A program made the position numbers and the translations under genes. From Sphaerobacter thermophilus DSM 20745 (GTDB taxonomy: Bacteria; Chloroflexota; Chloroflexia; Thermomicrobiales; Thermomicrobiaceae), in NCBI RefSeq assembly GCF_000024985.1, contig NC_013523.1, positions 1,984,001-2,048,000 of the forward strand: a DNA stretch of 64,000 bases, written 5' to 3'. Of this stretch, positions 1 through 64,000 are shown in pieces. Within the stretch, counting starts at the first letter, position 1. The number at the start of each line of letters is the position of its first letter. Below the pieces are notes generated by a model. The model searched no databases. It was not told where the DNA came from and saw only the letters and a program-made list of their open reading frames with translations.

Positions 1-482
1 CCGAGCGTCAGCACGCCCGAGCCGGCCGTCGAGAGCAGCGCGTCGGCGTGCCCGTGGTAGCAGCCGGCGAACTTGACGATCTTGTCCCGGCCGGTGGCGC
101 CGCGCGCCAGCCGGAGGGCAGACATCGTCGCCTCGGTGCCCGAGTTGACGAATCGCACCATCTCGATCGACGGCACCATCTCGACCACCAGCCGCGCCAG
201 CTCCGTCTCCGCCTCGGTCGGCGCGCCGTAGCTGGTACCCCGGTCGACCGCCTCGTGCAGCCGCGCGGTGACGGCCGGGTGGGCGTGACCGGCGATGAGC
301 GGCCCCCACGAGCAGACGTAGTCGATGTAAACGTTGCCGTCGACGTCGGTCAGGCGCGAGCCTTGCCCTCGCTCGATGAAGGGCGGCGTGCCGCCCACAG
401 CCCGGAAGGCCCGCACCGGGCTGTTCACCCCGCCCGGCATGTAGCGCTGCGCCTCGGCAAATGCCCGCTCCGAACGCGTCAT
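1..482 (-). CDS. hemL: glutamate-1-semialdehyde 2,1-aminomutase, N-terminal part (cut by window edge)
   Basis: PLP enzyme that isomerises glutamate-1-semialdehyde to 5-aminolevulinate in the C5 route to tetrapyrroles. About 160 N-terminal residues are visible, starting [20 protein letters not shown] at the ATG at 482. They include the family motifs VNSGTEATM and [10 protein letters not shown]. The PLP lysine lies outside the window. The gene is last in the hemC-hemD-hemB-hemL run, 43 bases after hemB, so it is probably cotranscribed. A second GSA-aminotransferase-like gene lies at 5843-7216. This copy sits among heme genes and is the better candidate for the true HemL. Confidence 0.93.
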
Positions 483-525
483 CCCCTGCCCTCCAATGGA
501 CCCTCGTACCCCGCCTCCACCTCTG

Positions 526-1563
526 TCAGTCGCCCGGCTCAGCGACCCGCACCGCGCTCGGCACCCCGGCCTCTTCGGCCAGCCAGCGAGCAGCCTCCTT
601 GGCGTGATAGGTGATGATCGCCCCGGCCCCCGCACGCTTGATCGCGGTCAAGGCCTCAAGCACGGCGCGCCGCTCGTCGATCCACCCGTTCAATGCGGCG
701 GCCTTCAACATGCTGTACTCGCCGCTCACGTTGTACGCCAGCACCGGCACGTCGAAGCGCACCCTGGCCTCGGCAACCACGTCGAGGTACGGCAGCGCGG
801 GCTTGACGATGATGGCGTCGGCCCCCTCCTCGATGTCGGTAGCGATCTCCGCCAGCGCCTCACGCCGGTTGCCCGGGTCCATCTGGTGCGAGCGCCGGTC
901 ACCGAAGCTCGGTGTCGATTCAGCCGCGTCGCGGAAGGGACCGTAGAAGGCGGAGGCGTACTTCGCGGCGTAAGAGATGATCGGCGTCTGGGTGAACCCG
1001 GCCTCGTCCAGCGCGCGCCGGATCACCTTCACCCGGCCGTCCATCATGTCCGACGGCGCAACGGCGTCGGCTCCGGCCGCGGCCTGGGAGACGGCGGTCC
1101 GGGCCAGCAACTCCAGCGTCGGGTCGTTGGCGACCTCGCCGTCGATCAGGATGCCGCAGTGGCCGTGGTCGGTGTACTCGCAGTTGCAGACGTCGGTGAT
1201 GACCACGAGATCGCGATCGACCGCCTTGATCGCCCGCACCGCTTCCTGCACGACGCCGTGCTCGTCGTAGGCGCCGCTGGCAACAGCATCCTTCGTCTCC
1301 GGAATGCCGAAGAGCAGCACCGCGCCGATGCCGTGCCGTCGCAGATCCTCCACCTCGGCCGGGAGTTGATCGACGCTGATCTGGTCAACCCCCGGCATCG
1401 AGGGCACCGGGCGGCGCACTCCACGCCCGTAGGTGATGAAGAGGGGATAAATGAAGTCGTCCGCCGACAGGCGCGTCTCGCGCACCAGGCGCCGCAGGCC
1501 CTCCGTCCGGCGCAACCGGCGGAAGCGGCGGAACGACAGGTCGCTCGGATCGGGCAGGCTCAT
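526..1563 (-). CDS. hemB: delta-aminolevulinic acid dehydratase (porphobilinogen synthase)
   Basis: Condenses two 5-aminolevulinate molecules to porphobilinogen in the cytoplasm. The 345-residue length is normal. The Cys-rich metal site [11 protein letters not shown] marks the zinc-dependent class. [20 protein letters not shown] and the Schiff-base lysine region [11 protein letters not shown] are present. The ATG at 1563 overlaps the hemD stop codon (ATGA) and follows a GAGAGGAG ribosome site, so translation is probably coupled to hemD. Confidence 0.97.
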
Positions 1564-2378
1564 GCGCGGCTCCTCTCTGCATCGGCCACTAGCGCGGCAA
1601 CCAGTCCGGGAATCGTGTGTTCCTCGGCGACCAGATCCACCCGCAGGCCCACCTCGCGCGCGGTCGCGGCGGTGATCGGGCCGATGCAGGCAACCCGCGC
1701 GCGGTTGATGAGGTCGACCCGCCCGGACGCGAGCGCCACGAGGTTACGCGCCGTCGAGGAACTGGTCAGCGTCACGACGTCGATCTCCCCCGCCTCCAGC
1801 GCGCGCAGCCCCGGCGCGTCGGGCGGGATCTCGGTCCGGTAGGCGACGACGACGTCGACCGTGGCGCCCACCGAGCGAAGGCCGTTCGGCAGGACATCCC
1901 GCGCGTGCTCGGCGCGCGGCAGCAGCACCCGCTGCCCGGCGACGCCGCGCGTGATCAGCCCCTCCAGCAGCGCCTCGGCGACGAACCGGTCCGGCACGTA
2001 GTCAACGCGCACCCCTCGCGCACGCAGGCGCTCGGCCGTCGCCGTCCCGATCGCCGCCACGCGCGTTGCCTCGAACGCCCGGGCGTCCAGACCCAGCGCA
2101 TCGAGCCGGGCGAACACCGCCTCAACCGTGTTGCTGCTGGTGAACAGCACCCAGTCGTACTCGGGCAACCGCCGCAGCGCGTCATCCAGCGGGGCAACAT
2201 CATCCGGCGGGACGATCTGGATCACCGCCACCTCGACCGGCTCCGCCCCTGCGGCCCGCAGGCGGGCGCTCAGATCGCCCGCCTGACCGGCAGCGCGAGT
2301 GACGAGCACCCGCAGCCCTGCCAGAGGGCCGCACGCGGACTCCGCCGGGATGACACCGCCTTCCATGACCGTCCTCAC
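1560..2378 (-). CDS. hemD: uroporphyrinogen-III synthase
   Basis: Closes and inverts ring D of hydroxymethylbilane to give uroporphyrinogen III. The 272-residue product has the loosely conserved two-domain HemD fold pattern: [12 protein letters not shown] near the N-terminus, [28 protein letters not shown] and [13 protein letters not shown]. HemD sequences diverge strongly, so position between hemC and hemB supports the call as much as the motifs do. It overlaps both neighbours by four bases, typical of a tightly coupled operon. Confidence 0.92.
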
Positions 2379-3310
2379 ACCGGCAACGGGTCGGCGCCCG
2401 CCAGCGAGCGCTGCACCTCAACCGCCAGCGCCCCGGCACGGGTCTCCGCCTCGGCGGCCGGGAGCGTCCAGGTCGACAGGCGCACTCGAGTCATCGCCTC
2501 ATCACCCAGCATGACCCGCAGCGTCACCGTGTCGCCGCTGACCGTGGCGTGGGCGCCAATCGGGGAACGGCAGCCTCCGCCGAGCGCGCGCAGGAACGAC
2601 CGCTCGGTCCGCGCCGCGAGTGCCGCGGCGGGGTCGTTGAGTGCGGCCAGCATCTCGTTCACCGCCGGATCGTCCGCGCGGCACTCGATCGCCAGCGCTC
2701 CCTGGCCCGGCGCCGGGACGAAGTCGTCCAGTGACAGGAACTCGGTGATGTGCTCCTGCCAGCCCATGCGCAGCAGCCCGGCTGCTGCCAGGATCGCCGC
2801 GTCAACCTCGCCCTCGCGCACCTTGCGCAGGCGGGTATCGAGGTTCCCTCTAAGGTCGACCGCCTCAAGATCTGGCCGCAGGCGCCGTAAGGCGACCAGC
2901 CGCCGGCGGGAACTGGTCCCGACGCGCGCGCCCGGAGGCAGGTCGGCCAGCGAGCGGCCGTCACGCGAGACCAACACATCCCGCGCATCCTCACGGCTGA
3001 AGAAGGCGCCGATGACGAGGCCTGGCACCGGCTCGGTGGGAAGATCCTTGGCGCTGTGCACGGCAACATCGACCGTGCCGGCCAGGAGTGCGGTTTGCAG
3101 CTCGCGGGCGAAGACCCCCTGTCCCCCGATGACGGTCAATGGGGTACGCTTATCGCGGTCGCCCGCGGTGCTGACGATCGTCTCGATCAGTTCGAGATCG
3201 GGGCGCAGGGCAGCGAGGGCGGCCATCACGCGGCGGGTCTGCTCCCGCGCCAGTGCGCTCCCGCGCGTTCCCAGGCGCACCTGGAGTTGAGGCGACGGGA
3301 CGATGGTCAC
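2375..3310 (-). CDS. hemC: hydroxymethylbilane synthase (porphobilinogen deaminase)
   Basis: Polymerises four porphobilinogens into hydroxymethylbilane. The chosen start is the GTG at 3310, giving VTIVPSPQLQVRLGTRGSAL and 311 residues, the usual family length. The frame stays open to 3484, but that extension is Arg/Pro-rich and unlike the family. Visible signatures are GTRGSALA, VAVHSAKDLP, the substrate-binding arginines in GTSSRRR, and the dipyrromethane-cofactor cysteine in LGGGCRSPIGA. First gene of the heme operon; no hemA (glutamyl-tRNA reductase) lies next to it. Confidence 0.95.
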   Translation of the reverse strand: MTIVPSPQLQVRLGTRGSALAREQTRRVMAALAALRPDLELIETIVSTAGDRDKRTPLTVIGGQGVFARELQTALLAGTVDVAVHSAKDLPTEPVPGLVIGAFFSREDARDVLVSRDGRSLADLPPGARVGTSSRRRLVALRRLRPDLEAVDLRGNLDTRLRKVREGEVDAAILAAAGLLRMGWQEHITEFLSLDDFVPAPGQGALAIECRADDPAVNEMLAALNDPAAALAARTERSFLRALGGGCRSPIGAHATVSGDTVTLRVMLGDEAMTRVRLSTWTLPAAEAETRAGALAVEVQRSLAGADPLPV

Positions 3311-3440
3311 GGCCGCACCTCCGCTCCGGGGTGGCTGGCTGGCTCGACGGGGCGCTTCGAGCCGGGGTGGATCATGAGGACGGCTCCGATCCCTTCGCGG
3401 TGAGCGCACCCGCACCGGGTGCGGGCGAGACGGACCGGCG

Positions 3441-3473
3441 CACAGATTCTCGGCAAAGTTGCCTAAATCTGTG
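3441..3473 (-). promoter_or_regulatory. long hairpin in the hemC leader
   Basis: Perfect 8-base arms CACAGATT and AATCTGTG (3441-3448 and 3466-3473) enclose an inner GGCAA/TTGCC pairing. The hairpin starts about 14 bases after the predicted transcription start. It could be a protein operator or an RNA leader structure. It matches no riboswitch class I know. Confidence 0.5.
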
Positions 3474-3493
3474 CAAACCTTCACATCGTTTTC

Positions 3494-3523
3494 ATTCTAC
3501 GTGCCGCTGTCACGGGGTGTCAA
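3494..3523 (-). promoter_or_regulatory. sigma-70-type promoter of the heme operon
   Basis: On the minus strand a perfect TTGACA (3523-3518) is followed after 18 bases by TAGAAT (3499-3494). The predicted start near 3487 gives a leader of about 175 bases before hemC. No other good promoter is seen on this side. Confidence 0.7.
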
Positions 3524-3604
3524 GGCGCATCGCGCATACGCACGTGGTATGATTAAGCGTGCTGCGGCGGCCCGAGGGGACGCCGTTTCGCGGTGCCGGC
3601 CTGT

Positions 3605-3633
3605 TTGACACGCTGGCAGGCATTTGCTAGGAT
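3605..3633 (+). promoter_or_regulatory. promoter of the rplU-rpmA-rpmE operon
   Basis: TTGACA at 3605-3610, 17 bases, then TAGGAT at 3628-3633 preceded by TGC (extended -10). Predicted start near 3640, about 57 bases upstream of rplU. Divergent from the heme promoter. Confidence 0.75.
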
Positions 3634-3696
3634 TACGGGTCGTGGGTTCGGCGTCCACGGCTTTTGTTTTGCCGGGATCACGCGGGGGGACGCTCA

Positions 3697-4008
3697 GTGT
3701 ACGCGGTAGTTGAGACTGGCGGTAAGCAATACCGGGTAGCGGTCGGCGATCGTATTGAGGTCGAGCGCCTCGACGCCGAGCCAGGAACTGACGTGACCCT
3801 GGACCGGGTGCTCCTGGTCGCCGACGGCGAGGACGTGCGTGTGGGCACGCCGGTCGTCGAAGGCGCCCGGGTCGTCGCCAGCGTCGAAGACCAGATCAAG
3901 GGCAAGAAGGTCATCGTCTTCAAGTTCAAGCCCAAGAAGCGCTACCGGCGCAAGCAGGGGCACCGCCAGCAATTGACCCGCTTGACCATTAAGGAGATCG
4001 TCGCCTGA
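3697..4008 (+). CDS. rplU: 50S ribosomal protein L21
   Basis: Large-subunit protein that binds 23S rRNA. The GTG at 3697 gives [18 protein letters not shown] and 103 residues, the normal L21 length, behind a GGGGGA ribosome site. An upstream TTG in frame would add 11 residues unlike the family. The C-terminus [15 protein letters not shown] is the L21 signature. It leads rplU-rpmA, the usual bacterial order. Confidence 0.96.
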
Positions 4009-4050
4009 CGCGACGCCGCACCTGCGGGAGCCGAGGCACGGAGGAGAGAC

Positions 4051-4344
4051 ATGGCGCACAAAAAGGGTATGGGCAGCTCCCGAAACGGGCGCGACAGCAA
4101 GTCCAAGCGGCTGGGTGTCAAGCGCTACGACGGTAACGTCGTCCGCGCCGGCTCCATCCTCGTCCGCCAGCGCGGGACGAAGTACTTCCCGGGCAACAAC
4201 GTCGGCATGGGTCGCGACTTCACCCTCTTCGCCCTCATCGACGGCACGGTGAAGTGGGAGCGAATCCGCCGCGACCGGCGCCGCGTCAGCGTCTACCCGC
4301 TGTCCGAGACGGTCGCGTCTGCCGAGGCGGCCGCCGGGGACTAA
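4051..4344 (+). CDS. rpmA: 50S ribosomal protein L27
   Basis: L27 reaches the peptidyl-transferase centre with its N-terminal tail. The product begins [20 protein letters not shown] and contains [20 protein letters not shown], both diagnostic. It has 97 residues with a slightly long acidic C-terminus. It starts 42 bases after rplU behind a GGAGGAGA ribosome site. There is no Firmicutes-type N-terminal extension needing cleavage. Confidence 0.97.
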
Positions 4345-4384
4345 GCACCGATCAATCGGCGCAACGCACGAGGAACAAACACTG

Positions 4385-4717
4385 ATGAAGCCGGGAATTC
4401 ACCCCACCTACCAGGACGCGACAGTTATCTGCTCCTGTGGGAATACCTGGAACACGAGGTCGACCAAGCCGCTCCTGCGCATCGACCTCTGTCCGAACTG
4501 CCATCCGTTCTATACCGGTGAGCAGCGGATCGTGGACACCGCCGGCCAGGTGGAGCGCTTCATGAAGCGCCTGGAGGCGGCCTCCGAGACGCCCCGCAAG
4601 AAGAAGGCGGAGCGTCGGCAGAGGAAGCTGGAGCAGCGGGCGAGGAACCAGCGGCAGGAGCAGCAGCTCCTGGTCACGCCCGAGGAGGAATCCCCCGAGG
4701 GGGAGCCAGAGAGCTAA
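4385..4717 (+). CDS. rpmE: 50S ribosomal protein L31, zinc-binding form with long charged tail
   Basis: L31 bridges the two ribosomal subunits. The first 70 residues are the canonical fold: [18 protein letters not shown], and a zinc site made by the CSC pair and [10 protein letters not shown]. The protein is 110 residues, against about 70 for most L31. The extra 40 residues are Lys/Arg/Gln/Glu-rich and probably helical. It is third in the L21-L27-L31 operon, 40 bases after rpmA. Confidence 0.95.
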
Positions 4718-4762
4718 CACGGGTATCCGTCGCGTGCGACGGGCCAACGAGCCGAGACAAAG

Positions 4763-4800
4763 ATCGGCGCGTGCGGGTATCCGCCGCGCCGATTGTTTTT
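4763..4800 (+). terminator. intrinsic terminator after rpmE
   Basis: Arms ATCGGCGCG and CGCGCCGAT (4763-4771, 4785-4793) with an inner GCGG/CCGC pairing, followed by TGTTTTT. A strong Rho-independent signal. Confidence 0.85.
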
Positions 4801-4955
4801 CGGGACTATTGTCACGGTTGCGTAACGGCGCAACGGATCCATTTCCCGCCGCCATGCGTTATACTCAGTGAGAGGGGTCGAAGCACACCGCGGCGCCCCT
4901 CGCAACCGGGCCAGCGCCGCACCCCTCAACACCACACGCAAGGAGTGAAGAGACG

Positions 4956-5162
4956 ATGCCCGGACCTCTGTCTGTCTCACCACGACCGAATGAGATGAGC
5001 GAACTGCAGCTCCAGCGTGAGGGCTTCTCGGCTGAAGAGATCGCCCGCCTGCGCGAGCTGCGTGATGCGTATCCCTATATCGAGTACGTGGATACCCGCC
5101 GTGAGTGGCACCACCTGCGCTTTGTGAAGTGGCTCTACGCACGTGGCCAGTTCAAGTCCTGA
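4956..5162 (+). CDS. small protein of unknown function (68 residues)
   Basis: I do not recognise a family. The product begins MPGPLSVSPRPNEMSELQLQ and is rich in Glu, Arg, Tyr and Trp, with likely helices (EEIARLRELRDAYPYIEY) and a basic aromatic end (HHLRFVKWLYARGQ). No signal peptide or membrane segment is seen. An AAGGAG ribosome site sits about ten bases before the ATG. An internal ATG at 4995 would give MSELQLQREG. The ribosome site and the flanking hairpin terminator upstream support a real, independently expressed gene. Confidence 0.7.
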   Translation: MPGPLSVSPRPNEMSELQLQREGFSAEEIARLRELRDAYPYIEYVDTRREWHHLRFVKWLYARGQFKS

Positions 5163-5391
5163 TGCGTGATCCGCTGCTCACCCAACGGGCGCGCCAGGGC
5201 TTACCCCGGCGCGCCCGTTTCCGTGTACCGCACCGGGATCCCCGCCCGCTCCAGATGGCCCAACCACTTGCCTGCTTGGCCGCGCCCACTATACTTGAAC
5301 CCCCGGAGCGGCCAGGTGCACGGAGCGCTGGCTCGCGGTCCCATGCGGTCCTCGGGCATCGGTCGCCCGCGACAGAAAGGACAACTCACGA

Positions 5392-5634
5392 ATGACCTAT
5401 GTCATTGCGCAGCCCTGCATCGGGCTCAAGGATGCCTCCTGCGTTGAGGTCTGCCCGGTGGACTGCATCCACTCCGACGACGAGGCTGAGCAGTACTTCA
5501 TCAATCCCGACGAGTGCATCGACTGCGGCGTGTGCGCCGAGGTCTGCCCGGTGGAGGCCATCTTCTTCGAGGACGACCTCCCCGAGCAGTGGGCCGACTT
5601 CCTGCGCATCAACCGCGAGTACTTCCAGAAGTAG
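5392..5634 (+). CDS. seven-iron ferredoxin (3Fe-4S plus 4Fe-4S)
   Basis: Small soluble electron carrier of 80 residues. The first cluster motif is C9-x7-C17-x3-C21-P. The wide first spacing is typical of seven-iron ferredoxins such as those of Thermus and Azotobacter. The second motif, CIDCGVCAEVCP, is the regular 4Fe-4S pattern. The acidic C-terminus DDLPEQWADFLRINREYF is also typical. No obvious redox partner adjoins it. The ATG follows GAAAGGAC. Confidence 0.92.
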   Translation: MTYVIAQPCIGLKDASCVEVCPVDCIHSDDEAEQYFINPDECIDCGVCAEVCPVEAIFFEDDLPEQWADFLRINREYFQK

Positions 5635-5644
5635 CCGCCACGCG

Positions 5645-5844
5645 TCACACGCGTCATACGTCATGCGTCACGCGTGCGGCGTGCCGTATGTCCCGTCCGG
5701 CGTAGACCCAGCCGCCAACGGATGACGCGCCCCTCCCGGATTGCGAGAGGGGCGCGGTTAGGCTTTCCTCGGAGCACACGTGCAGACAGCGCGGAGCACG
5801 CGTCACGCGTCTTGCACGGCGGGTGACGCATGACGCATGACGCT
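5645..5844. repeat. heptamer repeat element, copy 1
   Basis: Left arm of TCATGCG-like units (TCATACG, TCATGCG, TCACGCG) from 5645. A central hairpin CGCGCCCCTC/GAGGGGCGCG lies at 5726-5735 and 5747-5756. The right arm is three units of TGACGCA/TGACGCT at 5824-5844. The hairpin probably terminates the ferredoxin transcript. The element ends at the stop codon of the minus-strand aminotransferase. Same layout as 13271-13406 and 23386-23528. Confidence 0.8.
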
Positions 5845-7216
5845 ATAGCTTCCCCTCCGCGCGCAGCTCGGCCGCCACGGCCTCGGCCGCCTCGGCCGCC
5901 GCCTCCAGCGTCTCCTGCACGTCCCGTTCGTCGTGCGCCGTCGACAGGAACCAGCGCTCCAGGTGATAGGGGTGGAAGTAAACACCCCGGCGGAGCATCT
6001 GGTCGTGAAAGCGGTCGAAGATCTCGACGCTCGAGTAGGCCAGCGCGTCGCGGTAGTTGCGGATGCGGTCGAGGTCTGGCGCGCCGGGCTTGGCGAAAAA
6101 GATGTGCCAGATCGGTCCGACGCCCTGCACGATATTCCGCAGGCCGGCCTCACGGCAGGCGTCCCCGATGCCCTGGCAGAGCCGCGCGCCGTAGGTGTTC
6201 AGCCGGTCCCAGAGTTCCTCTCTCCGCTCGCGCATAATGCGCAGCACGACGTTCGCCGCGGCCAACGCCACCAGGTTGGCGGTATAGGTGCCGCCGTGCA
6301 TCACCTCGTTGCGCGCCTCCAGGCCCATGACCTCCTCGGAGCCGCCGAACGCGGCGATCGGGAAGCCACCGCCGAGCGCCTTCGCCATGGTCGTGATGTC
6401 CGGTATCACCCCATAGAGCTCCTGGGCACCGCCGGGAGCGACCCGGAAGCCGGTGATCACCTCGTCGAAGATGAGCAGGGCTCCGTGCTGCCGCGTGATG
6501 TCACGCAGGAACTCCAGGTAGCCCGGCTCGGGCGGGATCAGGCCGCTGTTCGCCTGGATCGGCTCGACCAGCACTGCGGCAATGTCGTCGCCATACCGGT
6601 CGAACAGCATCTCCATGTTCTCGCGGTCGTTGTACTGGGCGATCAGCAGCGCCTCCCCATAGGACGGCGGGATGCCGCGCGAGCTCGGTCGCGGCTCCGG
6701 GCTGTAGGGGGCCGGGTTGTCGGAGTAGACGTCAGGGTGGATGCTCCAGTAGTGCGTGTCGGAGAACCCGTGGTAGCCACCCTCCATCTGCACGATCTTG
6801 GTGCGGCCGGTATAGGCGCGTGCCAGCCGCGCCGCGGCCATGGTCGCCTCCGTGCCGGAGTTGGCGAAGCGCACCTGATCGACCCCCGGCACCATCTGCA
6901 CCAGTTGCTCCCCGACCTCATAGTCGAGGTCGTAGGGGAAGGTCGCCACGCTGCCCCGCGTGGTGATGGCCTCGACGACCGCCGCCGTCACCTCCGGCGG
7001 ATTGTGTCCGAAGATGAGCGGGCCGTAGCCCAGGCTGTAGTCGATGTACTCGTGGCCGTCGACGTCCCAGAAGCGCGAACCTTGGCCCCGATCGAAGCAG
7101 AGCTCCAGGCCCTTCTTCAGCCGCGCGTAGGAACTCTCACCACCAGCAATCGATTTCGCGATGCGCTCGAACATCGCGCGGCTCTTGTCGAGTGTAAACC
7201 GCCCCTCTGCCTGCAC
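5843..7216 (-). CDS. class III aminotransferase, glutamate-1-semialdehyde aminomutase-like
   Basis: PLP enzyme of the GSA-aminomutase branch of class III aminotransferases. The start is taken as the GTG at 7216 (VQAEGRFTLDKSRAMFERIA), behind AGAGAGGAG with a six-base gap; the frame is open to 7480, but without family similarity. It has 457 residues. Motifs are [31 protein letters not shown] and the PLP-lysine region TMAKALGGGFPIAAFGG. It differs from HemL in substrate-site segments and lies beside a sugar-type ABC transporter, not in the heme operon. A catabolic or amino-sugar role is therefore more likely than 5-aminolevulinate synthesis. The true substrate is unknown. Confidence 0.85.
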   Translation of the reverse strand: MQAEGRFTLDKSRAMFERIAKSIAGGESSYARLKKGLELCFDRGQGSRFWDVDGHEYIDYSLGYGPLIFGHNPPEVTAAVVEAITTRGSVATFPYDLDYEVGEQLVQMVPGVDQVRFANSGTEATMAAARLARAYTGRTKIVQMEGGYHGFSDTHYWSIHPDVYSDNPAPYSPEPRPSSRGIPPSYGEALLIAQYNDRENMEMLFDRYGDDIAAVLVEPIQANSGLIPPEPGYLEFLRDITRQHGALLIFDEVITGFRVAPGGAQELYGVIPDITTMAKALGGGFPIAAFGGSEEVMGLEARNEVMHGGTYTANLVALAAANVVLRIMRERREELWDRLNTYGARLCQGIGDACREAGLRNIVQGVGPIWHIFFAKPGAPDLDRIRNYRDALAYSSVEIFDRFHDQMLRRGVYFHPYHLERWFLSTAHDERDVQETLEAAAEAAEAVAAELRAEGKL

Positions 7217-7393
7217 CCCAAACTCCTCTCTGACAGTCGCCTTATTGGTGGGCACGCCATCCCATACCGAGGACGAGGCGACCCAAAATACTCGCTCTCC
7301 GCGCCCCACCCCCGGTGGGGCTATACGACAGGCTGGCTCAGCATGACCGACGCAGCGAGTTGCGTCAAGAGGGTACACCGTCCCCACGAAAAC

Positions 7394-7456
7394 GCGGGCG
7401 TCTCGCCCGGTCCATGCCGACGTTTCCACGCGCATGGGGTTCGGCGAGACACCCGC
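7394..7456 (-). terminator. probable terminator after the ABC permease gene
   Basis: Imperfect 14-base arms at 7394-7407 and 7443-7456, one G-T pair, followed on the minus strand by GTTTTCGT. It separates the transporter operon from the downstream aminotransferase. The 279-base gap 7217-7495 holds no other gene. Confidence 0.45.
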
Positions 7457-7495
7457 GCTCCCAGCTACAGGACAGGGCACGGTCGTCCGCAGGGG

Positions 7496-8347
7496 CTAAC
7501 CCTTGACCGCGCCGGCAGTGAGGCCCTGGATGATCCGACGCTGGAAGATCAGGGTCAGGACGATCAGCGGGATCGTCACCACGACCGTCGCCGCCATCAT
7601 CGGCCCCCAGGGGATCTCGAATCCACCGCCGGTCTGCGGCGAGAAGTTGAAGATCGCCAGGGTGATCGTGTAGTGCTCCGGCGTCTGCAGGAACGAGAGG
7701 GCGTACAGGAACTCATTCCAGGCGGCGATGAATGCGAGCAGGCCAGTCGTCACCAATCCCGGCGCCGAGAGGGGCAGCAGCACCTTCCAGAAGGTCTGGA
7801 ACGGCGTCGCCCCATCCACGTAGGCCGCTTCCTCCAGATCTTTCGGCATCTGCCGGAAGAAACTCGTCAGCACCCAGACGGTGAAGGGCAAAGTGAAGAT
7901 CAGGTAGCTGTAGATCAGCGCCCGGAGCGAGTTGTACATCTTGAACTCGTTGACCAGCGTGAACAGCCCGCCGAGCACCGACACCGCCGGGAACATCGTC
8001 ATCGCCAGCACGATGTACAGCACAGGGGTGCGCCCCCGGAACTGGAACCGCCCCAGCGCGTAGGCCGACGAGGCACCGATCGCGAGCGAGAGCAGCGTCA
8101 CCGTGCCGGCCACGATCGCCGAGTTCAGCAGCGAGCGAAGGAAGCGCCGGTCGGTCAGGACCGTGCGGAAGTTGTCCCAGGTCGGATCCTCCGGCCAGTA
8201 GACGACCGGCGTGGTGAACTGCACGGAGTTGGGCACGATTGCCGACCGGATCACCCAGTAGAACGGAAAGATGAGGTAGACAACGATGATCGCCAGCAGG
8301 ATGTAGAAGCCGATGCGTGAGAGCACGCGCGATCTTGACCCACTCAT
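7496..8347 (-). CDS. carbohydrate ABC transporter permease, MalG type
   Basis: Inner-membrane permease of a CUT1-type sugar importer. It has 283 residues and about six membrane segments. The EAA-loop that docks the ATPase is seen as EEAAYVDGATPFQTFWKVLLPLSAPG. It overlaps the MalF-type gene by four bases. No ATPase gene adjoins, so a shared MsmK-like ATPase encoded elsewhere is likely. Confidence 0.92.
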   Translation of the reverse strand: MSGSRSRVLSRIGFYILLAIIVVYLIFPFYWVIRSAIVPNSVQFTTPVVYWPEDPTWDNFRTVLTDRRFLRSLLNSAIVAGTVTLLSLAIGASSAYALGRFQFRGRTPVLYIVLAMTMFPAVSVLGGLFTLVNEFKMYNSLRALIYSYLIFTLPFTVWVLTSFFRQMPKDLEEAAYVDGATPFQTFWKVLLPLSAPGLVTTGLLAFIAAWNEFLYALSFLQTPEHYTITLAIFNFSPQTGGGFEIPWGPMMAATVVVTIPLIVLTLIFQRRIIQGLTAGAVKG

Positions 8348-9279
8348 GCCTGCTCCACCTTCAGCGTGGTCACATAGGCCACCACGAAGATCCCAATGAT
8401 CAGGAAGATCCCGAGGCTGATGGCCGACCCATAACCGACATCGGCGAACGCCACGATGTTCTGCTGCGCGTAGATCGCCATGGTCTGGGTATCCAGGCGG
8501 TTGCCGAAGACGACGTAGAACACGTCGAAGACGCGCAGCGCATCCAGCGTGCGGAAGATCAACGTCACCACGATCGCCGGCCGCAGCAGCGGCAAGGTGA
8601 TCCGGAAGAACTGCTGGATCTTGCTCGCCCCGTCCACCGTCGCCGCTTCGTAGACATCGGTCGGGATGACCTGTAGCCCGGCCAGGAGGAGCAGGGCGAC
8701 GAAGGGGGTTGTCTTCCAGATGTCAACTGAGGCGATCGCGAACAGTGAGGTACTCGGTTGCGAGAACCAGGCCACGTTGCGGTCGATGATGTGGAGGCGC
8801 ACGAGGAGGTCGTTGATGACGCCGTAAACGTCGTGGTACATCCACTTCCACATCTGGGCCGAGATCACGGTCGGGATGGCCCAGGGGACCAGCATGGCTG
8901 CCCGCATCGGCCCTCGACCGGGGAAGTTCGAGTTCACCACCAGGGCGATCAGCAGCCCCAGGATGAACTCAACGACCACGGTGATGACGGTGAACTTCAC
9001 CGTCACCCAGATCGCACTGCGGAAGGTCGTATCCTGTACCAGGAAGCGGTAGTTCTCCAGGCCGATCCACTCGCCCGGCGTCAAGCTCCCCAGACGCTCA
9101 TTGGTGAAGCTGTAGTAGATCGTCTGTCCGAGGGGCACCAACGCGACTGCCGCGACGACCGCGACGGTGGGGAGCAGCAGGATCCAGGCGAGCCGCCGTT
9201 GCCGCTCGGCGAGGTCCAGCACCCGGCGCGGGCGTTTCGGAACGGCGAGCTCCTTGTCCTCGACCGCGGTGCCGCTCAT
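8344..9279 (-). CDS. carbohydrate ABC transporter permease, MalF type
   Basis: Partner permease of the MalG-type protein: 311 residues and about six membrane segments after a charged cytoplasmic N-terminus. The EAA-loop reads YEAATVDGASKIQQFFRITLPLLRPA. It lies between the binding-protein gene and the second permease, the standard CUT1 order. The substrate cannot be read from sequence. Confidence 0.92.
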   Translation of the reverse strand: MSGTAVEDKELAVPKRPRRVLDLAERQRRLAWILLLPTVAVVAAVALVPLGQTIYYSFTNERLGSLTPGEWIGLENYRFLVQDTTFRSAIWVTVKFTVITVVVEFILGLLIALVVNSNFPGRGPMRAAMLVPWAIPTVISAQMWKWMYHDVYGVINDLLVRLHIIDRNVAWFSQPSTSLFAIASVDIWKTTPFVALLLLAGLQVIPTDVYEAATVDGASKIQQFFRITLPLLRPAIVVTLIFRTLDALRVFDVFYVVFGNRLDTQTMAIYAQQNIVAFADVGYGSAISLGIFLIIGIFVVAYVTTLKVEQA

Positions 9280-9375
9280 TCCGGCCTCCGTTCGATCCTA
9301 AGGGGCGGGCAGGTGCCCGCCCCTTCCTCATCCGCGCACGCCGCGCGGCACGGTAGCGAGCCGTGGGCACAGCGG

Positions 9376-10902
9376 CTAGCCCGCAGCGCGCTGCATCTGC
9401 TGTGCCGTCTGCGGCACGACCTGCTCGGCGTCCTGGCCGTTCAGGATCGCATTGACGCCCTGGAAGAAGGCCGTCGAAACCTGATTGTAGCGCTCGCCGG
9501 TCTGGGTGGACGGCCGGGTGACACGCACCACGTCCTGCATCGGCTCCAGGAACGGCATCTTCTCCAGCACCGCCGCCTCTTCCGCCACCGACGGGATGGT
9601 CGGAACGAACGAACCCACCTGCGCCCGGTAAGACTGCACCTGCGGGCTCGTCATGTAGCGCACGAACTCGATCGCTGCCTCCGGCACCTGTGAGTACCGC
9701 GACACGGCCAGTTGCCAGCCACCAACGGTCCCGACGTGATCGAATCCCTCGGCCGCCGGCAGCGGCGCGACCCCGACGTTCCCCGCGATCGGGGAGTCCT
9801 CACCCGTGGCCAGCGCGTACACGTAGGGCCAGTTGCGCAGGAAGGCGGCGTTACCGCCCTGGAAGACGTTCCGCGAGTCCTCTTCCTGGTAGGACGTCAC
9901 GCCCCGCGGGCAGATCGTGCCGATCCAACCGCGCACCCGGTTAAGCATCGCTATCGCCTCGGGGTTGTCAATCGTCACGTTCCCCTCTTCGTCCATGAGG
10001 GTGCCGCCGCCGGTCGAGGCGAGCCACTCCAGGGCATTACAGGTCAGCCCCTCGTAGGCGTTGCCCTGGAACACGAAGCCGCCGAAGTTGGGGTTGGAAG
10101 CCTGCTCCCCTTCGACGATCGCCCGTGCCATCTCCTCCAACTCATCCCACGTCTCTGGTGGGTTGCTGAAGCCGTACTTCTCGAGCAGATCGGTGCGGTA
10201 GTAGAGCATGCCGAAGTCGGCAAACCACGGCATGGCAACGAGCACACCATCGACGGTGTTGTTCTGGATGATCGTCTCGTAGTGCAGCGCCGCTTCCTCA
10301 CGGAAGGCGTCGGTCAGATCCAGCAGGTGCTGGGCAAAGGCGCCCGGCCAGATGACGTCGATCATCATGACGTCCATGTCGGGCGACTGGGCCTGGAACA
10401 GGCGGAGGTAGGTCGCGTAGTTCTCGGTGGAGCTCTGCGGCTTCGGCACGATGTTGATGTTGATGCCCGTCGCCTCAGTGAAAGCCCGCGCGAGCTGCTG
10501 ATCCAGCTCACCGCCGATGCCGACGGTGTCGCCGTAGTAGGTGATCGTCTGGCCGCTGTACTGGCTCGCGGCATCGGCATTGAAGACCTCGGGCGGCGTC
10601 TCGAGGGTGTAGGTCGCCCCACCCGTGGGCGAGCCGGACGGCGATGCCGAGGGCGCGGTCGTCGGGGAAGCAGCCGGGGACTCAGCGGGCGTTGCGGCCG
10701 TGGTCGGGGTAGTCCCCGTCCCGCCGGACATCGTGGCAGTCGCCTCGTCGCCACCGCCGCCACCACAGGCGGCCAGGAGCGCCGCGACTGCCGGCATCGA
10801 CAATCCGAGAGCCGTTGCCCGGCGCAGCACATCCCGCCGGCTGAGACGTCCCGAAAGGGCCGCGCGATACAGGTCCAGATACCTGCGATCGTGAATCGTC
10901 AC
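9376..10902 (-). CDS. extracellular sugar-binding lipoprotein of the ABC transporter
   Basis: Solute-binding protein, family 1, 508 residues from the GTG at 10902, which follows AGGAGGAG by six bases. The N-terminus has a twin-arginine motif SRRDVLRR followed by a hydrophobic stretch and lipobox LLAAC (Cys46), then a Gly/Thr/Ser/Ala/Pro-rich linker. This suggests Tat export and lipid anchoring. The mature part has typical binding-protein segments (ITYYGDTVGIGGELDQQLAR, GGWQLAVSRYS). First gene of the transporter operon. Confidence 0.9.
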   Translation of the reverse strand: MTIHDRRYLDLYRAALSGRLSRRDVLRRATALGLSMPAVAALLAACGGGGGDEATATMSGGTGTTPTTAATPAESPAASPTTAPSASPSGSPTGGATYTLETPPEVFNADAASQYSGQTITYYGDTVGIGGELDQQLARAFTEATGININIVPKPQSSTENYATYLRLFQAQSPDMDVMMIDVIWPGAFAQHLLDLTDAFREEAALHYETIIQNNTVDGVLVAMPWFADFGMLYYRTDLLEKYGFSNPPETWDELEEMARAIVEGEQASNPNFGGFVFQGNAYEGLTCNALEWLASTGGGTLMDEEGNVTIDNPEAIAMLNRVRGWIGTICPRGVTSYQEEDSRNVFQGGNAAFLRNWPYVYALATGEDSPIAGNVGVAPLPAAEGFDHVGTVGGWQLAVSRYSQVPEAAIEFVRYMTSPQVQSYRAQVGSFVPTIPSVAEEAAVLEKMPFLEPMQDVVRVTRPSTQTGERYNQVSTAFFQGVNAILNGQDAEQVVPQTAQQMQRAAG

Positions 10903-11327
10903 GAGCGTCTCCTCCTGCATGTCCCGGCTCGAAATGAGCCCTCCGATCCGATCGGGTTGTGGAGTGGGGGTGGACCGCGCGTGGTGGCGTCCGGATCCAG
11001 CGGCGCCGTGCCGCGGCATCGTTCCGACCGCGCCGATACGCGCCTCGGATCAGCGCCGGAGCGGTCACGCCTCCTGGCGGTAGACTCCATCAGCCCTCGT
11101 CTCCTCCGCTGACCGACCCGCTGCGTCGCCGGAGCGGGGATCAGGGAACACCCATACGACGTCGGAGCGGGAATGGCGCGCAGGGCAGATCGGCAAGCGT
11201 CCAAGGTCGATTCGCAGATTTTGTGCCGTGAACTGTCGTACAATCGCGGATGCTGCACTGCGGCATGGCGATGGCGAGAAGAGGGAAACAGCGGCATTGT
11301 CCCAGTGGCCGAGGAACGGAGCGACCC
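10903..11327. other. intergenic region between transporter and thioredoxin/NHL gene
   Basis: 425 bases between divergent genes. A TACAAT box at 11239-11244 could be a -10 for the rightward gene, but I see no convincing -35. Nothing else is recognised. Confidence 0.4.
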
Positions 11328-12812
11328 ATGGCTGACTACAGCGCCTTCCGTGGCACTGTACGCGCGCCCGAATTCCCGCCCGGTGAGTGGTTCAACACCA
11401 CCCGCCCGCTGGAGATTAGTGACCTACGCGGCAAGATCGTCATCCTCGACTTCTGGACCTACTGCTGAATCAACTGCTTGCACATGCTTCCGCAGTTGCG
11501 GGAGCTCGAGCGCCGATTCCCCGATGAGCTGGTCGTGATCGGGGTCCACTCCCCCAAGTTCCCGGCCGAGCGCCGCAGTGAGAGCCTGCGCGCGGCAATC
11601 CAGCGCTACCACGTCCACCACCCGGTTGTCAACGACGCGAACCTCGAGGTCTGGACGCGCTACGCCGTACGCGCCTGGCCGACGCTGATGTTTGTCGACC
11701 CCGAGGGGCGCGTCATCGGGCGGCACGAAGGAGAAGCGTCCGCCGAGGACTTGGCGCGCGTCGTGCGCGAACTCGTCGATCAGTACGACGCCCAGGGGCT
11801 GATCGACCGCAGCCCGATCCCTGGCCTGCAGCCGATGGCACCGCCAGAAGGCACGCTCGCCTTCCCGGGCAAGGTGCTCGCCGACGCCGCCACCGACCGC
11901 CTCATCGTCGCCGACTCCGGTCACCATCGGCTGATCGTCGCGCGGCTCGACGGTAGCGACGCCTGGGTGATCGGCTCCGGTGAGGCGGGGCTGCGCGACG
12001 GCCCGGGAGCGATCGCGGCCTTCCACGATCCGCAGGGCCTCGCCCTCTATGGCGATACCCTGTACGTCGCCGACACGCGCAATCACGTCGTGCGCCGGGT
12101 CGACCTCGCTGCCCGCACAGTCGAGACGATCGCCGGGACAGGCCACATCGGGTGGAGCTACGCCCGCGCCGGCGCGGCCCGCGCCATCGACCTCCGCTCG
12201 CCGTGGGACCTCGTGCTCCACGACGGCGTCCTCTACATCGCCATGGCGGGGATGCACCAGATCTGGGCGCTCGACCTCGACGAGGCCGAGCTGCGCCCCT
12301 ACGCCGGCAGCGGCCGTGAGTCGATCCGCGACCACACACTCCAGCGGGCCTGGCTGGCGCAGCCGAGCGGGCTGGCTACCGACGGCCGTCTGCTCTACGT
12401 CGCCGACAGCGAGACGAGCGCCGTGCGCACGGTCACCTTCCCGCCCGGGGACGAGGTGCGGACCCTGGTCGGGACCGGGCTGTTCGACTTCGGCGACGTG
12501 GACGGCATCGGCGATGAGGTGCGCCTGCAGCACCCGCTGGCCGTCGCATGCGGGGACGGCGTGCTGTACGTTGCCGACAGCTACAACCACAAGATCAAGC
12601 GGCTCGACCCGGCCACCCGGCGCTGCGAGACATGGCTGGGCAGCGGCGAGCCCGGCGACGCCGACGGGACCGGCACGGCAGCACGCTTCCACGAGCCGGG
12701 CGGACTCTCCCTGGCCGGCTCCCGGCTCTACATCGCCGACACCAACAACCACGCCATCCGCGTGGCCGATACCACCACCGGCGCCGTCACCACTCTCCCG
12801 CTGACGGTGTGA
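11328..12812 (+). CDS. thioredoxin-like/NHL-repeat protein with in-frame TGA, probable selenoprotein
   Basis: Reading through TGA at 11466-11468 gives a single 494-residue protein. It has an N-terminal thioredoxin-like domain (about 1-150) and a C-terminal NHL beta-propeller (about 170-490, with repeats such as [15 protein letters not shown] and [15 protein letters not shown]). The segment around the TGA reads [22 protein letters not shown]2-type relatives have CCINC here, so TGA replaces the first Cys of the CxxC redox pair, giving U47-x-x-C50. Start ATG at 11328 follows a GGAG. The downstream frame is intact for 1,344 bases, and its first ATG (11478) has no ribosome site and lacks the redox motif. 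Alternatives are a recent nonsense mutation or a sequence error. Confidence 0.75.
11486..11505 (+). promoter_or_regulatory. SECIS-like hairpin downstream of the TGA
   Basis: Eight-pair stem 11486-11493/11498-11505 (one G-U) capped by the tetraloop AGTT. The loop begins 25 bases after the TGA and has a G in its first two positions, fitting the bacterial SECIS model (loop 16-37 bases from UGA). A mutually exclusive hairpin, CAACTGC (11471-11477) with GCAGTTG (11492-11498), is too close to the TGA to fit. Confidence 0.55.
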
Positions 12813-12877
12813 CCCGCGGCGGCTCCGCTGCCGATAGACGACGCCGGCCCATCCCCCGGCGCACCGGCGTGTGCCGC

Positions 12878-12906
12878 GTGACATAGATACCCCCAGGGGG
12901 TATAAT
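12878..12906 (+). promoter_or_regulatory. csoR promoter with CsoR operator in the spacer
   Basis: GTGACA (12878-12883), 17 bases, TATAAT (12901-12906). The palindrome TACCCCCAGGGGGTA (12888-12902) fills the spacer and enters the -10. It is the G-tract type operator of CsoR proteins, so the repressor should block its own promoter, relieved by Cu(I). Confidence 0.85.
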
Positions 12907-12945
12907 TGGGTGTGAGGAGCGTACACCGCGCAGGAGGGGGAGTAC

Positions 12946-13260
12946 GTGAACGAGAAACCGGTCGTCGAAAAGCCGAAGCAGGTTGACTCGTATCAGCATG
13001 ACAAGCAGCGCATCCTGACCCGGCTGCGGCGCATGGAGGGGCAGGTCCGCGGCGTCCAGCGCATGGTGGAGGAGGACCAGTACTGCGTCGACATCCTCAC
13101 CCAGTTGTCCTCGATCATGGCCGCCGCCCGCAGCATCGGCCTCCTGCTCCTGGAGGATCACATCCGCGGCTGCGTCATCAATGCCGATGACGAGGAGAAG
13201 GAAGCCAGAATCCAGGAGCTGACCGAGGCGATCGACCGCTTCACCAAGAGCGTCGGGTAG
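12946..13260 (+). CDS. csoR: copper-sensing repressor, CsoR family
   Basis: All-helical metal-sensing repressor (DUF156), 104 residues. The Cu(I) ligands are C47, H72 and C76, with the same 25- and 4-residue spacing as C36/H61/C65 of Mycobacterium CsoR. The helix MEGQVRGVQRMVEEDQYCVDI is typical. It precedes copA and carries a matching operator upstream. The initiation codon is GTG or the nearby frame at 12946 behind GGAGGGGGAG. FrmR and RcnR relatives differ in ligand set, so copper is the best call. Confidence 0.93.
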   Translation: MNEKPVVEKPKQVDSYQHDKQRILTRLRRMEGQVRGVQRMVEEDQYCVDILTQLSSIMAAARSIGLLLLEDHIRGCVINADDEEKEARIQELTEAIDRFTKSVG

Positions 13261-13270
13261 GGACGGGATG

Positions 13271-13406
13271 TCATGCGTCATGCGTCATGCGTCATGCGTG
13301 ATGCGTCCCCCTCACCCCCGGCCCCTCTCCCCTGGTGGGAGAGGGGAGCACCACGGGTGACGTATGACGTATGACGCATGACGTGTGACGCATCACGCAT
13401 GACGCC
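13271..13406. repeat. heptamer repeat element, copy 2
   Basis: Left arm of five TCATGCG-type units (13271-13305). Central hairpin CCCCTCTCCC/GGGAGAGGGG near 13322-13346. Right arm of seven units TGACGTA/TGACGCA/TCACGCA (13358-13406). It occupies nearly the whole csoR-copA gap, so it is transcribed if the two genes share a promoter. Confidence 0.85.
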
Positions 13407-13421
13407 GAAGGAATCGAGCCA

Positions 13422-15902
13422 ATGACCACAACCACCACACCACGACGCGCCGCGCAGGCGCGCGCAACGCTGCTTGTCAGCGGCATGACCTGCGCCTCGT
13501 GCGTCCGGCGCGTGGAGCGCGCGCTGGAGCGCCTGCCCGGCGTCACCGACGCGCAGGTGAATCTCGCGACCGAGCGCGCGACCGTAACCTACGACCCGGC
13601 GACCGTGTCGGTGGCCGACCTGGTGCAGCGCGTCGAGCAAGCTGGCTATACAGCCACTGTCGAAGCAACGGATGACGAGACAGCGGCACACGACACGGCC
13701 GCCGTGGATCTCGCCATCACCGGCATGACCTGCGCCTCCTGCGTGCGCCGGGTGGAGCGCGCCCTGACGCGACTCGACGGGGTCGAGGCAGCCACTGTCA
13801 ACCTGGCGACCGAGCGAGCCAGCGTCACCTACGACCCAGAGCGGGTGAGCCTGGACCAGATCCTCCGCGCGGTGCAGGCCGCCGGTTACGGCGCAGATGT
13901 CGTCGCCGAGCCGGAGGAGATCAGCGACGCGGCCGATGAGGACGCCGCCCGACGCCGGCGCGAGATCGCCCGGCTGCGCCGGGACGTGATCGGCGCCGCC
14001 ATCCTCACCGTGCCGACCGTCATCCTGAACATGTTCTTCATGTCGCTCATGAACGTGGAGTACGTGCTCCTGGCACTGACGCTCCCGGTCTGGGCCTACT
14101 TCGGCTGGCGCTTCCACCGGGCGGCGCTCAAGAACCTGCGGCACGGCCAGTTCACCATGGACACGCTGGTCAGCCTCGGCACGACCGCAGCGTTCGGTTA
14201 CTCCCTGGTGGGCACGCTCGTTCTTGGCCGAATGGATCAGATCTACTACGACACCGCGGCCGTGATCATCACCCTGATCCTGCTGGGGCGGTACTTCGAG
14301 GCGCGGGCCAAGGGGCAGACCTCCTCGGCCATCAAGAAGCTGCTCGGCCTGCAGCCCCGCACGGCGCGGGTAATCCGCGGCGGCGAAGCGATCGACATTC
14401 CCATCAGCCAGGTGCGAGCCGGGGACCTCGTCGTCGTGCGCCCCGGTGAGAAGATCCCGGTCGACGGCCGGATCATCGAGGGCCGCTCCGCGGTTGACGA
14501 GAGCATGCTGACCGGCGAGAGCCTGCCGGTCGAGAAGGGTCCCGGCGACGAGGTGATCGGCGCGACCCTCAACACGAGCGGGAGCTTCACGTTCCGCGCG
14601 ACCAAGGTCGGGCGCGACACGGCCCTGGCCCAGATCATTCGGCTGGTCCAACAGGCGCAGGGCTCGAAGGCACCGATCCAGGGGCTGGCCGACCGCGTGG
14701 CGAGCGTCTTCGTCCAGGCCGTGCTGGTCGTCGCCGCCGTCACCTTCGCCGCCTGGATGCTCCTGGGCGGAGACCTGACCCACGCCCTGCTGGCGACCGT
14801 CGCCGTGCTGGTCATCGCCTGCCCCTGCGCTATGGGGCTGGCCACGCCGACCGCGATCATGGTTGGCACTGGCCGGGGGGCTGAGCACGGTGTCCTGATC
14901 AAGGGCGGCGACGTGCTCGAGCGCGCCCGGGAGTTGACCACCGTGGTGCTCGACAAGACCGGGACAATCACCCGCGGCAAGCCCGCAGTCACTGACGTCG
15001 TTCCGGCGCCCGGCTTCAACAGCGTAGCCGACCCGGCCGCGGAGCTGGTCCGCCTCGCCGCCGCCGTCGAGCAGCGCAGCGAGCACCCACTGGGCGCGGC
15101 CATCGTCCAACACGCGCGCGAGGCCGGGATCGACCTCGGCGCTCCGGTGGCCGACATCACCGCCGTCCCCGGGCACGGTATCACCGGCACCGTCGAGGGG
15201 CGTCCGATCCTGGTCGGCACCCGCAAGCTGCTGCGCGACCATGGGATCGCCCCCGACAGCCTGGAGGCAGACGCGGCGCGGCTGGAAGCCGATGGCAAGA
15301 CCTCCATGCTCGTCGCGGTCGACGGCCGGCCCGCCGGCGTGATCGCCGTGGCCGACACCGTCAAGCCGGGGAGTGCCGAGGCCATCGCCGCTCTGAAGCG
15401 AATGGGGCTCGACGTCGCCATGATCACCGGCGACAACCGACGCACCGCCGAGGCGATCGCCCGGCAGGTAGGCATCGACCGCGTGTTGGCCGAGGTTCTG
15501 CCGGGCCATAAGGCCGACGAGGTGCGCCGGCTGCAGGAGCAAGGCCACCGCGTGGCGATGGTCGGGGACGGCATCAACGACGCCCCCGCACTCGCCCAGG
15601 CCGACGTCGGCATCGCCATCGGCTCGGGCACCGATGTCGCCATCGAGGCCAGCGACGTGACGCTGGTCGGCAGCGATCTCCGGGGCGTCGTGACGGCCAT
15701 CGCCCTCTCGCGCCGGACGGTCCGCACGATCAAGTGGAACCTGTTCTGGGCGTTCATCTACAACACGATCGGCATCCCGATCGCGGCTCTGGGCCTGCTG
15801 AACCCGATGTTCGCCGCCGCCGCCATGGCCTTCAGCTCCGTCTTCGTCGTGACCAACTCCCTGCGCCTGCGCCGGTTCACACCCCCCACGGCGACAGGGT
15901 AA
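13422..15902 (+). CDS. copA: Cu(I)-translocating P-type ATPase with two N-terminal metal-binding domains
   Basis: Exports Cu(I) across the membrane with ATP. The 826-residue protein has two heavy-metal-associated domains, both with [15 protein letters not shown] (C24/C27 and C104/C107). Eight membrane helices carry the transport site C467-P-C469 ([14 protein letters not shown]). The actuator motif is [11 protein letters not shown], the phosphorylated residue is D511 in DKTGTITRG, with SEHPLG in the nucleotide domain and [11 protein letters not shown] near the C-terminus. It lies behind csoR, which presumably controls it, but the heptamer element in between could be a second control point. The two HMA domains look like a recent duplication. 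Confidence 0.97.
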
Positions 15903-15912
15903 CCAACGCAAA

Positions 15913-15945
15913 GAGGCCGGGCGCAGCGCCCGGCCTCGTCTTTCT
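15913..15945 (+). terminator. terminator after copA
   Basis: Near-perfect palindrome GAGGCCGGGC/GCCCGGCCTC (15913-15937) followed by GTCTTTCTCT. It may also serve the convergent glycosyltransferase. Confidence 0.8.
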
Positions 15946-15985
15946 CTCGATCGCACCCGCCAGGCCGGCACAACCGGCACGGCCC

Positions 15986-17335
15986 TCAGGCACCATCCCC
16001 CGCGCCCGCGGACGTTCCGGCCACGTCCTCGCGCAGCACCGGCTCGCCGGTGACGGCGACGCGCTCGATCAGGTCGGCAGCCTTCACCGTCCCCGGATTG
16101 GCTTGCAGCCGCGCCGCGATCCGCTGCATGCGCGCCCGGCGCGCGTCGTCCCGGAGCAGATCGGTTAGCGCCTCGTGGAACTCGGCGTCAGTGAAGCCGT
16201 AGGACGTGAGGCGCCAGCCGAACCCGACTTCCTGCACCCGCTGCGCATTGTCGTGCTGGTCCCAGAAGAGCGGCAGCACGAGCATCGGCTTACCGAAGTG
16301 CACGCTCTCGGTGACCGTGTTGTTGCCGCCGTGGGTGACCACTGCGTCCACCAGCGGCAGGATCGACGGCTGCGGCAAGAACTCCTCGCCCCAGATGTTC
16401 GGCGGCAGCTCGATCTGGCCCGCCTGCGGCCCGAGGCTCATGATGACCCGGTAGTTCGTCCCGGCGAACAAGTCCACCAGCCGGTTCATCAACTCCGGCT
16501 CAGCAGACCCCAGACTCCCGAGGCTGACGTAGATCAGTGGCCCTTCACCACGCAGCGACTCCGGCACCGAGAAGGGCGGCTCGGTGTCGCGGACCGACGA
16601 GTCGAGCCGGTGGTACGTCGCGGGGAGCGGCCGCGAGCGTGGGTAGTCGGCCTCCTCTGGGTAGAGGTAAAGGTTGAGCCAGGGCGACTCGTACATGAAC
16701 TGGCCGGGCGGCAGCGGCGGGCAGCCGTTCTCCTGGACGAAGGCATTGAAGCGGGCGTACAGGTCGGCGTGACAGCGGTCGTACTCGGCGCGCCAGCGCT
16801 CCCACTCGGACCGATCGTCGGTCGGCAGGCCGGAAAGCGCCGGCGGCAGGTCCGGTTCGGCGATCTCCAACGGGTTGCAGGAGATGATCCGCACCCAGGG
16901 GACGCCCGCCGTCAGCATCGCCGGGAAGGCGACGACGTTGTCCTCCACGATGACGTCCGGCTGCACCTCGGCGAAGATCTCGCGCAGACGCGGCTCCACG
17001 TAGATCGCCCCGTCGACCAACGACTCCCAGATCGGCTGCGTGAGCGACGCGATCTGGTCAAACGTGTTCTTACGGAAGTGCGGCGCCGTGTCGCGAATGA
17101 AGTCCTTCCAGAATTGTCCCGGCTCCTCCGGGACCTCGGGCGGTGGCGAGAGGCGCATCAGTCGCTCTTCGAAGCCGCGCGCTGCCAGCGTCCCGGCAAA
17201 GGACTCCTCGACGACGAAGACCACCCGGTGACCGCGCTCCAGCAAGATCTTGCCGATGCCGATACAGTTGTTCGTCGGCCCGAAAGCCCCTTCTGGAAAG
17301 AAGATGATCGTGCGCCTGTTCGACGAACCCGTCAT
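15986..17335 (-). CDS. GT1-family glycosyltransferase, macrolide-glycosyltransferase type
   Basis: Cytoplasmic enzyme that transfers a sugar from a nucleotide donor to a small acceptor. The start is the ATG at 17335 (MTGSSNRRTIIFFPEGAFGP) behind AAGGAGG. The open frame to 17620 is unlikely coding. It has 449 residues in two Rossmann-like halves. The C-terminal donor-site motif VDAVVTHGGNNTVTES, followed by GKPMLVLPLFWDQHDNAQRV, is the GT1/UGT signature. The neighbours give no hint of the acceptor. Confidence 0.87.
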   Translation of the reverse strand: MTGSSNRRTIIFFPEGAFGPTNNCIGIGKILLERGHRVVFVVEESFAGTLAARGFEERLMRLSPPPEVPEEPGQFWKDFIRDTAPHFRKNTFDQIASLTQPIWESLVDGAIYVEPRLREIFAEVQPDVIVEDNVVAFPAMLTAGVPWVRIISCNPLEIAEPDLPPALSGLPTDDRSEWERWRAEYDRCHADLYARFNAFVQENGCPPLPPGQFMYESPWLNLYLYPEEADYPRSRPLPATYHRLDSSVRDTEPPFSVPESLRGEGPLIYVSLGSLGSAEPELMNRLVDLFAGTNYRVIMSLGPQAGQIELPPNIWGEEFLPQPSILPLVDAVVTHGGNNTVTESVHFGKPMLVLPLFWDQHDNAQRVQEVGFGWRLTSYGFTDAEFHEALTDLLRDDARRARMQRIAARLQANPGTVKAADLIERVAVTGEPVLREDVAGTSAGAGDGA

Positions 17336-17632
17336 CCCTGCATCCTCCTTCCGTCCGGCGTCCACCCGACGGCCGCAGACGGCAGCGCACACCACGGTCG
17401 GGACCGCACGCCGAACCGCACTCTCGCTGTCTCTCGTGCTTGCGACGGCGCCACGATAGCGGCTCGGAGGGGGATCGTCAAGCGAGTGCCAACGGGGGAT
17501 GGCACGGGAGCGCTGTTCCTGCCCAGGGTGAGCACCGCAGGGCACGCCCCACCCTGGTGCCGACGCTGGCACCAGGGGATCCGCCCCCAGACGGTGCACG
17601 GAACAGAAACGGCCAGGCACAAGGCCCGGCCG

Positions 17633-18487
17633 CTAGATGACGCGGTCGATCAGCTCTTGGAGGTCGGGAAGCTCGACCCCGATGCCCGTGGTGAACAAGA
17701 AGCCCAGGAAGAGGCTGAAGACGCCCGCAATCAGCCCGATCACCACGAAGACGGTGCGCCGCGTGCTGGACGAGACGAAGCCGAAGGTGGTCAGGGCAGC
17801 GATGATCGAGTTCGAGATGACCAGGCCGACCACGAAGGCCACCAGCAGCACGGACCCCGCCACCTTGGTGGTCGCTCCAGCCGTGGCGGCCAGAAGCAGC
17901 GCCTGGGAGCCGGTCTCGGCGCCGATGCCGTGGATCATGCCGATGCCGAGTGCCGTCTTCCAGCCGTAGCTGCTGACCCAGTGGTCGTGGCGGACGTAGC
18001 GCTCACCGCGCAGCCGGCTGCGGAGCCACGCCCAGGCGTTACCGACGGCGGCGAACACCAGCATCCAGCGGCTGCGCAGTTGAAAATCTCGCCCGTGACG
18101 CCACAGCGAGTACAGGATCCAGCCCCCGAGAACCAGCAGCGTCACACCGACGACGCGCTCCATGATGGGATCGATCCAGTCGGGCAGGATCGTGCTCGTC
18201 CAGAGGGCGATCAACCCCAGCACGACAACCACCAGGGCATGCCCTACCGCATAGAGCGTGGCGAGGAAGAAGCGATGCCGCGACTCGGCCGTGAGGTAGC
18301 GGCGGCTCGGCGCCAGCGTCGCTGCACCAACCCCGTCGGCACCGCCTTGCACCGGCTTCACCAGCTCTTCGTCATCCATCGTCCCGGTGATGTCGGTGAT
18401 GGCCGCAATGTGGTCCCAGTCGATACCGTGCCGGAGCCCGAGGCCCAACCCGGTCGCGATCAGTGCCAGCGCACCAAGGTCCGCCAT
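17633..18487 (-). CDS. nickel/cobalt permease, NiCoT/HoxN-like
   Basis: Integral membrane importer for Ni(II) or Co(II). The start is the ATG at 18487 (MADLGALALIATGLGLGLRH) behind GGAGGG. It has 284 residues and about seven membrane segments. The helix-II signature RHGIDWDHIAAI corresponds to the RHAxDADHI metal motif, with Trp in place of the family Ala. GMIHGIGAETGSQALLL is the second typical motif. A Fur-family regulator is transcribed divergently 191 bases away. Confidence 0.85.
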   Translation of the reverse strand: MADLGALALIATGLGLGLRHGIDWDHIAAITDITGTMDDEELVKPVQGGADGVGAATLAPSRRYLTAESRHRFFLATLYAVGHALVVVVLGLIALWTSTILPDWIDPIMERVVGVTLLVLGGWILYSLWRHGRDFQLRSRWMLVFAAVGNAWAWLRSRLRGERYVRHDHWVSSYGWKTALGIGMIHGIGAETGSQALLLAATAGATTKVAGSVLLVAFVVGLVISNSIIAALTTFGFVSSSTRRTVFVVIGLIAGVFSLFLGFLFTTGIGVELPDLQELIDRVI

Positions 18488-18577
18488 CGTCGCCTGCCCT
18501 CCGTTCGGCGCTGTGGGAAATGTCCGAGGACGTTGTCGCGGGCCGAGTCGCTGCGCGCCCGAACCGCACGGATCTGG

Positions 18578-18597
18578 CAACTCGTTGCAGATGCAAC
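18578..18597. promoter_or_regulatory. inverted-repeat operator between permease and Fur-family gene
   Basis: GTTGCA-ga-TGCAAC at 18584-18597 overlaps a second inverted repeat CAAC-tc-GTTG at 18578-18587, so half-sites are repeated. Position between the two divergent genes suggests binding of the Fur-family protein to control both. Confidence 0.55.
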
Positions 18598-18678
18598 TGG
18601 TAGCATGTTAGTGCCCGTGGCCCCGGTGGTCAACCCGGAGTAAGCTAGTGCATCAACGGGCCGCGATCTGGGGAGCAG

Positions 18679-19137
18679 ATGACGATGTCGGGTGACGTGC
18701 AGGAGGACAACGCGCTACAGGACGCACTGCGTCGCGCCGGCCTGCGGGTAACTCCGCAGCGCATGATGGTGCTGGCGGCGCTCGCAGCGGGCGAGGGGCA
18801 CATGACGGCGGATGAGATCTTCGACCTCGTCCGCCGGGAATACCCCTTCCTCAACCGCTCGACGGTCTATCGCACGCTCGACCGGCTGGTAGAGCTGGGG
18901 CTGGTGGCCGTCACCGACCTGGGCGAGGGCGTGCGCCAGTACGAACTGATAGGGACACAGCCCCACCACCACCTCATCTGCCAGCGCTGCGGCGTGACGA
19001 TCGACCTGGCCGACGAGGTCCTCCAGCCGCTCCGTGCCCGGCTCCAGGAGGAGTACGGCTTCGCCGCCCGAATGGATCACTTCGCCATCTTCGGCCTCTG
19101 CCGCGTCTGCCAGCCTGACGGCTCCTCCGACGACTGA
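18679..19137 (+). CDS. Fur-family metal-responsive repressor
   Basis: Winged-helix repressor of 152 residues. The DNA-binding helix region is LRVTPQRMMVLAAL and NRSTVYRTLDRLVELGLV. The metal part has HHHLICQRCG and a second CxxC (CRVC) near the C-terminus, giving the structural zinc site. Fur, Zur, Nur and PerR cannot be separated by sequence alone. The divergent nickel/cobalt permease favours a nickel-sensing (Nur-like) role, which is inference. The start used is the ATG at 18679; an ATG at 18685 (MSGDVQED) is also possible. Confidence 0.88.
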   Translation: MTMSGDVQEDNALQDALRRAGLRVTPQRMMVLAALAAGEGHMTADEIFDLVRREYPFLNRSTVYRTLDRLVELGLVAVTDLGEGVRQYELIGTQPHHHLICQRCGVTIDLADEVLQPLRARLQEEYGFAARMDHFAIFGLCRVCQPDGSSDD

Positions 19138-19181
19138 TCCTCGGCACTGTGGAGGATACGGCGATCCCAGCGCAGTGGTCG

Positions 19182-19206
19182 GTGCCCGGGGTAAACCCCC
19201 GGGCAC
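19182..19206. repeat. partial palindromic element
   Basis: The palindrome of GTGCCCGGGG and CCCCCGGGCAC arms around TAAA matches the outer palindrome of the larger elements at 21281 and 56934. It lies in the 173-base gap between the Fur gene and purE and may end both convergent transcripts. Confidence 0.6.
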
Positions 19207-19310
19207 AATCCACCCAACGAGGATCTGGGCGAGCTCCGCGCTCGTACCGATCACCTACACACGACTAGAATGAACGGCACGGCAGCGGGGTCCCCGCCGC
19301 GCACTTCACA

Positions 19311-19793
19311 CTAGAACCCGGTGACGCCCTCGCGGATCTTGGCGGCCTGCTCCTCACGGTACGCGCGGTAGGCGTCGGCGAACTGCGGCTCGGACAGCCC
19401 GATGATCTGCGCCGCGAGGAACGCCGCGTTGCGCGCCCCAGCCTTCCCGACGGCCACCGTCGCCACCGGCACCCCGGCCGGCATCTGCACGATGGCGAGC
19501 AGCGCGTCGAACCCCTTGAGATCGGTCGTCGGGAGCGGCACACCGATCACCGGCAGCGTGGTCCAGGAGGCGATCACCCCCGGCAGGTGCGCTGCACCAC
19601 CTGCAGCTGCGATGACGACTTTCACCCCGCGCTCCGCCGCACCCGTCGCGAACCGCTGCACCAGGTCCGGCGTGCGGTGCGCCGACATGACGTGCACTTC
19701 GTGGTCAAGGCCCAGCCCGTCCAGCGCCTTGATCGTCTCCTCCATGTACGGCATGTCGGACTGGCTGCCCATCACGATCGCGACCCGTGCCAT
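19311..19793 (-). CDS. purE: 5-(carboxyamino)imidazole ribonucleotide mutase
   Basis: Moves the carboxyl group of N5-CAIR to C4 in purine synthesis. It has 160 residues from the ATG at 19793 (MARVAIVMGSQSDMPYMEET) behind GGAGGGG. The motifs GSQSD, SAHRTP and AAGGAAHLPGVIAS are diagnostic of the class I enzyme. No purK or other purine gene adjoins; purK must lie elsewhere. The frame extends upstream to 19934 without family similarity. Confidence 0.96.
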   Translation of the reverse strand: MARVAIVMGSQSDMPYMEETIKALDGLGLDHEVHVMSAHRTPDLVQRFATGAAERGVKVVIAAAGGAAHLPGVIASWTTLPVIGVPLPTTDLKGFDALLAIVQMPAGVPVATVAVGKAGARNAAFLAAQIIGLSEPQFADAYRAYREEQAAKIREGVTGF

Positions 19794-19997
19794 GACCCCT
19801 CCGATTCCATTCGTTAGCCCATCCAGGCCCCAACACGCCCCGCTGCTACGCCCGACGCGGCGCGGACCGGCCCCCACGACCGCCGAGGCGCCGGGCACGA
19901 AACGCCGGGGCGCGCCGAGGATCATATCGCTCATGACGCCGGAGATAAAAGGAGCCGATGCGCGGACCGGGTGCGGACCCCACGGCCAGCGACGGGC

Positions 19998-21146
19998 TCA
20001 CGCGCCCGCCACCGCTTCGTACTCGGCCCGTAGCTGCCCACAGGCAGCAGAAATGTCGACGCCTCGCGAGTAGCGCACCGTGGCCGGGATGCCCCGGGCA
20101 CGCAGGATCTGCTCGAAGCGGTTGATGCGCTCGACGCTGGGCCGGCCGAACGGCGCGGCCGGCGTCGGGTTCAGGGGGATCAGGTTGACGTGGCAGAGGA
20201 GGCCACGCAGGAGCCGGGCGAGCTCCTCGGCGTTGGCATCGCTGTCGTTCACGCCGTCGATGAGGACATACTCGAAGGTCACCCGCCGCCCGGTCTCCCC
20301 TACGTAGCGGCGGCAGGCGGCGATCAACTCCCCGATCGGGTACCGCCGGTTGAGCGGGACGAGCGACGAGCGCAGGTCGTCGTTCGGCGCGTGGAGCGAC
20401 ACCGCGAGCTTCACCTGGAACGGCTCCCGCGCCAGGCGGTCGATGAAGGGGACGAGGCCCGAGGTGGAGACCGTGATGCGCCGGGCGCCGAAGTTCATCC
20501 CCTCCTCCTCGTGGAGGATGCGCACCATGCGCATGGTCGCCTCGTAGTTCTGGAACGGCTCGCCCATCCCCATCATCACGATGTTAGTCAGCGTCCGGCC
20601 AGCCTCCCGCGCCCGGCGCGCGGCCGCGACCACCTGCGCGACCATCTCCCCGGCCGTCAGGTTCCGCGTCAGGCCCATCATGCCGGTCGCGCAGAAGCTG
20701 CAGCCGACCGCGCAGCCGACCTGGCAGGAGACACAGACGGTGGTGCGGTCGGGGTAGAACATCAGCACCGTCTCGATGTGCTGCCCGTCGACCGTCCGGA
20801 AGAGGGTCTTGATCGTCTCGCCGTCGTCGGTCTGAACCTCGCGCACGGGAGTCAGCGGCGTCAAGGGCAGCCGCGTGGCAAGATCGGCCCGCAGTGTCTT
20901 GGGGAGCACCGTCATAGCGTCGTAATCGACGGCGAGCTGGCGATAGGCCCAGTGGAAGATCTGGCGCGCCCGGTAGCGCGGGACGCCGTCCGCAGCCAGC
21001 CGCTCCTCCAACTCCGCGAGGGTCAGATCGTAGAGCGCCACCGGCCGGTTCCGCCGCGCCAAGCGCACTGGCCGAGTCACCGGTGTCGAAGAAGAAGTTT
21101 GCGTCGTTGTCATCTCGGCTGCCTGCCCGCTCCCATCACGCGCCAT
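19998..21146 (-). CDS. rlmN: 23S rRNA (adenine-2503-C2)-methyltransferase
   Basis: Radical-SAM enzyme that methylates A2503 of 23S rRNA (and A37 of some tRNAs). The radical-SAM cluster motif C-x3-C-x2-C is seen in [14 protein letters not shown]. Family motifs include [23 protein letters not shown] and [10 protein letters not shown]. The ORF gives 382 residues. The ATG at 21113 ([12 protein letters not shown]) is an equally likely start; neither has a strong ribosome site, and the N-terminal 30 residues are not conserved-looking. Stand-alone gene. Confidence 0.95.
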
Positions 21147-21280
21147 GTTCGAACTCGAAGTGTAGCACGGTGATTACGGCACGATCGGCGCGCCACGCTC
21201 ATCGTCGTCCCGTGGAAATCGCTGCGCAGGGCGCGTCAAGGCGCAGACCCGGATGATGGGATGTTCACCGGTCGGCGCGT

Positions 21281-21426
21281 GCCCGGGTGTAAACCCCCGG
21301 GCTCACAAGAGAAGCCCGCTTCAGCGGGCTAGGAATCCTGGATCCCGTGGGCGGCCGGATCGGTTACGCCTGTATGTTGCCATCACAGCCCCTTCAGTGG
21401 GCTTACCCGAGGATTCAGCCCGGGGG
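21281..21426. repeat. palindromic dispersed element, copy A
   Basis: Outer palindrome GCCCGGGTGTAAACCCCCGGGC (shown as two arms 21281-21302). Then come AAGCCCGCTTCAGCGGGCT, about 55 less conserved bases, and right arm AGCCCCTTCAGTGGGCTT (21387-21404), ending near GCCCGGGGG. The inner bases resemble copy B at 56934-57075. The rest of 21147-21678 has no recognised gene. Confidence 0.75.
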
Positions 21427-21678
21427 TGGGTACGTGCCACCGCACGGGGATCCCTACACCACCAACCCCGGGCCCCCAACCTCGCCGCGAGGCTCCTCCC
21501 CCCACCCCCTTCGAACACCCACCGCCGCTGTGCCATCCCGCTTGCGCGCACCCCCACCGCACCCCGGTTGCCCGAAACGGGGTCAGGTGCTACAAGGGGA
21601 GCCCAGCGGGTGACGACGAACCGCGCCCCGCCCGGTTGGTGGGCAGGGGACGGCGACGCTGTGGCCGGGAGGGTGCCG

Positions 21679-23322
21679 ATGAGTGCGGGGCAGGATGAAC
21701 AGGTTCTCGAGAAGATTGTCGAACGCGTCCGCACGAACGTGCGGGCCGCAGGGATCCCTATTACCGACGATGACATCCAGGGGATGATCGATAAGGGCTT
21801 CCTGGCCAACGTGGTGGCCTTCGAGGCCATCGCAGCCCAGACGCCCACGGATTTGATCCCCGACTACCTCAAGGGTTGGGGAGAGGACGGCGCGCCGCCA
21901 GCTCCCACCGCGGCCGCTCCGGCCGGGTCCGCTGAGCGCGCACCGGCGACCGAGCGCGAGCCGGGGTACGAGACGCTCGCCGAGGTCGCGGCGCGCCTGC
22001 GTACAGGCGAGGTCTCCCCGGTCGAGCTGACGCAGCAGGCGCTTGACCGCATCGCCGAGCGCGATGGGGAGTTGAACAGCTTCCAGCTCGTGCTTGCGGA
22101 CGAAGCCCTTGCCGCCGCGCGCGAGGCCGAGCGGGAGATCGCCGCGGATAATTGGCGCGGCCCGCTGCACGGAGTTCCGGTGGCGGTGAAGGATCTACTC
22201 GCGATGAAGGGCACGGTCACCACCGCCGGCTCGAAGATCCTCGCTGATTGGGTCACGGACTTCGATGCGGCGGCCGTCGAGCGCCTGCGGGAAGCCGGGG
22301 CCGTGATCGTCGGCAAGACCCGCATGTCGGAGTTCGCCTACTCGCCAGGGTCGAACAACGCGCACTATGGACCAACGCCGAACCCGTGGAACCGGGAACA
22401 CGACTCGGCCGGGTCCAGCAGCGGTTCCGGCGCGGCGGTCGCCGACGGGATGGTCTACGGCGCGCTGGGCTCCGACACCGGAGGTTCGATCCGCATGCCG
22501 GCCGGGGTCTGTGGCATCGTCGGGCTGAAGCCCACCTTCGGCCGGGTCAGCCTCCACGGCGCCGTCACGCTCTCCTGGTCGCTCGACCACCTCGGGCCGA
22601 TGACACGCAGCGTCCGCGACGCCGCGGCCATGCTCCAGATCCTCGCCGGGCACGACCCGCGCGACCTCCGGGCCCGAGCCGTCCCGGTGCCGGACTACAG
22701 CGCGCAGCTCGACGCGGGCGTCGCCGGGCTGCGGATCGGTGTGCTGCGGGAAGACGGATCCGGGATGCCCCTCGGCACGGACGAGGCCCTGGCTGCCTGG
22801 CGGGCCGGGCTGGCTGCGCTGGAACGCAACGGTGCCGAACTGGTGGAGATCGACATCCCTGAGATGCAGGCCCTGCGCGTGCTGAACAGCGCGATCATCG
22901 CCATGGAGGCGGCGACCTATCACGAGCCCAATCTGCGCGAGCGGCTGGACGACTTCGGCGACTTCATGCGCCACCGCGTCCTCTCGGCGTACGGGTACGG
23001 CCCGCTCGCGCTGGTGAAGGCGCAGCAGGCGCGTGCGGCGCTCCGGCGCCGCCTCGACGCGATCTTCGAGCGCGTGGATCTGCTGAGCACCCCGACGTTG
23101 CCGTACGGCGCCCCGCGGCTCGGTGACCCCAGCCGAAACACCGTCTTCACCTCGCCCTTCAACGCGCTCGGCTGGCCCGCGATCACCGTCCCGGTAGGCC
23201 GCACGGCCGAGCGGCTGCCGCTCGGCCTGCAACTGGCCGGCCGGCCGTGGGACGAGGTCACCGTACTCCGCGCCGCGGCGGTCGTCGAGGCCGACGGCCC
23301 CTGGCCCGGCGGTAAGCCGTAA
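21679..23322 (+). CDS. amidase-signature enzyme with N-terminal helical extension
   Basis: Amide hydrolase of the amidase-signature family. The start is the ATG at 21679 (MSAGQDEQVLEKIVERVRTN) behind GGGAGG with six bases; an upstream open frame runs through a repeat and is rejected. It has 547 residues. About 75 N-terminal residues form a predicted helical domain, followed by an Ala/Pro linker and then the catalytic domain. K171 (VAVKDLL), the SSSGSG segment and DTGGSIRMP supply the Lys-Ser-Ser triad. No gatB/gatC adjoin, so it is probably not the tRNA amidotransferase subunit. Substrate unknown. Confidence 0.88.
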   Translation: MSAGQDEQVLEKIVERVRTNVRAAGIPITDDDIQGMIDKGFLANVVAFEAIAAQTPTDLIPDYLKGWGEDGAPPAPTAAAPAGSAERAPATEREPGYETLAEVAARLRTGEVSPVELTQQALDRIAERDGELNSFQLVLADEALAAAREAEREIAADNWRGPLHGVPVAVKDLLAMKGTVTTAGSKILADWVTDFDAAAVERLREAGAVIVGKTRMSEFAYSPGSNNAHYGPTPNPWNREHDSAGSSSGSGAAVADGMVYGALGSDTGGSIRMPAGVCGIVGLKPTFGRVSLHGAVTLSWSLDHLGPMTRSVRDAAAMLQILAGHDPRDLRARAVPVPDYSAQLDAGVAGLRIGVLREDGSGMPLGTDEALAAWRAGLAALERNGAELVEIDIPEMQALRVLNSAIIAMEAATYHEPNLRERLDDFGDFMRHRVLSAYGYGPLALVKAQQARAALRRRLDAIFERVDLLSTPTLPYGAPRLGDPSRNTVFTSPFNALGWPAITVPVGRTAERLPLGLQLAGRPWDEVTVLRAAAVVEADGPWPGGKP

Positions 23323-23385
23323 GGACCGAACGCTCACCCCCGATCCCCTTCTCCAAACGCAGGGAAGGGGATCGGGGGATCTCCG

Positions 23386-23528
23386 TCATGCGTCATGCGT
23401 CATGCGTCATACGTCACTCGTACTGCGTATTTCGTATGGCGTATCTCTCCCCTGCGGGGAGAGGGGCCGGGGGTGAGGGGAACGGTTGACGCATGACGTA
23501 TGACGTATGACGCATCACGCATCACGTA
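23386..23528. repeat. heptamer repeat element, copy 3
   Basis: Left arm of about eight heptamers, first TCATGCG x3 and then increasingly degenerate (TCATACG, TCACTCG, TACTGCG). Central hairpin CTCTCCCC/GGGGAGAG near 23446-23466. Right arm of six units from TGACGCA to TCACGTA (23487-23528). The right arm supplies the last codons and stop of the minus-strand gene ending at 23522. Confidence 0.85.
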
Positions 23529-24370
23529 TCGCGAAACCGCTTCCCGTGCACCCGATCTTGATCGACGAGCGCCTGGTCGGCAGCTCGCTGCTCGATGACC
23601 TCCTCGGGTGGGAGATCGCGGCGACGCGCGACGTCCTCGCGTGGATCCGACTCGCCCCAGTGATCGATGTCCACCAGGTAGGAGAAGCGGTCGAGGAGCG
23701 GTCCGCGGAAGGGGACCTCGGGGCGCGCGGGCGTGCGCAGGTCGTCCTGCAGCCGCGCGATCAGATACTCGACCACCCAGGTCGGGACCAGCGAGCGGGC
23801 CTCGGGGTAGACAAAGCGGTAGTAGTGGATGTAGACGCTCAGCAGCTCCCAGTGGTCGGCGTAGCGGTCGAGGAGGTGCTGCCAGTTGATCCGGTCGTGG
23901 GCGCGGCGGATCAGGTGGGCGATGTCGGCGCCGTCGAATCGCTCCCGCCCGGCCACGTATGACTTGGCCCAGATCAGATCGGTGATCGCCAGGACCGACG
24001 TGTCGAGGCCGAAGATCCGCAGCGGCTCGCTGGCCTCGAACCAGCTATCGTCCACCGGCTGGAGCCAGTTCCCAAACCCTGAGATCAGGTCGACGACAAC
24101 ATCGTCGTCAACGGCCTTCGCCAGCCAGTGCGATGCGAGGATCTCCACCCGGAACCCGGCATTGGCGAGGGCCACCAGCGCCGGGTCGCGATCCTCGGGT
24201 CGCAGGAAGAGATCGAGATCTTTGGTGTTCCGCCAGAGTCCAGTGTAGTGATAGACCGCGAGCGCCCCGGCCACCAGGTAGGGCACGCCCGCGTCCTGCA
24301 GCGTCTGCATGGCGCGCGTGTAGATAGCCTGGACCTCGGCGGGCAGGTCGTGTTGCATGCTCATCTGCAT
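23522..24370 (-). CDS. nucleotidyltransferase-fold protein
   Basis: 282 residues from the ATG at 24370 (MQMSMQHDLPAEVQAIYTRA) behind GGAGG. The segment PYLVAGALAVYHYTG followed by RNTKDLDLFL has the Gly-rich strand and DxD pair of minimal nucleotidyltransferases (also called nucleotidyl transferase AbiEii-like or DUF1814-like folds). The C-terminal half is helical and Trp/Tyr-rich. No antitoxin-like partner is seen. The reading frame ends inside the right arm of a heptamer repeat (last residues GKRFRDT), so the C-terminus may have been altered by the repeat. Function unproven. Confidence 0.75.
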   Translation of the reverse strand: MQMSMQHDLPAEVQAIYTRAMQTLQDAGVPYLVAGALAVYHYTGLWRNTKDLDLFLRPEDRDPALVALANAGFRVEILASHWLAKAVDDDVVVDLISGFGNWLQPVDDSWFEASEPLRIFGLDTSVLAITDLIWAKSYVAGRERFDGADIAHLIRRAHDRINWQHLLDRYADHWELLSVYIHYYRFVYPEARSLVPTWVVEYLIARLQDDLRTPARPEVPFRGPLLDRFSYLVDIDHWGESDPREDVARRRDLPPEEVIEQRAADQALVDQDRVHGKRFRDT

Positions 24371-24514
24371 GCCTATTCCTCCGTCCTCCCCGGCCACGTT
24401 GCCGGGTTGCGCGTGCAAATGCAAATCACGTACCGCCGTCGTGGTCCGATTCCTGCAGCATGCGGGCGGGCGGGTCACGAACGCCGTGCCCGGGACACGT
24501 AGGCGGAGAGCGCT

Positions 24515-25291
24515 GTGATTCGACTGGCGGCGATTGGCGACATTCACACCCGGAAGGGCACGGAAGCAGAGCTGCGGAAGTTGTTCGACCTTGTCCGGGA
24601 GGAAGCCGACCTGCTCCTCCTCGCGGGCGATCTGACCGACAGCGGCGTGGCTGACGAGGCCCGGGTGCTCGCCTCGCTGCTCGACTGCGAACAGCTCCCC
24701 GTCGTCGCGGTCCTGGGCAACCACGACTGCCACCACAACCAGCAGGAGGCCATCCAGGAGATCCTCGAGGCGTGTGGGGTCGTCGTACTCGACGGCGACG
24801 GCTGGGTGTTCGAACGCGCCGGGGTGCGCCTCGGCCTGGCAGGTTGCATCGGCTTCGGCGGAGGTTTCCGGCCTTTTAACCTCGAGCCCTTCGGCGAGAC
24901 GGCCTGGAAGATCCTCTACGACAAGGTCATCGAGGAGAGCCGCAAACTCGACCGCGGGCTGACCGCGGTCGCGGACTGCGACTACCGCGTCGCGCTCACA
25001 CACTACAGCCCCACCGTCGACACCATGGGCGATGAACCGCCGGCACTGCACCCTTACCTGGGGTCGAGCGAACTGGGTCAGGCGCTGGAACGCCACCAGG
25101 TGCTCTTCGCCGTCCACGGCCACGCCCATCGCGGTCGGCCGGAGGGATGCACCGACCAGGGCATCCCGGTCTACAACGTCGCGCTGCCGGTCGTCCGGCG
25201 TCCGGTGATCTGGCGCTTCGACCCGAGGCGCGAGGACACGGTCGTGGAGCCGATCCTGGTCGGCTCGGACGGCCCGACGAGCGATGGTTAG
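24515..25291 (+). CDS. metallophosphoesterase
   Basis: Calcineurin-like phosphoesterase of 258 residues. All family motifs are present: GDIHTRKG, AGDLTDSG, GNHDCHH, a histidine in THYSPTVDT, and HGHAHRG. These bind two metal ions. The GTG start follows GGAG. The substrate could be a nucleotide, phosphoprotein or nucleic acid. It is not an SbcD: it lacks the C-terminal capping domain, and sbcC is 29 kb away. Confidence 0.9.
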   Translation: MIRLAAIGDIHTRKGTEAELRKLFDLVREEADLLLLAGDLTDSGVADEARVLASLLDCEQLPVVAVLGNHDCHHNQQEAIQEILEACGVVVLDGDGWVFERAGVRLGLAGCIGFGGGFRPFNLEPFGETAWKILYDKVIEESRKLDRGLTAVADCDYRVALTHYSPTVDTMGDEPPALHPYLGSSELGQALERHQVLFAVHGHAHRGRPEGCTDQGIPVYNVALPVVRRPVIWRFDPRREDTVVEPILVGSDGPTSDG

Positions 25292-25332
25292 ACGCACAGG
25301 AGCGCGTACGGTCTGGTTTCTGAACCATCTTG

Positions 25333-25341
25333 TGTGATAAT
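25333..25341 (+). promoter_or_regulatory. extended -10 promoter of the superoxide dismutase gene
   Basis: TGT then GATAAT at 25336-25341. No strong -35 lies 17 bases upstream. Predicted start near 25348, about 70 bases before the coding start. Confidence 0.5.
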
Positions 25342-25416
25342 GGGAGGTGCGACGGTTCCGGGCACCAAGGCGCTCGGCCCGCATGGCTGATCGATCGTTA
25401 CCAAGGAGGGAAGGTT

Positions 25417-26028
25417 ATGGCCTACCAGGCGATCGAGTTGCCCTACGCGTACAACGCGCTGGAGCCGCATATCGACGAAGCGACCATGCGCTACCACCAC
25501 GACAACCACTACATGACCTATGTCAACAACTACAACAACGCCATCAAGGGCCACTCCAACCTGCAGAACATGAGCGCCGAGGATGTTCTGCGCAACATCA
25601 ACCAGGTGCCGGAGGACATCCGCACTGCCGTCCGCAACAACGGGGGCGGTGCGGTCAACCACACCATGTTCTGGGAGATCATGGGCCCGAACAAGGGTGG
25701 CGAGCCGACCGGTGAGCTTGCGGACGCCATCAAGCAGGCGTTCGGTGACTTCGCCTCCTTCAAGGACGAGTTCACCAAGGCAGCCCTCGGGCGCTTCGGC
25801 AGCGGCTGGGCCTGGCTGGTATGGCGCAACGGCAAGCTCGAGGTCATGAGCACGGCGAACCAGGACAGCCCCTTGATGGACGGCCTCTACCCGATCATGG
25901 GCCTGGACGTCTGGGAGCATGCCTACTACCTCAAGTACCAGTACCGCCGCCCGGCCTACGTCGAGGCCTGGTGGAACGTGGTCAACTGGGACGAGGTCGC
26001 CAAGCGCTTCGCCACCGCCCGCAGCTAG
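25417..26028 (+). CDS. superoxide dismutase, Fe/Mn family
   Basis: Converts superoxide to oxygen and hydrogen peroxide. It has 203 residues from the ATG at 25417 behind AAGGAGGG. The metal ligands are the His in [16 protein letters not shown], the His in NHTMFWE, and Asp and His in [12 protein letters not shown]. No signal peptide, so cytoplasmic. Whether Fe or Mn is used cannot be decided from sequence. Confidence 0.97.
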
Positions 26029-26049
26029 CCGTACGACGGCGCCCGCACC

Positions 26050-26083
26050 GCGGGAGGGCACCCACGCCCTCCCGCTGGTCTTT
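26050..26083 (+). terminator. terminator after superoxide dismutase
   Basis: Perfect ten-base arms GCGGGAGGGC/GCCCTCCCGC (26050-26059, 26066-26075) followed by TGGTCTTT. Confidence 0.8.
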
Positions 26084-26153
26084 GTGGAGGGCGGCGGCCG
26101 CAGCCGCCGCTGTGGTACGCGCCGCCGTCGCGCAGGCAGGCCGGCTCGGGCAC

Positions 26154-26918
26154 TCAGACCTCGCCGCTCAACGCCGCGTAGTAGTCGGCCCATCGCGCGT
26201 CGAGATAGCTTGGAAACGTGTAGACACCGGTTACTATCAAGTAGCAGCGGTGTCCCGCCCCAGCCTGAGGCTCGAACGGGCGACTCAGGCCGATCCGCAG
26301 GAAGATCTCCTCCGCGTCGTTCAGCCGCTCTCGCACGTGAATCGCGGCGCGATCGCGGCGCCCGTTGCTCCGCTCCCAGGTTCGGCGGCAGTGCTCGCGA
26401 AACGCCAGATCGGTCACGCGCAGGCGATAGCTGGTTCCGGCCGCGTCATCGAAGCGGAGCGTGAACTGGTCGCGGTCACGGACCTCATCCCGGCTGAGAT
26501 CGAGCCAGGTGATCCTGAGCACACGCACCGTACCGAGCGAGGCATGCCCTTCTCCCGGACGGACATAGCGCCCGTCGACGACCTCAGTGCCAAAGAGATC
26601 GGTGACGGCATCGCGGCACACCCGCCGGAGGAAGGCTCGCGCTTCAGCCTCGGGCAGGCGGCGAACGATACGTACCCTACCGAGCCCATCGATGCGGCGA
26701 TCTTCGGTGTGCGGCGGAGAGGGCGTCGCCTCCAGGAGGTCGATCTCGATCTCCGTCAGCGGTTCGACAAGGGTCCCCGACTCGTCGCGAAGGTACGCCC
26801 AAGGGATCCCACCGCCTGCCGGCAGCACCGGTCGCGTGGCCTGCTGTCCCACGTAACCGGCGATGCACACGCCAGAATCCATCCATGCCACGTCGGTAAC
26901 GACAAGCCGCTCGCGCAT
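26154..26918 (-). CDS. dual OB-fold-like protein of unknown function
   Basis: 254 residues from the ATG at 26918 behind GGAGGGGAGG. No catalytic motif or membrane segment is recognised. Two beta-rich halves with similar starts (MRERLVVTDVAWMDSGVCIAG and VRVLRITWLDLSRDEVRD) suggest a duplicated OB-like fold, as in proteins annotated dual OB domain. It is last in a minus-strand cassette after two DUF488 proteins, 68 bases after the second. Such folds usually bind nucleic acid or nucleotides; the role here is unknown. Confidence 0.7.
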   Translation of the reverse strand: MRERLVVTDVAWMDSGVCIAGYVGQQATRPVLPAGGGIPWAYLRDESGTLVEPLTEIEIDLLEATPSPPHTEDRRIDGLGRVRIVRRLPEAEARAFLRRVCRDAVTDLFGTEVVDGRYVRPGEGHASLGTVRVLRITWLDLSRDEVRDRDQFTLRFDDAAGTSYRLRVTDLAFREHCRRTWERSNGRRDRAAIHVRERLNDAEEIFLRIGLSRPFEPQAGAGHRCYLIVTGVYTFPSYLDARWADYYAALSGEV

Positions 26919-26986
26919 AGACCTCCCCTCCCACGACAGCGGGCAATCCGGTGGCGAGCGGCGACGTGGGGTCGGCGCCGCTCTGC

Positions 26987-27442
26987 TTATAGATGCACGA
27001 TGCGCAGTTCAGGCCACGCGCGCTGGAGGTACTCCGCCACGAGCCGGCGGTGACAGTGCTCAGCCTTCCGCTCGCTGCAGAGCAGGCAGCACGGCTGCTC
27101 GGTGAAGAACGTCCGGTCCAGCTGCTCGATCACCCGGCGCTCGTCGAGCAGCGCCAGGAAGCGCGGCTCGTAGGCCGCCCACCCGCCGCCACCGGGCTTC
27201 ATCATCTCGCGGAGCTCAGGCGTCGGCGCCAGGAATTCCAGGTGGTGATACTCCGCGCCGACGATCTCGCGGAGGAAGTAGGCCAGGTCATCGCGCTTGG
27301 TGAAGCCCGCCAACTGGGAGGTGTTGTTGGCGCGCACATCGATCAGGCGGGACACGCCGTGCCGGCGCAGCGTCTCGAAGAACGATTCGGCGCTCCGCTG
27401 AGTAAACCCGATGGTGTAGAGCGGTATCGTCTCTGTCGTCAT
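26987..27442 (-). CDS. DUF488 family protein (second of two)
   Basis: 151 residues starting MTTETIPLYTIGFTQRSAES. DUF488 hallmarks are the N-terminal YTIGF strand, LIDVRANN, and the C-terminal Cys-rich segment CCLLCSERKAEHCHRRLVA. The latter resembles a metal or nucleic-acid binding site. It overlaps the first DUF488 gene by four bases (ATGA). The biochemical activity of the family is not established. Confidence 0.85.
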   Translation of the reverse strand: MTTETIPLYTIGFTQRSAESFFETLRRHGVSRLIDVRANNTSQLAGFTKRDDLAYFLREIVGAEYHHLEFLAPTPELREMMKPGGGGWAAYEPRFLALLDERRVIEQLDRTFFTEQPCCLLCSERKAEHCHRRLVAEYLQRAWPELRIVHL

Positions 27443-27933
27443 CCGAACAGCCTCGCCTGCACAGCCAACGGTCGGGCCGGCTCAATGCGACCGTCGCCGC
27501 GAATGTGCAGCACGGTGAAACCCCGACTGAGTAGGGTCTGCGCGATCAGCTTGTGCCGGTGGCACTGGTTCGGGTCCTCTTCGCTGCACATGATAGCGGT
27601 GCGCGCCGCGCAGGCGTAGTCGATCAAGCGATCGATGCCGGTTACATAGAACGCCTGGCGCGCGATCCTCTGGTAATCGACGTGCCCCAGGTCGTCATAG
27701 CACGCCGGATCAGCAGGACGCCCGCCGAGGTACTCGCCGGCGAAGACGTAGCGGATACCGGCCCGGGAGAGCGTGTCCCGCAGCGCCTCGCGGTTGAACT
27801 GTGGGGAGTACCGGCTGTACGGCGCGCTGCGAACATCGATGAGCACCGCGATCTGATGCTGGTCGAGCAGCGCGATCAGGTCCGCTGCGGGCTGATTGCT
27901 GTGCCCAATGGTGTAGATCGTGTGCGTGCTCAT
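27439..27933 (-). CDS. DUF488 family protein (first of two)
   Basis: 164 residues starting MSTHTIYTIGHSNQPAADLI. It carries LIDVRSAPYSRYSPQFN, YLGGRP and the C-terminal IMCSEEDPNQCHRHKLIA, all typical of DUF488. It is about as similar to its neighbour as distinct family members are, so the pair is not a recent duplication. It leads a three-gene unit (DUF488, DUF488, dual-OB) with its own promoter at 27959-27986. Confidence 0.87.
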   Translation of the reverse strand: MSTHTIYTIGHSNQPAADLIALLDQHQIAVLIDVRSAPYSRYSPQFNREALRDTLSRAGIRYVFAGEYLGGRPADPACYDDLGHVDYQRIARQAFYVTGIDRLIDYACAARTAIMCSEEDPNQCHRHKLIAQTLLSRGFTVLHIRGDGRIEPARPLAVQARLFG

Positions 27934-27958
27934 CCATCACTCCGGTTGCGTAGCTCAG

Positions 27959-27986
27959 ATTATACGTCGTCGCGCTGCGGCAGCAA
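27959..27986 (-). promoter_or_regulatory. promoter of the DUF488 cassette
   Basis: Minus strand TTGCTG (27986-27981), 16 bases, perfect TATAAT (27964-27959). About 20 bases separate the predicted start from the first ATG. Confidence 0.6.
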
Positions 27987-28047
27987 GGCGACCCAGGCGA
28001 CGGAGACTGGCGCAGCCAGCGGCGCTCCTGCGGGACCCGGCCAAAGA

Positions 28048-28081
28048 CCGGCCCCTCCCCCAACTTCGGGGAAGGGGCCGG
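28048..28081 (-). terminator. terminator after the FtsH-like gene
   Basis: Arms CCGGCCCC/GGGGCCGG (28048-28055, 28074-28081) with an inner CCCC/GGGG pairing. A TCTTTGG tract follows on the minus strand. Confidence 0.6.
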
Positions 28082-28107
28082 GATCAGGATCACCGCGCGA
28101 GAACGCC

Positions 28108-29577
28108 TCAGTTCATCGCCGGCCGCGCCGGGCGCGGCCCGAGGATGGCCGCCAGCCGCGCCTCGTCCAGCGTCTCCTCTGCCAGCAGGGCGGCCACGAG
28201 GGCATCCAGGAGGTGCGCCGCGTTCGCGATGGTCCGGCTGGCCAGTTCCAGCGCCTCGCTCACCAGCGCCGAGACTTCCTCGTCGATGGCCCGGCTCGTC
28301 TCGTCCGACACGGGGCCGTTCGCGTCGAAGGCGCGCCCGCGGAGGCTCTTCCCCATACCGTAGGTGGTTACCATGGCCTGCGCCAGCGCGCTCGCCTGGC
28401 TCAGGTCGCCGGACGATCCGGTCGTCACCTCGCCGTAGCGGTACTCCTCCGCGGCGTAACCGCCGAGCAGGACGGCCAGCCGGTCGAGGAACTGACCGCG
28501 CGTCCAAAGGCGCCGGTCCTCGTCGGGCGCCAGAACCGTCGCGCCCCCCATCTGACCCCGCCCGAGGATAGTCACCCGCCGGGGTGCGTCGGCCGAGGCG
28601 AGCTGGTGCGCCACCAGCGCGTGGCCCGCCTCGTGGACGGCGATCGTCTCCCGCTCGCGGGCACTGAGGGCCCGGCTGCGCCGGCTCGGCCCGGCGATGA
28701 CGCGGTCCACCGCCTCCTCCAGGTCGGCCTGGGTGATCTCATCGCCGCCGCGGCGGAGCGCCAGCAGTGCGGCCTCGTTCAAGGTGTTCTCCAGGTCGGC
28801 GCCCGAGAGGCCCACGGTCCGCGCGGCCAGGGCGTCCAGGTCGACATCGGGCGCGAGCGGCTTGTCCTGCGCGTGGACCCGGAGAATCGCCGCCCGCTCG
28901 GCCCGGTCAGGCAGCGACAGTTCCACGCGGCGGTCGAACCGGCCCGGCCGCAGCAGCGCGGGGTCGAGGATGTCGCTCCGGTTGGTGGCGGCGATCACAA
29001 CGACCGCCTGTCGCGGGTGGAAGCCGTCGAGCTCCACCAGGACTTGATTCAGCGTCTGCTCGTACTCCTGATGGCTCTGGCTGTCGCCCCGGCGGCGGCC
29101 GATGGCGTCGATCTCGTCAATGAAGACGATGGCGGGCGATGCCTTGCGCGCAGCGGCAAACAGATCCCGGACGCGTTTCGCGCCGACGCCGACGTACACT
29201 TCGACGAACTGCGAGGCCGACATCGCGAAGAATGGCACGCCGGCTTCCCCGGCCACGGCGCGCGCCAGCAGCGTCTTACCGGTGCCTGGCGGCCCGGCCA
29301 GGAGCACCCCACGCGGCATCCGTGCGCCCATGCGTCGGAAGCGCTCAGGATCGCGGAGGAAGGTCACGATCTCAGCGAGTTCCTCCTTGGCCTCGATCAG
29401 GCCCGCCACGTCGCTGAACGTCGTCTCCGGCCGCTCGACCGCGGTGACGGAGTCGCTGCGGCCCCGTCCGAGCGTCCGCTGCTGCCAGACAGCCAACCCG
29501 ACAGCCACTGAGAGCGACCCCAGAGCCAACAAGCTCTGCTGCAGCGAGCCGCCGGGGCGCACCGGTCGCGGATTCAC
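28108..29577 (-). CDS. short FtsH-like AAA+ zinc metalloprotease
   Basis: Membrane-anchored ATP-dependent protease of 489 residues, against about 600-650 for typical FtsH. One hydrophobic segment (about residues 12-32) is present. The extracytoplasmic domain and second membrane helix are missing. Walker A is GPPGTGKT, Walker [10 protein letters not shown], the second-region-of-homology arginines lie in [13 protein letters not shown], and the zinc motif is HEAGH. The GTG at 29577 follows GAGAGGAG. It may be a specialised paralog rather than the housekeeping FtsH. Confidence 0.88.
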
Positions 29578-29987
29578 ACGTGGTCTCCTCTCCTCAACAC
29601 ACCCCTCCGCATGAGCGCACGGGAAGGCACAGGTGCGCGCGATTGGGACGGCAGGGTCACGCTTGCGCGCCCACCGGCTGACACGATGCCCGTTGTGGCT
29701 GCGATGGGTCCCAGGCGCTCGGCGCGGTGCCTCAGAGCTTAGTCGCCGTTGGCGGTCGGTGACAAGCGGTCAGCGGTGATTGGGACCTCTCGCCCACGCG
29801 GAAGTCAAAGCTTGTTGCAACGATGTCCGGGTCGCGGAGGCGCAGGCCGGCCGCGTCTCCTCCCCGGCGGATAGCCTACCGAATATGGTTAACGAGTCGC
29901 AAGGTGTCCGGGCTCGTATCCACGGTCCGCGGATGGAGCAGCGCATCTCGCTACCGAAAACGGCTGGAGGGACGCCGTCTCCTCACC
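29578..29987. other. intergenic region upstream of the FtsH-like gene
   Basis: 410 bases between two minus-strand genes. No gene, RNA or convincing promoter was recognised. Confidence 0.3.
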
Positions 29988-31532
29988 TCATCCGGCATCG
30001 GCGATGAGGCGGCGGTAGAGGGCTTCCTGGCGCGCAATTGCGGCCTGGTAGGTCTGGTGCCGACGCGGGTCTGGATCGTACCGGGCGGCCGCGGGGATCG
30101 GCCCGGCCGCGATCCGATCCAGCAGGTCCGGCTGCCCACCGGCCTCCCGCGGCAGGCGCGCCAGGGCCATGAGCGCCGCACCGGTCAGCGACGCTTCCGG
30201 CGCCGCCCCGGCCAGCAGCGGCCGGCCCAGCACGTCGCTCAGGATCTGGAGCCAGATCGGGTTCCGCAGCAACGCGCTGCCGCTGGCGATGATCGTCCGC
30301 TCCCCCGGTGCCGCGGCATCGAGCAGCCGCGCCACCAGCGCGACGCGGTAGGCGACCGCCTCCATGGCCGCGCGCAGAATGGCGACCGGGCTGGTGTCGA
30401 GCGTCATGCCGGCCAGCGCACCGCGGGCGTGCGGCGCCCAGCCGGGACTGCGCTCACCGGCCAGGAGCGGGAGCCAGGTAAGGCCGTGGCTGTCGGGCGG
30501 CATCGCCGCAAGCGCCGCGTCCAGTTCCGGTGGGTCGGGAAGACGGAACCGCGTGCACACCCAATCGTAGAGGTTGCCGCCCTCGCTCAGCGCACCGCCC
30601 AGCAGCACGTGCCGCGCGTCGAGCCGGTAGAGCCACAGGCCCGGCGGGGGTGGCACCGGATCGCCGGCCCACAGGAGACGCAGCGCTCCGGTCGTGCCGA
30701 TCGTCACCGCCAGCCGCCCGCGGCCAATCGCCCCCGACCCCAGGTTTGAGCAGGCACCATCGCCCAGGGCAGGGAACCAGGCGGCATGCGCCAGCGCCGG
30801 CCACCGTGCCGCGAACGCCGGGCGCAGTCCCACCATCGGCTCGTCGCCGATCGGCGAGAGATCGTCGGGGGCGATCCCGGCTGCGTCGAGCGCCGTCGGA
30901 TCCCACGTCAGTCGGGTCTGATCGAACAGCCCGGTACCGGACGCCATCGAGATCGAGCAGGTCGCATCGCCGAACAGGGTCAGAAAGAGGTACTCGCCAA
31001 AGGAGAGCCAGCGGTGCACCCCGGCTGTGACGTCGGGCATCGCCCGCTGCAACCAGACCAGTTTGGAAAGGGGGTAGCTCGAGTGAACGACCGTGCCGGT
31101 GCGGCGGTGGTGACCCTCGGCGTCGAGCGTCTCGCGCAGGTGTGCTGCGGCCGTGGCGGCGCGGGTATCGGCCCAGGTATAGACCGGCGTCCGTGCATGA
31201 CCGTCCCGGTCCACGCCCATCAGGCTGTGCCAGAAGGTGGAGACCCCGACCGCCTGCACCGCGGCATCCGGAGCCGCCGGGAGCGCGTCGTCGATGGTCT
31301 CCGCCACCGCATCCACGAGCCGGTCCGGGTCGAGGGACGCCCCGCCGTCGGGCGTCGTCTCCAGGCGGTAGGGTACCTGGTGGAGCGTCCCGCCGAGGCG
31401 ACGGCCGCGGCCATCGAACAGCGCCGCCCGGGTCGACGACGAGCCGACATCGAGCGCCAGCACCAACGGCGGCTCGGCTTGCGCCACGTCGATCTCACCC
31501 GGTCCCGCCGCCCAGTTGATCACGCCGCCCAT
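29988..31532 (-). CDS. FGGY-family carbohydrate kinase, gluconokinase-like
   Basis: Phosphorylates a sugar acid or sugar with ATP. It has 514 residues. The N-terminal phosphate-binding region is VLALDVGSSSTRAALFD. Then come WADTRA, the substrate segment SSYPLSKLVWLQ, and the C-terminal ATP-site motifs VTIGTTGALR and IIASGSALLRNPIW. The overall pattern is closest to gluconokinases, but substrate assignment in FGGY kinases is unreliable. The ATG at 31532 follows GGAG; a GTG 45 bases downstream (VAQAEPPL) is possible. Divergent from the amidase at 31631. Confidence 0.83.
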   Translation of the reverse strand: MGGVINWAAGPGEIDVAQAEPPLVLALDVGSSSTRAALFDGRGRRLGGTLHQVPYRLETTPDGGASLDPDRLVDAVAETIDDALPAAPDAAVQAVGVSTFWHSLMGVDRDGHARTPVYTWADTRAATAAAHLRETLDAEGHHRRTGTVVHSSYPLSKLVWLQRAMPDVTAGVHRWLSFGEYLFLTLFGDATCSISMASGTGLFDQTRLTWDPTALDAAGIAPDDLSPIGDEPMVGLRPAFAARWPALAHAAWFPALGDGACSNLGSGAIGRGRLAVTIGTTGALRLLWAGDPVPPPPGLWLYRLDARHVLLGGALSEGGNLYDWVCTRFRLPDPPELDAALAAMPPDSHGLTWLPLLAGERSPGWAPHARGALAGMTLDTSPVAILRAAMEAVAYRVALVARLLDAAAPGERTIIASGSALLRNPIWLQILSDVLGRPLLAGAAPEASLTGAALMALARLPREAGGQPDLLDRIAAGPIPAAARYDPDPRRHQTYQAAIARQEALYRRLIADAG

Positions 31533-31630
31533 CCTGGCCCGCTCCGCACCCGGCGCGGCCGCCCAACGCCGGTGCTACAATCGCCCTGCTGGTCTCCTCC
31601 GCGGTCCGTGCCATCTCGAGAGGATACACG

Positions 31631-33031
31631 ATGACGAGCGGCGATCTGTGCCTGTCCGATCTCACCGCCTCCGAACTGGCGCACGCGGTGCGCGCCGGCC
31701 GGGTGACCCCGGCTGCCGTGGTCGAGCACTTTCTGCAGCGCATCGAGGTCATTGACCCTCGCCTCGGGGCATTCGAGGTCGTCCGGCGCGAGCGGGCACT
31801 CGCCGAGGCGAAAGCGCTCAGCGCCAGGGACGACCTGGATCGCCTCCCGCTGGCGGGTATACCGGTCGCGATCAAGGACAACACGGACGTCGCGGGTGAG
31901 CCGAGCCGCTGGGGGACACCACTGATCCCGGCCGAGCCGCGACCCGCCGACGACGAAGTGGTCCGCCGCCTGCGCGCGGCCGGCGCCATCGTGCTTGGGA
32001 AGACACGCGTACCGGAGTTGAGCGCCTGGGGCACGGCCGACGGCCCGTTCGGCGCCTGCCGCAACCCATGGGATCTGTCGCGGACCGCCGGCGGGTCATC
32101 GGGCGGGAGTGCCGCCGCCGTCGCCGCCGGGATGGCGCCGCTCGCGCTCGGGAGCGACGGGCTCGGATCGATCCGCATCCCAGCCGCCGCCTGCGGCGTG
32201 GTCGGCGTCAAACCCGGTACCGGCGTCGTGCCGGCCGGCATCGGGGTGAGCAGTTGGCTCGGCATGGCGGAGCACGGGCCGATCGCAACGACCGTCGAGG
32301 ACGCGGCGCTGATGCTATCCGTCCTCGCCGACCGCCCGGACCTGGCCACCGTCGCGCCGCCGGACCGGCGGCTGCGGGTCGCCGTCTCGACCCGCGCGCC
32401 GATGGCGGGCGTGTGGGTCGATCGAGAGTTCGCCGCCGCGACGGAGGAGGTGGGGCAGATCCTGGCGCGCGCCGGGCACGATGTCGTCCCTGCCGACCCG
32501 CCCTACACCCTCGGGGTCGCGCTCGATGTCGTCGCGTTCTGGTGCGCTGCCGTATCGGAGGAGGCCGAGCGGGTCGATGCCAGCCGGCTCTCGGCCCGCA
32601 CGCGCCGCCACGCGAGTGCCGGCCGACTCCTGCGCCGCCTCGGCCGGGTACGCCAGGAGGCACGCGACCGGTGGCGGGCGCGGCTCGCCCCATTCTTCAA
32701 CGCGTTCGACCTGCTCCTCACGCCGGGCCTGGCGCGCCTGCCGATCGCAGCCGATGGCTGGGGAGAGCGCTCGTGGCTCGCCAACGTGTACAGCAACGCC
32801 AGCTACGCCCCGTTCCCCGCCGCATGGAACTTCGCAGGCTACCCGGCCGCGACCATCCCGGCGGGGCTCCATTCCCGCGCCCTGCCGCTAAGTGTGCAGC
32901 TCGTCGCCCCACCCGGCGGCGAGGCGCTCATCCTCTCGGCCGCCCGCCTCATCGAGGAGGCCCGCCCCTGGCCGCGCCACGCACCGATCGCCATGGCACA
33001 GCAGAAGATGCTGGCAACCCAGCCACGCTAG
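31631..33031 (+). CDS. amidase-signature family enzyme
   Basis: 466-residue amide hydrolase, GatA-like. The triad lysine is in VAIKDNTDV and the first serine region is TAGGSSGGSAAAV. The third motif reads GSDGLGSIRIP, where most members have GSDTGGSIR; the nucleophilic Ser is kept. Without gatB/gatC nearby it is probably a stand-alone amidase. It is unrelated in context to the amidase at 21679. Downstream it meets a convergent transporter across a palindromic hairpin. Confidence 0.88.
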   Translation: MTSGDLCLSDLTASELAHAVRAGRVTPAAVVEHFLQRIEVIDPRLGAFEVVRRERALAEAKALSARDDLDRLPLAGIPVAIKDNTDVAGEPSRWGTPLIPAEPRPADDEVVRRLRAAGAIVLGKTRVPELSAWGTADGPFGACRNPWDLSRTAGGSSGGSAAAVAAGMAPLALGSDGLGSIRIPAAACGVVGVKPGTGVVPAGIGVSSWLGMAEHGPIATTVEDAALMLSVLADRPDLATVAPPDRRLRVAVSTRAPMAGVWVDREFAAATEEVGQILARAGHDVVPADPPYTLGVALDVVAFWCAAVSEEAERVDASRLSARTRRHASAGRLLRRLGRVRQEARDRWRARLAPFFNAFDLLLTPGLARLPIAADGWGERSWLANVYSNASYAPFPAAWNFAGYPAATIPAGLHSRALPLSVQLVAPPGGEALILSAARLIEEARPWPRHAPIAMAQQKMLATQPR

Positions 33032-33080
33032 CGCGGCCCCAGAGAGCGGCGGCATCGTGCCACGACCCCGTGCGTCGCTC

Positions 33081-33104
33081 CCCTCTCCCAACGTTGGGAG
33101 AGGG
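33081..33104. terminator. bidirectional hairpin between convergent genes
   Basis: Perfect palindrome with arms CCCTCTCCCAAC/GTTGGGAGAGGG, followed by GTCGGGGGTGAGG. The same C/G core occurs in the centre of the heptamer elements and after rpoN. Confidence 0.6.
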
Positions 33105-33131
33105 TCGGGGGTGAGGGTCGCTCCCTGGTTA

Positions 33132-33827
33132 TCACGCTCCGATCAGTGCGATGAACCCGGAGACGGCGATGACGCTGAGCGCGACGGCGCGGAAGATCCG
33201 CTCCGGCAGGCGACGCGCCAGCCGCACACCGAGGAAGTTGCCGAGCAGCGCGGTCGGCAGCCAGAGGGCGCCCGTGGGGAAGAGTGACGCCAGCTCCACC
33301 GCACCCCGGTTGTGCAGCAGCACGAGCGTCATCCCATTCGACAGGATGAAGAAGAACGCGAGGTCGGCCAGGAAGCTCATGGGAGCAGCCCGCTCGCGCG
33401 TCATCAGCAGCGCCGGTGGGACGCCGTTGAGCGAGGTCGTGGCCCCGAGGAAGCCTGCCGCCACCCCTGCCAGCAGCGGCGCGCCTGTCCGTGAGGGGAT
33501 CGGCGCTCCACCCCGTGCCAGCCCGATCGCCGCCAGGATAACGACGAGCCCGGCCGCTCGTCGGATGAAGGCGGGGTCGAGACGGGTCAGGGCGACCGTT
33601 CCGAGCACCAGTCCAGGCAGGCTACCCAGGGTGAGCAGCCAGACACGGCGCGGGGTCAGGTGGGCACGCAGGTGCACCGCGACAGAGATGCGGGTCAGCA
33701 GGCCCAGGGAGAGGTTCATCGCCACGACGAAGGGCAGGGAGAAACCGCCGGCCAGCAGCAACGGGGTGCTCACCAGGGAAAACCCGAACCCGGTGGCACC
33801 CGACAGGAACCCTGCCATCAGCATCAC
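33132..33827 (-). CDS. TauE/SafE (TSUP) family membrane transporter
   Basis: Anion or sulfonate/sulfite exporter-like permease, 231 residues with about eight hydrophobic segments. The TSUP pattern is seen in MAGFLSGATGFGFSLVSTPLLL and again in LAGVAAGFLGATTSLNGVPPALL, the internal repeat of the family. The listed start is a GTG at 33827. Coding-like hydrophobic sequence continues about 20 codons further upstream (ESLLLVGFGALV) without a standard start codon, so the N-terminus is uncertain. Confidence 0.82.
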   Translation of the reverse strand: MMLMAGFLSGATGFGFSLVSTPLLLAGGFSLPFVVAMNLSLGLLTRISVAVHLRAHLTPRRVWLLTLGSLPGLVLGTVALTRLDPAFIRRAAGLVVILAAIGLARGGAPIPSRTGAPLLAGVAAGFLGATTSLNGVPPALLMTRERAAPMSFLADLAFFFILSNGMTLVLLHNRGAVELASLFPTGALWLPTALLGNFLGVRLARRLPERIFRAVALSVIAVSGFIALIGA

Positions 33828-33908
33828 CAGCGCGCCGAACCCGACCAGCAGCAGGCTCTCGTCGGCGATGGCCCTCCCCCCTCCCCACGTGGTGACCGCC
33901 GGCCGCTC

Positions 33909-35171
33909 TCAGTCGCCATCGCCGAGCTGGACCGCAGGCGCAGCCGCGCGCCGGGTCCCGCCCATGCGGTCGAAGAGCAGTCCGCCGAGGCCGCCGACGA
34001 TCAGGACGCCGATTAGTGCCGGCCAGAGCAACAGCGGGGAACTCGACCCGAGGATGGCGCCGCTCCCCCAGGAGGCGACGCCCCAGGCCAGCCCCCAGGT
34101 GACGCTACTCCCCGCCAGGTAGCGCCCGCGCAGACGCTCCGGCGCCAGCTCCACCACCAGCACACCGGTGGTCGGCATAAAGAGCATTTCGCCCACGGTG
34201 TAGATGATGATCGCGGCGAAGGGGAGCAGGCTCAGCCACGGGCTGGCGCCGATCATGGCGTAGGCCACGATCCAGAAGAGGGCAGCCACGGCAAAGGTCG
34301 TCCCGCGCCCCCAGCTACCGATCCGCGCCGCCACCGGGATCTGCAGCGCGACAACGATGACCGTGTTGATGGCGAAGAGGAGCCCGATGACGGCCTCACT
34401 CACGCCGGCCTCCTTGCGCAGGAAGGGCGGCGCGCTGACCTGGAGCTGGGTGAACGCGGCGAGCAGAATGAACATGACAACCTGGCTGAAGATGTATCGA
34501 CGGTCGGCCAACACCTCGCGCCAGCTCCCGGCGTTGGCCGACCCGGCCCGTGGGCTCGGCGCGGCGGTGCCCGGTCGGCGCACGAGCGTCACGATCATCA
34601 GCGCCGCCAGCGCGATCCCCGCCCCGCTCGACAGGTAGAGCACCCGGTACTGGTCCAGCGTGCCCCCGGCGACGATCAGCCCGCCCAGCAGCCCCCCGGC
34701 ACCGATGCCGAGCGCGTTGGCCACCCGCAGCAGCGCGAACATCTCGCCCATCTGGTCCATCGACACCATGGAGGTCGCGAAGGTGTCCGACGCGGGCCAG
34801 TAGAGCTGGCTGGCACAGCCGTGCAGCACCATGACGAGGAAGAAGAGCGAGGGCGTGGTCGCCAGCGGGAAGCTCGCCGTCATCACCGCCACCCCGACGA
34901 TGGTGGCAATCAGGACCAGCCGCGCCCCGAGCCGGTCGATCAGGCCGGCGACCGCGAGCGTAAAGACGACGCCGACGACGGCGTTCACGAAGATCCCGGC
35001 GCCGACCATCCCCTCACCCAGGCCGACGATCTGGCCGAAGAAGATGACCAGGAACGGCATGGTCATGCCGCGAGCGGTGAAGAGGATGAAGTTGGCCGCA
35101 GCAAGGAGCCAGAGCGAGCGCGGAAAGCGCTGCAACGTGCCTCGGACCCGTTCCATCGCTCGCTCGTACAT
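33909..35171 (-). CDS. major facilitator superfamily transporter
   Basis: 420-residue, 12-helix transporter from the ATG at 35171 (MYERAMERVRGTLQRFPRSL), just after GGGGGAGG; 15 extra codons are open upstream. The loop 2-3 motif LIDRLGARLVLI is the MFS signature. Drug-efflux-like overall, but the substrate is not predictable. It is 81 bases upstream of the TSUP gene on the same strand, so the two may be cotranscribed. Confidence 0.85.
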   Translation of the reverse strand: MYERAMERVRGTLQRFPRSLWLLAAANFILFTARGMTMPFLVIFFGQIVGLGEGMVGAGIFVNAVVGVVFTLAVAGLIDRLGARLVLIATIVGVAVMTASFPLATTPSLFFLVMVLHGCASQLYWPASDTFATSMVSMDQMGEMFALLRVANALGIGAGGLLGGLIVAGGTLDQYRVLYLSSGAGIALAALMIVTLVRRPGTAAPSPRAGSANAGSWREVLADRRYIFSQVVMFILLAAFTQLQVSAPPFLRKEAGVSEAVIGLLFAINTVIVVALQIPVAARIGSWGRGTTFAVAALFWIVAYAMIGASPWLSLLPFAAIIIYTVGEMLFMPTTGVLVVELAPERLRGRYLAGSSVTWGLAWGVASWGSGAILGSSSPLLLWPALIGVLIVGGLGGLLFDRMGGTRRAAAPAVQLGDGD

Positions 35172-35303
35172 GCCCTCCCCCACCTGATCGGAGACACAAC
35201 CGGCGGCCCCTATCATGCCCGAAGCAGCGCCACCTCGCCATCGTCCGCCGCCGAGTACTCGACCCCCTCATTTCCCCGACACGGTAAGCAGAACGTGCAT
35301 CGC

Positions 35304-35318
35304 TGGCACGATTCTGGC
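35304..35318 (+). promoter_or_regulatory. possible sigma-54 promoter of the oxidase operon
   Basis: TGGCACG at 35304-35310 with GG and GC separated by exactly ten bases (GC at 35317-35318), as in -24/-12 promoters. The -12 part is TGGC rather than TTGC. It lies about 140 bases before the first oxidase gene. Confidence 0.35.
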
Positions 35319-35459
35319 GGTCGGAGCGGCCGTAAGGGAGAGATCGGCCGATCCATCAGTTTGCCTCGTTGGGCGTTACCACACGGGGGCTTTCCGGTAC
35401 CCACAGTGTGCGGCATGGCGGGGAGTGCTCCGGGCACCCGCCGGGGAAGGGAGCAACCC

Positions 35460-35675
35460 ATGTCCGACCAACCACCGAACCGCCCCGATGCCGAACAACA
35501 CCAGGAAGCTCGTGAGCGTTCCTACGCCGGGCCCTACGAGACGGGACCGCTCGGTGAGCCGATCGACGAGCCCATTCCGCGGGGAACGCTCATCCTGTTT
35601 GGCCTGTTCCTCGTCGTGCTCGTCGTGCTCTGGCTCTTCGCCTACCTGGCCGTGTGGAACCGGGGTGTCGCATGA
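35460..35675 (+). CDS. small single-helix subunit of ba3-type cytochrome oxidase (subunit IIa-like)
   Basis: 71-residue protein (MSDQPPNRPDAEQHQEARER) with a hydrophilic N-terminus and one membrane helix, LILFGLFLVVLVVLWLFAYLAVW. It overlaps the next gene by four bases (ATGA) and precedes subunit II, the position of subunit IIa in ba3 oxidases. Identification rests on position and topology. Confidence 0.7.
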   Translation: MSDQPPNRPDAEQHQEARERSYAGPYETGPLGEPIDEPIPRGTLILFGLFLVVLVVLWLFAYLAVWNRGVA

Positions 35676-36154
35676 TCAACCGCAAGACACTGCTCGAGCT
35701 CGGCTGGATCCTCCCGAGCATCGCGATCCCGGTGGGCATGCTGGTGGCCGTGATCGTCAGTGCCTTCGGCATGATGATCCACGTGCCCGCCGACGCCGGG
35801 ACCATCCAGCCGGCGGCCATCGATAGCACTCCGCCTTTCGACCAGCCGGGAGAACTCCGGCAGGTCGGCCCCAATGAGTATGAGATCGCCCTCGTCGCCC
35901 AGATCTGGGTGTTCAACCCGCGCGAGATCCGCGTACCGGCCAACTCGAGGGTGACATTCATCGCCACCAGCCGCGATGTCATCCACGGCCTCCACATCGA
36001 GGGAACCAACGTCAACGTGATGCTCATCCCGGGCCGCATCACGCGGCAGACGGCGGTTTTCCGGGAGCCTGGGGAGTACCGCTTCGTCTGCCATGAGTAC
36101 TGCGGCTCAGGCCATCATCTGATGTTCGGCAGCGTCATCGTGGAGGAGACGTGA
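35672..36154 (+). CDS. cytochrome c oxidase subunit II, ba3 type
   Basis: Carries the CuA electron-entry site outside the membrane. 160 residues with one N-terminal membrane helix, like the Thermus ba3 subunit and unlike two-helix aa3 subunits. The CuA ligands are His in VIHGLHIEG and C-x3-C-x3-H-x2-M in CHEYCGSGHHLM. It is coupled to both neighbours by overlapping stop/start codons. Confidence 0.95.
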   Translation: MINRKTLLELGWILPSIAIPVGMLVAVIVSAFGMMIHVPADAGTIQPAAIDSTPPFDQPGELRQVGPNEYEIALVAQIWVFNPREIRVPANSRVTFIATSRDVIHGLHIEGTNVNVMLIPGRITRQTAVFREPGEYRFVCHEYCGSGHHLMFGSVIVEET

Positions 36155-37818
36155 TGGCAACCGTGAGTGCCGAAGTCACCCCGGAGGTCCGCACGATCCA
36201 TCGCCTGACGGCCGCATTCATCGCGGTGGCCATCGTCGCGCTGGCGATCGCCAACGTGCCAGCCCTCTTCCAGGCGTTCGATCGCGCCGGGATCAACCTG
36301 TACCCCTATGCCCGCCCGGTGATCCGCACGTACTACCAGGGGCTGACCATCCACGGGGTGATGAACGTCCTGGTCTGGACGATCTTCTTCCTGAGTCGTT
36401 TTTTCTCCTTCGTCACGGTCTACGCGCTGGGCAGGCCGCTGGCCTCGATGCGCCTCGGCTGGGCTGCGTTCTGGATCATGCTGGCCGGGCTCGTGATGGC
36501 GCTTATCCCCATCTTTGCCAACACGGCCACGGTCCTCTACACCTTCTACCCGCCGCTGAAGGCCTCGCCTCTCTTCTACATCGGGCTCACCCTGATCGTC
36601 GTCGGCACCTGGCTCATCGGCTGGAATATCCTGCAAACCTGGCGCGGCTGGCGGCGCGATAACCCGGGCGAGCGCACGCCCCTCGCCGTGTTCGGTACGC
36701 TGGCCACCTACGCCCTCTGGACCATCGCGAGCGTCGGCCTGGCAATCGAGATGCTGTTCCTCTTGATCCCCTGGTCGTTCGGCATCATCGACACGGTCGA
36801 CCCGCTGCTCGCCCGGACCCTCTTCTGGTTCACCGGACACCCGATCGTCTACTTCTGGCTTCTGCCCGCCTACGTCTCCTGGTACACGATGGTGCCGCGA
36901 CTGGCAGGCGGGCACCTCTTCAGCGAGCCGATGGCGCGGATCGCGTTCCTGCTCTTCGTGCTCTACTCCATCCCGGTCGGCCTGCACCACCAGTTCAGCG
37001 ACCCGGGTCTCGGGGGTGGCATCAAGCTGGTCCATACCTTCATGACCTTCGCCGTCTTCTTCCCGAGCCTGCTGACCTACTTCAACATCAGCGCCTCGAT
37101 CGAAACGGCGGCCCGCCTGAATGGAGGGACCGGGTGGATCAGGTGGGTCCGCAACCTGCCCTGGGGTAACCCGGCCTTCACCGGCCAGGTGATGGGCATG
37201 TTCCTGTTCGTCCCGGGCGGGATCGGCGGCCTGACGAATGCCTCCTATAACGTCAACCAGGCCGTGCACAACACGACCTGGGTCGTGGGCCACTTCCACC
37301 TGACCGTCGGCGGGGCCGTCACGCTGACCTTCATGGCGACCACCTACTGGCTCATCCCCTACCTGACCGGTCGGGCCCTCTGGGGCCGTCGCCTGGCGGT
37401 CGCCCAGCCGATCATCTTCTTCGTCGGCATGACCATCTGGTCCGAAACCATGCACCGGCTCGGGCTCGAGTACATGCCCCGGCGCACGTTCCTCTCCCAG
37501 GCCCCGTACGCCCAGGGCGAGTGGGACCTGGAGCGGATCCTGCTCCTCATCGGCGGCCCCACCATGTTCGTGGCCGGCGTCCTCTACTTCGTGATCATCA
37601 TCATGACGCTGGTCGCCTCGCGCCAGCCGGCGCGGGTCCAGGTGCCGCTGCCGCGGCCGGGTGAGGAAGGCAGCCACGAGCGCGTGCCGAAGCTGCTTGA
37701 TAGCTGGCGGCCGTGGCTGATCGGCTCCGCCGTGCTGATCGCCATCGCCTACCTGCCGGTCTTCACCCACCTGCTTCGCAACGTCTCCTCCGTGCCCGGT
37801 TTCGCCGGAATCTGGTGA
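36154..37818 (+). CDS. cytochrome c oxidase subunit I, ba3 type
   Basis: Catalytic subunit that reduces oxygen and pumps protons. 554 residues, 13 membrane segments. Low-spin heme ligand region YQGLTIHGVMNVLVW. CuB ligands: GHPIVYFWLLPAY (with the cross-linked His-Tyr pair) and HHQFSDP. The heme a3/b ligands are in VVGHFHLTVGGA. The absence of aa3 K/D-channel residues and the overall pattern place it in the B (ba3) family. The start ATG overlaps the subunit II stop (TGATG). Confidence 0.96.
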   Translation: MATVSAEVTPEVRTIHRLTAAFIAVAIVALAIANVPALFQAFDRAGINLYPYARPVIRTYYQGLTIHGVMNVLVWTIFFLSRFFSFVTVYALGRPLASMRLGWAAFWIMLAGLVMALIPIFANTATVLYTFYPPLKASPLFYIGLTLIVVGTWLIGWNILQTWRGWRRDNPGERTPLAVFGTLATYALWTIASVGLAIEMLFLLIPWSFGIIDTVDPLLARTLFWFTGHPIVYFWLLPAYVSWYTMVPRLAGGHLFSEPMARIAFLLFVLYSIPVGLHHQFSDPGLGGGIKLVHTFMTFAVFFPSLLTYFNISASIETAARLNGGTGWIRWVRNLPWGNPAFTGQVMGMFLFVPGGIGGLTNASYNVNQAVHNTTWVVGHFHLTVGGAVTLTFMATTYWLIPYLTGRALWGRRLAVAQPIIFFVGMTIWSETMHRLGLEYMPRRTFLSQAPYAQGEWDLERILLLIGGPTMFVAGVLYFVIIIMTLVASRQPARVQVPLPRPGEEGSHERVPKLLDSWRPWLIGSAVLIAIAYLPVFTHLLRNVSSVPGFAGIW

Positions 37819-37837
37819 CGCTCACCCCGAGAGTACG

Positions 37838-37878
37838 GAACCGCCCGGCCCCCACGGGGACTCGGGCGGTTCTCTTTC
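37838..37878 (+). terminator. terminator of the oxidase operon
   Basis: Arms GAACCGCCCG/CGGGCGGTTC (37838-37847, 37863-37872) followed by TCTTTCT. Confidence 0.8.
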
Positions 37879-37922
37879 TGCCGCTCAGATAATCCGGTAC
37901 GACCGCGCGTCGCGACCCGGCG

Positions 37923-39038
37923 CTAGCGCACGTCCAGATCCTCCCACAGCACCTCAGCGACCCGGAAGGGATCGCTCGACACGACGCTCGCCGCGTAGAG
38001 CTCCATCGCGCCAAAGTCGGACGTGCGATTCAGCGGGTCGCCTCGGTCCACCAGCCGGACCACCACCGGCATTCCGCTCCAGTCCTCGTTGGTGTCCACC
38101 AGCGGCGGCATCCAGATGACCAGGTTGAAGGAGACGACGTTGAGCCGTTCAACCAGGCAGCGCAGCGCCTGATAGGCCACGCGCGCGAGGTTATCGTCGA
38201 CCGCCTTGGCGGTCAGGACGACCTCCTTCTCCTTCAGCGGGACCAGGTTCGCCATGACGCGCACCGAGCCCACCTCGGACGCCAGCCCGAGGGACTGGTG
38301 AGCCAGGAACAGGTCGTCGAAGTACTCCGTGCCGTACTCCTCGCGGTACACCAGGGTCGCCCGCCGGGTGCTCTCGACTTTGCCGTAGTGCGCCCCGCGG
38401 GTCAGACTGACCTGGGCGTGGCCGTGGGGGATCGATGCCCCACTCTTCCAGAGGCAGTTCCACATGAAGAAGGGATAGACCGCGCTCGGGTCGATCTGAT
38501 GCGCGGCTTCGAACCAGCGCCGGGCTACGCGCACCGCGTCGACCACCAGCGCCTCGGTGAAGGCCAGCGGGTCGTGCTCGTCGAAGATGACCACGCCGTG
38601 GAGACCGTCGTACTTGGCGATGTTGCTCGCGGTGATGGTGTGCTCGCCCCGGATGCGGCCGAACGGGTCGGCCGGCGTGTTCAGCTCCGGCTCGCAGAAC
38701 GGGTCGGGCGCCGTCTTGGCGATCTCATCGGCCAGCTCGGCCGGGATACGCGCTTCCAGCGGCCGGCGCGCGCGGATGTCGTTGAAGAGCGTCTCCTCCA
38801 GCGTCAGCCGGTTGGTGACCTTCACCACCTTCTGGCGCAGGACCGCCTCGACCGAGCCGAAGTACCGCTCGATCCAGCGGTACATATGCTCCGGCGGGTC
38901 GAGTTCACCCACGGTCGACACCACCCGGAAGAGGCGGTCAAACCGCTCGCGCTCCGCCTCGGGCAACGCGGCGACGATGTTCACCAGGTCGACAATACCG
39001 CGCTGCGCCAGCACGGGCCCCTCGGACTTTGCCTCCAT
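37923..39038 (-). CDS. GalT/HIT-superfamily protein
   Basis: 371 residues from the ATG at 39038 (MEAKSEGPVLAQRGIVDLVN). The motif SIPHGHAQVSL has the HxHxQ nucleotide-transferase signature of galactose-1-phosphate uridylyltransferase and HIT proteins. FNLVIWMPPL is similarly placed to a later GalT strand. The zinc ligands of classic GalT are not obvious. It may act on a sugar phosphate or nucleotide. glgC lies 600 bases upstream on the same strand. Confidence 0.72.
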   Translation of the reverse strand: MEAKSEGPVLAQRGIVDLVNIVAALPEAERERFDRLFRVVSTVGELDPPEHMYRWIERYFGSVEAVLRQKVVKVTNRLTLEETLFNDIRARRPLEARIPAELADEIAKTAPDPFCEPELNTPADPFGRIRGEHTITASNIAKYDGLHGVVIFDEHDPLAFTEALVVDAVRVARRWFEAAHQIDPSAVYPFFMWNCLWKSGASIPHGHAQVSLTRGAHYGKVESTRRATLVYREEYGTEYFDDLFLAHQSLGLASEVGSVRVMANLVPLKEKEVVLTAKAVDDNLARVAYQALRCLVERLNVVSFNLVIWMPPLVDTNEDWSGMPVVVRLVDRGDPLNRTSDFGAMELYAASVVSSDPFRVAEVLWEDLDVR

Positions 39039-39640
39039 ACGGTGTTCTCGCTTCCACAATCTCGTCACGCGGGCGACCGGAGCCGGTTCGCAATCCCTGC
39101 AAGCCGACCGGACGGGAGACGGAACCGGGGAACGTGACGCCCCTGCCGGCCCCTTCGTGCCCGATCCACCCCAACCGCGTGAACCGCGTGCTACTCACTG
39201 CACATTGGCCGCAACAGTCGCGGTTCTCAGAACGGCCGGGTGCTCCGATATCGCACCGCAATCGTCTGGCCAAGCCGGGTCTGATTATTCTAACGAACGG
39301 GTACGGTCCCGGTACGGCGCGAGGCGCCACGCTCGGCGACGACATCGTCCCCTCTCCCCGCTTGCGAAGCGCGCAACTTTGGCGCGGACGTCTGCCGACC
39401 GGGACGCCCCCATCCCCCAACTATAGCAGGATGGCTCATGACAAGCCGAGGCCAGCGCACACCCGGCATCAACCTGCCGTTATCGCTGCTCCGACGATTC
39501 CGTCCCCACCGGCCCATAACGGCCAGGCCAAACGGGGCAACGACGGTGCCGGGGGTTCACCCCCAGGCCCTCACCACGGCGCAAGGATCTTCACATCACC
39601 GTCCTGACCCCGCGACGGCGGTGCGATCGGAGCACGCGCC
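39039..39640. other. intergenic region between glgC and the GalT-like gene
   Basis: About 600 bases without a supported gene. A palindrome GCCGGGGGTTCACCCCCAGGC (two arms, 39548-39568) lies just downstream of glgC and may be its terminator. It resembles the outer palindrome of the element at 21281. Confidence 0.4.
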
Positions 39641-40924
39641 TCACGACCAGAACGCCGCGACGCGGGGGTCGATCGTGTCGCCGCTGGGGATATCGTTCGA
39701 CGGGAAGTCGGCCTCGGTCACGTCCGTGCCGATCAGCACGTTGCGCCCGACCCGGACGTTGGGCGGCACGATTGCGTTCCGGCCGACGATGGTGATCCCG
39801 GTGTTGACCCGCTTCGGTTCCAGCCAGTTCGGCGTGTAGTCGTCGCCGTAGCCGAGGTAGGCGCCGGCCCCGACCCGGACCTCTTTGTCGATGATGCAGC
39901 GGTCGATGACCGCGCCCGGCCCGATCACCGCGTCGGTCATGATGATGGAGTCGCGCACGACTGCCCCCTCGTGCACCACCACGCCGGGCGAGAGGATCGA
40001 GTGCTCCACATGGCCGCGGATGATGATGGCGCCGTGGGAGATGAGCGAGCGCGACACGACCGACCCGTCCATGATCTTGGCCGGCGGCCGCTCCTCGCTG
40101 CGGGTATGGATACGCCAGTTCGGGTCGTAGAGGTTCAAGGCCGGGACGTCCTCCAGGAGCGCCATGTTCGCCTCCCAGTAGGACTGGATTGTCCCGACAT
40201 CCTGCCAGTAGCCCTCGAAGCGGTAGGCATAGGCCCGGCCGTGATGGATCAGGTAGGGAATGAAGTGGTGCCCGAAGTCGGTCATCTCCTCGGCGTAGGT
40301 TGGGCTGCGGAACAGGTCGAGCAGGACATCCCGCTTGAAGACGTAGATGCCCATCGAGGCCAGGTTGCTCCGCGGCTGCTCGGGCTTCTCCACGAAGTCG
40401 ATGATCCGGCCCTCGTCGTCGGTCGTCATCAGCCCGAAGCGGGAGGCGTCCTCCCACGGCACGGGTTGGACCGCCACGGTCACGTCAGCATCGAGGCGGC
40501 GGTGCTGCGCCACCATCGGGCGGTAGTCCATGGCGTAGATATGGTCGCCGGAGAGGATCAGCACGTCCGTGTACGGCTTGCGCGTGATGAAGAAGAGGTT
40601 GTGGTAGATGGCATCAGCCGTACCCCGGTACCAGCCGGACTGCGAACGGCCCAGGTAGGGCTGGAGGATGACGATGCCGCCGTTGCGCTCGCGGTCAAGG
40701 TCCCACGGACGGCCGTGGCCGATGTGCTCGTTGAGCGAGTGGGGCCGGTACTGGGTGAGGACGGCGACATCGAAGTAGCCGGAGTTGACGCAGTTGCTGA
40801 GCGCGAAGTCGATGATGCGGTACTTCCCGGCGAAGGGGACGGCCGGCTTGGCGCGCTGGCGGGAGAGGATGCTCAGGCGCTCACCCTGACCGCCTGCGAG
40901 GATCATCACGGCAACGTCCACCAT
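39641..40924 (-). CDS. glgC: glucose-1-phosphate adenylyltransferase
   Basis: Makes ADP-glucose for glycogen synthesis. 427 residues from the ATG at 40924 ([20 protein letters not shown]) behind GAGGAG; the open frame extends 25 codons further without similarity. Motifs: GGQGERL with the regulatory-site lysine in [46 protein letters not shown], and a C-terminal left-handed beta-helix of hexapeptide repeats. No glycogen synthase gene is in the window. Confidence 0.95.
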
Positions 40925-41120
40925 GGCCCGCTCCTCTACCCCAGGTGATGCCGGCGCGCGTCCCCGCCCTCCGTCAGGCACCTTCACTGTAGTGCGCAAG
41001 CGGCATGCCGGTCAAGCAACATCGGGCAGCCCGCACCTCGGGCCCGGCGTTGCATGTGCTATACTCCACCGGATCGCAAACGGCGCGCCGCCCACCGTCG
41101 CGCCAAACCGGGGGGAAGTC

Positions 41121-42041
41121 ATGCGGGAACTGTTCCGCCGACAACCGCGCTTCACGTCTGAACCACAGAGCGAGGACAGCCCGGTCGTACCCGATGACCT
41201 CTGGGTCAAGTGCCCACGCTGCCGCGAGTTGACCTACTCGCGCGAGTTCGAGCGCGAACTGCGGGTTTGCCCACGCTGCAACCACCACTTCCGCCTCACC
41301 GCCGCGCAGCGGATCGCGATGCTGACCGACCCGGGCAGCTTCGTGGAGTGGGACGCCGGGCTCGAAGCGGCCGACCCGCTCGGGTTCGCCGCCGGCGGCG
41401 AGTCCTACCCCGACAAAGTAGCGACGGCCAAGCGTAAGAGCGGTACGCGCGAGGCGCTGGTCACCGGGTCCGCCCGGCTGGACGGTCGCCCGCTCGCGCT
41501 GGCGGTCGCGGAATTCGGCTTCATGGGCGCCAGCATGGGCTCCGTCTTCGGGGAGAAGCTGGTGCGGGCGATCGAGCGGGCCATCGAGCAGGAGCTGCCG
41601 CTGGTCACGGTCTCGTCGTCCGGCGGTGCGCGCATGCAGGAGAGTCCCTTCTCACTGATGCAGATGGCGAAGACCACAGCGGCGCTGGCGCGGCTGGGCG
41701 AAGCCCGGCTGCCCCACATCGCGGTGCTGGTGGACCCGTGCTACGGCGGGGTCACGGCCAGCTACACGACGGTGGCCGACGTCATCATCGCGGAGCCGGG
41801 CGCCATGATCGGCTTCGCCGGCCCTCGTGTCATCGAGCAGATCACCCGGCAGAAGCTCCCCGAGGGCTTCCAGACCGCCGAGTTCCTGCTGGAGCACGGC
41901 ATGATCGATCTGATCGCCCCGCGGCGCAGCCTGCGCGCGAAGATCGCGACCTTGCTCGACCACTACGCATTGGCCCGCCAGCGGCCAGCCCGCCGGCCTG
42001 CCGTCGCGGCCGCCTCGGCGCAGGAGGCGCCCGATGCCTGA
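41121..42041 (+). CDS. accD: acetyl-CoA carboxylase carboxyltransferase subunit beta
   Basis: Transfers carboxyl from carboxybiotin to acetyl-CoA. 306 residues from the ATG at 41121 behind GGGGGAAG. The N-terminal zinc ribbon is CPRC...CPRCNHHF. Then come SSSGGARMQES and YGGVTASYTT. It overlaps accA by eight bases. An extended -10 (TGC-TATACT, 41057-41065) lies about 55 bases upstream. Biotin carboxylase and carrier genes are not nearby. Confidence 0.95.
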   Translation: MRELFRRQPRFTSEPQSEDSPVVPDDLWVKCPRCRELTYSREFERELRVCPRCNHHFRLTAAQRIAMLTDPGSFVEWDAGLEAADPLGFAAGGESYPDKVATAKRKSGTREALVTGSARLDGRPLALAVAEFGFMGASMGSVFGEKLVRAIERAIEQELPLVTVSSSGGARMQESPFSLMQMAKTTAALARLGEARLPHIAVLVDPCYGGVTASYTTVADVIIAEPGAMIGFAGPRVIEQITRQKLPEGFQTAEFLLEHGMIDLIAPRRSLRAKIATLLDHYALARQRPARRPAVAAASAQEAPDA

Positions 42042-42918
42042 GACCCTCTCTGCCTGGGAGCGCGTGCTCCTGGCCCGTAACCCGGCACGCCCGCATACGC
42101 AGGACTACGTGGCGGACCTGATCTCCGGGTTCGTGGAACTGCACGGCGACCGGCGCTTCGGTGATGATCCGGCCCTGCTCGGCGGTATCGGCACCTTCCG
42201 CGGCCGGGCGGTCGTCGTCGTCGGCCACCGCAAGGGGGCCAACACCCAGGAGAACCTGGCGCACAACTTCGGCATGCCGCGGCCTGAGGGCTACCGCAAG
42301 GCGCTGCGGCTGATGCAGCACGCCGAGAAGTTCGGCATGCCGCTCATCGCCTTCGTCGACACGCCGGGCGCCGAACCGGGAATCGGCTCGGAGGAGCGCG
42401 GCCAGGCCGTCGCCATCGCCGAGAACCTGCTGGCGCTTGCCTCCCTGCGCGTCCCGACGCTGGCCGTCGTGATCGGCGAAGGGGGGAGCGGCGGCGCGCT
42501 CGCCATCAGCGTGGCCGACCGCATCTTGATGCTGGAGAACGCGATCTATGCCGTCGCGTCTCCCGAGGCCTGCGCGACGATCCTCTGGAAGGACGTGAGC
42601 AAGGCTCCCGAGGCGGCCGCGACCATGCGCGTCACCGCCGCCGACCTGTACGGCTTCGGCATCGTCGATGAGGTGATCCCCGAGCCGGCCCCCGCCCACG
42701 AGCAGCCGACCCAGACCATCCAGCGCGTGGGCGACGCTCTGGAACGCCACCTTGCCGAGCTGGAGGCGCTGGTGCACGACGGAGACGCCGGCATCGACGC
42801 GCTGCTCGCGGCCCGCTACCAGAAGTACCGGAGGATCGGCCGCTGGGTCGAGGAGACCGACCCGACCCGCCACCCCAACGGACCGATCCCGTCCCACGCT
42901 GCCGACCAAGCCCGCTAA
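42034..42918 (+). CDS. accA: acetyl-CoA carboxylase carboxyltransferase subunit alpha
   Basis: Partner of AccD, 294 residues, start overlapping the accD end. Diagnostic segments: ISGFVELHGDRRFGDDPA, GHRKGANTQEN, FVDTPGAEPGIGSEERGQA and VIGEGGSGGALAISVAD. The C-terminus is slightly long and Pro-rich. Confidence 0.95.
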   Translation: MPETLSAWERVLLARNPARPHTQDYVADLISGFVELHGDRRFGDDPALLGGIGTFRGRAVVVVGHRKGANTQENLAHNFGMPRPEGYRKALRLMQHAEKFGMPLIAFVDTPGAEPGIGSEERGQAVAIAENLLALASLRVPTLAVVIGEGGSGGALAISVADRILMLENAIYAVASPEACATILWKDVSKAPEAAATMRVTAADLYGFGIVDEVIPEPAPAHEQPTQTIQRVGDALERHLAELEALVHDGDAGIDALLAARYQKYRRIGRWVEETDPTRHPNGPIPSHAADQAR

Positions 42919-42970
42919 GCGACGACGCTCAGCCTGCGCCAACCTCGTCCGACCAGGAGCGCCGGCTGGG

Positions 42971-43969
42971 CTAGTCCCCCGCGCTCAGTGGGGCAAAGGT
43001 CACCGGCCGGATCGGCTTGAGCCCCGCTTCGATCTCCGCGCGGTGCGGCTCGAGGAACGGCGGCAGCGCCAGCCGCTCGCCGAGGTGCTCCGGGTCTTCG
43101 TCGGTAGCGAAACCGGGGCCGTCGGTCGCGATCTCGAAGAGCACCCCGCCCGGCTCACGGAAGTAGATCGACTTGAAGTAGTAGCGGTCGATGACCGGCG
43201 TGACGCCAATGCCGATCTGCGCGAGCCGCCGCTGCCAGGCGGCATGCTCCTCATCGTTCGGGGTGCGGAAGGCCACGTGGTGCACCCCACCGGCGCCGGA
43301 ACGCGGGCGGAAGGGAAGATCCGGCCGCACGACGACGCGCACCAGAGCGCCGGGACCACCAGGGCCGGTCTCGTAGGTCACGCTCTGGAACTCGCCGTTG
43401 CGATCGGCGGCGACCTGCCGGAAGCCGAGTACCTCGGTCAGGATGAAGGCCGTCGGCGCCAGCTCGCGCACGGTCAGCGTCACCTCCGCGAGCCCGCGGA
43501 TGCCGTATTCGGCCGGTACCGGCGACCGGTCCCACGGGATGCCGGGCTCCACACGCGGAGCCGCCTCGCCCGCCATGTCGTCCATCAGCTCCAGCCGCTG
43601 TCCCTCGGGATCCTGGAATGGGAGAACCGTCCGGCCCAGCCGTTCACCGATCTCTCCCCGCTGGACGCCGTAGGCGTCGAGGCGCTGCGCCCACCACTCG
43701 ATCGCGGCTCGACCCGGCACCCGGAAGCTGGTGTTCGAGATCTGGCCGCTGCCCTCCTGGTGCGCGCCGACCATCTCCCAGTCGAAGAAGGTCATCTCCG
43801 TCCCCGGCCGGCCCAACTCGTCGCCGTAGAAGAGGTGGTAGGCCGAGACGTCGTCCTGGTTGACGGTCTTCTTTACCAGCCGGAGCCCGAGAACCTCGGT
43901 GTAGAAGGCGACGTTTTCCGATGCGCGGCTTGTGACCGCCGTGACGTGGTGGAGTCCGCCCAGATTCAT
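42971..43969 (-). CDS. VOC-family ring-cleaving dioxygenase, MhqO-like
   Basis: 332 residues with two vicinal-oxygen-chelate modules (about 5-140 and 155-290). The first begins GLHHVTAVTSRASENVAFYT; the second has GVHHVAFRTPNDEEH and a late Glu in GVLFEIATDGPGF, giving the His/His/Glu metal site. It shares an operon with an alpha/beta-hydrolase that overlaps it by four bases, the arrangement of mhqO-mhqD in quinone detoxification. Role by analogy. Confidence 0.85.
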   Translation of the reverse strand: MNLGGLHHVTAVTSRASENVAFYTEVLGLRLVKKTVNQDDVSAYHLFYGDELGRPGTEMTFFDWEMVGAHQEGSGQISNTSFRVPGRAAIEWWAQRLDAYGVQRGEIGERLGRTVLPFQDPEGQRLELMDDMAGEAAPRVEPGIPWDRSPVPAEYGIRGLAEVTLTVRELAPTAFILTEVLGFRQVAADRNGEFQSVTYETGPGGPGALVRVVVRPDLPFRPRSGAGGVHHVAFRTPNDEEHAAWQRRLAQIGIGVTPVIDRYYFKSIYFREPGGVLFEIATDGPGFATDEDPEHLGERLALPPFLEPHRAEIEAGLKPIRPVTFAPLSAGD

Positions 43970-44640
43970 TGCGTGCTCTCCTCATCGGTCCATAGGGTTG
44001 CCAGCCACGCGGCAGCCTCGCGCACGTCAGCCTGCGTCAGCCCGTGGCCGGTGTCCTGCCAGCGGAGCGTGACGCTCGCGCCGCTTTTACGCAGCAGTGC
44101 TGCCAGCCACTCGACGTTGTCGTTCGGGATCATGGGATCGAACCGAGCCGCCCCCAGCAGCACGGGTGTGCCCGTAAGATCCGGCAGCGGTTCCGGCTCC
44201 AGCGGCACCATCGCACGCCACAAGACCGCTCCTGCCAGCAGACCGGGCCGCAACAGGAGCAGGCTGGCCGCGATGTTGGCGCCGTTCGAGTAGCCCACGG
44301 CCACAACGGGACGACCAGCAACACCATGGCGCTCGACGGCCGCCTGGACGAAGTCCGCCAGCGCGTGGGTCCGCTGAATCAGATCCTCGACGTCGAAGAC
44401 ACCGGGCGCCAGCCGGCGGAAGAACCGGGCCGCGCCCTGCTCGCTCACCGTTCCGCGCGGGCTCAGCAGGGGCGCGCCCGGTAGCAGCAACTCACCCAGC
44501 GGGAGCAGGTCCGCCTCGTCACCGCCCGTGCCGTGGAGCAGCAGCAGAACCGGACGGCGGGCCGTCTCCCGTCCCGCACGTGGCGCAGGTACGAAGCGAT
44601 AGCGATGCCCCAGCAGCTCGGCAGATTCCTGCATGCTCAC
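43966..44640 (-). CDS. alpha/beta-hydrolase carboxylesterase, MhqD-like
   Basis: 224 residues, phospholipase/carboxylesterase type. LLLHGTGGDEADLLPL is the oxyanion region, GYSNGANIA holds the nucleophile Ser, and the acid and base are in GAARFDPMIP and DTGHGLTQAD. First gene of the pair with the MhqO-like dioxygenase. No MarR-type regulator is adjacent. Confidence 0.87.
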   Translation of the reverse strand: MSMQESAELLGHRYRFVPAPRAGRETARRPVLLLLHGTGGDEADLLPLGELLLPGAPLLSPRGTVSEQGAARFFRRLAPGVFDVEDLIQRTHALADFVQAAVERHGVAGRPVVAVGYSNGANIAASLLLLRPGLLAGAVLWRAMVPLEPEPLPDLTGTPVLLGAARFDPMIPNDNVEWLAALLRKSGASVTLRWQDTGHGLTQADVREAAAWLATLWTDEESTQ

Positions 44641-44784
44641 TCCCTGCTCAGCATAGCGGTCTGTTCTCGTCAGAGTACCACGCCTGCGCCGCGCGAGCGA
44701 CTACCGGCTTGCTCACACAAACACGCCCCCACGCCGAACGCGCACTCTGCGGGCCGGCGTGGGGGCGGATGCAGTCAGGCAACG

Positions 44785-45300
44785 TCACGATCGAGGGCGT
44801 GACTGAGCCTCGATCTGCTGCGCGCCCGTGCCGCTCTGGACGGGGATCCTGCGCGCGCGGGCTTCCTCGGCCTTAGGCAGGCGCAGGGTCAACACCCCAT
44901 GCTCGAGCGTCGCCTGAGCCTGATCGGCCTTGACGTCGGTCGGCAGCGTGATCGTGCGCTCGAAGCGCCCGTAGCGGCGCTCGCGCACCAGCCAGGTACC
45001 GCGATCGCGGCCCTCTCCCGCGCCCTCCGACTGCTCGTACTCCTCACGCGTCTCACCGCTGATCTGGAGCGTGTTGCCGGTGATCTGGATGGAAACGTCC
45101 TCGGGCCGCACACCCGGCATGGTCGCCTTTACGATGTACGCATCGTCCGTCTCACGCACATCGAGCGGTATCCCCATCCCCAGGCTGCCCGAGCGCAGCA
45201 TCGACGTCGCCGGACGCACGAAGCTCTCGCGGAGGAGCTGATCCATCGCCTCGCGGAGCGACATCATCTCGCTCCACGGATCCCATCGGGTGATGCTCAT
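44785..45300 (-). CDS. Hsp20-family small heat-shock protein
   Basis: ATP-independent chaperone of 171 residues. The alpha-crystallin core spans about 45-150 (PLDVRETDDAYIVKATMPGV to LEHGVLTLRLPK, containing the GVL motif). N-terminus WDPWSEMMSLREAMDQLL is typical of archaeal and bacterial class A proteins. An unusual acidic insert EYEQSEGAGEGRDRG lies in the beta-loop. Start behind GGGAGGGAG. No CIRCE or other heat-shock operator was seen. Confidence 0.93.
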   Translation of the reverse strand: MSITRWDPWSEMMSLREAMDQLLRESFVRPATSMLRSGSLGMGIPLDVRETDDAYIVKATMPGVRPEDVSIQITGNTLQISGETREEYEQSEGAGEGRDRGTWLVRERRYGRFERTITLPTDVKADQAQATLEHGVLTLRLPKAEEARARRIPVQSGTGAQQIEAQSRPRS

Positions 45301-45425
45301 TCCACCATCTCCCTCCCTAGGACAACCGTCGCATCGGGTCGGCGCGCGACGGCACCGGCGCGGGACTGGACACCATGCAAGGTCCGTGCCGATAGCGGAG
45401 CGCTGGGTGGCAGAGATCAGGGCGG

Positions 45426-46640
45426 CTAGCGGCCCATGAGGCCGAGCGCTTCGATGAGCCCGCGGTAGCGATCGCGCGTCCCGAAGCGCTCCTGGAGGTA
45501 GCGGTGGACGTGTACCAAGCGGTCCGAGGTGAAGATGCCGCGATAGAGGCCGCCCTCGACGATCGGGATGGCCGTCCTGCCCGTGGCGAGCATGCGGCGG
45601 TGGACATCATAGACGGAGCTGTCTACGTCCATGGCGGTGACATCGCGGTCCATCACATCGGCCACGCGGAGGCTGTTGCCCTGGTGGAGGCGCGCCAGGA
45701 CCTCATCGCGCCAGAGCATCCCGACTACGACGCCTCCCTCGGTCACCGCCAGATCCCGCGGGCCGCCCAGGACCGCATGGCTCAGCGGCGAATCGGGCGA
45801 GACACCGCCGGAGTCCCAGACGGCAAACTGCCCCACCGGCAGCGAGCGCAGTGCCGCCTCGACGTAGATCATGCGGGACTCCACGAAGGCCGCCAGCATG
45901 ATGAAGATCGAAACCAGCGGGAGCGCGACATCACGGGTGTAGAACCCGGCGGCGATCAGTGCCAGCGCAAGGAACTGGCCGAGGAACACCGCCACGCGGG
46001 TGGCCAGCACCCGGTTCGAAACCCCCGTGAGCAGCGCGCGGAAGATCCGGCCGCCGTCCATCGGGAAGGCCGGCAGCAGGTTGAAGGCCGCCAGCATCAG
46101 GTTGGCGATCCAGAGGTGAATCACGAAGCTCGCGCCGTCGATCCCCTGGATCATGAGGAGAAACCCGTACGCGTCGCGTACGCCACTCGCGAGCGCGACC
46201 GCCAGCACCACCGGCAACAAGACGGCGGCGACGATCAGGTTGAGGATCGGTCCTGCGAGGGCGACGGTCGCTTCGCGCCGGGGCGTCATCGGCACCTGCT
46301 CGATGCGCGCCACCCCGCCGATGGGCAACAGGGTAATGTCGTGCACCGTCAGACCGTAGCGGAGAGCGACGAAGCTGTGGGCCAGTTCATGACCGACGAC
46401 GCAGACGAAGATCGCGGTCAGGATGAACACGCCGAAGAGGACACCCAGCAGCCCGTTGTCGGGGGCGATGCCCCAGTAGTAGGTCACCCAGAGCAGCGCG
46501 AGGAGGAAGCTTGGGTGCAGCTTGATCTCGATGCCCCGGATCGTGGCGATCCGCAGCCCTCTCCCCACGGTCTTCCACTCCCTAACCGGTACCCTGCGGC
46601 TCGGCGCAGCCCTGGGCGCCTCGGTGACACGCGCCACCAT
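45426..46640 (-). CDS. M50-family membrane zinc protease with CBS domains (site-2 protease-like)
   Basis: Intramembrane metalloprotease, about 404 residues from the ATG at 46640; an in-frame GTG at 46658 is also possible and a TATTAT -10 lies at 46675-46670. The zinc motif is HELAH in FVCVVGHELAHSF and the third ligand is in NLLPAFPMDGGR. Six or so membrane segments are followed by a C-terminal CBS pair (about 290-400), which usually senses adenosyl ligands. Likely regulatory proteolysis; target unknown. Confidence 0.9.
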   Translation of the reverse strand: MVARVTEAPRAAPSRRVPVREWKTVGRGLRIATIRGIEIKLHPSFLLALLWVTYYWGIAPDNGLLGVLFGVFILTAIFVCVVGHELAHSFVALRYGLTVHDITLLPIGGVARIEQVPMTPRREATVALAGPILNLIVAAVLLPVVLAVALASGVRDAYGFLLMIQGIDGASFVIHLWIANLMLAAFNLLPAFPMDGGRIFRALLTGVSNRVLATRVAVFLGQFLALALIAAGFYTRDVALPLVSIFIMLAAFVESRMIYVEAALRSLPVGQFAVWDSGGVSPDSPLSHAVLGGPRDLAVTEGGVVVGMLWRDEVLARLHQGNSLRVADVMDRDVTAMDVDSSVYDVHRRMLATGRTAIPIVEGGLYRGIFTSDRLVHVHRYLQERFGTRDRYRGLIEALGLMGR

Positions 46641-46727
46641 GCACGAGCCGATCGGCACGAGCCACGCACGATAATAGCAGGAAGGCGGCTACACTGCACC
46701 ACCCTGCCTGCCGGGCACTACCTCCTG

Positions 46728-46742
46728 TGGCACGGTGCCTGC
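46728..46742 (+). promoter_or_regulatory. possible sigma-54 (-24/-12) promoter upstream of rpoN
   Basis: TGGCACGGTGCCTGC: GG (46729-46730) and GC (46741-46742) ten bases apart, TGGCACG matching the -24 consensus. It is also a palindrome (GGCAC-G-GTGCC), so it could be chance or a protein site. Confidence 0.35.
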
Positions 46743-46839
46743 GTAATGTGGAGCAAATAACCCGTCAGGCCGCCCCCAACTACCGGTCCCTCGGTTTGCC
46801 CCCGGCACGACCGCGGAGTGCGTTTTTCTCGCAAGATTC

Positions 46840-46868
46840 TTGCCAAGACTTCCCCCGCCCCCTATACT
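46840..46868 (+). promoter_or_regulatory. sigma-70-type promoter of rpoN
   Basis: TTGCCA (46840-46845), 17 bases, TATACT (46863-46868). Predicted start near 46875, a leader of about 130 bases. Confidence 0.7.
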
Positions 46869-47003
46869 GGGGACACAGGACGGGCACGCCCTCGTGTCCA
46901 CCGGCGTCGGTGGTTCGCCGGAGCCCCGCCTAAGAGTTGTACGACCCGGCCGGCCCACCAGACGCACGGTACGGGAGACCTACGAAGGTCAAGGAGGGTA
47001 TGC

Positions 47004-48422
47004 ATGCCGGGTATGGATGTCTCGATGGATCTCAGCCCCGAAATGCGGGTCTGGATCTCCCCCAGCCTCATCGAGGCCAACTACATCCTCAGCCTCTCAC
47101 GAATGGAGCTTCAGGAGGTCATCCAGCAGGAGTTGGAGGCCAACCCGGCACTGGAGATGGAGGAGCGGGAGATCTGCCCCGTTTGCGGCGGCGTGATCGA
47201 GGGGGGCTACTGCCCTACCTGTCTTATCGACCAGCGGGAGCAGCACCCCGAGGAGCCCTTCGAGGACTACCCGGAACAGCTCTACACCGCGGTCTCGCGG
47301 GAGCGCGACGACTCCGACGACTTCGACCCCATGACGCTCGTCGCCTCCGAGCAGACCCTCCAGGAGCAAATCCTCTCCGACGTCGCCACGCTGTGCCAGA
47401 ATGGGGATCTCAGCGTTGCCGAGTACCTGGTCAACTCCCTGGACGAGCGCGGCTTCATCGATGTCGACCTTGATGACGTTGCCGCCCGCTTCGGCCGCCC
47501 GCGGGAGTACGTCGACCGGGTGATCGAGTACATCCAGTCGGTGGCTCCGATCGGCGTCGGGGCACGCGACCTGCGCGAGTGCCTGCTGATCCAACTGCGC
47601 TATCTCAAGGACATCGGCGTCGAGGTGCCGCCCTTCGTCGAGCCGATCCTGCGCGACTACCTGGAGCAGTTCGGCGCCCATAAGTTTGGCTTCATCGCCA
47701 AAGAGCTGGGGATCACCAACGAGCAGGTCGAGGAAGCGCGCGACTTCATCCGCGCGCACCTCAACCCCTACCCGCTGCAGAGCCAGGAGGCGCGCTACTG
47801 GAAGACGCCGCTCCGCTCACCCTACGTCGCGCCTGACGTGGTGGTCAGCCTGCGCGACGGAGATCTGGTGGTCGAGGTCGTGGACACGCGGCATTTCCAC
47901 CTGCGGATGAACCCGCTCTACGCCCAGATCGCCCGCGAGATCGGCCGCAGCCGCACCCGCGGGGACTACAACGACACCGAGCGCCAGCACGTCCGCGAGT
48001 TCGTCAACCGTGCCAAGCTCTTCATCTCCAACATCAACCAGCGCCGGGAGACGCTCTACAAGATCTCGCGGTGCATCGTCGAGCTGCAGGAGGACTTCCT
48101 GCGCGGCGGCGTGCGCGAGCTGCGCCCGCTGACCCGGGCCGTCGTCGCTCAGCAGGTTGGGGTACACGAGTCGACCGTGAGCCGGGCCACCGCCAACAAG
48201 TTCGTGATGCTCCCCAACCGCAAGGTCATCCCGTTCAGCGACTTCTTCACGCCGTCGCTCAGCGTGAAGGACATCATCAAGGAGATGATCGAGCGCGAGA
48301 ACCAGCCGCTGACCGACCGTCGCATCTGCGACCTCCTGAGCAAGCAGGGCATCCGTATCGCCCGCCGCACCGTCGCCAAGTACCGCGCCGAGCTGGGCAT
48401 CCTCCCGAGCACCATGCGGTAG
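47004..48422 (+). CDS. rpoN: RNA polymerase sigma-54 factor with a zinc-ribbon insertion
   Basis: 472 residues from the ATG at 47004 behind AAGGAGGG. Region I (MRVWISPSLIEANYILSLSR to LEANPALEMEE) contacts activators. Immediately after it, C58-x2-C61 and C70-x2-C73 form a zinc ribbon (ICPVCGGVIEGGYCPTC) that ordinary RpoN proteins lack, in the usual acidic region II. The core-binding domain, helix-turn-helix (QQVGVHESTVSRATANKF) and RpoN box (ARRTVAKYR) are intact. Transcription by this factor needs AAA+ activators; none is encoded in the window. Confidence 0.93.
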   Translation: MPGMDVSMDLSPEMRVWISPSLIEANYILSLSRMELQEVIQQELEANPALEMEEREICPVCGGVIEGGYCPTCLIDQREQHPEEPFEDYPEQLYTAVSRERDDSDDFDPMTLVASEQTLQEQILSDVATLCQNGDLSVAEYLVNSLDERGFIDVDLDDVAARFGRPREYVDRVIEYIQSVAPIGVGARDLRECLLIQLRYLKDIGVEVPPFVEPILRDYLEQFGAHKFGFIAKELGITNEQVEEARDFIRAHLNPYPLQSQEARYWKTPLRSPYVAPDVVVSLRDGDLVVEVVDTRHFHLRMNPLYAQIAREIGRSRTRGDYNDTERQHVREFVNRAKLFISNINQRRETLYKISRCIVELQEDFLRGGVRELRPLTRAVVAQQVGVHESTVSRATANKFVMLPNRKVIPFSDFFTPSLSVKDIIKEMIERENQPLTDRRICDLLSKQGIRIARRTVAKYRAELGILPSTMR

Positions 48423-48433
48423 CAGGAAGACCT

Positions 48434-48468
48434 GAGCCCCCTCTCCCCAGGTCAGGGAGAGGGGGCTC
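48434..48468. terminator. terminator between rpoN and the convergent metE-like gene
   Basis: Fourteen-base arms GAGCCCCCTCTCCC/GGGAGAGGGGGCTC (48434-48447, 48455-48468). Symmetric, so likely active on both strands. Confidence 0.7.
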
Positions 48469-48528
48469 GTCGATGTGTCTGGCACGTGCCTGCCACGCCG
48501 GGCATGGCCGGACGTGACAGCCCTGCCC

Positions 48529-49575
48529 CTACACCACCGACACCACCGGCTCGCTCACCTCGGCATGCAGGCGAAGCAGCGCCGGGATGGACTCCGGCGG
48601 GCGGCGCCCCAGACCGCACTCGGTCGCGACGCCGAAGGTGGGGACCACTCGTCGAGCCGCCTCGATGCGGCGCCGGGTTCCCTCAACCCCGTCGGTGTCG
48701 TGAACCAGGCCCAGGTACAGCTCGGTCTCCGGGTCGAGCCGCAGATCGCGCAGCGGGGCGAAGTAGGCGTCGTCGCTGCGGTCGACCGGCACCGGCAGGT
48801 GGAGCCAGGTGATCGGCCGCTGCACCCCGGCGACGATGCGGTTTGCGAGGTCGGTCAGGAGCCGGGTGTCCTCCGGCTGCTTGAAATGCCTGTGGCCGGC
48901 ATCGCCGTAGCAGAGGTGGTAACCCAGCTCGACGTCGGCCGGGATGTAGTCGCCGATACGGACCAGCCGCTCGACGATCGCCTCGAGCGGGTTATCGAAG
49001 GCGGACGGAAAGGCCTGCTCCAGGATGCCGACTTCGACCGCCACGTCCCACTGGATCGCCAGTTCATCGTGCGGGATCGCTGCGAGGATCTCATCCACCT
49101 CGGCCAGCAGGCGTGCCTCGTAGGCCGGCTCGACCGCGGCCTGCGACTCGGGCTGCACATAGGCGGCGACCGACGCCAGGGGCGTGGGCAGCGAGACCTG
49201 GAAGCGGACGTGCGCCGGGATCGTCCCGGCCGCCTTGAGCTGCGTGAAGGTCGCGTACGACTCCCGAGCCGCGTCGGCGTAGCCCAGGTTGTCGAAGCGG
49301 ATCTCCGACGGGTCCACCCCGGCACGGAGTCGAAACTTTGGCGCGGGCACGTAGTCATCCGGGTTCGGCGGGATCACCTCGAGTTGCGGCACCCTGGCCA
49401 GCACGTCGTTCTGCCACCCGATCCAGTTGCTGCGCACGCCGGTCTCCCCGTCCGGGATGCGGCGCAGGCGGTCGCCGAGGATCCCGGCGGCAGTCTGGAA
49501 AACCTCGGCGGCATCGGCCAACGGGACGCTCCCGACGAGCAGCGCGCCACGCGGGGCCTCGAATTGGTTACTCAC
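48529..49575 (-). CDS. core-MetE-like methionine synthase family protein
   Basis: 348 residues from the GTG at 49575 behind GGAAGGAG. It corresponds to the C-terminal zinc half of cobalamin-independent methionine synthase only. Candidate zinc ligands are in GYHLCYGDAGH and ATECGLGRRP (compare CGLKTR in MetE). Short core-MetE proteins can take methyl groups from corrinoid or other donors rather than methyl-folate. Its leader carries a SAM riboswitch and a methionine T-box, strong independent support for a role in methionine synthesis. Confidence 0.85.
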   Translation of the reverse strand: MSNQFEAPRGALLVGSVPLADAAEVFQTAAGILGDRLRRIPDGETGVRSNWIGWQNDVLARVPQLEVIPPNPDDYVPAPKFRLRAGVDPSEIRFDNLGYADAARESYATFTQLKAAGTIPAHVRFQVSLPTPLASVAAYVQPESQAAVEPAYEARLLAEVDEILAAIPHDELAIQWDVAVEVGILEQAFPSAFDNPLEAIVERLVRIGDYIPADVELGYHLCYGDAGHRHFKQPEDTRLLTDLANRIVAGVQRPITWLHLPVPVDRSDDAYFAPLRDLRLDPETELYLGLVHDTDGVEGTRRRIEAARRVVPTFGVATECGLGRRPPESIPALLRLHAEVSEPVVSVV

Positions 49576-49684
49576 GGTCCGCTCCTTCCATACGGTCGTC
49601 GGGCGATCCGTACAGCACCCTGCGGGCTGCACGTTCGCCTTCCCACTCCACTGCCGGTGACTGACCTGGTGTGATTCGCCGGGG

Positions 49685-49968
49685 ACGAAGAGAGCCCGTC
49701 CCCGGATGCTGGGGACGGGCTCGCGAACCCGTGGTACCACCCCGCTTCGCCCGCGCCTCGCGACGCGCGCCTCGGTGGGTGCGGATGCACCCTGACCTGG
49801 ATAACGGAGGTCAACCCGGCGGGACCTACTGCGGGCGACTGCCCGGTTCAGACCGCGGCTCGGAGGTCATCTTCGGCGAGGGCCCGTGTGCCGCCTCTCA
49901 CCGTCGCGGCTCGCTGAGACCGTAGCGCCTCGCGTACTCTCCTCGTCAACGCCTTTGCGCTCGGCCGT
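49685..49968 (-). ncRNA. T-box leader with methionine specifier
   Basis: Minus-strand stem I begins with GACGAGGAGAGTA (AGTA at 49938-49935), followed by the AG-bulge and distal-loop signature CAGCGAGCCGCGACGGTGAG. The specifier loop GAAGATGACC presents ATG at 49870-49868, matching Met-tRNA. The T-box sequence GGGGTGGTACCACGGG is at about 49743-49728; its TGGT pairs with an ACCA end, as in Met-tRNA. A GC-rich terminator stem at 49722-49692 follows. Confidence 0.85.
49692..49722 (-). terminator. T-box-controlled terminator
   Basis: Arms GAGCCCGTCCCC/GGGGACGGGCTC around AGCATCC, then TCTTCGT. The T run is weak, but the stem is very stable. Confidence 0.7.
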
Positions 49969-49974
49969 GGGGCA

Positions 49975-50003
49975 ATAAAAAACCTCCACGGCATCGGTGG
50001 AGG
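49975..50003 (-). terminator. terminator of the SAM-I riboswitch
   Basis: Minus-strand CCTCCAC/GTGGAGG stem (50003-49997, 49989-49983) followed by six T residues. It sits between the SAM aptamer and the T-box. Confidence 0.9.
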
Positions 50004-50018
50004 ATCACAAACCGTGTC

Positions 50019-50118
50019 GCTCATCGTGCGGACACTGTCCGCCGGCATTGGCACCTGGCGCGGTACGCGCTGGTTGCCGGGCTTCGCAGGGCCGTTCCCT
50101 CCACCACTCTGGATGAGC
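50019..50118 (-). ncRNA. SAM-I (S-box) riboswitch aptamer
   Basis: P1 stem GCTCATC/GATGAGC (50118-50112 with 50025-50019). Conserved core CCAGAGTGGTGGAGGGA, CCGGCAACC and CAGGTGCCAATGCC in the S-box order. SAM binding should stabilise P1 and let the downstream terminator form, switching expression off. Confidence 0.93.
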
Positions 50119-50143
50119 AGAACTCTATTCAGTTGTGGGTCGG

Positions 50144-50172
50144 ATACTACGCCCCTCCGTCGCGGATGTCAA
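50144..50172 (-). promoter_or_regulatory. promoter of the riboswitch-metE unit
   Basis: Minus-strand TTGACA (50172-50167), 17 bases, TAGTAT (50149-50144). Predicted start near 50137, about 20 bases before the SAM aptamer. Confidence 0.8.
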
Positions 50173-50337
50173 TAGGTTTGGGCGGCATTTCCACGCCTGA
50201 TCCACCCAGCCCCGCCATGACGGGTTCGGAAATGTCTCTTCCGACCAGAGATCTTGGTCGCGTGAAGACGGTGAGAAGGCCGCGATCCGGGTATACTCTG
50301 GGATGGCCCGTTTTCGGCCGAGCAGGAAGGAGAGATG

Positions 50338-51267
50338 ATGTCCGGGTCGCGGAGTGCGCGCAGTATCCTCGCCGTGCAGCAGTTCGACCGCCCCTTCCTC
50401 GAACAGCTCTTCGCGCGCGCCGACGAGATGCGCGTGATTGTGGCTGCCGGCGGCTCCAACCGGCTCAGCGGCCGGATCATGGCGACCCTCTTCTTCGAAC
50501 CGAGCACGCGCACGCGCCTGAGCTTCGAGTCGGCGATGATCCGGCTCGGCGGGCAGGTCCTCTCGGCCGAGTACGCCCGGGAGACCTCGTCTGCGGCCAA
50601 GGGGGAGACCATCGAGGATACCGCGCGCATCGTCGAGTCGTACGCCGACGTCATCGTCATCCGCCACCCGGAGGCCGGCTCCGCCGCCCGCGCTGCGTCG
50701 GTGATCGACATCCCGGTCATCAACGCCGGGGATGGGCCACACGAGCACCCGACCCAGGCGCTGCTCGACCTCTACACCATCCGCTCGGAGCTCGGCCGGA
50801 TCGACGACCTGCGCATCGCCCTCGTCGGCGACCTCAAGTACGGTCGTGCGGCCCGCTCGCTCGCCCTCATCCTGACGCAGTGCCGGGGGATTGAGTTGAC
50901 CTTCGTCTCACCGCCGAACGTCCGCATGGGCAACGACGTCACCGCCGCGCTGGCGGCAGCCGGGGTCCGCTTCCGCGAGGAGAGCGACCTGTCGCGGGTC
51001 CTGCCGGAGGTCGACGTCGTCTACCAGACCCGCATCCAGCACGAGCGCTTCACCTCGGAGGAGGAGTACGAGGCCGCGCGGGGACTCTACGTCATCGACG
51101 CCGCGAGCCTCCGCCTGATGCATCCGAACGCGATCCTGATGCACCCGCTGCCCCGCGTGGACGAAATCGCCCCCGAGGTCGATCTCGACCCGCGCGCCGC
51201 CTACTTCCGGCAGGCCAAGAACGGCGTCTACATCCGCATGGCCCTGCTCGACATGCTCCTGGGGTAG
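50338..51267 (+). CDS. pyrB: aspartate carbamoyltransferase catalytic subunit
   Basis: Makes carbamoyl aspartate in pyrimidine synthesis. 309 residues from the ATG at 50338, five bases after AAGGAG (an ATG at 50335 is also in frame). Carbamoyl-phosphate loop FFEPSTRTRLSFE, HPTQALLDLYT, and MHPLPRVDEI are diagnostic. No pyrR, pyrC or regulatory pyrI adjoins. A TATACT -10 is at 50292-50297. Confidence 0.96.
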   Translation: MSGSRSARSILAVQQFDRPFLEQLFARADEMRVIVAAGGSNRLSGRIMATLFFEPSTRTRLSFESAMIRLGGQVLSAEYARETSSAAKGETIEDTARIVESYADVIVIRHPEAGSAARAASVIDIPVINAGDGPHEHPTQALLDLYTIRSELGRIDDLRIALVGDLKYGRAARSLALILTQCRGIELTFVSPPNVRMGNDVTAALAAAGVRFREESDLSRVLPEVDVVYQTRIQHERFTSEEEYEAARGLYVIDAASLRLMHPNAILMHPLPRVDEIAPEVDLDPRAAYFRQAKNGVYIRMALLDMLLG

Positions 51268-51360
51268 TCGAGCGCGCCGATTCCGCGATTTCCGGACTCG
51301 CGACCCCGACACGAGTGCGCGGTCGTCGGATCGTCGCCGGTTTGCGCCACGTAGGGCGCG

Positions 51361-52710
51361 TTACTCCCCCGCTTGCTCCTCTGAGGGGACGTGGTCGCGG
51401 ATGAGGCAGAGTCGGGCGATGCGGAGGCCATCAAGCACGTCCACGCGGAAGGTCACATCCCCCACCTGCACGGTGTCGCCGACCTCCGGCTTCCGGCCGA
51501 GCTGGCCGAAGACATACCCGCCGATGGTGTCGAAGTTCGGGTCGTGGATGTCCAGGCCGAAGCGCTCGTTAACCTCCTCGATGAGCATGAGCCCGTTGAT
51601 GCGCACCGACCCGTCCGGCAGGACCTCGACCTCCTGCTCCGGCCGCTCGAACTCATCTTGCAGCTCGCCGACGATGCGCTCGACCAGATCCTCCATCGTG
51701 ATCAGCCCCGCGGTGCCGCCGTACTCATCGATGACGATGGCGATGTGTGTCCGCCGCTGCTTCATGAGCGCCAGCACCTGGTCGATCGGCAGGCTGTCGG
51801 GCACCGTCATCGCCTCGCGGGTGATCTCGCGGATGGAGAACCCGTCCGTCTTCCCGGCGGCGAGGATCGGGAAGAGATCCTTGCTGTGGACGATGCCGAC
51901 GATGTCGTCGAGCGTCTGGTCGTAGACCGGGTAGCGTGACCGGCGCTCCCGTGCGATGACCTCGATCAGCTCCGGCAGCGTGATATCGACCGGCACCGCG
52001 ATCATCTCGGTGCGCGGCACCATCACCTGCCCGGCGTCGAGGTCGGCGAAGGTGAGGAGCCGGTGGATCATCTCCTGCTCGCTGGTTTCGAGCTGCCCGC
52101 CGCGGGCGCTCGCCTCAACGAGCATCTCCAGCTCCTCCACCGTGTAGACCAGGTGGCTCTCGCTCTGGTAACGCAGGCCGAACGGGCGGAGCAGCCACTC
52201 GGTCGCCCAGAAGACCACCGCGATCGCCGGGCGGAAGATGGTCGACATGAGCTGGGTGATCTGAGCGGTGAGCAGGATGGTGCCCTCGGCGCGCTGGATG
52301 GCGATCATCTTGGGCACCTGCTCGCCCAGCGTGATGTGGAGGAAGGTGATCAGGATGAACGCGGTCGCCACTGCGGCGCTGTGCGAGGCAATGCCCTGCC
52401 AGCTCCCGGGCAGCATAGAGAAAAGGCGCTCGAAGAGCCGGGCAAAGGCCGGCTCACCCAGCCACCCAAGTCCCAGACTGGCGACCGTGATCCCGATCTG
52501 GGCTGCGGAGATGAACCGGTTGGGGTCGTCCATGGCCCGCAGCACCGCGCGGGCCAGCCGGTTCCCCTCCGCAGCCATTTGTTCGATGCGGGTGCGGCGG
52601 GCCGAAACCAGCGCGAACTCCGCCGCGACGAAGATGCCATTCGCGAGGATCAGAAGGAAGACTGAGCCAAGGAGGAGCCACTGCTCCAGACCGAGCACGC
52701 CTACTGACAC
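51361..52710 (-). CDS. CNNM/CorC-family protein with CBS pair
   Basis: 449 residues. Four-helix CNNM (DUF21) membrane domain (about 1-195, with SARRTRIEQM), CBS pair (about 210-340, with MVPRTEMIAVP and IVIDEYGGTAGLITMED), and C-terminal transporter-associated CorC_HlyC domain. Related proteins export or regulate Mg(II)/Co(II). Often annotated as hemolysin, but no toxin function is implied. GTG start, with uncertainty of a few codons. Confidence 0.9.
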   Translation of the reverse strand: MSVGVLGLEQWLLLGSVFLLILANGIFVAAEFALVSARRTRIEQMAAEGNRLARAVLRAMDDPNRFISAAQIGITVASLGLGWLGEPAFARLFERLFSMLPGSWQGIASHSAAVATAFILITFLHITLGEQVPKMIAIQRAEGTILLTAQITQLMSTIFRPAIAVVFWATEWLLRPFGLRYQSESHLVYTVEELEMLVEASARGGQLETSEQEMIHRLLTFADLDAGQVMVPRTEMIAVPVDITLPELIEVIARERRSRYPVYDQTLDDIVGIVHSKDLFPILAAGKTDGFSIREITREAMTVPDSLPIDQVLALMKQRRTHIAIVIDEYGGTAGLITMEDLVERIVGELQDEFERPEQEVEVLPDGSVRINGLMLIEEVNERFGLDIHDPNFDTIGGYVFGQLGRKPEVGDTVQVGDVTFRVDVLDGLRIARLCLIRDHVPSEEQAGE

Positions 52711-52783
52711 TCCCCACGTAGTCTCACGCTACATCCATCCTATGTATCCGCAGCGTCAGTCTACGTGGTTTGCCCGTCGCTGG

Positions 52784-53809
<1,026 letters not shown>

Positions 53810-54074
53810 CCGCTACGTCCTTCTAGAAGCAGTCAGGCTCGGACCAACCGCCGCACCCGGTGCGGCACGCTATGCCTGCGGGTCACAGTTGGCTTCCCTG
53901 ACAGTGCGCCGCTCGCCCCCTCCGTGGCGCCACCTATCGGCGCATGCGATCGTCGGCACGCAAGAACAATTCCAACTCCGGCGTTGAACCCGCCTGCCCC
54001 GGTATACTTGACCAACAGGTCAGCGTGGATGCATCGCCGCGGGTCCGTGGCGATGCCAGGAGCGGCGGCGTCCC

Positions 54075-56627
54075 ATGATACCAACTCGCCTCGCCATTCG
54101 AAACTTCATGTCCTATCGCGAGCCGGTCGAAATCGACTTCCGCGGCATCCGGGTCGCCTGCCTCTCGGGCGATAACGGAGCCGGAAAGTCCGCCCTGCTC
54201 GACGCCATCACCTGGGCGCTCTGGGGCAAGGCGCGCGTCAACAGCGACCGGGACCTCATCTCCATCGGTGCCCCGGACATGGAGGTCACCTTCGGCTTCA
54301 TCCTGGGTGAGCAGGAGTTCCGCGTCACCCGGCGGCGCCGCGCCCGCGCCACCAGCTCGGCCACCCTGGAGCTGGAAGCCATCGAGGGCGACCGCTGCCG
54401 GTCGCTAACCGGCGCCAGTCTCCGCGAGACCCAGCAGACGATCGACCGCCTGCTGCGGATGGACTACGAGACGTTCATCAACTCGGCCTTCATCCTGCAG
54501 GGCCGGGCCGACGAATTCACCACCAAGACCCCCCAGCAGCGCAAGCAGGTCCTCGCGGAAATCCTCAACCTGAGCGAGTACGATCGCTACGAGGAGGCCG
54601 CGCGCCAGGCATTCCGGGAGCGCGACCGGCGCCTGCGCGAGATCGACCTGCACCTGGCCGAGCTCGACCAGCGGCTCGCGGACCTACCCCGCCACCGGGA
54701 GGAGGTCGAGTCGCTCGGTCAGGAACTCCTGAAACTGACCGACCGGGCCGACGACCTGCGCCGGCGGCTCGACGCCGTGCAGGAGCGCGTCCGGTCACTA
54801 GAGTTTACCGCGAGTCAACGCGAGAGCGTAAGGCGGCGCAAGGTCGAGTTGGATGTCGCCATCGCCGATCTCGAGCGCCGCCGGGCCACGCTCCACGAGC
54901 AGATCGCCGCCCACCGCGCCGTGCTGGCAAGGAGGGACGCGATTGAGGCCGGGTACCGCGAACTGACCGAGCTGCGCCAGCGCGAGGCGGACCTGACCGA
55001 CCGGCTATCGGCCCGCCAGGAGTTGATCGAGCGCCGCCGCGCCATCGAGCAAGCGATCCAGCAGGCCACCCACCGGCTCGAGACGGAGATCCACTCCGTC
55101 ACCTGCCAGATCGACGAGCGCCGTCTGCAACTCAAGGAGCTACCGGACGTCGTCGCCCGACTAGATGCCGTCACCGCCGAACTCGCCGAACTGACGGGTG
55201 TCGCCGACGCGATCGCCCAGGAGCACGCGGCGCAAGCCGCCCGCGAAGCGCGCCGGGGCGAGCTCCAGGCCGAGAACAAGCGCCTGCGAGCCGACATGGA
55301 GGAGATCAAGGCCCGGCTCGACCAGATCGAGGGCGCCGGCGCGCTCTGCCCCGTCTGCCGCCGCGAGCTGGGCGAGGACGAGCGCCAGCGGCTGCGCACC
55401 GAGTACACCGCCGAGGGCAAAGCGCTCGGCGACCAATTCCGCGCCAACGCTGCGGCCATCAAGCAGCTCCAGGCCGAGGCCGCAGAAGCGGCCGCGAGAA
55501 TCGAGCACCTGGAACGCCAGCGAGCGCGCGCCGAGAAGCTGGAGCGCACCGCCGCCGCGCTCCGCGAGCGGCACGAGCGCCTCACCCGTGCCCAGGCGGA
55601 GACGGAGCAACTCGAAGCCCTCCTCGCGGGGCTCCGCGACCGGCTGGCCCGGGGAGCCCCAGGCGCCGAGCACCGCCCTGCCCTGGCTGAGGTGGAGCAG
55701 GCGCTCGCCGACCTCCCCTACGACCGCGAGGAGCACCAGACGATCCGGGCACGCATCGCCGCGCTGCGCGGCGTCGAGGAGGAGCGGCGCCAGCTTGACG
55801 TGGCGCAGACCGCGCTCGAACGCGATGAGGCCCAGATCGAAACGCTGACACTCCAGATCGCACAGCACCAGGCCGAGCGAGCCGCCGCCGAGGCAGAGGA
55901 GGCTGAACTCAGCGAACAACTCACCCAACTGGAACCCCTGCGCGCCGAGCGCGACGCGCTCCAGGCGGAGTTGGAGGCGCTGGAGGCGTGCCGCGGCGAG
56001 ACACAGGCGAGGCTCGGCGCCGCTCAGCAGCGGCTCGAGGACTGCTTGCGCCTGCAAGACCTCCGGGAGGAACGTATCGCCGAGCGTCGCCAGGTGGCTG
56101 AGGAGAAGATGATCTACGATGAGCTGACCCTGGCCTTCGGCAAGCGCGGCATCCAGGCCATGATCATCGAGAACGTCATCCCGGAGCTACAAGACGAGGC
56201 CAACGCCATCCTCGACAAGATGCCCGGCAACACCATGCGCGTCGAGTTCCGCACCCAGAAGCAGACGGTCCGGGGCGACAACACGATCGAGACACTCGAC
56301 ATCGTGATCGGCGACGAGGCCGGACGCCGGCCCTACGAGCTCTACAGCGGCGGCGAGGCCTTCCGCGCCAACTTTGCCATCCGGGTCGCGCTCAGCACCC
56401 TCCTTGCCCGGCGTGCCGGCACCCGCCTCCAGACGCTGGTCATCGACGAGGGCTTCGGTACCCAGGACAGCCAGGGCCGCGACGGACTAATCGAGGCCAT
56501 CCGCGCGATCGAGCGCGACTTCCAGACGATCCTGGTCATCACCCATCTCTCCGAGCTCAAAGAGATGTTCCCCACCCGCATCGAGGTCCGGAAGACTCCC
56601 ACCGGCTCCCAGGTCCGCGTGGCGTAG
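54075..56627 (+). CDS. sbcC: SbcC/Rad50-type SMC-like ATPase
   Basis: DNA double-strand-end processing ATPase, 850 residues. N-terminal Walker A GDNGAGKSALLDAITWALWG, long coiled coils (about 180-420 and 440-690), a zinc hook C425-P-V-C428 that dimerises two molecules, and a C-terminal ABC signature and Walker B (YSGGEAFRANFAIRVALS, LVIDEGFGTQD). It normally works with the nuclease SbcD/Mre11, whose gene is usually just upstream. Here rpoD is divergent and no sbcD is in the window. Confidence 0.94.
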   Translation: MIPTRLAIRNFMSYREPVEIDFRGIRVACLSGDNGAGKSALLDAITWALWGKARVNSDRDLISIGAPDMEVTFGFILGEQEFRVTRRRRARATSSATLELEAIEGDRCRSLTGASLRETQQTIDRLLRMDYETFINSAFILQGRADEFTTKTPQQRKQVLAEILNLSEYDRYEEAARQAFRERDRRLREIDLHLAELDQRLADLPRHREEVESLGQELLKLTDRADDLRRRLDAVQERVRSLEFTASQRESVRRRKVELDVAIADLERRRATLHEQIAAHRAVLARRDAIEAGYRELTELRQREADLTDRLSARQELIERRRAIEQAIQQATHRLETEIHSVTCQIDERRLQLKELPDVVARLDAVTAELAELTGVADAIAQEHAAQAAREARRGELQAENKRLRADMEEIKARLDQIEGAGALCPVCRRELGEDERQRLRTEYTAEGKALGDQFRANAAAIKQLQAEAAEAAARIEHLERQRARAEKLERTAAALRERHERLTRAQAETEQLEALLAGLRDRLARGAPGAEHRPALAEVEQALADLPYDREEHQTIRARIAALRGVEEERRQLDVAQTALERDEAQIETLTLQIAQHQAERAAAEAEEAELSEQLTQLEPLRAERDALQAELEALEACRGETQARLGAAQQRLEDCLRLQDLREERIAERRQVAEEKMIYDELTLAFGKRGIQAMIIENVIPELQDEANAILDKMPGNTMRVEFRTQKQTVRGDNTIETLDIVIGDEAGRRPYELYSGGEAFRANFAIRVALSTLLARRAGTRLQTLVIDEGFGTQDSQGRDGLIEAIRAIERDFQTILVITHLSELKEMFPTRIEVRKTPTGSQVRVA

Positions 56628-57411
56628 TGGATCGCGGGAGCGGGTGATGGGCGTGCGAGGTGTGGTGACGAGGCGCAACGTTGGTGGCCCGTGCCCGGGA
56701 CTAATGGAGTTTGACGAAATACCGTGATACACCGGAGATCTCCCTGTCGCCCGGCCGCTGTCATCCTGAGCGGAGCCGGCCGGCGCTCCCGCGCCGGGCG
56801 GCGCAGCGAAGGATGACACGCGGGGAGTCGCGGACGGCTGGCGGGTGTACCAGGATAAGTCGTCAAAGGTCATGAGCCGGCAAAGGACGGTGAGCCGACC
56901 GGGTGCTGGGAGGATCCCAACGCTGCGGAATGTGCCCGGGGCTAAAGCCGCCGGGCTAAGAAACAAAGCCCACTGAAGGGGCTAGGGACGCGGCGCCCGG
57001 CGCGGTGCCGAACCGGATACGCCCGGGCGTGGCCATCGCAGCCCCTTCAGTGGGCTTTCCCATATTCAGCGGAGTTTCACAACTGATTCGGATAATGCTC
57101 GCCGGGGAGATCGGCGCTTGCGCCGTGCTCAGCGCGGCGTTTATCCGGCCAGCACGTCGTGTCACACCTCGCAGCGTCTTGTGACTGAGTTGTCCGATTC
57201 AGTAATGAAACGCCTTTAGGCCCGGGCACATTCCGACCGGTGGACACCGTGTCATGTGGCTGTGCGCCCTCCTCATCCCGACCGGCATCAGCAATCATTC
57301 GGCGTCAGTCCGGCGGCCGCGGCCGGAGACAAGGTGATTTCGTCAACCTCCATAACCCGTCGGGTCCCGCATCCTCCGCCGGGTCTCGCTGACGCGGTGT
57401 GGTAGATCGCC
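56628..57411. other. gene-poor gap between sbcC and the dynamin operon
   Basis: 784 bases. Contains the palindromic element at 56934-57075. I see no supported gene in the rest. Confidence 0.5.
56934..57075. repeat. palindromic dispersed element, copy B
   Basis: Outer palindrome GCCCGGGGCTAAAGCC with CCGGGC (56934-56956). Then a perfect 19-base inverted repeat: AAAGCCCACTGAAGGGGCT (56965-56983) and AGCCCCTTCAGTGGGCTTT (57040-57058), flanking about 56 bases. The right flank GGCCATCGCAGCCCC matches copy A (21378-21392) closely. Confidence 0.8.
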
Positions 57412-57972
57412 TCAGGCCCGAAGACGACGATCCTCGGGGTCGTCCATGCGATCCGCCTCCGCGGCGGCCTCACGGAGCTGGCGGCCAACACCATCGAGGT
57501 CAGCGAGGAATGCGCCGACCGCTCGGTCGATGGCCAGCTCCCGGGCTGCTTGCCACCGCGCGCGGACCAGTGACCCAAACACGATGCCCGCAGTGAGCGG
57601 CGCCGCTACGTGCACCAGCAGCCGGTCTGTCTGCCACCAAGCGATGAAGAATGCTGCGGCAACGAGAGCTACCACCAGTGCCACGCGGAGCCACGGGTTC
57701 CCGATCTGTGGCACAAGCGGGCGAACCGCACGCAAGTTTCCCAGCGTCGCCCGAAAGCGAGCGGCCACCTCCGGATGTGTGCCCGCGAGTTTCGCGAGCC
57801 AGGCCCCGTTGTAGTGGCTGGGTCGATTCCACTTGGCGACCTCGCGCTGCAGGATCTCGTCGAGCGCCGCTACGTCAAGCAGCGGGCGACCAGCCAGGGC
57901 GCGGCGCGCGTGTGTCTCGACGCTGTCGACGAGCGTAACCCACTGTTCCTGGAACTGCGACTCCCAACTCAC
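57412..57972 (-). CDS. two-helix membrane protein, third gene of the NERD-helicase-dynamin operon
   Basis: 186 residues starting MSWESQFQEQWVTLVDSVET. Soluble helical N-terminal half, then two membrane helices (VALVVALVAAAFFIAWW and VHVAAPLTAGIVFGSLV, roughly 97-132), then an amphipathic acidic tail. No known domain. It overlaps the dynamin-like gene by four bases. Position suggests a membrane partner or anchor for the GTPases. Confidence 0.75.
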   Translation of the reverse strand: MSWESQFQEQWVTLVDSVETHARRALAGRPLLDVAALDEILQREVAKWNRPSHYNGAWLAKLAGTHPEVAARFRATLGNLRAVRPLVPQIGNPWLRVALVVALVAAAFFIAWWQTDRLLVHVAAPLTAGIVFGSLVRARWQAARELAIDRAVGAFLADLDGVGRQLREAAAEADRMDDPEDRRLRA

Positions 57973-59642
57973 GCGAGCGCCTCCCGTGCGGCTTCCGCGA
58001 TAGCCCGTCTCAGCATCTCTATCCTGGTCACCAGCCGCTCGGCCTCGATAACGGCCGCCGTCGCCTCCTGGACCGCAGCCGATGGGTCATGGCAAACGTC
58101 CGTGGACGCAGCCGCGGCGAGGAGTTCATCCACCACGTCGAGGTGATGCCGTACGTCCGCCACCAACCGTGGGAGCAACGCTTCCGCCGTCTGCCGCACG
58201 GCCTTCTCAAGCTGCTCACGGCTCATGCTGGGGCTGTACAGCCAGTTGCAAAGCCATCGGCTCAGCGTCGCGCTCATCCCCGATCCGGCCGCCACGCCGG
58301 TATACACATGGTAGGCCGCGACTGACTCACGTAGCGCCCGCGATTGGTCCAGCATGTGTTCCACCGCCTCCTCCGCGGTCACCGCGAACCATAGGGTAGG
58401 GGCAGTCAACTCAAGCGGCGCGAGGCTCCCCGCAACCCGGGCGGTCACACGATCGTGGACAGCCTTGAGCGGCCCGCGGAAGCACACCGTCAGCCGTTTC
58501 GGCCATGCCCGGTCGGCATCGACGAGTTCAACCGCGCTCCGCGCCGCGTCGTCGACGAACGGCTCGACGAGGCCGTGAATCTCACTCCGCAGCCGCCGCA
58601 GCGCCATGTGGGCTTCTCGTATCGCCTGGCGCCGATGGCGCCGCTCCCGGTCTCGGGCTGACTCCTCGTCCGCAACCACGGCCGCTCTCTTGGCTTCGTT
58701 TTCAGCCAAGGCTGTACTAGCGGCGTCGTGGGCCGATGTGATGCGAGACTCCGCCCAGGCGACGCGGGAGAGTACGGCAATCCGCTCACCCGCTGCTCCG
58801 GTCAACAAGGTACCCAGGTGCCGCTCGAACGCCCGGAACCCGGGGTCGGGTGCACCGGCCAACGCGGCGCGCGCATCACACGCGAAAATGGCGGGGTTCC
58901 CTACGAGGCAGTTCCCCAGCCCGCCCAGCACATCCCGGGCGCGCTGGAGAATCTCCGACCGATCTTTTTCCTCGACAAGCCCGAGCCGGTTGATCACGAA
59001 GATGACATTCCCGCGCAGGCGGGCGTTCAAGGTGTGCGCCATCGCCTGCTCGGACTCGGACAGGAGCTTGTCGGCAGCAAGCACGAGCACCGCGAGGTCG
59101 GCGCACTCGATCTCGCCCAGCGTGCGCTCGGTGAGCGCGGGGGTATCCTGGAGTCCAGGCGTGTCCACCAGAGTCCAACCCGCCTGCAACGCGGGCACGG
59201 GAACGCCAATGCGGACCTCACCGATCCTCGGCGGTGGGACCGCGATCGAGGTAGTGAGATCGAGGAGGATGTAGCGTGCAAGCTCATCCGGCCAGACTCG
59301 AGCCTCCTCTGTTCCACGCCCGTGATCTCGTACCACGGTGGCCGTCAGACGCTCCGCGTAGCCCACTCGTACCGGGACACCAGTGGCGCGGTTGGCGCGG
59401 ACCGGGAGGATGGGCGCGCCCAACAGCGCATTGATAAGCGTCGACTTGCCCGTTTTCAGAACCCCTACGAAGACGACGCGACGCTCTTTTCTCAAGATGG
59501 TGCTCTCAAGCTCCCGGCAGAGGCCCATCAGCGGCGGGAAGTCGGCATGACTCCGGAGCCGACGTGTGATCCGGACCAAACGGCCGGTGTCTGCTCCCTG
59601 GGAACCCGTATCCGTTAGCCTCTCTGTCGGCATGGCGCTCAT
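57969..59642 (-). CDS. dynamin-like GTPase (stand-alone)
   Basis: 557 residues. P-loop G60-VLKTGKST with K66, a G3 motif DTPG at 160-163, and a degenerate G4 (INRLG at 217-221, instead of NKxD). Helical middle and stalk regions follow, with a long basic, Glu-rich helix at about 300-355. No clear membrane paddle is seen. It overlaps both neighbours by four bases (ATGA), so the three genes are translationally coupled. Bacterial dynamins often act in pairs; the partner would be the GTPase part of the upstream fusion. Function inferred. Confidence 0.85.
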   Translation of the reverse strand: MSAMPTERLTDTGSQGADTGRLVRITRRLRSHADFPPLMGLCRELESTILRKERRVVFVGVLKTGKSTLINALLGAPILPVRANRATGVPVRVGYAERLTATVVRDHGRGTEEARVWPDELARYILLDLTTSIAVPPPRIGEVRIGVPVPALQAGWTLVDTPGLQDTPALTERTLGEIECADLAVLVLAADKLLSESEQAMAHTLNARLRGNVIFVINRLGLVEEKDRSEILQRARDVLGGLGNCLVGNPAIFACDARAALAGAPDPGFRAFERHLGTLLTGAAGERIAVLSRVAWAESRITSAHDAASTALAENEAKRAAVVADEESARDRERRHRRQAIREAHMALRRLRSEIHGLVEPFVDDAARSAVELVDADRAWPKRLTVCFRGPLKAVHDRVTARVAGSLAPLELTAPTLWFAVTAEEAVEHMLDQSRALRESVAAYHVYTGVAAGSGMSATLSRWLCNWLYSPSMSREQLEKAVRQTAEALLPRLVADVRHHLDVVDELLAAAASTDVCHDPSAAVQEATAAVIEAERLVTRIEMLRRAIAEAAREALA

Positions 59643-62600
59643 TCGTCGGCGACGGTGAGTCCGGTTTTGGCACCGGCGGCACCGAGCCGCTTACCCACCC
59701 CCGCGGCCACCACCTCACGGGGATCCTCCTGCGCACCGGTAGCAGCGTCCAACACCGTGTCCACCAAAACGTCAACCCGCTGGCCGATCGCCCGCAGCCG
59801 CGCCTTCTCCTGCTCGGCCGAGAACGACGCTTCGCGCATCCGGACAATGATCCGCTGCTGTTCATTGCGCACCTTGTCGATCTCCGCCTGGAGCGCACGG
59901 GTGACTACGGTCGCCGCCACGTCAAACTGCGCGCGCAGCGCAGCCTCGATCTCGTCCCGGCGAGCCGGAAGATCTTGTGCGAGCTGCTCAAACAGCTTCT
60001 CCCCGAGCGCGCTACGGAGCTGTTTCCGCACCCGGTTGGCATGGTATCTAATGAGGCTCGCCTCGATTGCGATGTACGCCGCCCAGAGCAGTGGACCGCC
60101 CGGCAAGATCCAGGGGAGGGCACTCGCGAGTACGACCTGCTCCACCACCCTGCGGAAGAACCCGATCCAGTCGGCCTTGCCGAAGAGAGCCCCGTGGACC
60201 TGCGACGGATCGAGCATGATCCCGCCAGCAGCCGCCTGGAGCAACTTGCGGGTACGGTCCCCTTCCACCTCTTCAGCGATGGTGCGCCGTGCATGTCCGA
60301 CCGAGAACGCCTCGGCGATCTCGTCGAGCCGTACGTTGAAGGCGGCGATCTCGGCGTCGACGTCGGCCGCCAATCTCGCGATGTCCGGCTCAATCACCAC
60401 CGACACCTGCTCTTGCCAGCGCGCCAACTTGGTGTGCAGGTAGTGCTTCAGTTCGGCTTCGATTGAGCTGGCGATACGCTCTTTGGTCTGGTCGCGCCAA
60501 AGCGACTCGACCGAGGCGAGAAGGGTCAACTCTTCGAGCTTGATGAACCGCTCGGAGTCCTGCGGCCAGGTGGAGCGCAGCTCTGACACGTACTCCTGGA
60601 GATTGGCGTAGACCGCCCGCGAGATCGACTCGCCATGGAGCCGCACAGTCCGCTCAATCTCCTGCCGCTGGAGATCCAGTTGGCGCAGACTTTCCAGTGC
60701 AGCCTGATGACGACGCTCCAATTCCTCGACCGGCTGGTCGAGTGCGGCGCAGTCATCGGCCACTTTCCGCTCAACCCGAGCGGCGATGTGGCGCAGCATC
60801 GGCAGCGGTGACTGGAGGGCGGCCTGGAGCTTTTCATCACTGGTCAGGAATCGCTCCAGCTCCCGCTCGAAGGCCGGCACGCCCGACGCCTCCAACGCCG
60901 TTGTGTCGACCGGATCCTGACTCCTGGCGCGAAGCGCGCCGCGCGCATCGATGAAGAAGACGCGACGGTCGTAAAGGTCGGCATCGAACGCGCCATCCTC
61001 GTCGAGGAAGTGTCGCCCCAACGCGAGCCTGACGAACTCCTTGATGTCCTCGACGTCCGACGGCTCGTCCAACTGATTCACGTAGTTGACCACGAAGAAG
61101 ACGTGCGTCAGGCGCCCCGGCCCCAGGGCGTGCTCGATAAACTCTCGCTCATCCAGGCTGAGGATGCGCTTCGCGTTGAGCACGAACACGACCGCCTGGA
61201 CCTGCTTCAAGAAATCCGTTGCCACGCGGGTGCGACTGGCATGCTCGCCCAGGCCCGGCGAGTCGATCAGCATCACGCCGTTAGCGCACAAGGGGTGCAG
61301 GGTTTCCATCTCCGCATAGCGGATGTGTTGGAAGCGGTCGATCGGTTCGTGTGCATCGAGCGCTTGTTGATCGGCAGGAGTCAATTGGAACTCGCGGAGG
61401 AACTCCTCCCGGCTGAGCACCCGCGGGGTGTCCTGTCCGACCTCGTAGACGCGCACCCCCTCGTTCTCGCCGTGCACCAGGGCAGTAATGATTGCCGTAG
61501 CCGGTGCCGCCTTGGCCGGGAGGGCGGGGCTGCCGAGCATCGCATTGAGGAGGGTGCTCTTGCCGTTCTTAAACTCACCCAGTACCAGCACCTTGAACAG
61601 CCCCAGGTCGAGATCGCGAGCGCGGACCAGGAGTGCCTCGGCGTCCCGCGCAAAGCCGAGCCCCGGCTGGACCGTTGCGCCCCCCGGTAGCACCACGGGC
61701 TCGTCCCCGGGTTCCCCGATCAGGACGGCCAGCTCGCGGAGCGCGTCAGCGACCAGGCGACTCCGATGCCGCGCCTGCGTATACCCTGTGGATTCCGGAT
61801 CCGGCTCTTCACCAGCACATTCTGGGCTCGCGCCCTCGGGCTCGACCTCACCATCTCCGCCGGCCTCAGTTTCCACAGCAGCTTCCGCTGTACTCACCTC
61901 GGCGCGGACATCCGACACGTCCCCTCCAACATCCACGGTCTCGTCCTCGCCATCGGTAACGTCAGCTTCGGACGCGAGGGCATCCGACGCGATATCGTCA
62001 TTTCCCGGCTTGTGATCGGACTCGCCCGCCGACAGTGCCGTAACCGGCGGCGCCGGGGTATCCGCCGCGGGCTCAGGGAGTTCGCCGACGACGACCACAT
62101 GAGAGCGGGCGCGGGAAAGCGCCACGTACAGCACCGCATCGTAGGTCCCACGCGCCGCGAGACGATCCAGCTCCGCCACCACGACGATCGGGCTTTCCAG
62201 GCCCTTGAAGGAGTAGATGGTAGCAACCCGCACCTGATTCGGTCCGGGGTTCGGCTTCCAGGTCAGCTCGACCGTGCCGACCCGCGCACCTTCCTTCAAC
62301 GCGCTCTTCGCCTCGCTGTTCGGCGTCAGCACGACGATGTGGTTACGCGGCACGCGTTCTTCGGTCACCAGACGATGGAGTGCGCGGGACAGTCCGACGA
62401 GCGGTCGCCCACCCCCATCATCGATGAACTCAATCTCCAGCCCCGGCGGCCCCTGGACCTCCGGCGGGAGCGCGCCTCGGTAGTACCGGATGACCGCCTC
62501 ATGGATACGCTGGGTGTTGCGGCAATTGACCGACAGCGAGTAGCGAACCCCATCGAATGGGAAGACGGCCTCCTGCGTGTAGATCCGCTGGTTGTCGTCG

Positions 62601-63724
62601 AAGAAGATGTAGTAGACGCCCCGGTCTTCATCGCGGAGGAGGTAGAGCAGCGTGACGAACCAATCCGTCTTGAAGTCCTGCCCCTCATCGACGATAACGG
62701 CGTCGAACCGCTCCTCGGTGCGTTCGATGGCCTCCAGGAATTTCTCCGGGACAACCTTGCTGAAGTGGTGCTGCGTTCCGTCGTCGGGCACCGGCGGAAT
62801 CTGCACACCGGCACGGTCGCACCATCGATACGCAAGACTGTGGTAGTGGTGGACCTCGACGTTGCCGCTGACCTCCGGCGGCTCTCCGCGCAGTTGTTCT
62901 CTGATCCACTCGGCCAAGGCCCTGTTGAAGCAGGTGAAGAGGACCCGCGATCCCTCGCGTGCCAGCCGGCGGGCCTTCTCCAGGGCGAGCATCGTCTTCC
63001 CGGAACCGGCGCAGCCGGAGATCAGCGCACGGGTGTTGAGCCGCAAGCCGTCGAGCACGCGATACTGCTGCTCCGTCAGGCGAATGATCTGCTCCTCCGC
63101 CTCAAGGGTTTCAGCGTTCAACCCACGCCGCACGATCTCGCGCACCGGCTTGAACGCATCCACGACCGCGTCAACGGCAGCCTTCGGCAGCGGGGACACC
63201 TCACCGGGCGGGCCCATGACGCGCCGTACCGCGGCTTCGAGTGCGTGCAGATCCGTGGAGTCGATGATCTTCTCACGATGCCCGTAGGCACCGATGCCGT
63301 CGCTGCCGACTGTGACGTCGGGGAGGGCAACGCCATACTCCACGCGATACTCGAAGGGGCGAGTCGCCGGCATCTCCTCTAGCTTGCCGCGGAGCGCGTA
63401 TGCGTTGTGCCTCGCCTGGTCGAACGGACTCCGCTTCAGGACATGCTCCTCGCCGTGGCGATCAACTGTGGACCAGGTGCCGGACTGGTCATCGACGCGG
63501 ACACCGCCACCCTTGACTTCGAGCACCAGGATCCCGAGATCCGGGTGAACAATCAGGAAGTCGGCCTCGCCGTCCCGGTCGAAGCGCTGCTCGCGCACGA
63601 GCCATTTCACGCTGTGCAGGACCACGAAGTCATCCGGCAACTGTGCCTGGAACAGCCGGAACAGTCGCCGCTCTGCCGCGCTCGCGACATCGTCGGGCAA
63701 CGACGTTGGATACATCAACACCAT
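59639..63724 (-). CDS. NERD nuclease - SF1 helicase - dynamin-like GTPase fusion
   Basis: 1,361 residues from the ATG at 63724 (MVLMYPTSLPDDVASAAERR) behind GGGAGAGG; a GTG 33 bases upstream is possible. Domains in order: NERD nuclease (about 10-190; GEADFLIVHP with D55, then E69-x-K71 in VLEVKGG). UvrD/Rep-type helicase (about 215-555; Walker A GCAGSGKT 237-244, DEGQD 346-350, NCRN 400-403, YSFKGLES, VALSRAR 534-540). Acidic low-complexity linker (about 560-650). Dynamin-like GTPase (P-loop GEFKNGKST 716-724, DSPG 821-824, NQLD 883-886), coiled coil, and a hydrophobic hairpin at about 1193-1225 that could be a membrane paddle. All catalytic residues are present. First gene of a three-gene operon. 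Confidence 0.9.
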   Translation of the reverse strand: MVLMYPTSLPDDVASAAERRLFRLFQAQLPDDFVVLHSVKWLVREQRFDRDGEADFLIVHPDLGILVLEVKGGGVRVDDQSGTWSTVDRHGEEHVLKRSPFDQARHNAYALRGKLEEMPATRPFEYRVEYGVALPDVTVGSDGIGAYGHREKIIDSTDLHALEAAVRRVMGPPGEVSPLPKAAVDAVVDAFKPVREIVRRGLNAETLEAEEQIIRLTEQQYRVLDGLRLNTRALISGCAGSGKTMLALEKARRLAREGSRVLFTCFNRALAEWIREQLRGEPPEVSGNVEVHHYHSLAYRWCDRAGVQIPPVPDDGTQHHFSKVVPEKFLEAIERTEERFDAVIVDEGQDFKTDWFVTLLYLLRDEDRGVYYIFFDDNQRIYTQEAVFPFDGVRYSLSVNCRNTQRIHEAVIRYYRGALPPEVQGPPGLEIEFIDDGGGRPLVGLSRALHRLVTEERVPRNHIVVLTPNSEAKSALKEGARVGTVELTWKPNPGPNQVRVATIYSFKGLESPIVVVAELDRLAARGTYDAVLYVALSRARSHVVVVGELPEPAADTPAPPVTALSAGESDHKPGNDDIASDALASEADVTDGEDETVDVGGDVSDVRAEVSTAEAAVETEAGGDGEVEPEGASPECAGEEPDPESTGYTQARHRSRLVADALRELAVLIGEPGDEPVVLPGGATVQPGLGFARDAEALLVRARDLDLGLFKVLVLGEFKNGKSTLLNAMLGSPALPAKAAPATAIITALVHGENEGVRVYEVGQDTPRVLSREEFLREFQLTPADQQALDAHEPIDRFQHIRYAEMETLHPLCANGVMLIDSPGLGEHASRTRVATDFLKQVQAVVFVLNAKRILSLDEREFIEHALGPGRLTHVFFVVNYVNQLDEPSDVEDIKEFVRLALGRHFLDEDGAFDADLYDRRVFFIDARGALRARSQDPVDTTALEASGVPAFERELERFLTSDEKLQAALQSPLPMLRHIAARVERKVADDCAALDQPVEELERRHQAALESLRQLDLQRQEIERTVRLHGESISRAVYANLQEYVSELRSTWPQDSERFIKLEELTLLASVESLWRDQTKERIASSIEAELKHYLHTKLARWQEQVSVVIEPDIARLAADVDAEIAAFNVRLDEIAEAFSVGHARRTIAEEVEGDRTRKLLQAAAGGIMLDPSQVHGALFGKADWIGFFRRVVEQVVLASALPWILPGGPLLWAAYIAIEASLIRYHANRVRKQLRSALGEKLFEQLAQDLPARRDEIEAALRAQFDVAATVVTRALQAEIDKVRNEQQRIIVRMREASFSAEQEKARLRAIGQRVDVLVDTVLDAATGAQEDPREVVAAGVGKRLGAAGAKTGLTVADE

Positions 63725-63885
63725 CGAGATCCCTCTCCCTGAACCCAGCAGGCTCACTTAGGGAAGCGACAGGAGCCAGTGGAGCACGGCCCGGCCGGCT
63801 CCGCGGACCAACAACAACGCACAAGCCGGCCGCATGCAAACAATGATGCTGAGGTCAAGCGATTGTGTGTACCGGACCCGTTGCG

Positions 63886-63914
63886 AGCCTAGCCCACGTT
63901 TCGATAAAAGGCAA
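63886..63914 (-). promoter_or_regulatory. possible promoter of the NERD-dynamin operon
   Basis: Minus-strand TTGCCT (63914-63909), 17 bases, TAGGCT (63891-63886). Both boxes are weak. The remaining sequence to the window end shows no other feature. Confidence 0.35.
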
Positions 63915-64000
63915 GATGGTTCGGCCGCCGACGTGCGATCAAGGGGAATGCCTCGTCTACCCCCGCCGCTCCCCGGTGGTGTCAGGCAGCAAGGTCACCC

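Follow-up and report, generated by a model that had tools for sequence, protein, structure and literature searches.

Arrays of tandem seven-nucleotide units adjacent to genes have so far been reported piecemeal, and the explanations offered invoke G-quadruplexes or a post-transcriptional regulator. The nearest published case is that of Xanthomonas, whose GGGAATC heptamers, generalized as (GGGANTN)n, are mostly intergenic, as are the GGGGA(C/T)T heptamers of Nostoc (PMC4692102). According to the portions of that report on which we draw, the Xanthomonas heptamers occur on both strands as convergent pairs in inverted orientation (70 and 75 cases), lie near or overlap stop codons, fall between divergent genes in 7-8% of cases, and mostly occupy the same gene pairs in two species, with varying length and sequence. 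The authors favour G-quadruplexes, and quadruplex-capable repeats showed more transcript starts and stops than a control set; those portions report no regulatory role (PMC4692102). The TAACTGA repeats of Beggiatoaceae, cyanobacteria and Bacteroidetes, in contrast, are described as direct, with one indirect case in the Guaymas genome, and indels in them between two Cyanothece strains come mostly in 7-nt steps (PMC4679880). Among palindromic repeats, REP dimers are described as possibly forming longer hairpins (PMC3733652). A literature search that covered few subscription papers returned no description of such repeats in Sphaerobacter or of inverted heptamers in Chloroflexota.

Here, we analyzed a window of 64 kb (the whole stretch of DNA under study, C1:1984001-2048000) from the two-replicon genome of Sphaerobacter thermophilus DSM 20745, which comprises 3,993,764 bp (PMC3035262). 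The original prediction had placed inverted heptamer-array elements at 5645-5844, 13271-13406 and 23386-23528, each consisting of TCATGCG-like units, a common C/G-rich hairpin, and TGACGCA-like units that are the reverse complements of the first. Upon re-reading the sequence we recovered all three elements there, with the following parts and flanking genes (window coordinates):

5392..5634, plus strand: ferredoxin-like gene (4Fe-4S), ending before copy 1 (Pfam Fer4)
5650..5684, no strand: copy 1, left heptamer array, TCATGCG type (sequence reading)
5726..5757, limits approximate, no strand: copy 1, centre, a hairpin unlike the common core (sequence reading)
5824..5844, no strand: copy 1, right heptamer array, TGACGCA type (sequence reading)
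5843..7255, minus strand: class III aminotransferase gene, converging on copy 1 (Pfam PF00202)
12946..13260, plus strand: CsoR-like metal-sensitive repressor gene, upstream of copy 2 (Pfam PF02583)
13271..13308, no strand: copy 2, left heptamer array, TCATGCG-like (sequence reading)
13309..13357, no strand: copy 2, centre, REP-like core CCCCTCACCCCCGGCCCCTCTCC...GGGAGAGGGG (sequence reading)
13358..13406, no strand: copy 2, right heptamer array, TGACGCA-like (sequence reading)
13422..15902, plus strand: copper-type P-type ATPase gene, downstream of copy 2 (Pfam HMA and E1-E2_ATPase)
21673..23322, plus strand: amidase gene, upstream of copy 3 (Pfam PF01425; start from our own gene caller)
23382..23444, no strand: copy 3, left heptamer array, TCATGCG outside, then TACTGCG/TATTTCG inside
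23445..23486, no strand: copy 3, centre, REP-like core in the opposite orientation
23487..23529, no strand: copy 3, right heptamer array (sequence reading)
23522..25129, minus strand: nucleotidyltransferase-like gene, converging on copy 3 (Pfam PF14907, 31.8 bits against a cut-off of 31.2)

The flanking genes are convergent at copies 1 and 3 and in tandem at copy 2. The common central hairpin was found in copies 2 and 3, the former carrying the C/G-rich pair CCCCTCTCCCC/GGGAGAGGGG, but not in copy 1, where a different hairpin, CGCGCCCCTC...GAGAGGGGCGCG, takes its place. The further claim that a right arm provides the stop codon of a gene is borne out by copy 3, in which the TGA (23522-23524) of the minus-strand gene lies inside a right-array unit, and at copy 1 the TAG (5843-5845) of the minus-strand gene abuts the right array. 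Elsewhere in the window, the REP-like core (CCCCTCTCCCAACGTTGGGAGAGGG...GGGTGAGGG) stands on its own, without heptamers, at 33080-33120. Another dispersed family, abundant in the congener G001, is represented at ~21278-21426 and, judged by eye from its translation, resembles the palindrome that flanks a Y1 transposase gene (see below); since this repeat lies in the upstream part of the open reading frame 21253-23322, the amidase start is probably near 21673. In an Rfam search of the window at the gathering score, the elements had no match, the sole match being a SAM riboswitch (50018-50119, minus strand, 84.9 bits).

Beyond the window, arrays were counted in a sample of 1.264 Mb, of which 864 kb were unselected (400 kb of C2 and, with the window, 464 kb of C1) and 400 kb lay around known matches. 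Training position weights on both strands drifted, mixing two orientations, and a fixed unit matrix (NNACGNA in the R orientation) was therefore used as the array finder. This yielded 133 heptamer arrays in 81 clusters, compared with 7 and 2 arrays in equal lengths of sequence simulated under first-order and third-order Markov models, respectively. Reversed sequence was rejected as a control for this permissive finder, as it gives 109 arrays itself, because the reversed unit resembles the units of the inner zone (see below). With a stricter finder, the unselected 864 kb contained 37 arrays, against 2 in the reversed sequence. As 33 of the 81 clusters fall in the unselected part, some 150 would be expected per genome. 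The arrangement of the arrays is strict: among neighbouring arrays at most 350 bp apart, 48 pairs were left-right, 2 left-left, 2 right-right and none right-left, and in every left-right pair a TCATGCG-type array is followed by a centre and a TGACGCA-type array. Two congeners gave 35 left-right and no right-left pairs. The layout first noticed in three copies is thus kept across many, in 48 two-armed clusters with arms mostly 40-60 bp apart, besides 20 clusters with only a left array and 13 with only a right array; the unit number varies across dispersed elements, as had been predicted.

The arms consist of tandem 7-nt units with variable positions, as in Xanthomonas-type repeats. Two classes of unit can be distinguished, TGACG/TCACG (e.g. 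TGACGCA) on the outside, and ATACG/GTACG and ACACG (ATACGCA/ACACGGA) on the inside; 47 arrays that contain both classes follow this outer-to-inner order and 19 do not. None of TGACGCA, TGACGTA and ACACGGA has a GGG run, so that the G-quadruplex proposed for the Xanthomonas repeats cannot apply here. The centre is more variable. The core CCCCTCACCCCCGGCCCCTCTC(GGACGGAGCCCACC)AGGGGAGAGGGG occurs in 32 of the 48 two-armed elements, and has 73 copies in the 1.264 Mb, of which 3 lie inside genes and 25 have no detected adjoining array. Being palindromic, mostly extragenic and present in at least tens of copies, it shares these properties with REP/REPIN sequences. The core recurs alone in the family members G003 and G005, and is therefore older than the heptamers or independent of them. 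Other centres hold another REP type (C2:386 kb; G002), or a terminator-like stem (1966779) that is kept in G001 with paired changes, and some have no hairpin.

In 25 elements that could be oriented by their core, the unit beside the CCCCTCAC side was of the outer class in 23, and that beside the GGGGAG side was of the inner class in 14, an asymmetry which suggests that the elements spread as a composite. Together with the many similar copies, the REP-like core and the presence of one Y1 transposase gene in the genome, this asymmetry would fit an active mobile element of the MITE or REPIN type that inserts at stop codons. We nevertheless consider such an element unlikely, and less likely than the 3'-end hairpin set out below. 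The core is absent from 16 of the 48 left-right elements, and the single Y1 gene is not flanked by a matching repeat, as a RAYT gene would be:

C1:86896-87234, minus strand: L112, the sole Y1 transposase gene found in the genome, flanked by the palindrome CCGGGCTGACAAGGCGAAGCCCACTGAAGGGGCT

This palindrome differs from the elements, and no heptamer array was seen in the surrounding 3.3 kb; from their translations, we take the neighbours of the gene to be gyrB and gyrA.

The comparison with relatives also bears on mobility. Of 61 genomes searched, the three of one genus (G000, the S. thermophilus genome, and its congeners G001 and G002) had 142-334 overlapping matches each; 17 of 18 other family members had none and the remaining one had one, while 8 of 40 others in the order had 1-11. 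We compared sites using those clusters of G001 (~91% DNA identity) and G002 (~80%) for which both flanks lie in the G000 sample. Arrays were present at the matching G000 junction for 10 of 10 G001 clusters and 12 of 14 G002 clusters, where 75 of all 1,044 sample junctions hold a cluster. Neither of the two sites without arrays in G000 is a clean empty site, nor was any seen among the congener sites compared; 22 of 24 sites being common to the species speaks against active transposition. The elements entered, or grew in, tight operon-like junctions, given the shorter gaps in other family members: the csoR-copA gap is 2 bp in G004, 19 bp in G007, 41 bp in G003 and ~85 bp in G005, versus 161 bp in S. 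thermophilus, and the tandem junction at C1:2124477 measures ~38-39 bp in G003 and G008 (BLAST offsets), versus 119 bp. At the 1966779 element, whose neighbours are convergent, gene order in family members was too little conserved for the gap to be measured. Many draft contigs of G001 (C34, C44, C48, C70, C209, C211, C237, C288 and C291) begin near arrays or other dispersed repeats; assemblies from short reads are thus likely to break at such places and to undercount these sequences.

While the sites are conserved, their content is not. Orthologous junctions differ in unit number, centre and additional REPs: the 13271 locus has 5 left and 7 right units, versus 3 and 6 in its orthologue; the junction of copy 1 (5645) in G001 has no heptamers, only a stem and a REP-like core; and the mean array length is 10.3 units in G002 and 6.0 in G001. 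Such variation is expected if the arrays are neutral, slippage-prone repeats that grow and shrink, are homogenized by recombination, and persist only where they are tolerated (downstream of stop codons, ahead of ribosome-binding sites and away from promoters), with an inverted layout inherited from an ancestral element. This explanation, a serious rival to the 3'-end hairpin even if we find it somewhat unlikely, agrees also with adjacent units being closer to one another than random units (1.74 versus 2.38 differences out of 7). It accounts less well for the strict array order in three species, and for the conservation of 22 of 24 sites despite replaced content. Alignment gaps between orthologous elements, moreover, showed no excess of lengths divisible by 7 (3 of 66 and 14 of 205, in noisy alignments), with one exact one-unit difference at 13271, and slippage as the sole source of turnover was therefore rejected.

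The position relative to genes was determined with our own simple gene caller, for which stops are exact and starts uncertain. Only 3 of the 81 clusters lie inside genes. The 77 that could be placed comprise 56 in tandem, 20 in convergent and 1 in divergent gaps, whereas the gaps of at least 100 bp in the sample (n = 575) comprise 336, 89 and 150, respectively; divergent gaps, which hold promoters, are thus avoided, in keeping with neutral repeats that persist where they are harmless. Array edges hug the genes: 66 of the 76 that face a gene 3' end are within 21 bp of the stop codon, a bias towards gene ends that fits the original prediction, and 32 of the 49 that face a 5' end stop 5-24 bp short of the start, immediately ahead of the ribosome-binding region. 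After subtracting the element, the residual gap has a median of 15 bp over the 48 two-armed clusters, and lies between -14 and 45 bp in the 12 of them that are convergent, compared with a median gap of 99 bp between convergent pairs without arrays, which would be unexpected if a mobile element had inserted at random.

Of the 66 genes that abut an array, 32 have a stop codon in register with its units, compared with ~9 expected, and 39 end in TGA, versus 516 of 1,060 genes overall. The excess in register raises the idea of a translation-stop or coupling device, in which one arm would offer TGA every 21 nt in each of the three frames, with overlapping ATGA. The inner units ACACGGA and ATACGCA hold no stop codon, however, for which reason the all-frame stop array was rejected, and as the polarity is opposite in the distant genome G424 (see below) and tandem GGGAATC of Xanthomonas reads without a stop codon, we regard such a device as very improbable, and well behind the 3'-end hairpin.

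The original prediction also held that the layout could fold into one long hairpin. In RNA folding at 55 C, all 45 two-armed elements analyzed were more stable than their dinucleotide shuffles (z < -2, median z -5.9), and in 43 of the 45 the shorter arm had over half of its length paired with the opposite arm (median pairing 0.79). Exchanging the right arm for one from another element changed the energy little (median z -0.2), so the hairpin is modular. Two arms of the same element, too, are barely more alike than arms drawn from different ones (P 0.04 and 0.24 by permutation); there is thus no locus-level covariation that would prove selection on pairing, as neutral repeats would have it. For the same reason, palindrome correction by template switching was rejected as the main cause of arm matching.

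Most likely, then, these inverted intergenic heptamer repeats, whose unit is not G-rich, are 3'-end and intercistronic RNA hairpins that turn over in place. We favour this reading tentatively, as one of old, dispersed elements with a probable RNA-hairpin effect on the flanking genes. Each is a composite, with two inverted tandem-heptamer arms around a centre that is most often REP-like, and occupies the stretch from a stop codon to the ribosome-binding region of the next gene, or to an opposing stop codon. Because it fills the gap after the stop codon, it is expected to be transcribed as a 3' untranslated or intercistronic part of the mRNA; and because all arms are of one repeat and can pair in many registers, the hairpin would survive unit gain, unit loss and exchange of the centre. 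A strong 3' RNA hairpin in the cell could cause partial termination, protect the mRNA end or uncouple the neighbouring gene, effects on expression for which the hairpin may have been selected. The strict order, the hugging of gene ends, the folding, and the shared sites with exchanged centres all favour the 3'-end hairpin. Counting against it are the 33 of 81 clusters with a single arm, the centres without a hairpin, the lack of locus-specific arm matching, and the absence of an intrinsic-terminator T run after the hairpins in those elements that were read by eye. Termination in particular is difficult to reconcile with csoR-copA, an expected operon in which a strong terminator would be harmful.

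Related arrays exist in distant lineages. TGACGNA arrays (four units, one mismatch) were found in 7 of 400 genomes of the phylum, G000 among them, and G203, G248 and G424 had 30-98 overlapping matches, against 0 for the reversed pattern. In G002, G228 and G383 many matches of the backward-read control were seen, which are GCAGTAC-like arrays, the Sphaerobacter inner-zone unit. For G424, 27 clusters were found in 20 match-centred regions, and their neighbouring pairs were right-left in 12 cases and left-right in 1. Polarity is thus largely the same throughout a lineage, and it is opposite between this lineage and Sphaerobacter; the TGACGAA arrays of G424 often begin at the stop codon and enclose a short AAGAGC...-type centre. 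CGTCATT arrays lie at gene junctions in G023 and G027, which belong to a different family of the same order. A contig scan for four exact TGACGCA units returned 45 loci from many phyla, 6 of which have a neighbouring inverted pair; 2 of these are from a Sphaerobacter MAG, and in L155 the arrays overlap, probably as an artefact. We also observed CAGTGGN, GCCACTC and ACTGACC heptamers near or beside TGACGAA arrays at gene junctions (G424, L207, L213, L267, L271 and L277).

That TGACGNA arrays recur in distant Chloroflexota, and that most unit variants read have ACG at positions 3-5 and A at 7, would fit a DNA- or RNA-binding protein that reads the 7-nt repeat, the arrays being candidate regulatory or chromosome-organizing sites. 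Yet the unit type shifts along the array and differs between lineages, and promoter gaps are avoided; we therefore think a binding protein improbable and less likely than the 3'-end hairpin, and the earlier suggestion of a protein-binding site in the motif ATGCGTCA is not supported. The recurrence of inverted pairs in unrelated lineages (G424; PMC4692102) is equally awkward for neutral repeats. A separate appearance of TGACGCA in Sphaerobacter, of TGACGAA with opposite polarity in other Chloroflexota and of GGGAATC in Xanthomonas, if real, would point to a constraint that counts seven rather than to a G-quadruplex or a fixed protein site. More speculatively, and with considerable doubt, all could be instances of a recurrent bacterial device, in which period 7, inverted pairing and stop-codon position are set while the unit sequence is free, made or kept by a seven-counting enzyme or a folding constraint.

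Several known systems share part of this anatomy. MIRU of Mycobacterium tuberculosis are intercistronic and fit between a stop and a start codon, like the Sphaerobacter elements, but differ in unit length and sequence and have no inverted heptamer arms. TAACTGA arrays share the intergenic location, the 7-nt unit and the proximity to start or stop codons, and differ, as far as described in the portions of the report used here, in their direct orientation, other unit and lack of a core (PMC4679880). REP/BIME sequences (GTAG and CGTC REPs) share short palindromic cores that are mostly intergenic and sometimes lie inside other repeats (PMC3733652), whereas the Sphaerobacter arms are tandem heptamers without a second REP, around a core that has no GTAG/CGTC family assignment. 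The elements of Geobacter metallireducens (PMC2700814) and the (GATAGRA)n satellites of Chloroflexus aurantiacus, a member of the same phylum (PMC6749651), are likewise dispersed tandem heptanucleotides; their units are different, and the portions of these reports consulted do not describe inverted pairs around a core. Closest remain the inverted heptamers of Xanthomonas, with which the Sphaerobacter elements share a 7-nt unit with some fixed positions, intergenic location in inverted convergent pairs, proximity to stop codons, depletion from divergent gaps, and conserved junctions of variable content. Unlike them, the Sphaerobacter elements have a REP-like core and an outer-to-inner order of units, lie tight against the start region as well as the stop codon, and belong to a different phylum. 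The same layout is thus found with a unit incapable of forming a quadruplex, in fixed order and tight against the stop codon, at junctions that are kept at ~80% DNA identity with their inner sequence replaced. Since the layout is kept while the sequence is replaced, the two are separable, and why the unit is seven and why the arrays are inverted become questions that can be tested across lineages.

Follow-up and report, generated by a model that had tools for sequence, protein, structure and literature searches.

On the minus strand of the window, the 64,000-nt stretch of Sphaerobacter thermophilus DNA analysed here, a gene for a 348-aa MetE-like protein is preceded by a long regulatory leader (Table 1). 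Read from 50172 to 49575, the leader contains, in order, a promoter, a SAM-I aptamer, a terminator, a T-box, a second terminator, a Shine-Dalgarno sequence, and the GTG start of the gene. The next gene downstream is the convergent rpoN, so the MetE-like gene is apparently monocistronic; a divergent gene for an aspartate/ornithine carbamoyltransferase lies on the promoter side. The genome is made up of two replicons of 2,741,033 and 1,252,731 bases.

Table 1. Features of the leader and its surroundings, with two further loci of the same genome. Positions are those of the window unless a locus is named.
Feature	Position	Strand	Basis
Sigma-70-like promoter, TTGACA-17-TAGTAT	50144..50172	-	Promoter-pattern scan
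SAM-I (S-box) aptamer	50018..50119	-	RF00162, 84.9 bits
GUGGAGG, 5ʹ strand of aptamer P2, likely antiterminator partner	50098..50104	-	Complementary to terminator 5ʹ arm
SAM-I terminator hairpin and U6 run	49977..50003	-	Stem 50003-49983 followed by six T
T-box leader (stem I, stem III, antiterminator)	49708..49958	-	RF00230, E 8.2e-14
Specifier codon AUG (Met)	49868..49870	-	Covariance-model alignment
T-box antiterminator	49711..49743	-	Predicted fold and pair counts
UGGU acceptor-end bulge	49736..49739	-	Sequence
T-box terminator hairpin (stem 49722-49692) and U-poor tail UCUUCGUC	49684..49722	-	Predicted fold
Shine-Dalgarno GGAAGGAG	49582..49589	-	Sequence
GTG-started MetE-like gene, 348 aa	48529..49575	-	Open reading frame
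rpoN, convergent neighbour	46818-48422	+	Neighbourhood reading
Aspartate/ornithine carbamoyltransferase gene, divergent neighbour	50335-51267	+	Neighbourhood reading
Distant MetE-type protein (PF01717, 69 bits)	G000:C2:424885-425868 (L192:1799-2893)	-	Pfam search
tRNA-Ala (GGC) in leuS T-box	L002:1556-1631; T-box G000:C1 1582271-1582564	-	Sequence

Two regulatory elements in series

The initial annotation, made from the sequence alone, had read a consensus promoter ahead of the leader. A promoter-pattern scan agrees, as TTGACA-17-TAGTAT is the sole promoter-like site in the 1.1 kb from 49400 to 50500, where 0.3 are expected by chance, and both its TTGACA and its -10 region are conserved in all seven tandem leaders of this kind that were found.

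The SAM-I assignment is borne out by the covariance model RF00162, against which the aptamer scores 84.9 bits (gathering score 44.4). Behind it stands the terminator stem with six T residues that had been described, and this stem is invariant in 7/7 tandem leaders. Its 5ʹ arm, CCUCCAC, can pair with GUGGAGG, which lies in the P2 helix of the aptamer; the P2/terminator-arm duplex is computed at -19.3 kcal/mol and the terminator hairpin at -11.2. The complementarity is kept in the seven tandem leaders and in most SAM-I leaders of the bacterial family. Because the pairing is strong and kept in most of these leaders, P2 would be the antiterminator when SAM is not bound, and the pattern suggests P2-based antitermination in most SAM-I leaders of the family. 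Leaders carrying the complementarity include L009, L012, and L054-L062.

A complete T-box had also been claimed. The RF00230 match spans the full model length (1-219) at E 8.2e-14, in keeping with completeness, but its 65.7 bits fall below the Rfam gathering score of 93, so a default Rfam scan misses the T-box whereas an E-value search shows it. Below the same gathering score lie nine of the 11 T-boxes of the Sphaerobacter genome.

The covariance-model alignment places AUG, a methionine codon, at the specifier position, as the initial annotation had it, and the codon is invariant in 7/7 tandem leaders. Seven other T-boxes of this genome serve to calibrate the position, since in each of them the codon fits the downstream gene (CTC for leuA and leuS, TGG for trpE and trpS, ATC for ileS, AAG for a LysX-like gene, and GTC for valS), these genes being named by eye from sequence and not by family search. 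One of these leaders, that of leuS, holds an apparently intact tRNA-Ala (GGC) gene between its stem I part and its antiterminator.

The UGGU bulge noted earlier is likewise present and invariant in all seven leaders, and it would pair with the ACCA-3ʹ end of tRNA. According to the predicted folds, the T-box antiterminator and terminator are mutually exclusive. Taken together, folds and pair counts indicate what is expected of a T-box, a UGGN bulge within an antiterminator that forms as the alternative to a terminator. The terminator has 12 pairs and folds at -28.3 kcal/mol. Pair counts, which rest on only seven related leader sequences, show two compensated pairs in this hairpin and some compensatory changes in the stem I helix, with the terminator and antiterminator cores invariant.

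Whether the second hairpin works as a terminator bears on the kind of input that the T-box provides. The T-box could act on translation, or the hairpin could terminate poorly, and the second input would then be graded and not a gate. The tail behind the hairpin, UCUUCGUC, is indeed poor in U. However, the hairpin itself is a stable one, the metX copy of the tandem (described below) has a better U tail after its T-box hairpin, GTTTTGTATT, and some 95 nt separate the hairpin from the Shine-Dalgarno sequence, which is downstream and outside it. A translational T-box was considered and rejected, and a graded second input is, overall, unlikely. The T-box with a terminator of its own, as first described, is the preferred reading.

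The SAM-I U-run ends at 49977 and the T-box match starts at 49958, which leaves a gap of 18 nt, not the roughly ten bases of the initial annotation. A hidden internal promoter in this region, or a failure of either element to function, would make the two elements independent units, with a single signal controlling the gene. Such a promoter has a precedent in the adenine/T-box tandem of Clostridium botulinum, in which a promoter lies between the elements (PMC9481103); moreover, promoters outside the sigma-70 consensus would escape the scan, and the T-box is the element that scores below gathering. Nevertheless, this arrangement is very improbable here. The sigma-70-like scan of 49400-50500 finds no promoter between the SAM-I element and the T-box, and only the 18 nt are available to hold one. 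Across the seven leaders this spacer is not conserved, whereas the upstream promoter is, and the functional features of both elements are kept in 7/7.

The leader is therefore best read as a gate with two inputs. Transcription would start upstream of the SAM-I element. With SAM bound, the aptamer would hold P2, and the CCUCCAC/GUGGAGG terminator would stop the transcript; with SAM low, the P2 strand would likely sequester the terminator arm, allowing the polymerase to continue. The T-box would then recognise uncharged tRNA-Met by its CAU anticodon (through the AUG specifier) and by its free ACCA end, and this binding would let the antiterminator form and the gene be transcribed. Expression would thus need low SAM and uncharged tRNA-Met at the same time. 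A gate of the reverse order was considered and rejected.

Related leaders and their history

The Sphaerobacter genome contains four SAM-I elements, two of which have a T-box behind them. The second tandem, which the initial annotation missed, precedes metX and then a gene for a PLP enzyme that is taken for metY. The other two SAM-I elements precede mtnA-ahcY and metNIQ, and no T-box motif was found behind either. Within one genome, then, mtnA-ahcY and metNIQ have SAM-only leaders, and the tandems stand ahead of de novo genes.

In total, the searches yielded seven tandem leaders, spread over five genomes from two genera. Relatives account for five of these: G112 carries two, before metX and the MetE-like gene, and G108, G110, and G111 carry one each, before metX. 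The second copy in the same genome and the five in relatives argue that the tandem is not a product of chance. Among 400 Chloroflexota genomes, a spaced tandem pattern matches only in Sphaerobacter and its sister genus g3; the pattern demands the same spacing and exact motifs, and other layouts would escape it. In the leader tree (n = 7), the Sphaerobacter metX and MetE-like leaders are sisters with support of 100/99, and the split between them is older than the divergence of the two species of this genus. Because the tree groups both leaders and their split predates the two species, the leader was duplicated within the Sphaerobacter lineage.

Tandems of this kind have been described. Sherlock et al. 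2022 (PMC9481103) report SAM-I/T box(Met) tandems before metX and metY and predict for them NOT A AND B logic, the Boolean behaviour of tandems in that work being predicted; the table gives seven such tandems and the text two, and two are of the reverse order. T-box/SAM pairs also appear in a 2025 survey (PMC12452182). The initial annotation, aware of no characterisation of the pairing, was thus wrong in so far as the pairing is catalogued. No experimental study of a SAM-I/T-box(Met) tandem was found in the open papers searched, and "not characterised" may hold in this narrow, experimental sense; earlier mention of such tandems is possible. A double switch of a catalogued kind adds, by its presence alone, one more member.

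The leader of the MetE-like gene shares with the catalogued tandems its two classes, their order, the separate expression platforms, a methionine-pathway target, and the predicted NOT A AND B logic. Those tandems target metX and metY, whereas this copy precedes an unannotated MetE-like gene. The metX-metY tandem of Sphaerobacter agrees with what was published for metX/metY and is possibly among those seven.

Other known leaders resemble this one in part. The SAM-I/AdoCbl tandem before metE in Bacillus clausii (PMC9481103) also sets SAM-I in series with a second switch ahead of a methionine synthase gene. However, its second input is a cobalamin riboswitch, an OFF switch that gives a NOR gate, and the second input in Sphaerobacter is a T-box, an ON switch. 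In four relatives (G114, G116, G117, and G125), SAM-I likewise lies upstream of a methionine synthase gene, but in these leaders no T-box was found and the gene is a full-length, two-domain metE; no Rfam match was found upstream of metE in g3, G113, G103, and G100. In Xanthomonas, a different system, the SAM-I riboswitch itself responds to uncharged initiator tRNA (PMC7270179).

The regulator is therefore real and ordinary in kind, and the target enzyme is the part worth following. New here are the second tandem before metX-metY, the duplication of the leader, and the MetE fold of the unannotated target. With its two paralogous leaders, the genome also offers a testable natural pair for the predicted SAM/tRNA-Met gate.

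Fold and residues of the MetE-like protein

No Pfam or NCBIfam model matches the MetE-like protein or its relatives, and PF01717 matches none of 51 members of the family at E up to 10. Pfam rows below 1 for the protein (Tn5 dimerisation and others) are at chance level and were rejected; a PDB sequence search gave nothing useful. Its structure is more informative. An AlphaFold model built with a profile of 51 relatives reaches pLDDT 92, and the top Foldseek rows are MetE structures (E 5.7e-8). By VIA-align, the best match is 3RPD (Z 22.6 over 290 residues, rmsd 3.4, 16% identity), and MetE/MesD matches have Z 20-22.6 over 264-290 residues. MetE chains stand at Z ~20, ahead of MtaA-like (17.3) and UROD (16.8) structures, in top rows that hold only MetE, MtaA-like, and UROD relatives, so that families outside them may also match. 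Profile comparison by hhalign gives a probability of 0.5% against MetE of relatives and 78% (E 1.8e-5) against the distant PF01717 protein of the same genome. Judged by the fold of its model, the protein is a MetE catalytic domain, and the MetE-like label of the initial annotation is upheld by the fold search and the structural alignment.

Residues S16, E44, D177, H220, C222, and C320 are invariant in the 51 relatives. By order and near-spacing they would correspond to six of the seven residues that bind homocysteine and zinc in E. coli MetE (S433, E484, D599, H641, C643, and C726; PMC7857596), a correspondence that comes from motif mapping and not from superposition. By the same mapping E665, the fourth zinc ligand of MetE, has no clear counterpart, and H259 in this role is only a guess.

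The nearest known proteins are the core methionine synthases MesA-MesD, and 3RPD, the closest structural match of the model, is described as a MesD protein (Price et al. 2021, PMC7857596). The MetE-like protein is alike in its length of about 350 aa, in consisting of the MetE catalytic domain alone, and in apparently keeping most zinc and homocysteine residues. It differs in its low identity to 3RPD, the absence of a PF01717 match, and the unclear fourth zinc ligand. No MesX-like (DUF1852) partner was found in the immediate neighbourhood of the gene.

Homologues are widespread. A scan matched 295 candidates, and records L087-L166 come from Nocardia, Rokubacteria, Dehalococcoidia, Gammaproteobacteria, and others. 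One, 91% identical, is from a Sphaerobacter sp. (L114), and among the homologues, in a weak motif scan this record alone has both SAM and T-box motifs upstream.

Methionine synthases across the bacterial family

Gene content was surveyed in 21 genomes of the bacterial family by Pfam searches at E 0.001. The MetH reactivation domain PF02965 was found in none of them. Of the genomes with a completeness of 90% or more, all have full MetE (>400 bits) apart from S. thermophilus and G112, which have instead only a distant PF01717 protein of 69-71 bits; a few incomplete genomes also lack full MetE or hold fragments. The homocysteine-methyltransferase domain PF02574 occurs in most relatives, mostly in frames of ~650 aa that also hold MTHFR, and neither it nor the MTHFR fusion was found in the same two genomes; a weak MTHFR-like protein remains. 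PF02574 is also missing from G123, a good genome, which has MetE. The MetE-like gene occurs in only two of the 21 genomes, and these are again S. thermophilus and G112. Among well-assembled near relatives, therefore, the two carriers of the MetE-like gene are the only ones with neither full MetE nor MetH nor the homocysteine-methyltransferase/MTHFR fusion. This pattern of loss is one evolutionary event in one lineage of two sister species.

Given that the MetE-like gene shares its leader with metX-metY and, within the bacterial family, occurs only in the two members without the other enzymes, its product is most likely the methionine synthase of the two Sphaerobacter species, and possibly one with a folate-independent methyl donor. 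The initial annotation overlooked that this gene may encode the missing methionine synthase. The enzyme would be of a catalytic-domain-only MetE type without the folate-binding N-terminal domain, and it would have taken the place of the full-length MetE and the fusion that relatives keep, after a copy of the metX leader took control of its gene.

The leader could also gate as proposed while the enzyme methylates another thiol, with methionine made by the distant PF01717 protein of the second replicon. The similarity of that protein is to vitamin B12-independent methionine synthases (PRK06520, 280 bits against a cut-off of 313), and inspection by eye shows the H-x-C and Cys motifs in it; the MetE-like family, moreover, is widespread with no methionine-gene neighbours in those homologues of other phyla that were looked at. 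This division of labour has a real but minor chance of being correct. Many relatives with full MetE also have the PF01717 protein, which therefore does not track the loss, and it lies under none of the four SAM-I elements; the MetE-like gene, by contrast, shares the metX-metY leader and is confined, within the bacterial family, to the two members without the other enzymes.

A serial SAM/tRNA-Met gate controlling a gene that probably encodes the organism's methionine synthase is accordingly the reading favoured here, with good if incomplete confidence. More tentative, and somewhat short of likely, is the broader proposal that the protein founds one more family of folate-independent core methionine synthases, so far unrecognised and spread over many phyla, a member of which would have replaced MetE and the fusion in Sphaerobacter after duplication of the metX leader. 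Through the leader, a protein family missed by Pfam and NCBIfam is tied to a pathway. If the enzyme makes methionine, an apparent gap in the Sphaerobacter genome is filled, and an activity is hinted at for hundreds of unannotated homologues.

The distant PF01717 protein is common to many members of the bacterial family, with or without MetE. In other families of the order, the MetE-like gene stands beside full MetE in G104, a point against the favoured reading, together with a PF02574 protein and no PF01717 in G102, and with what looks like a split MetE in G105.
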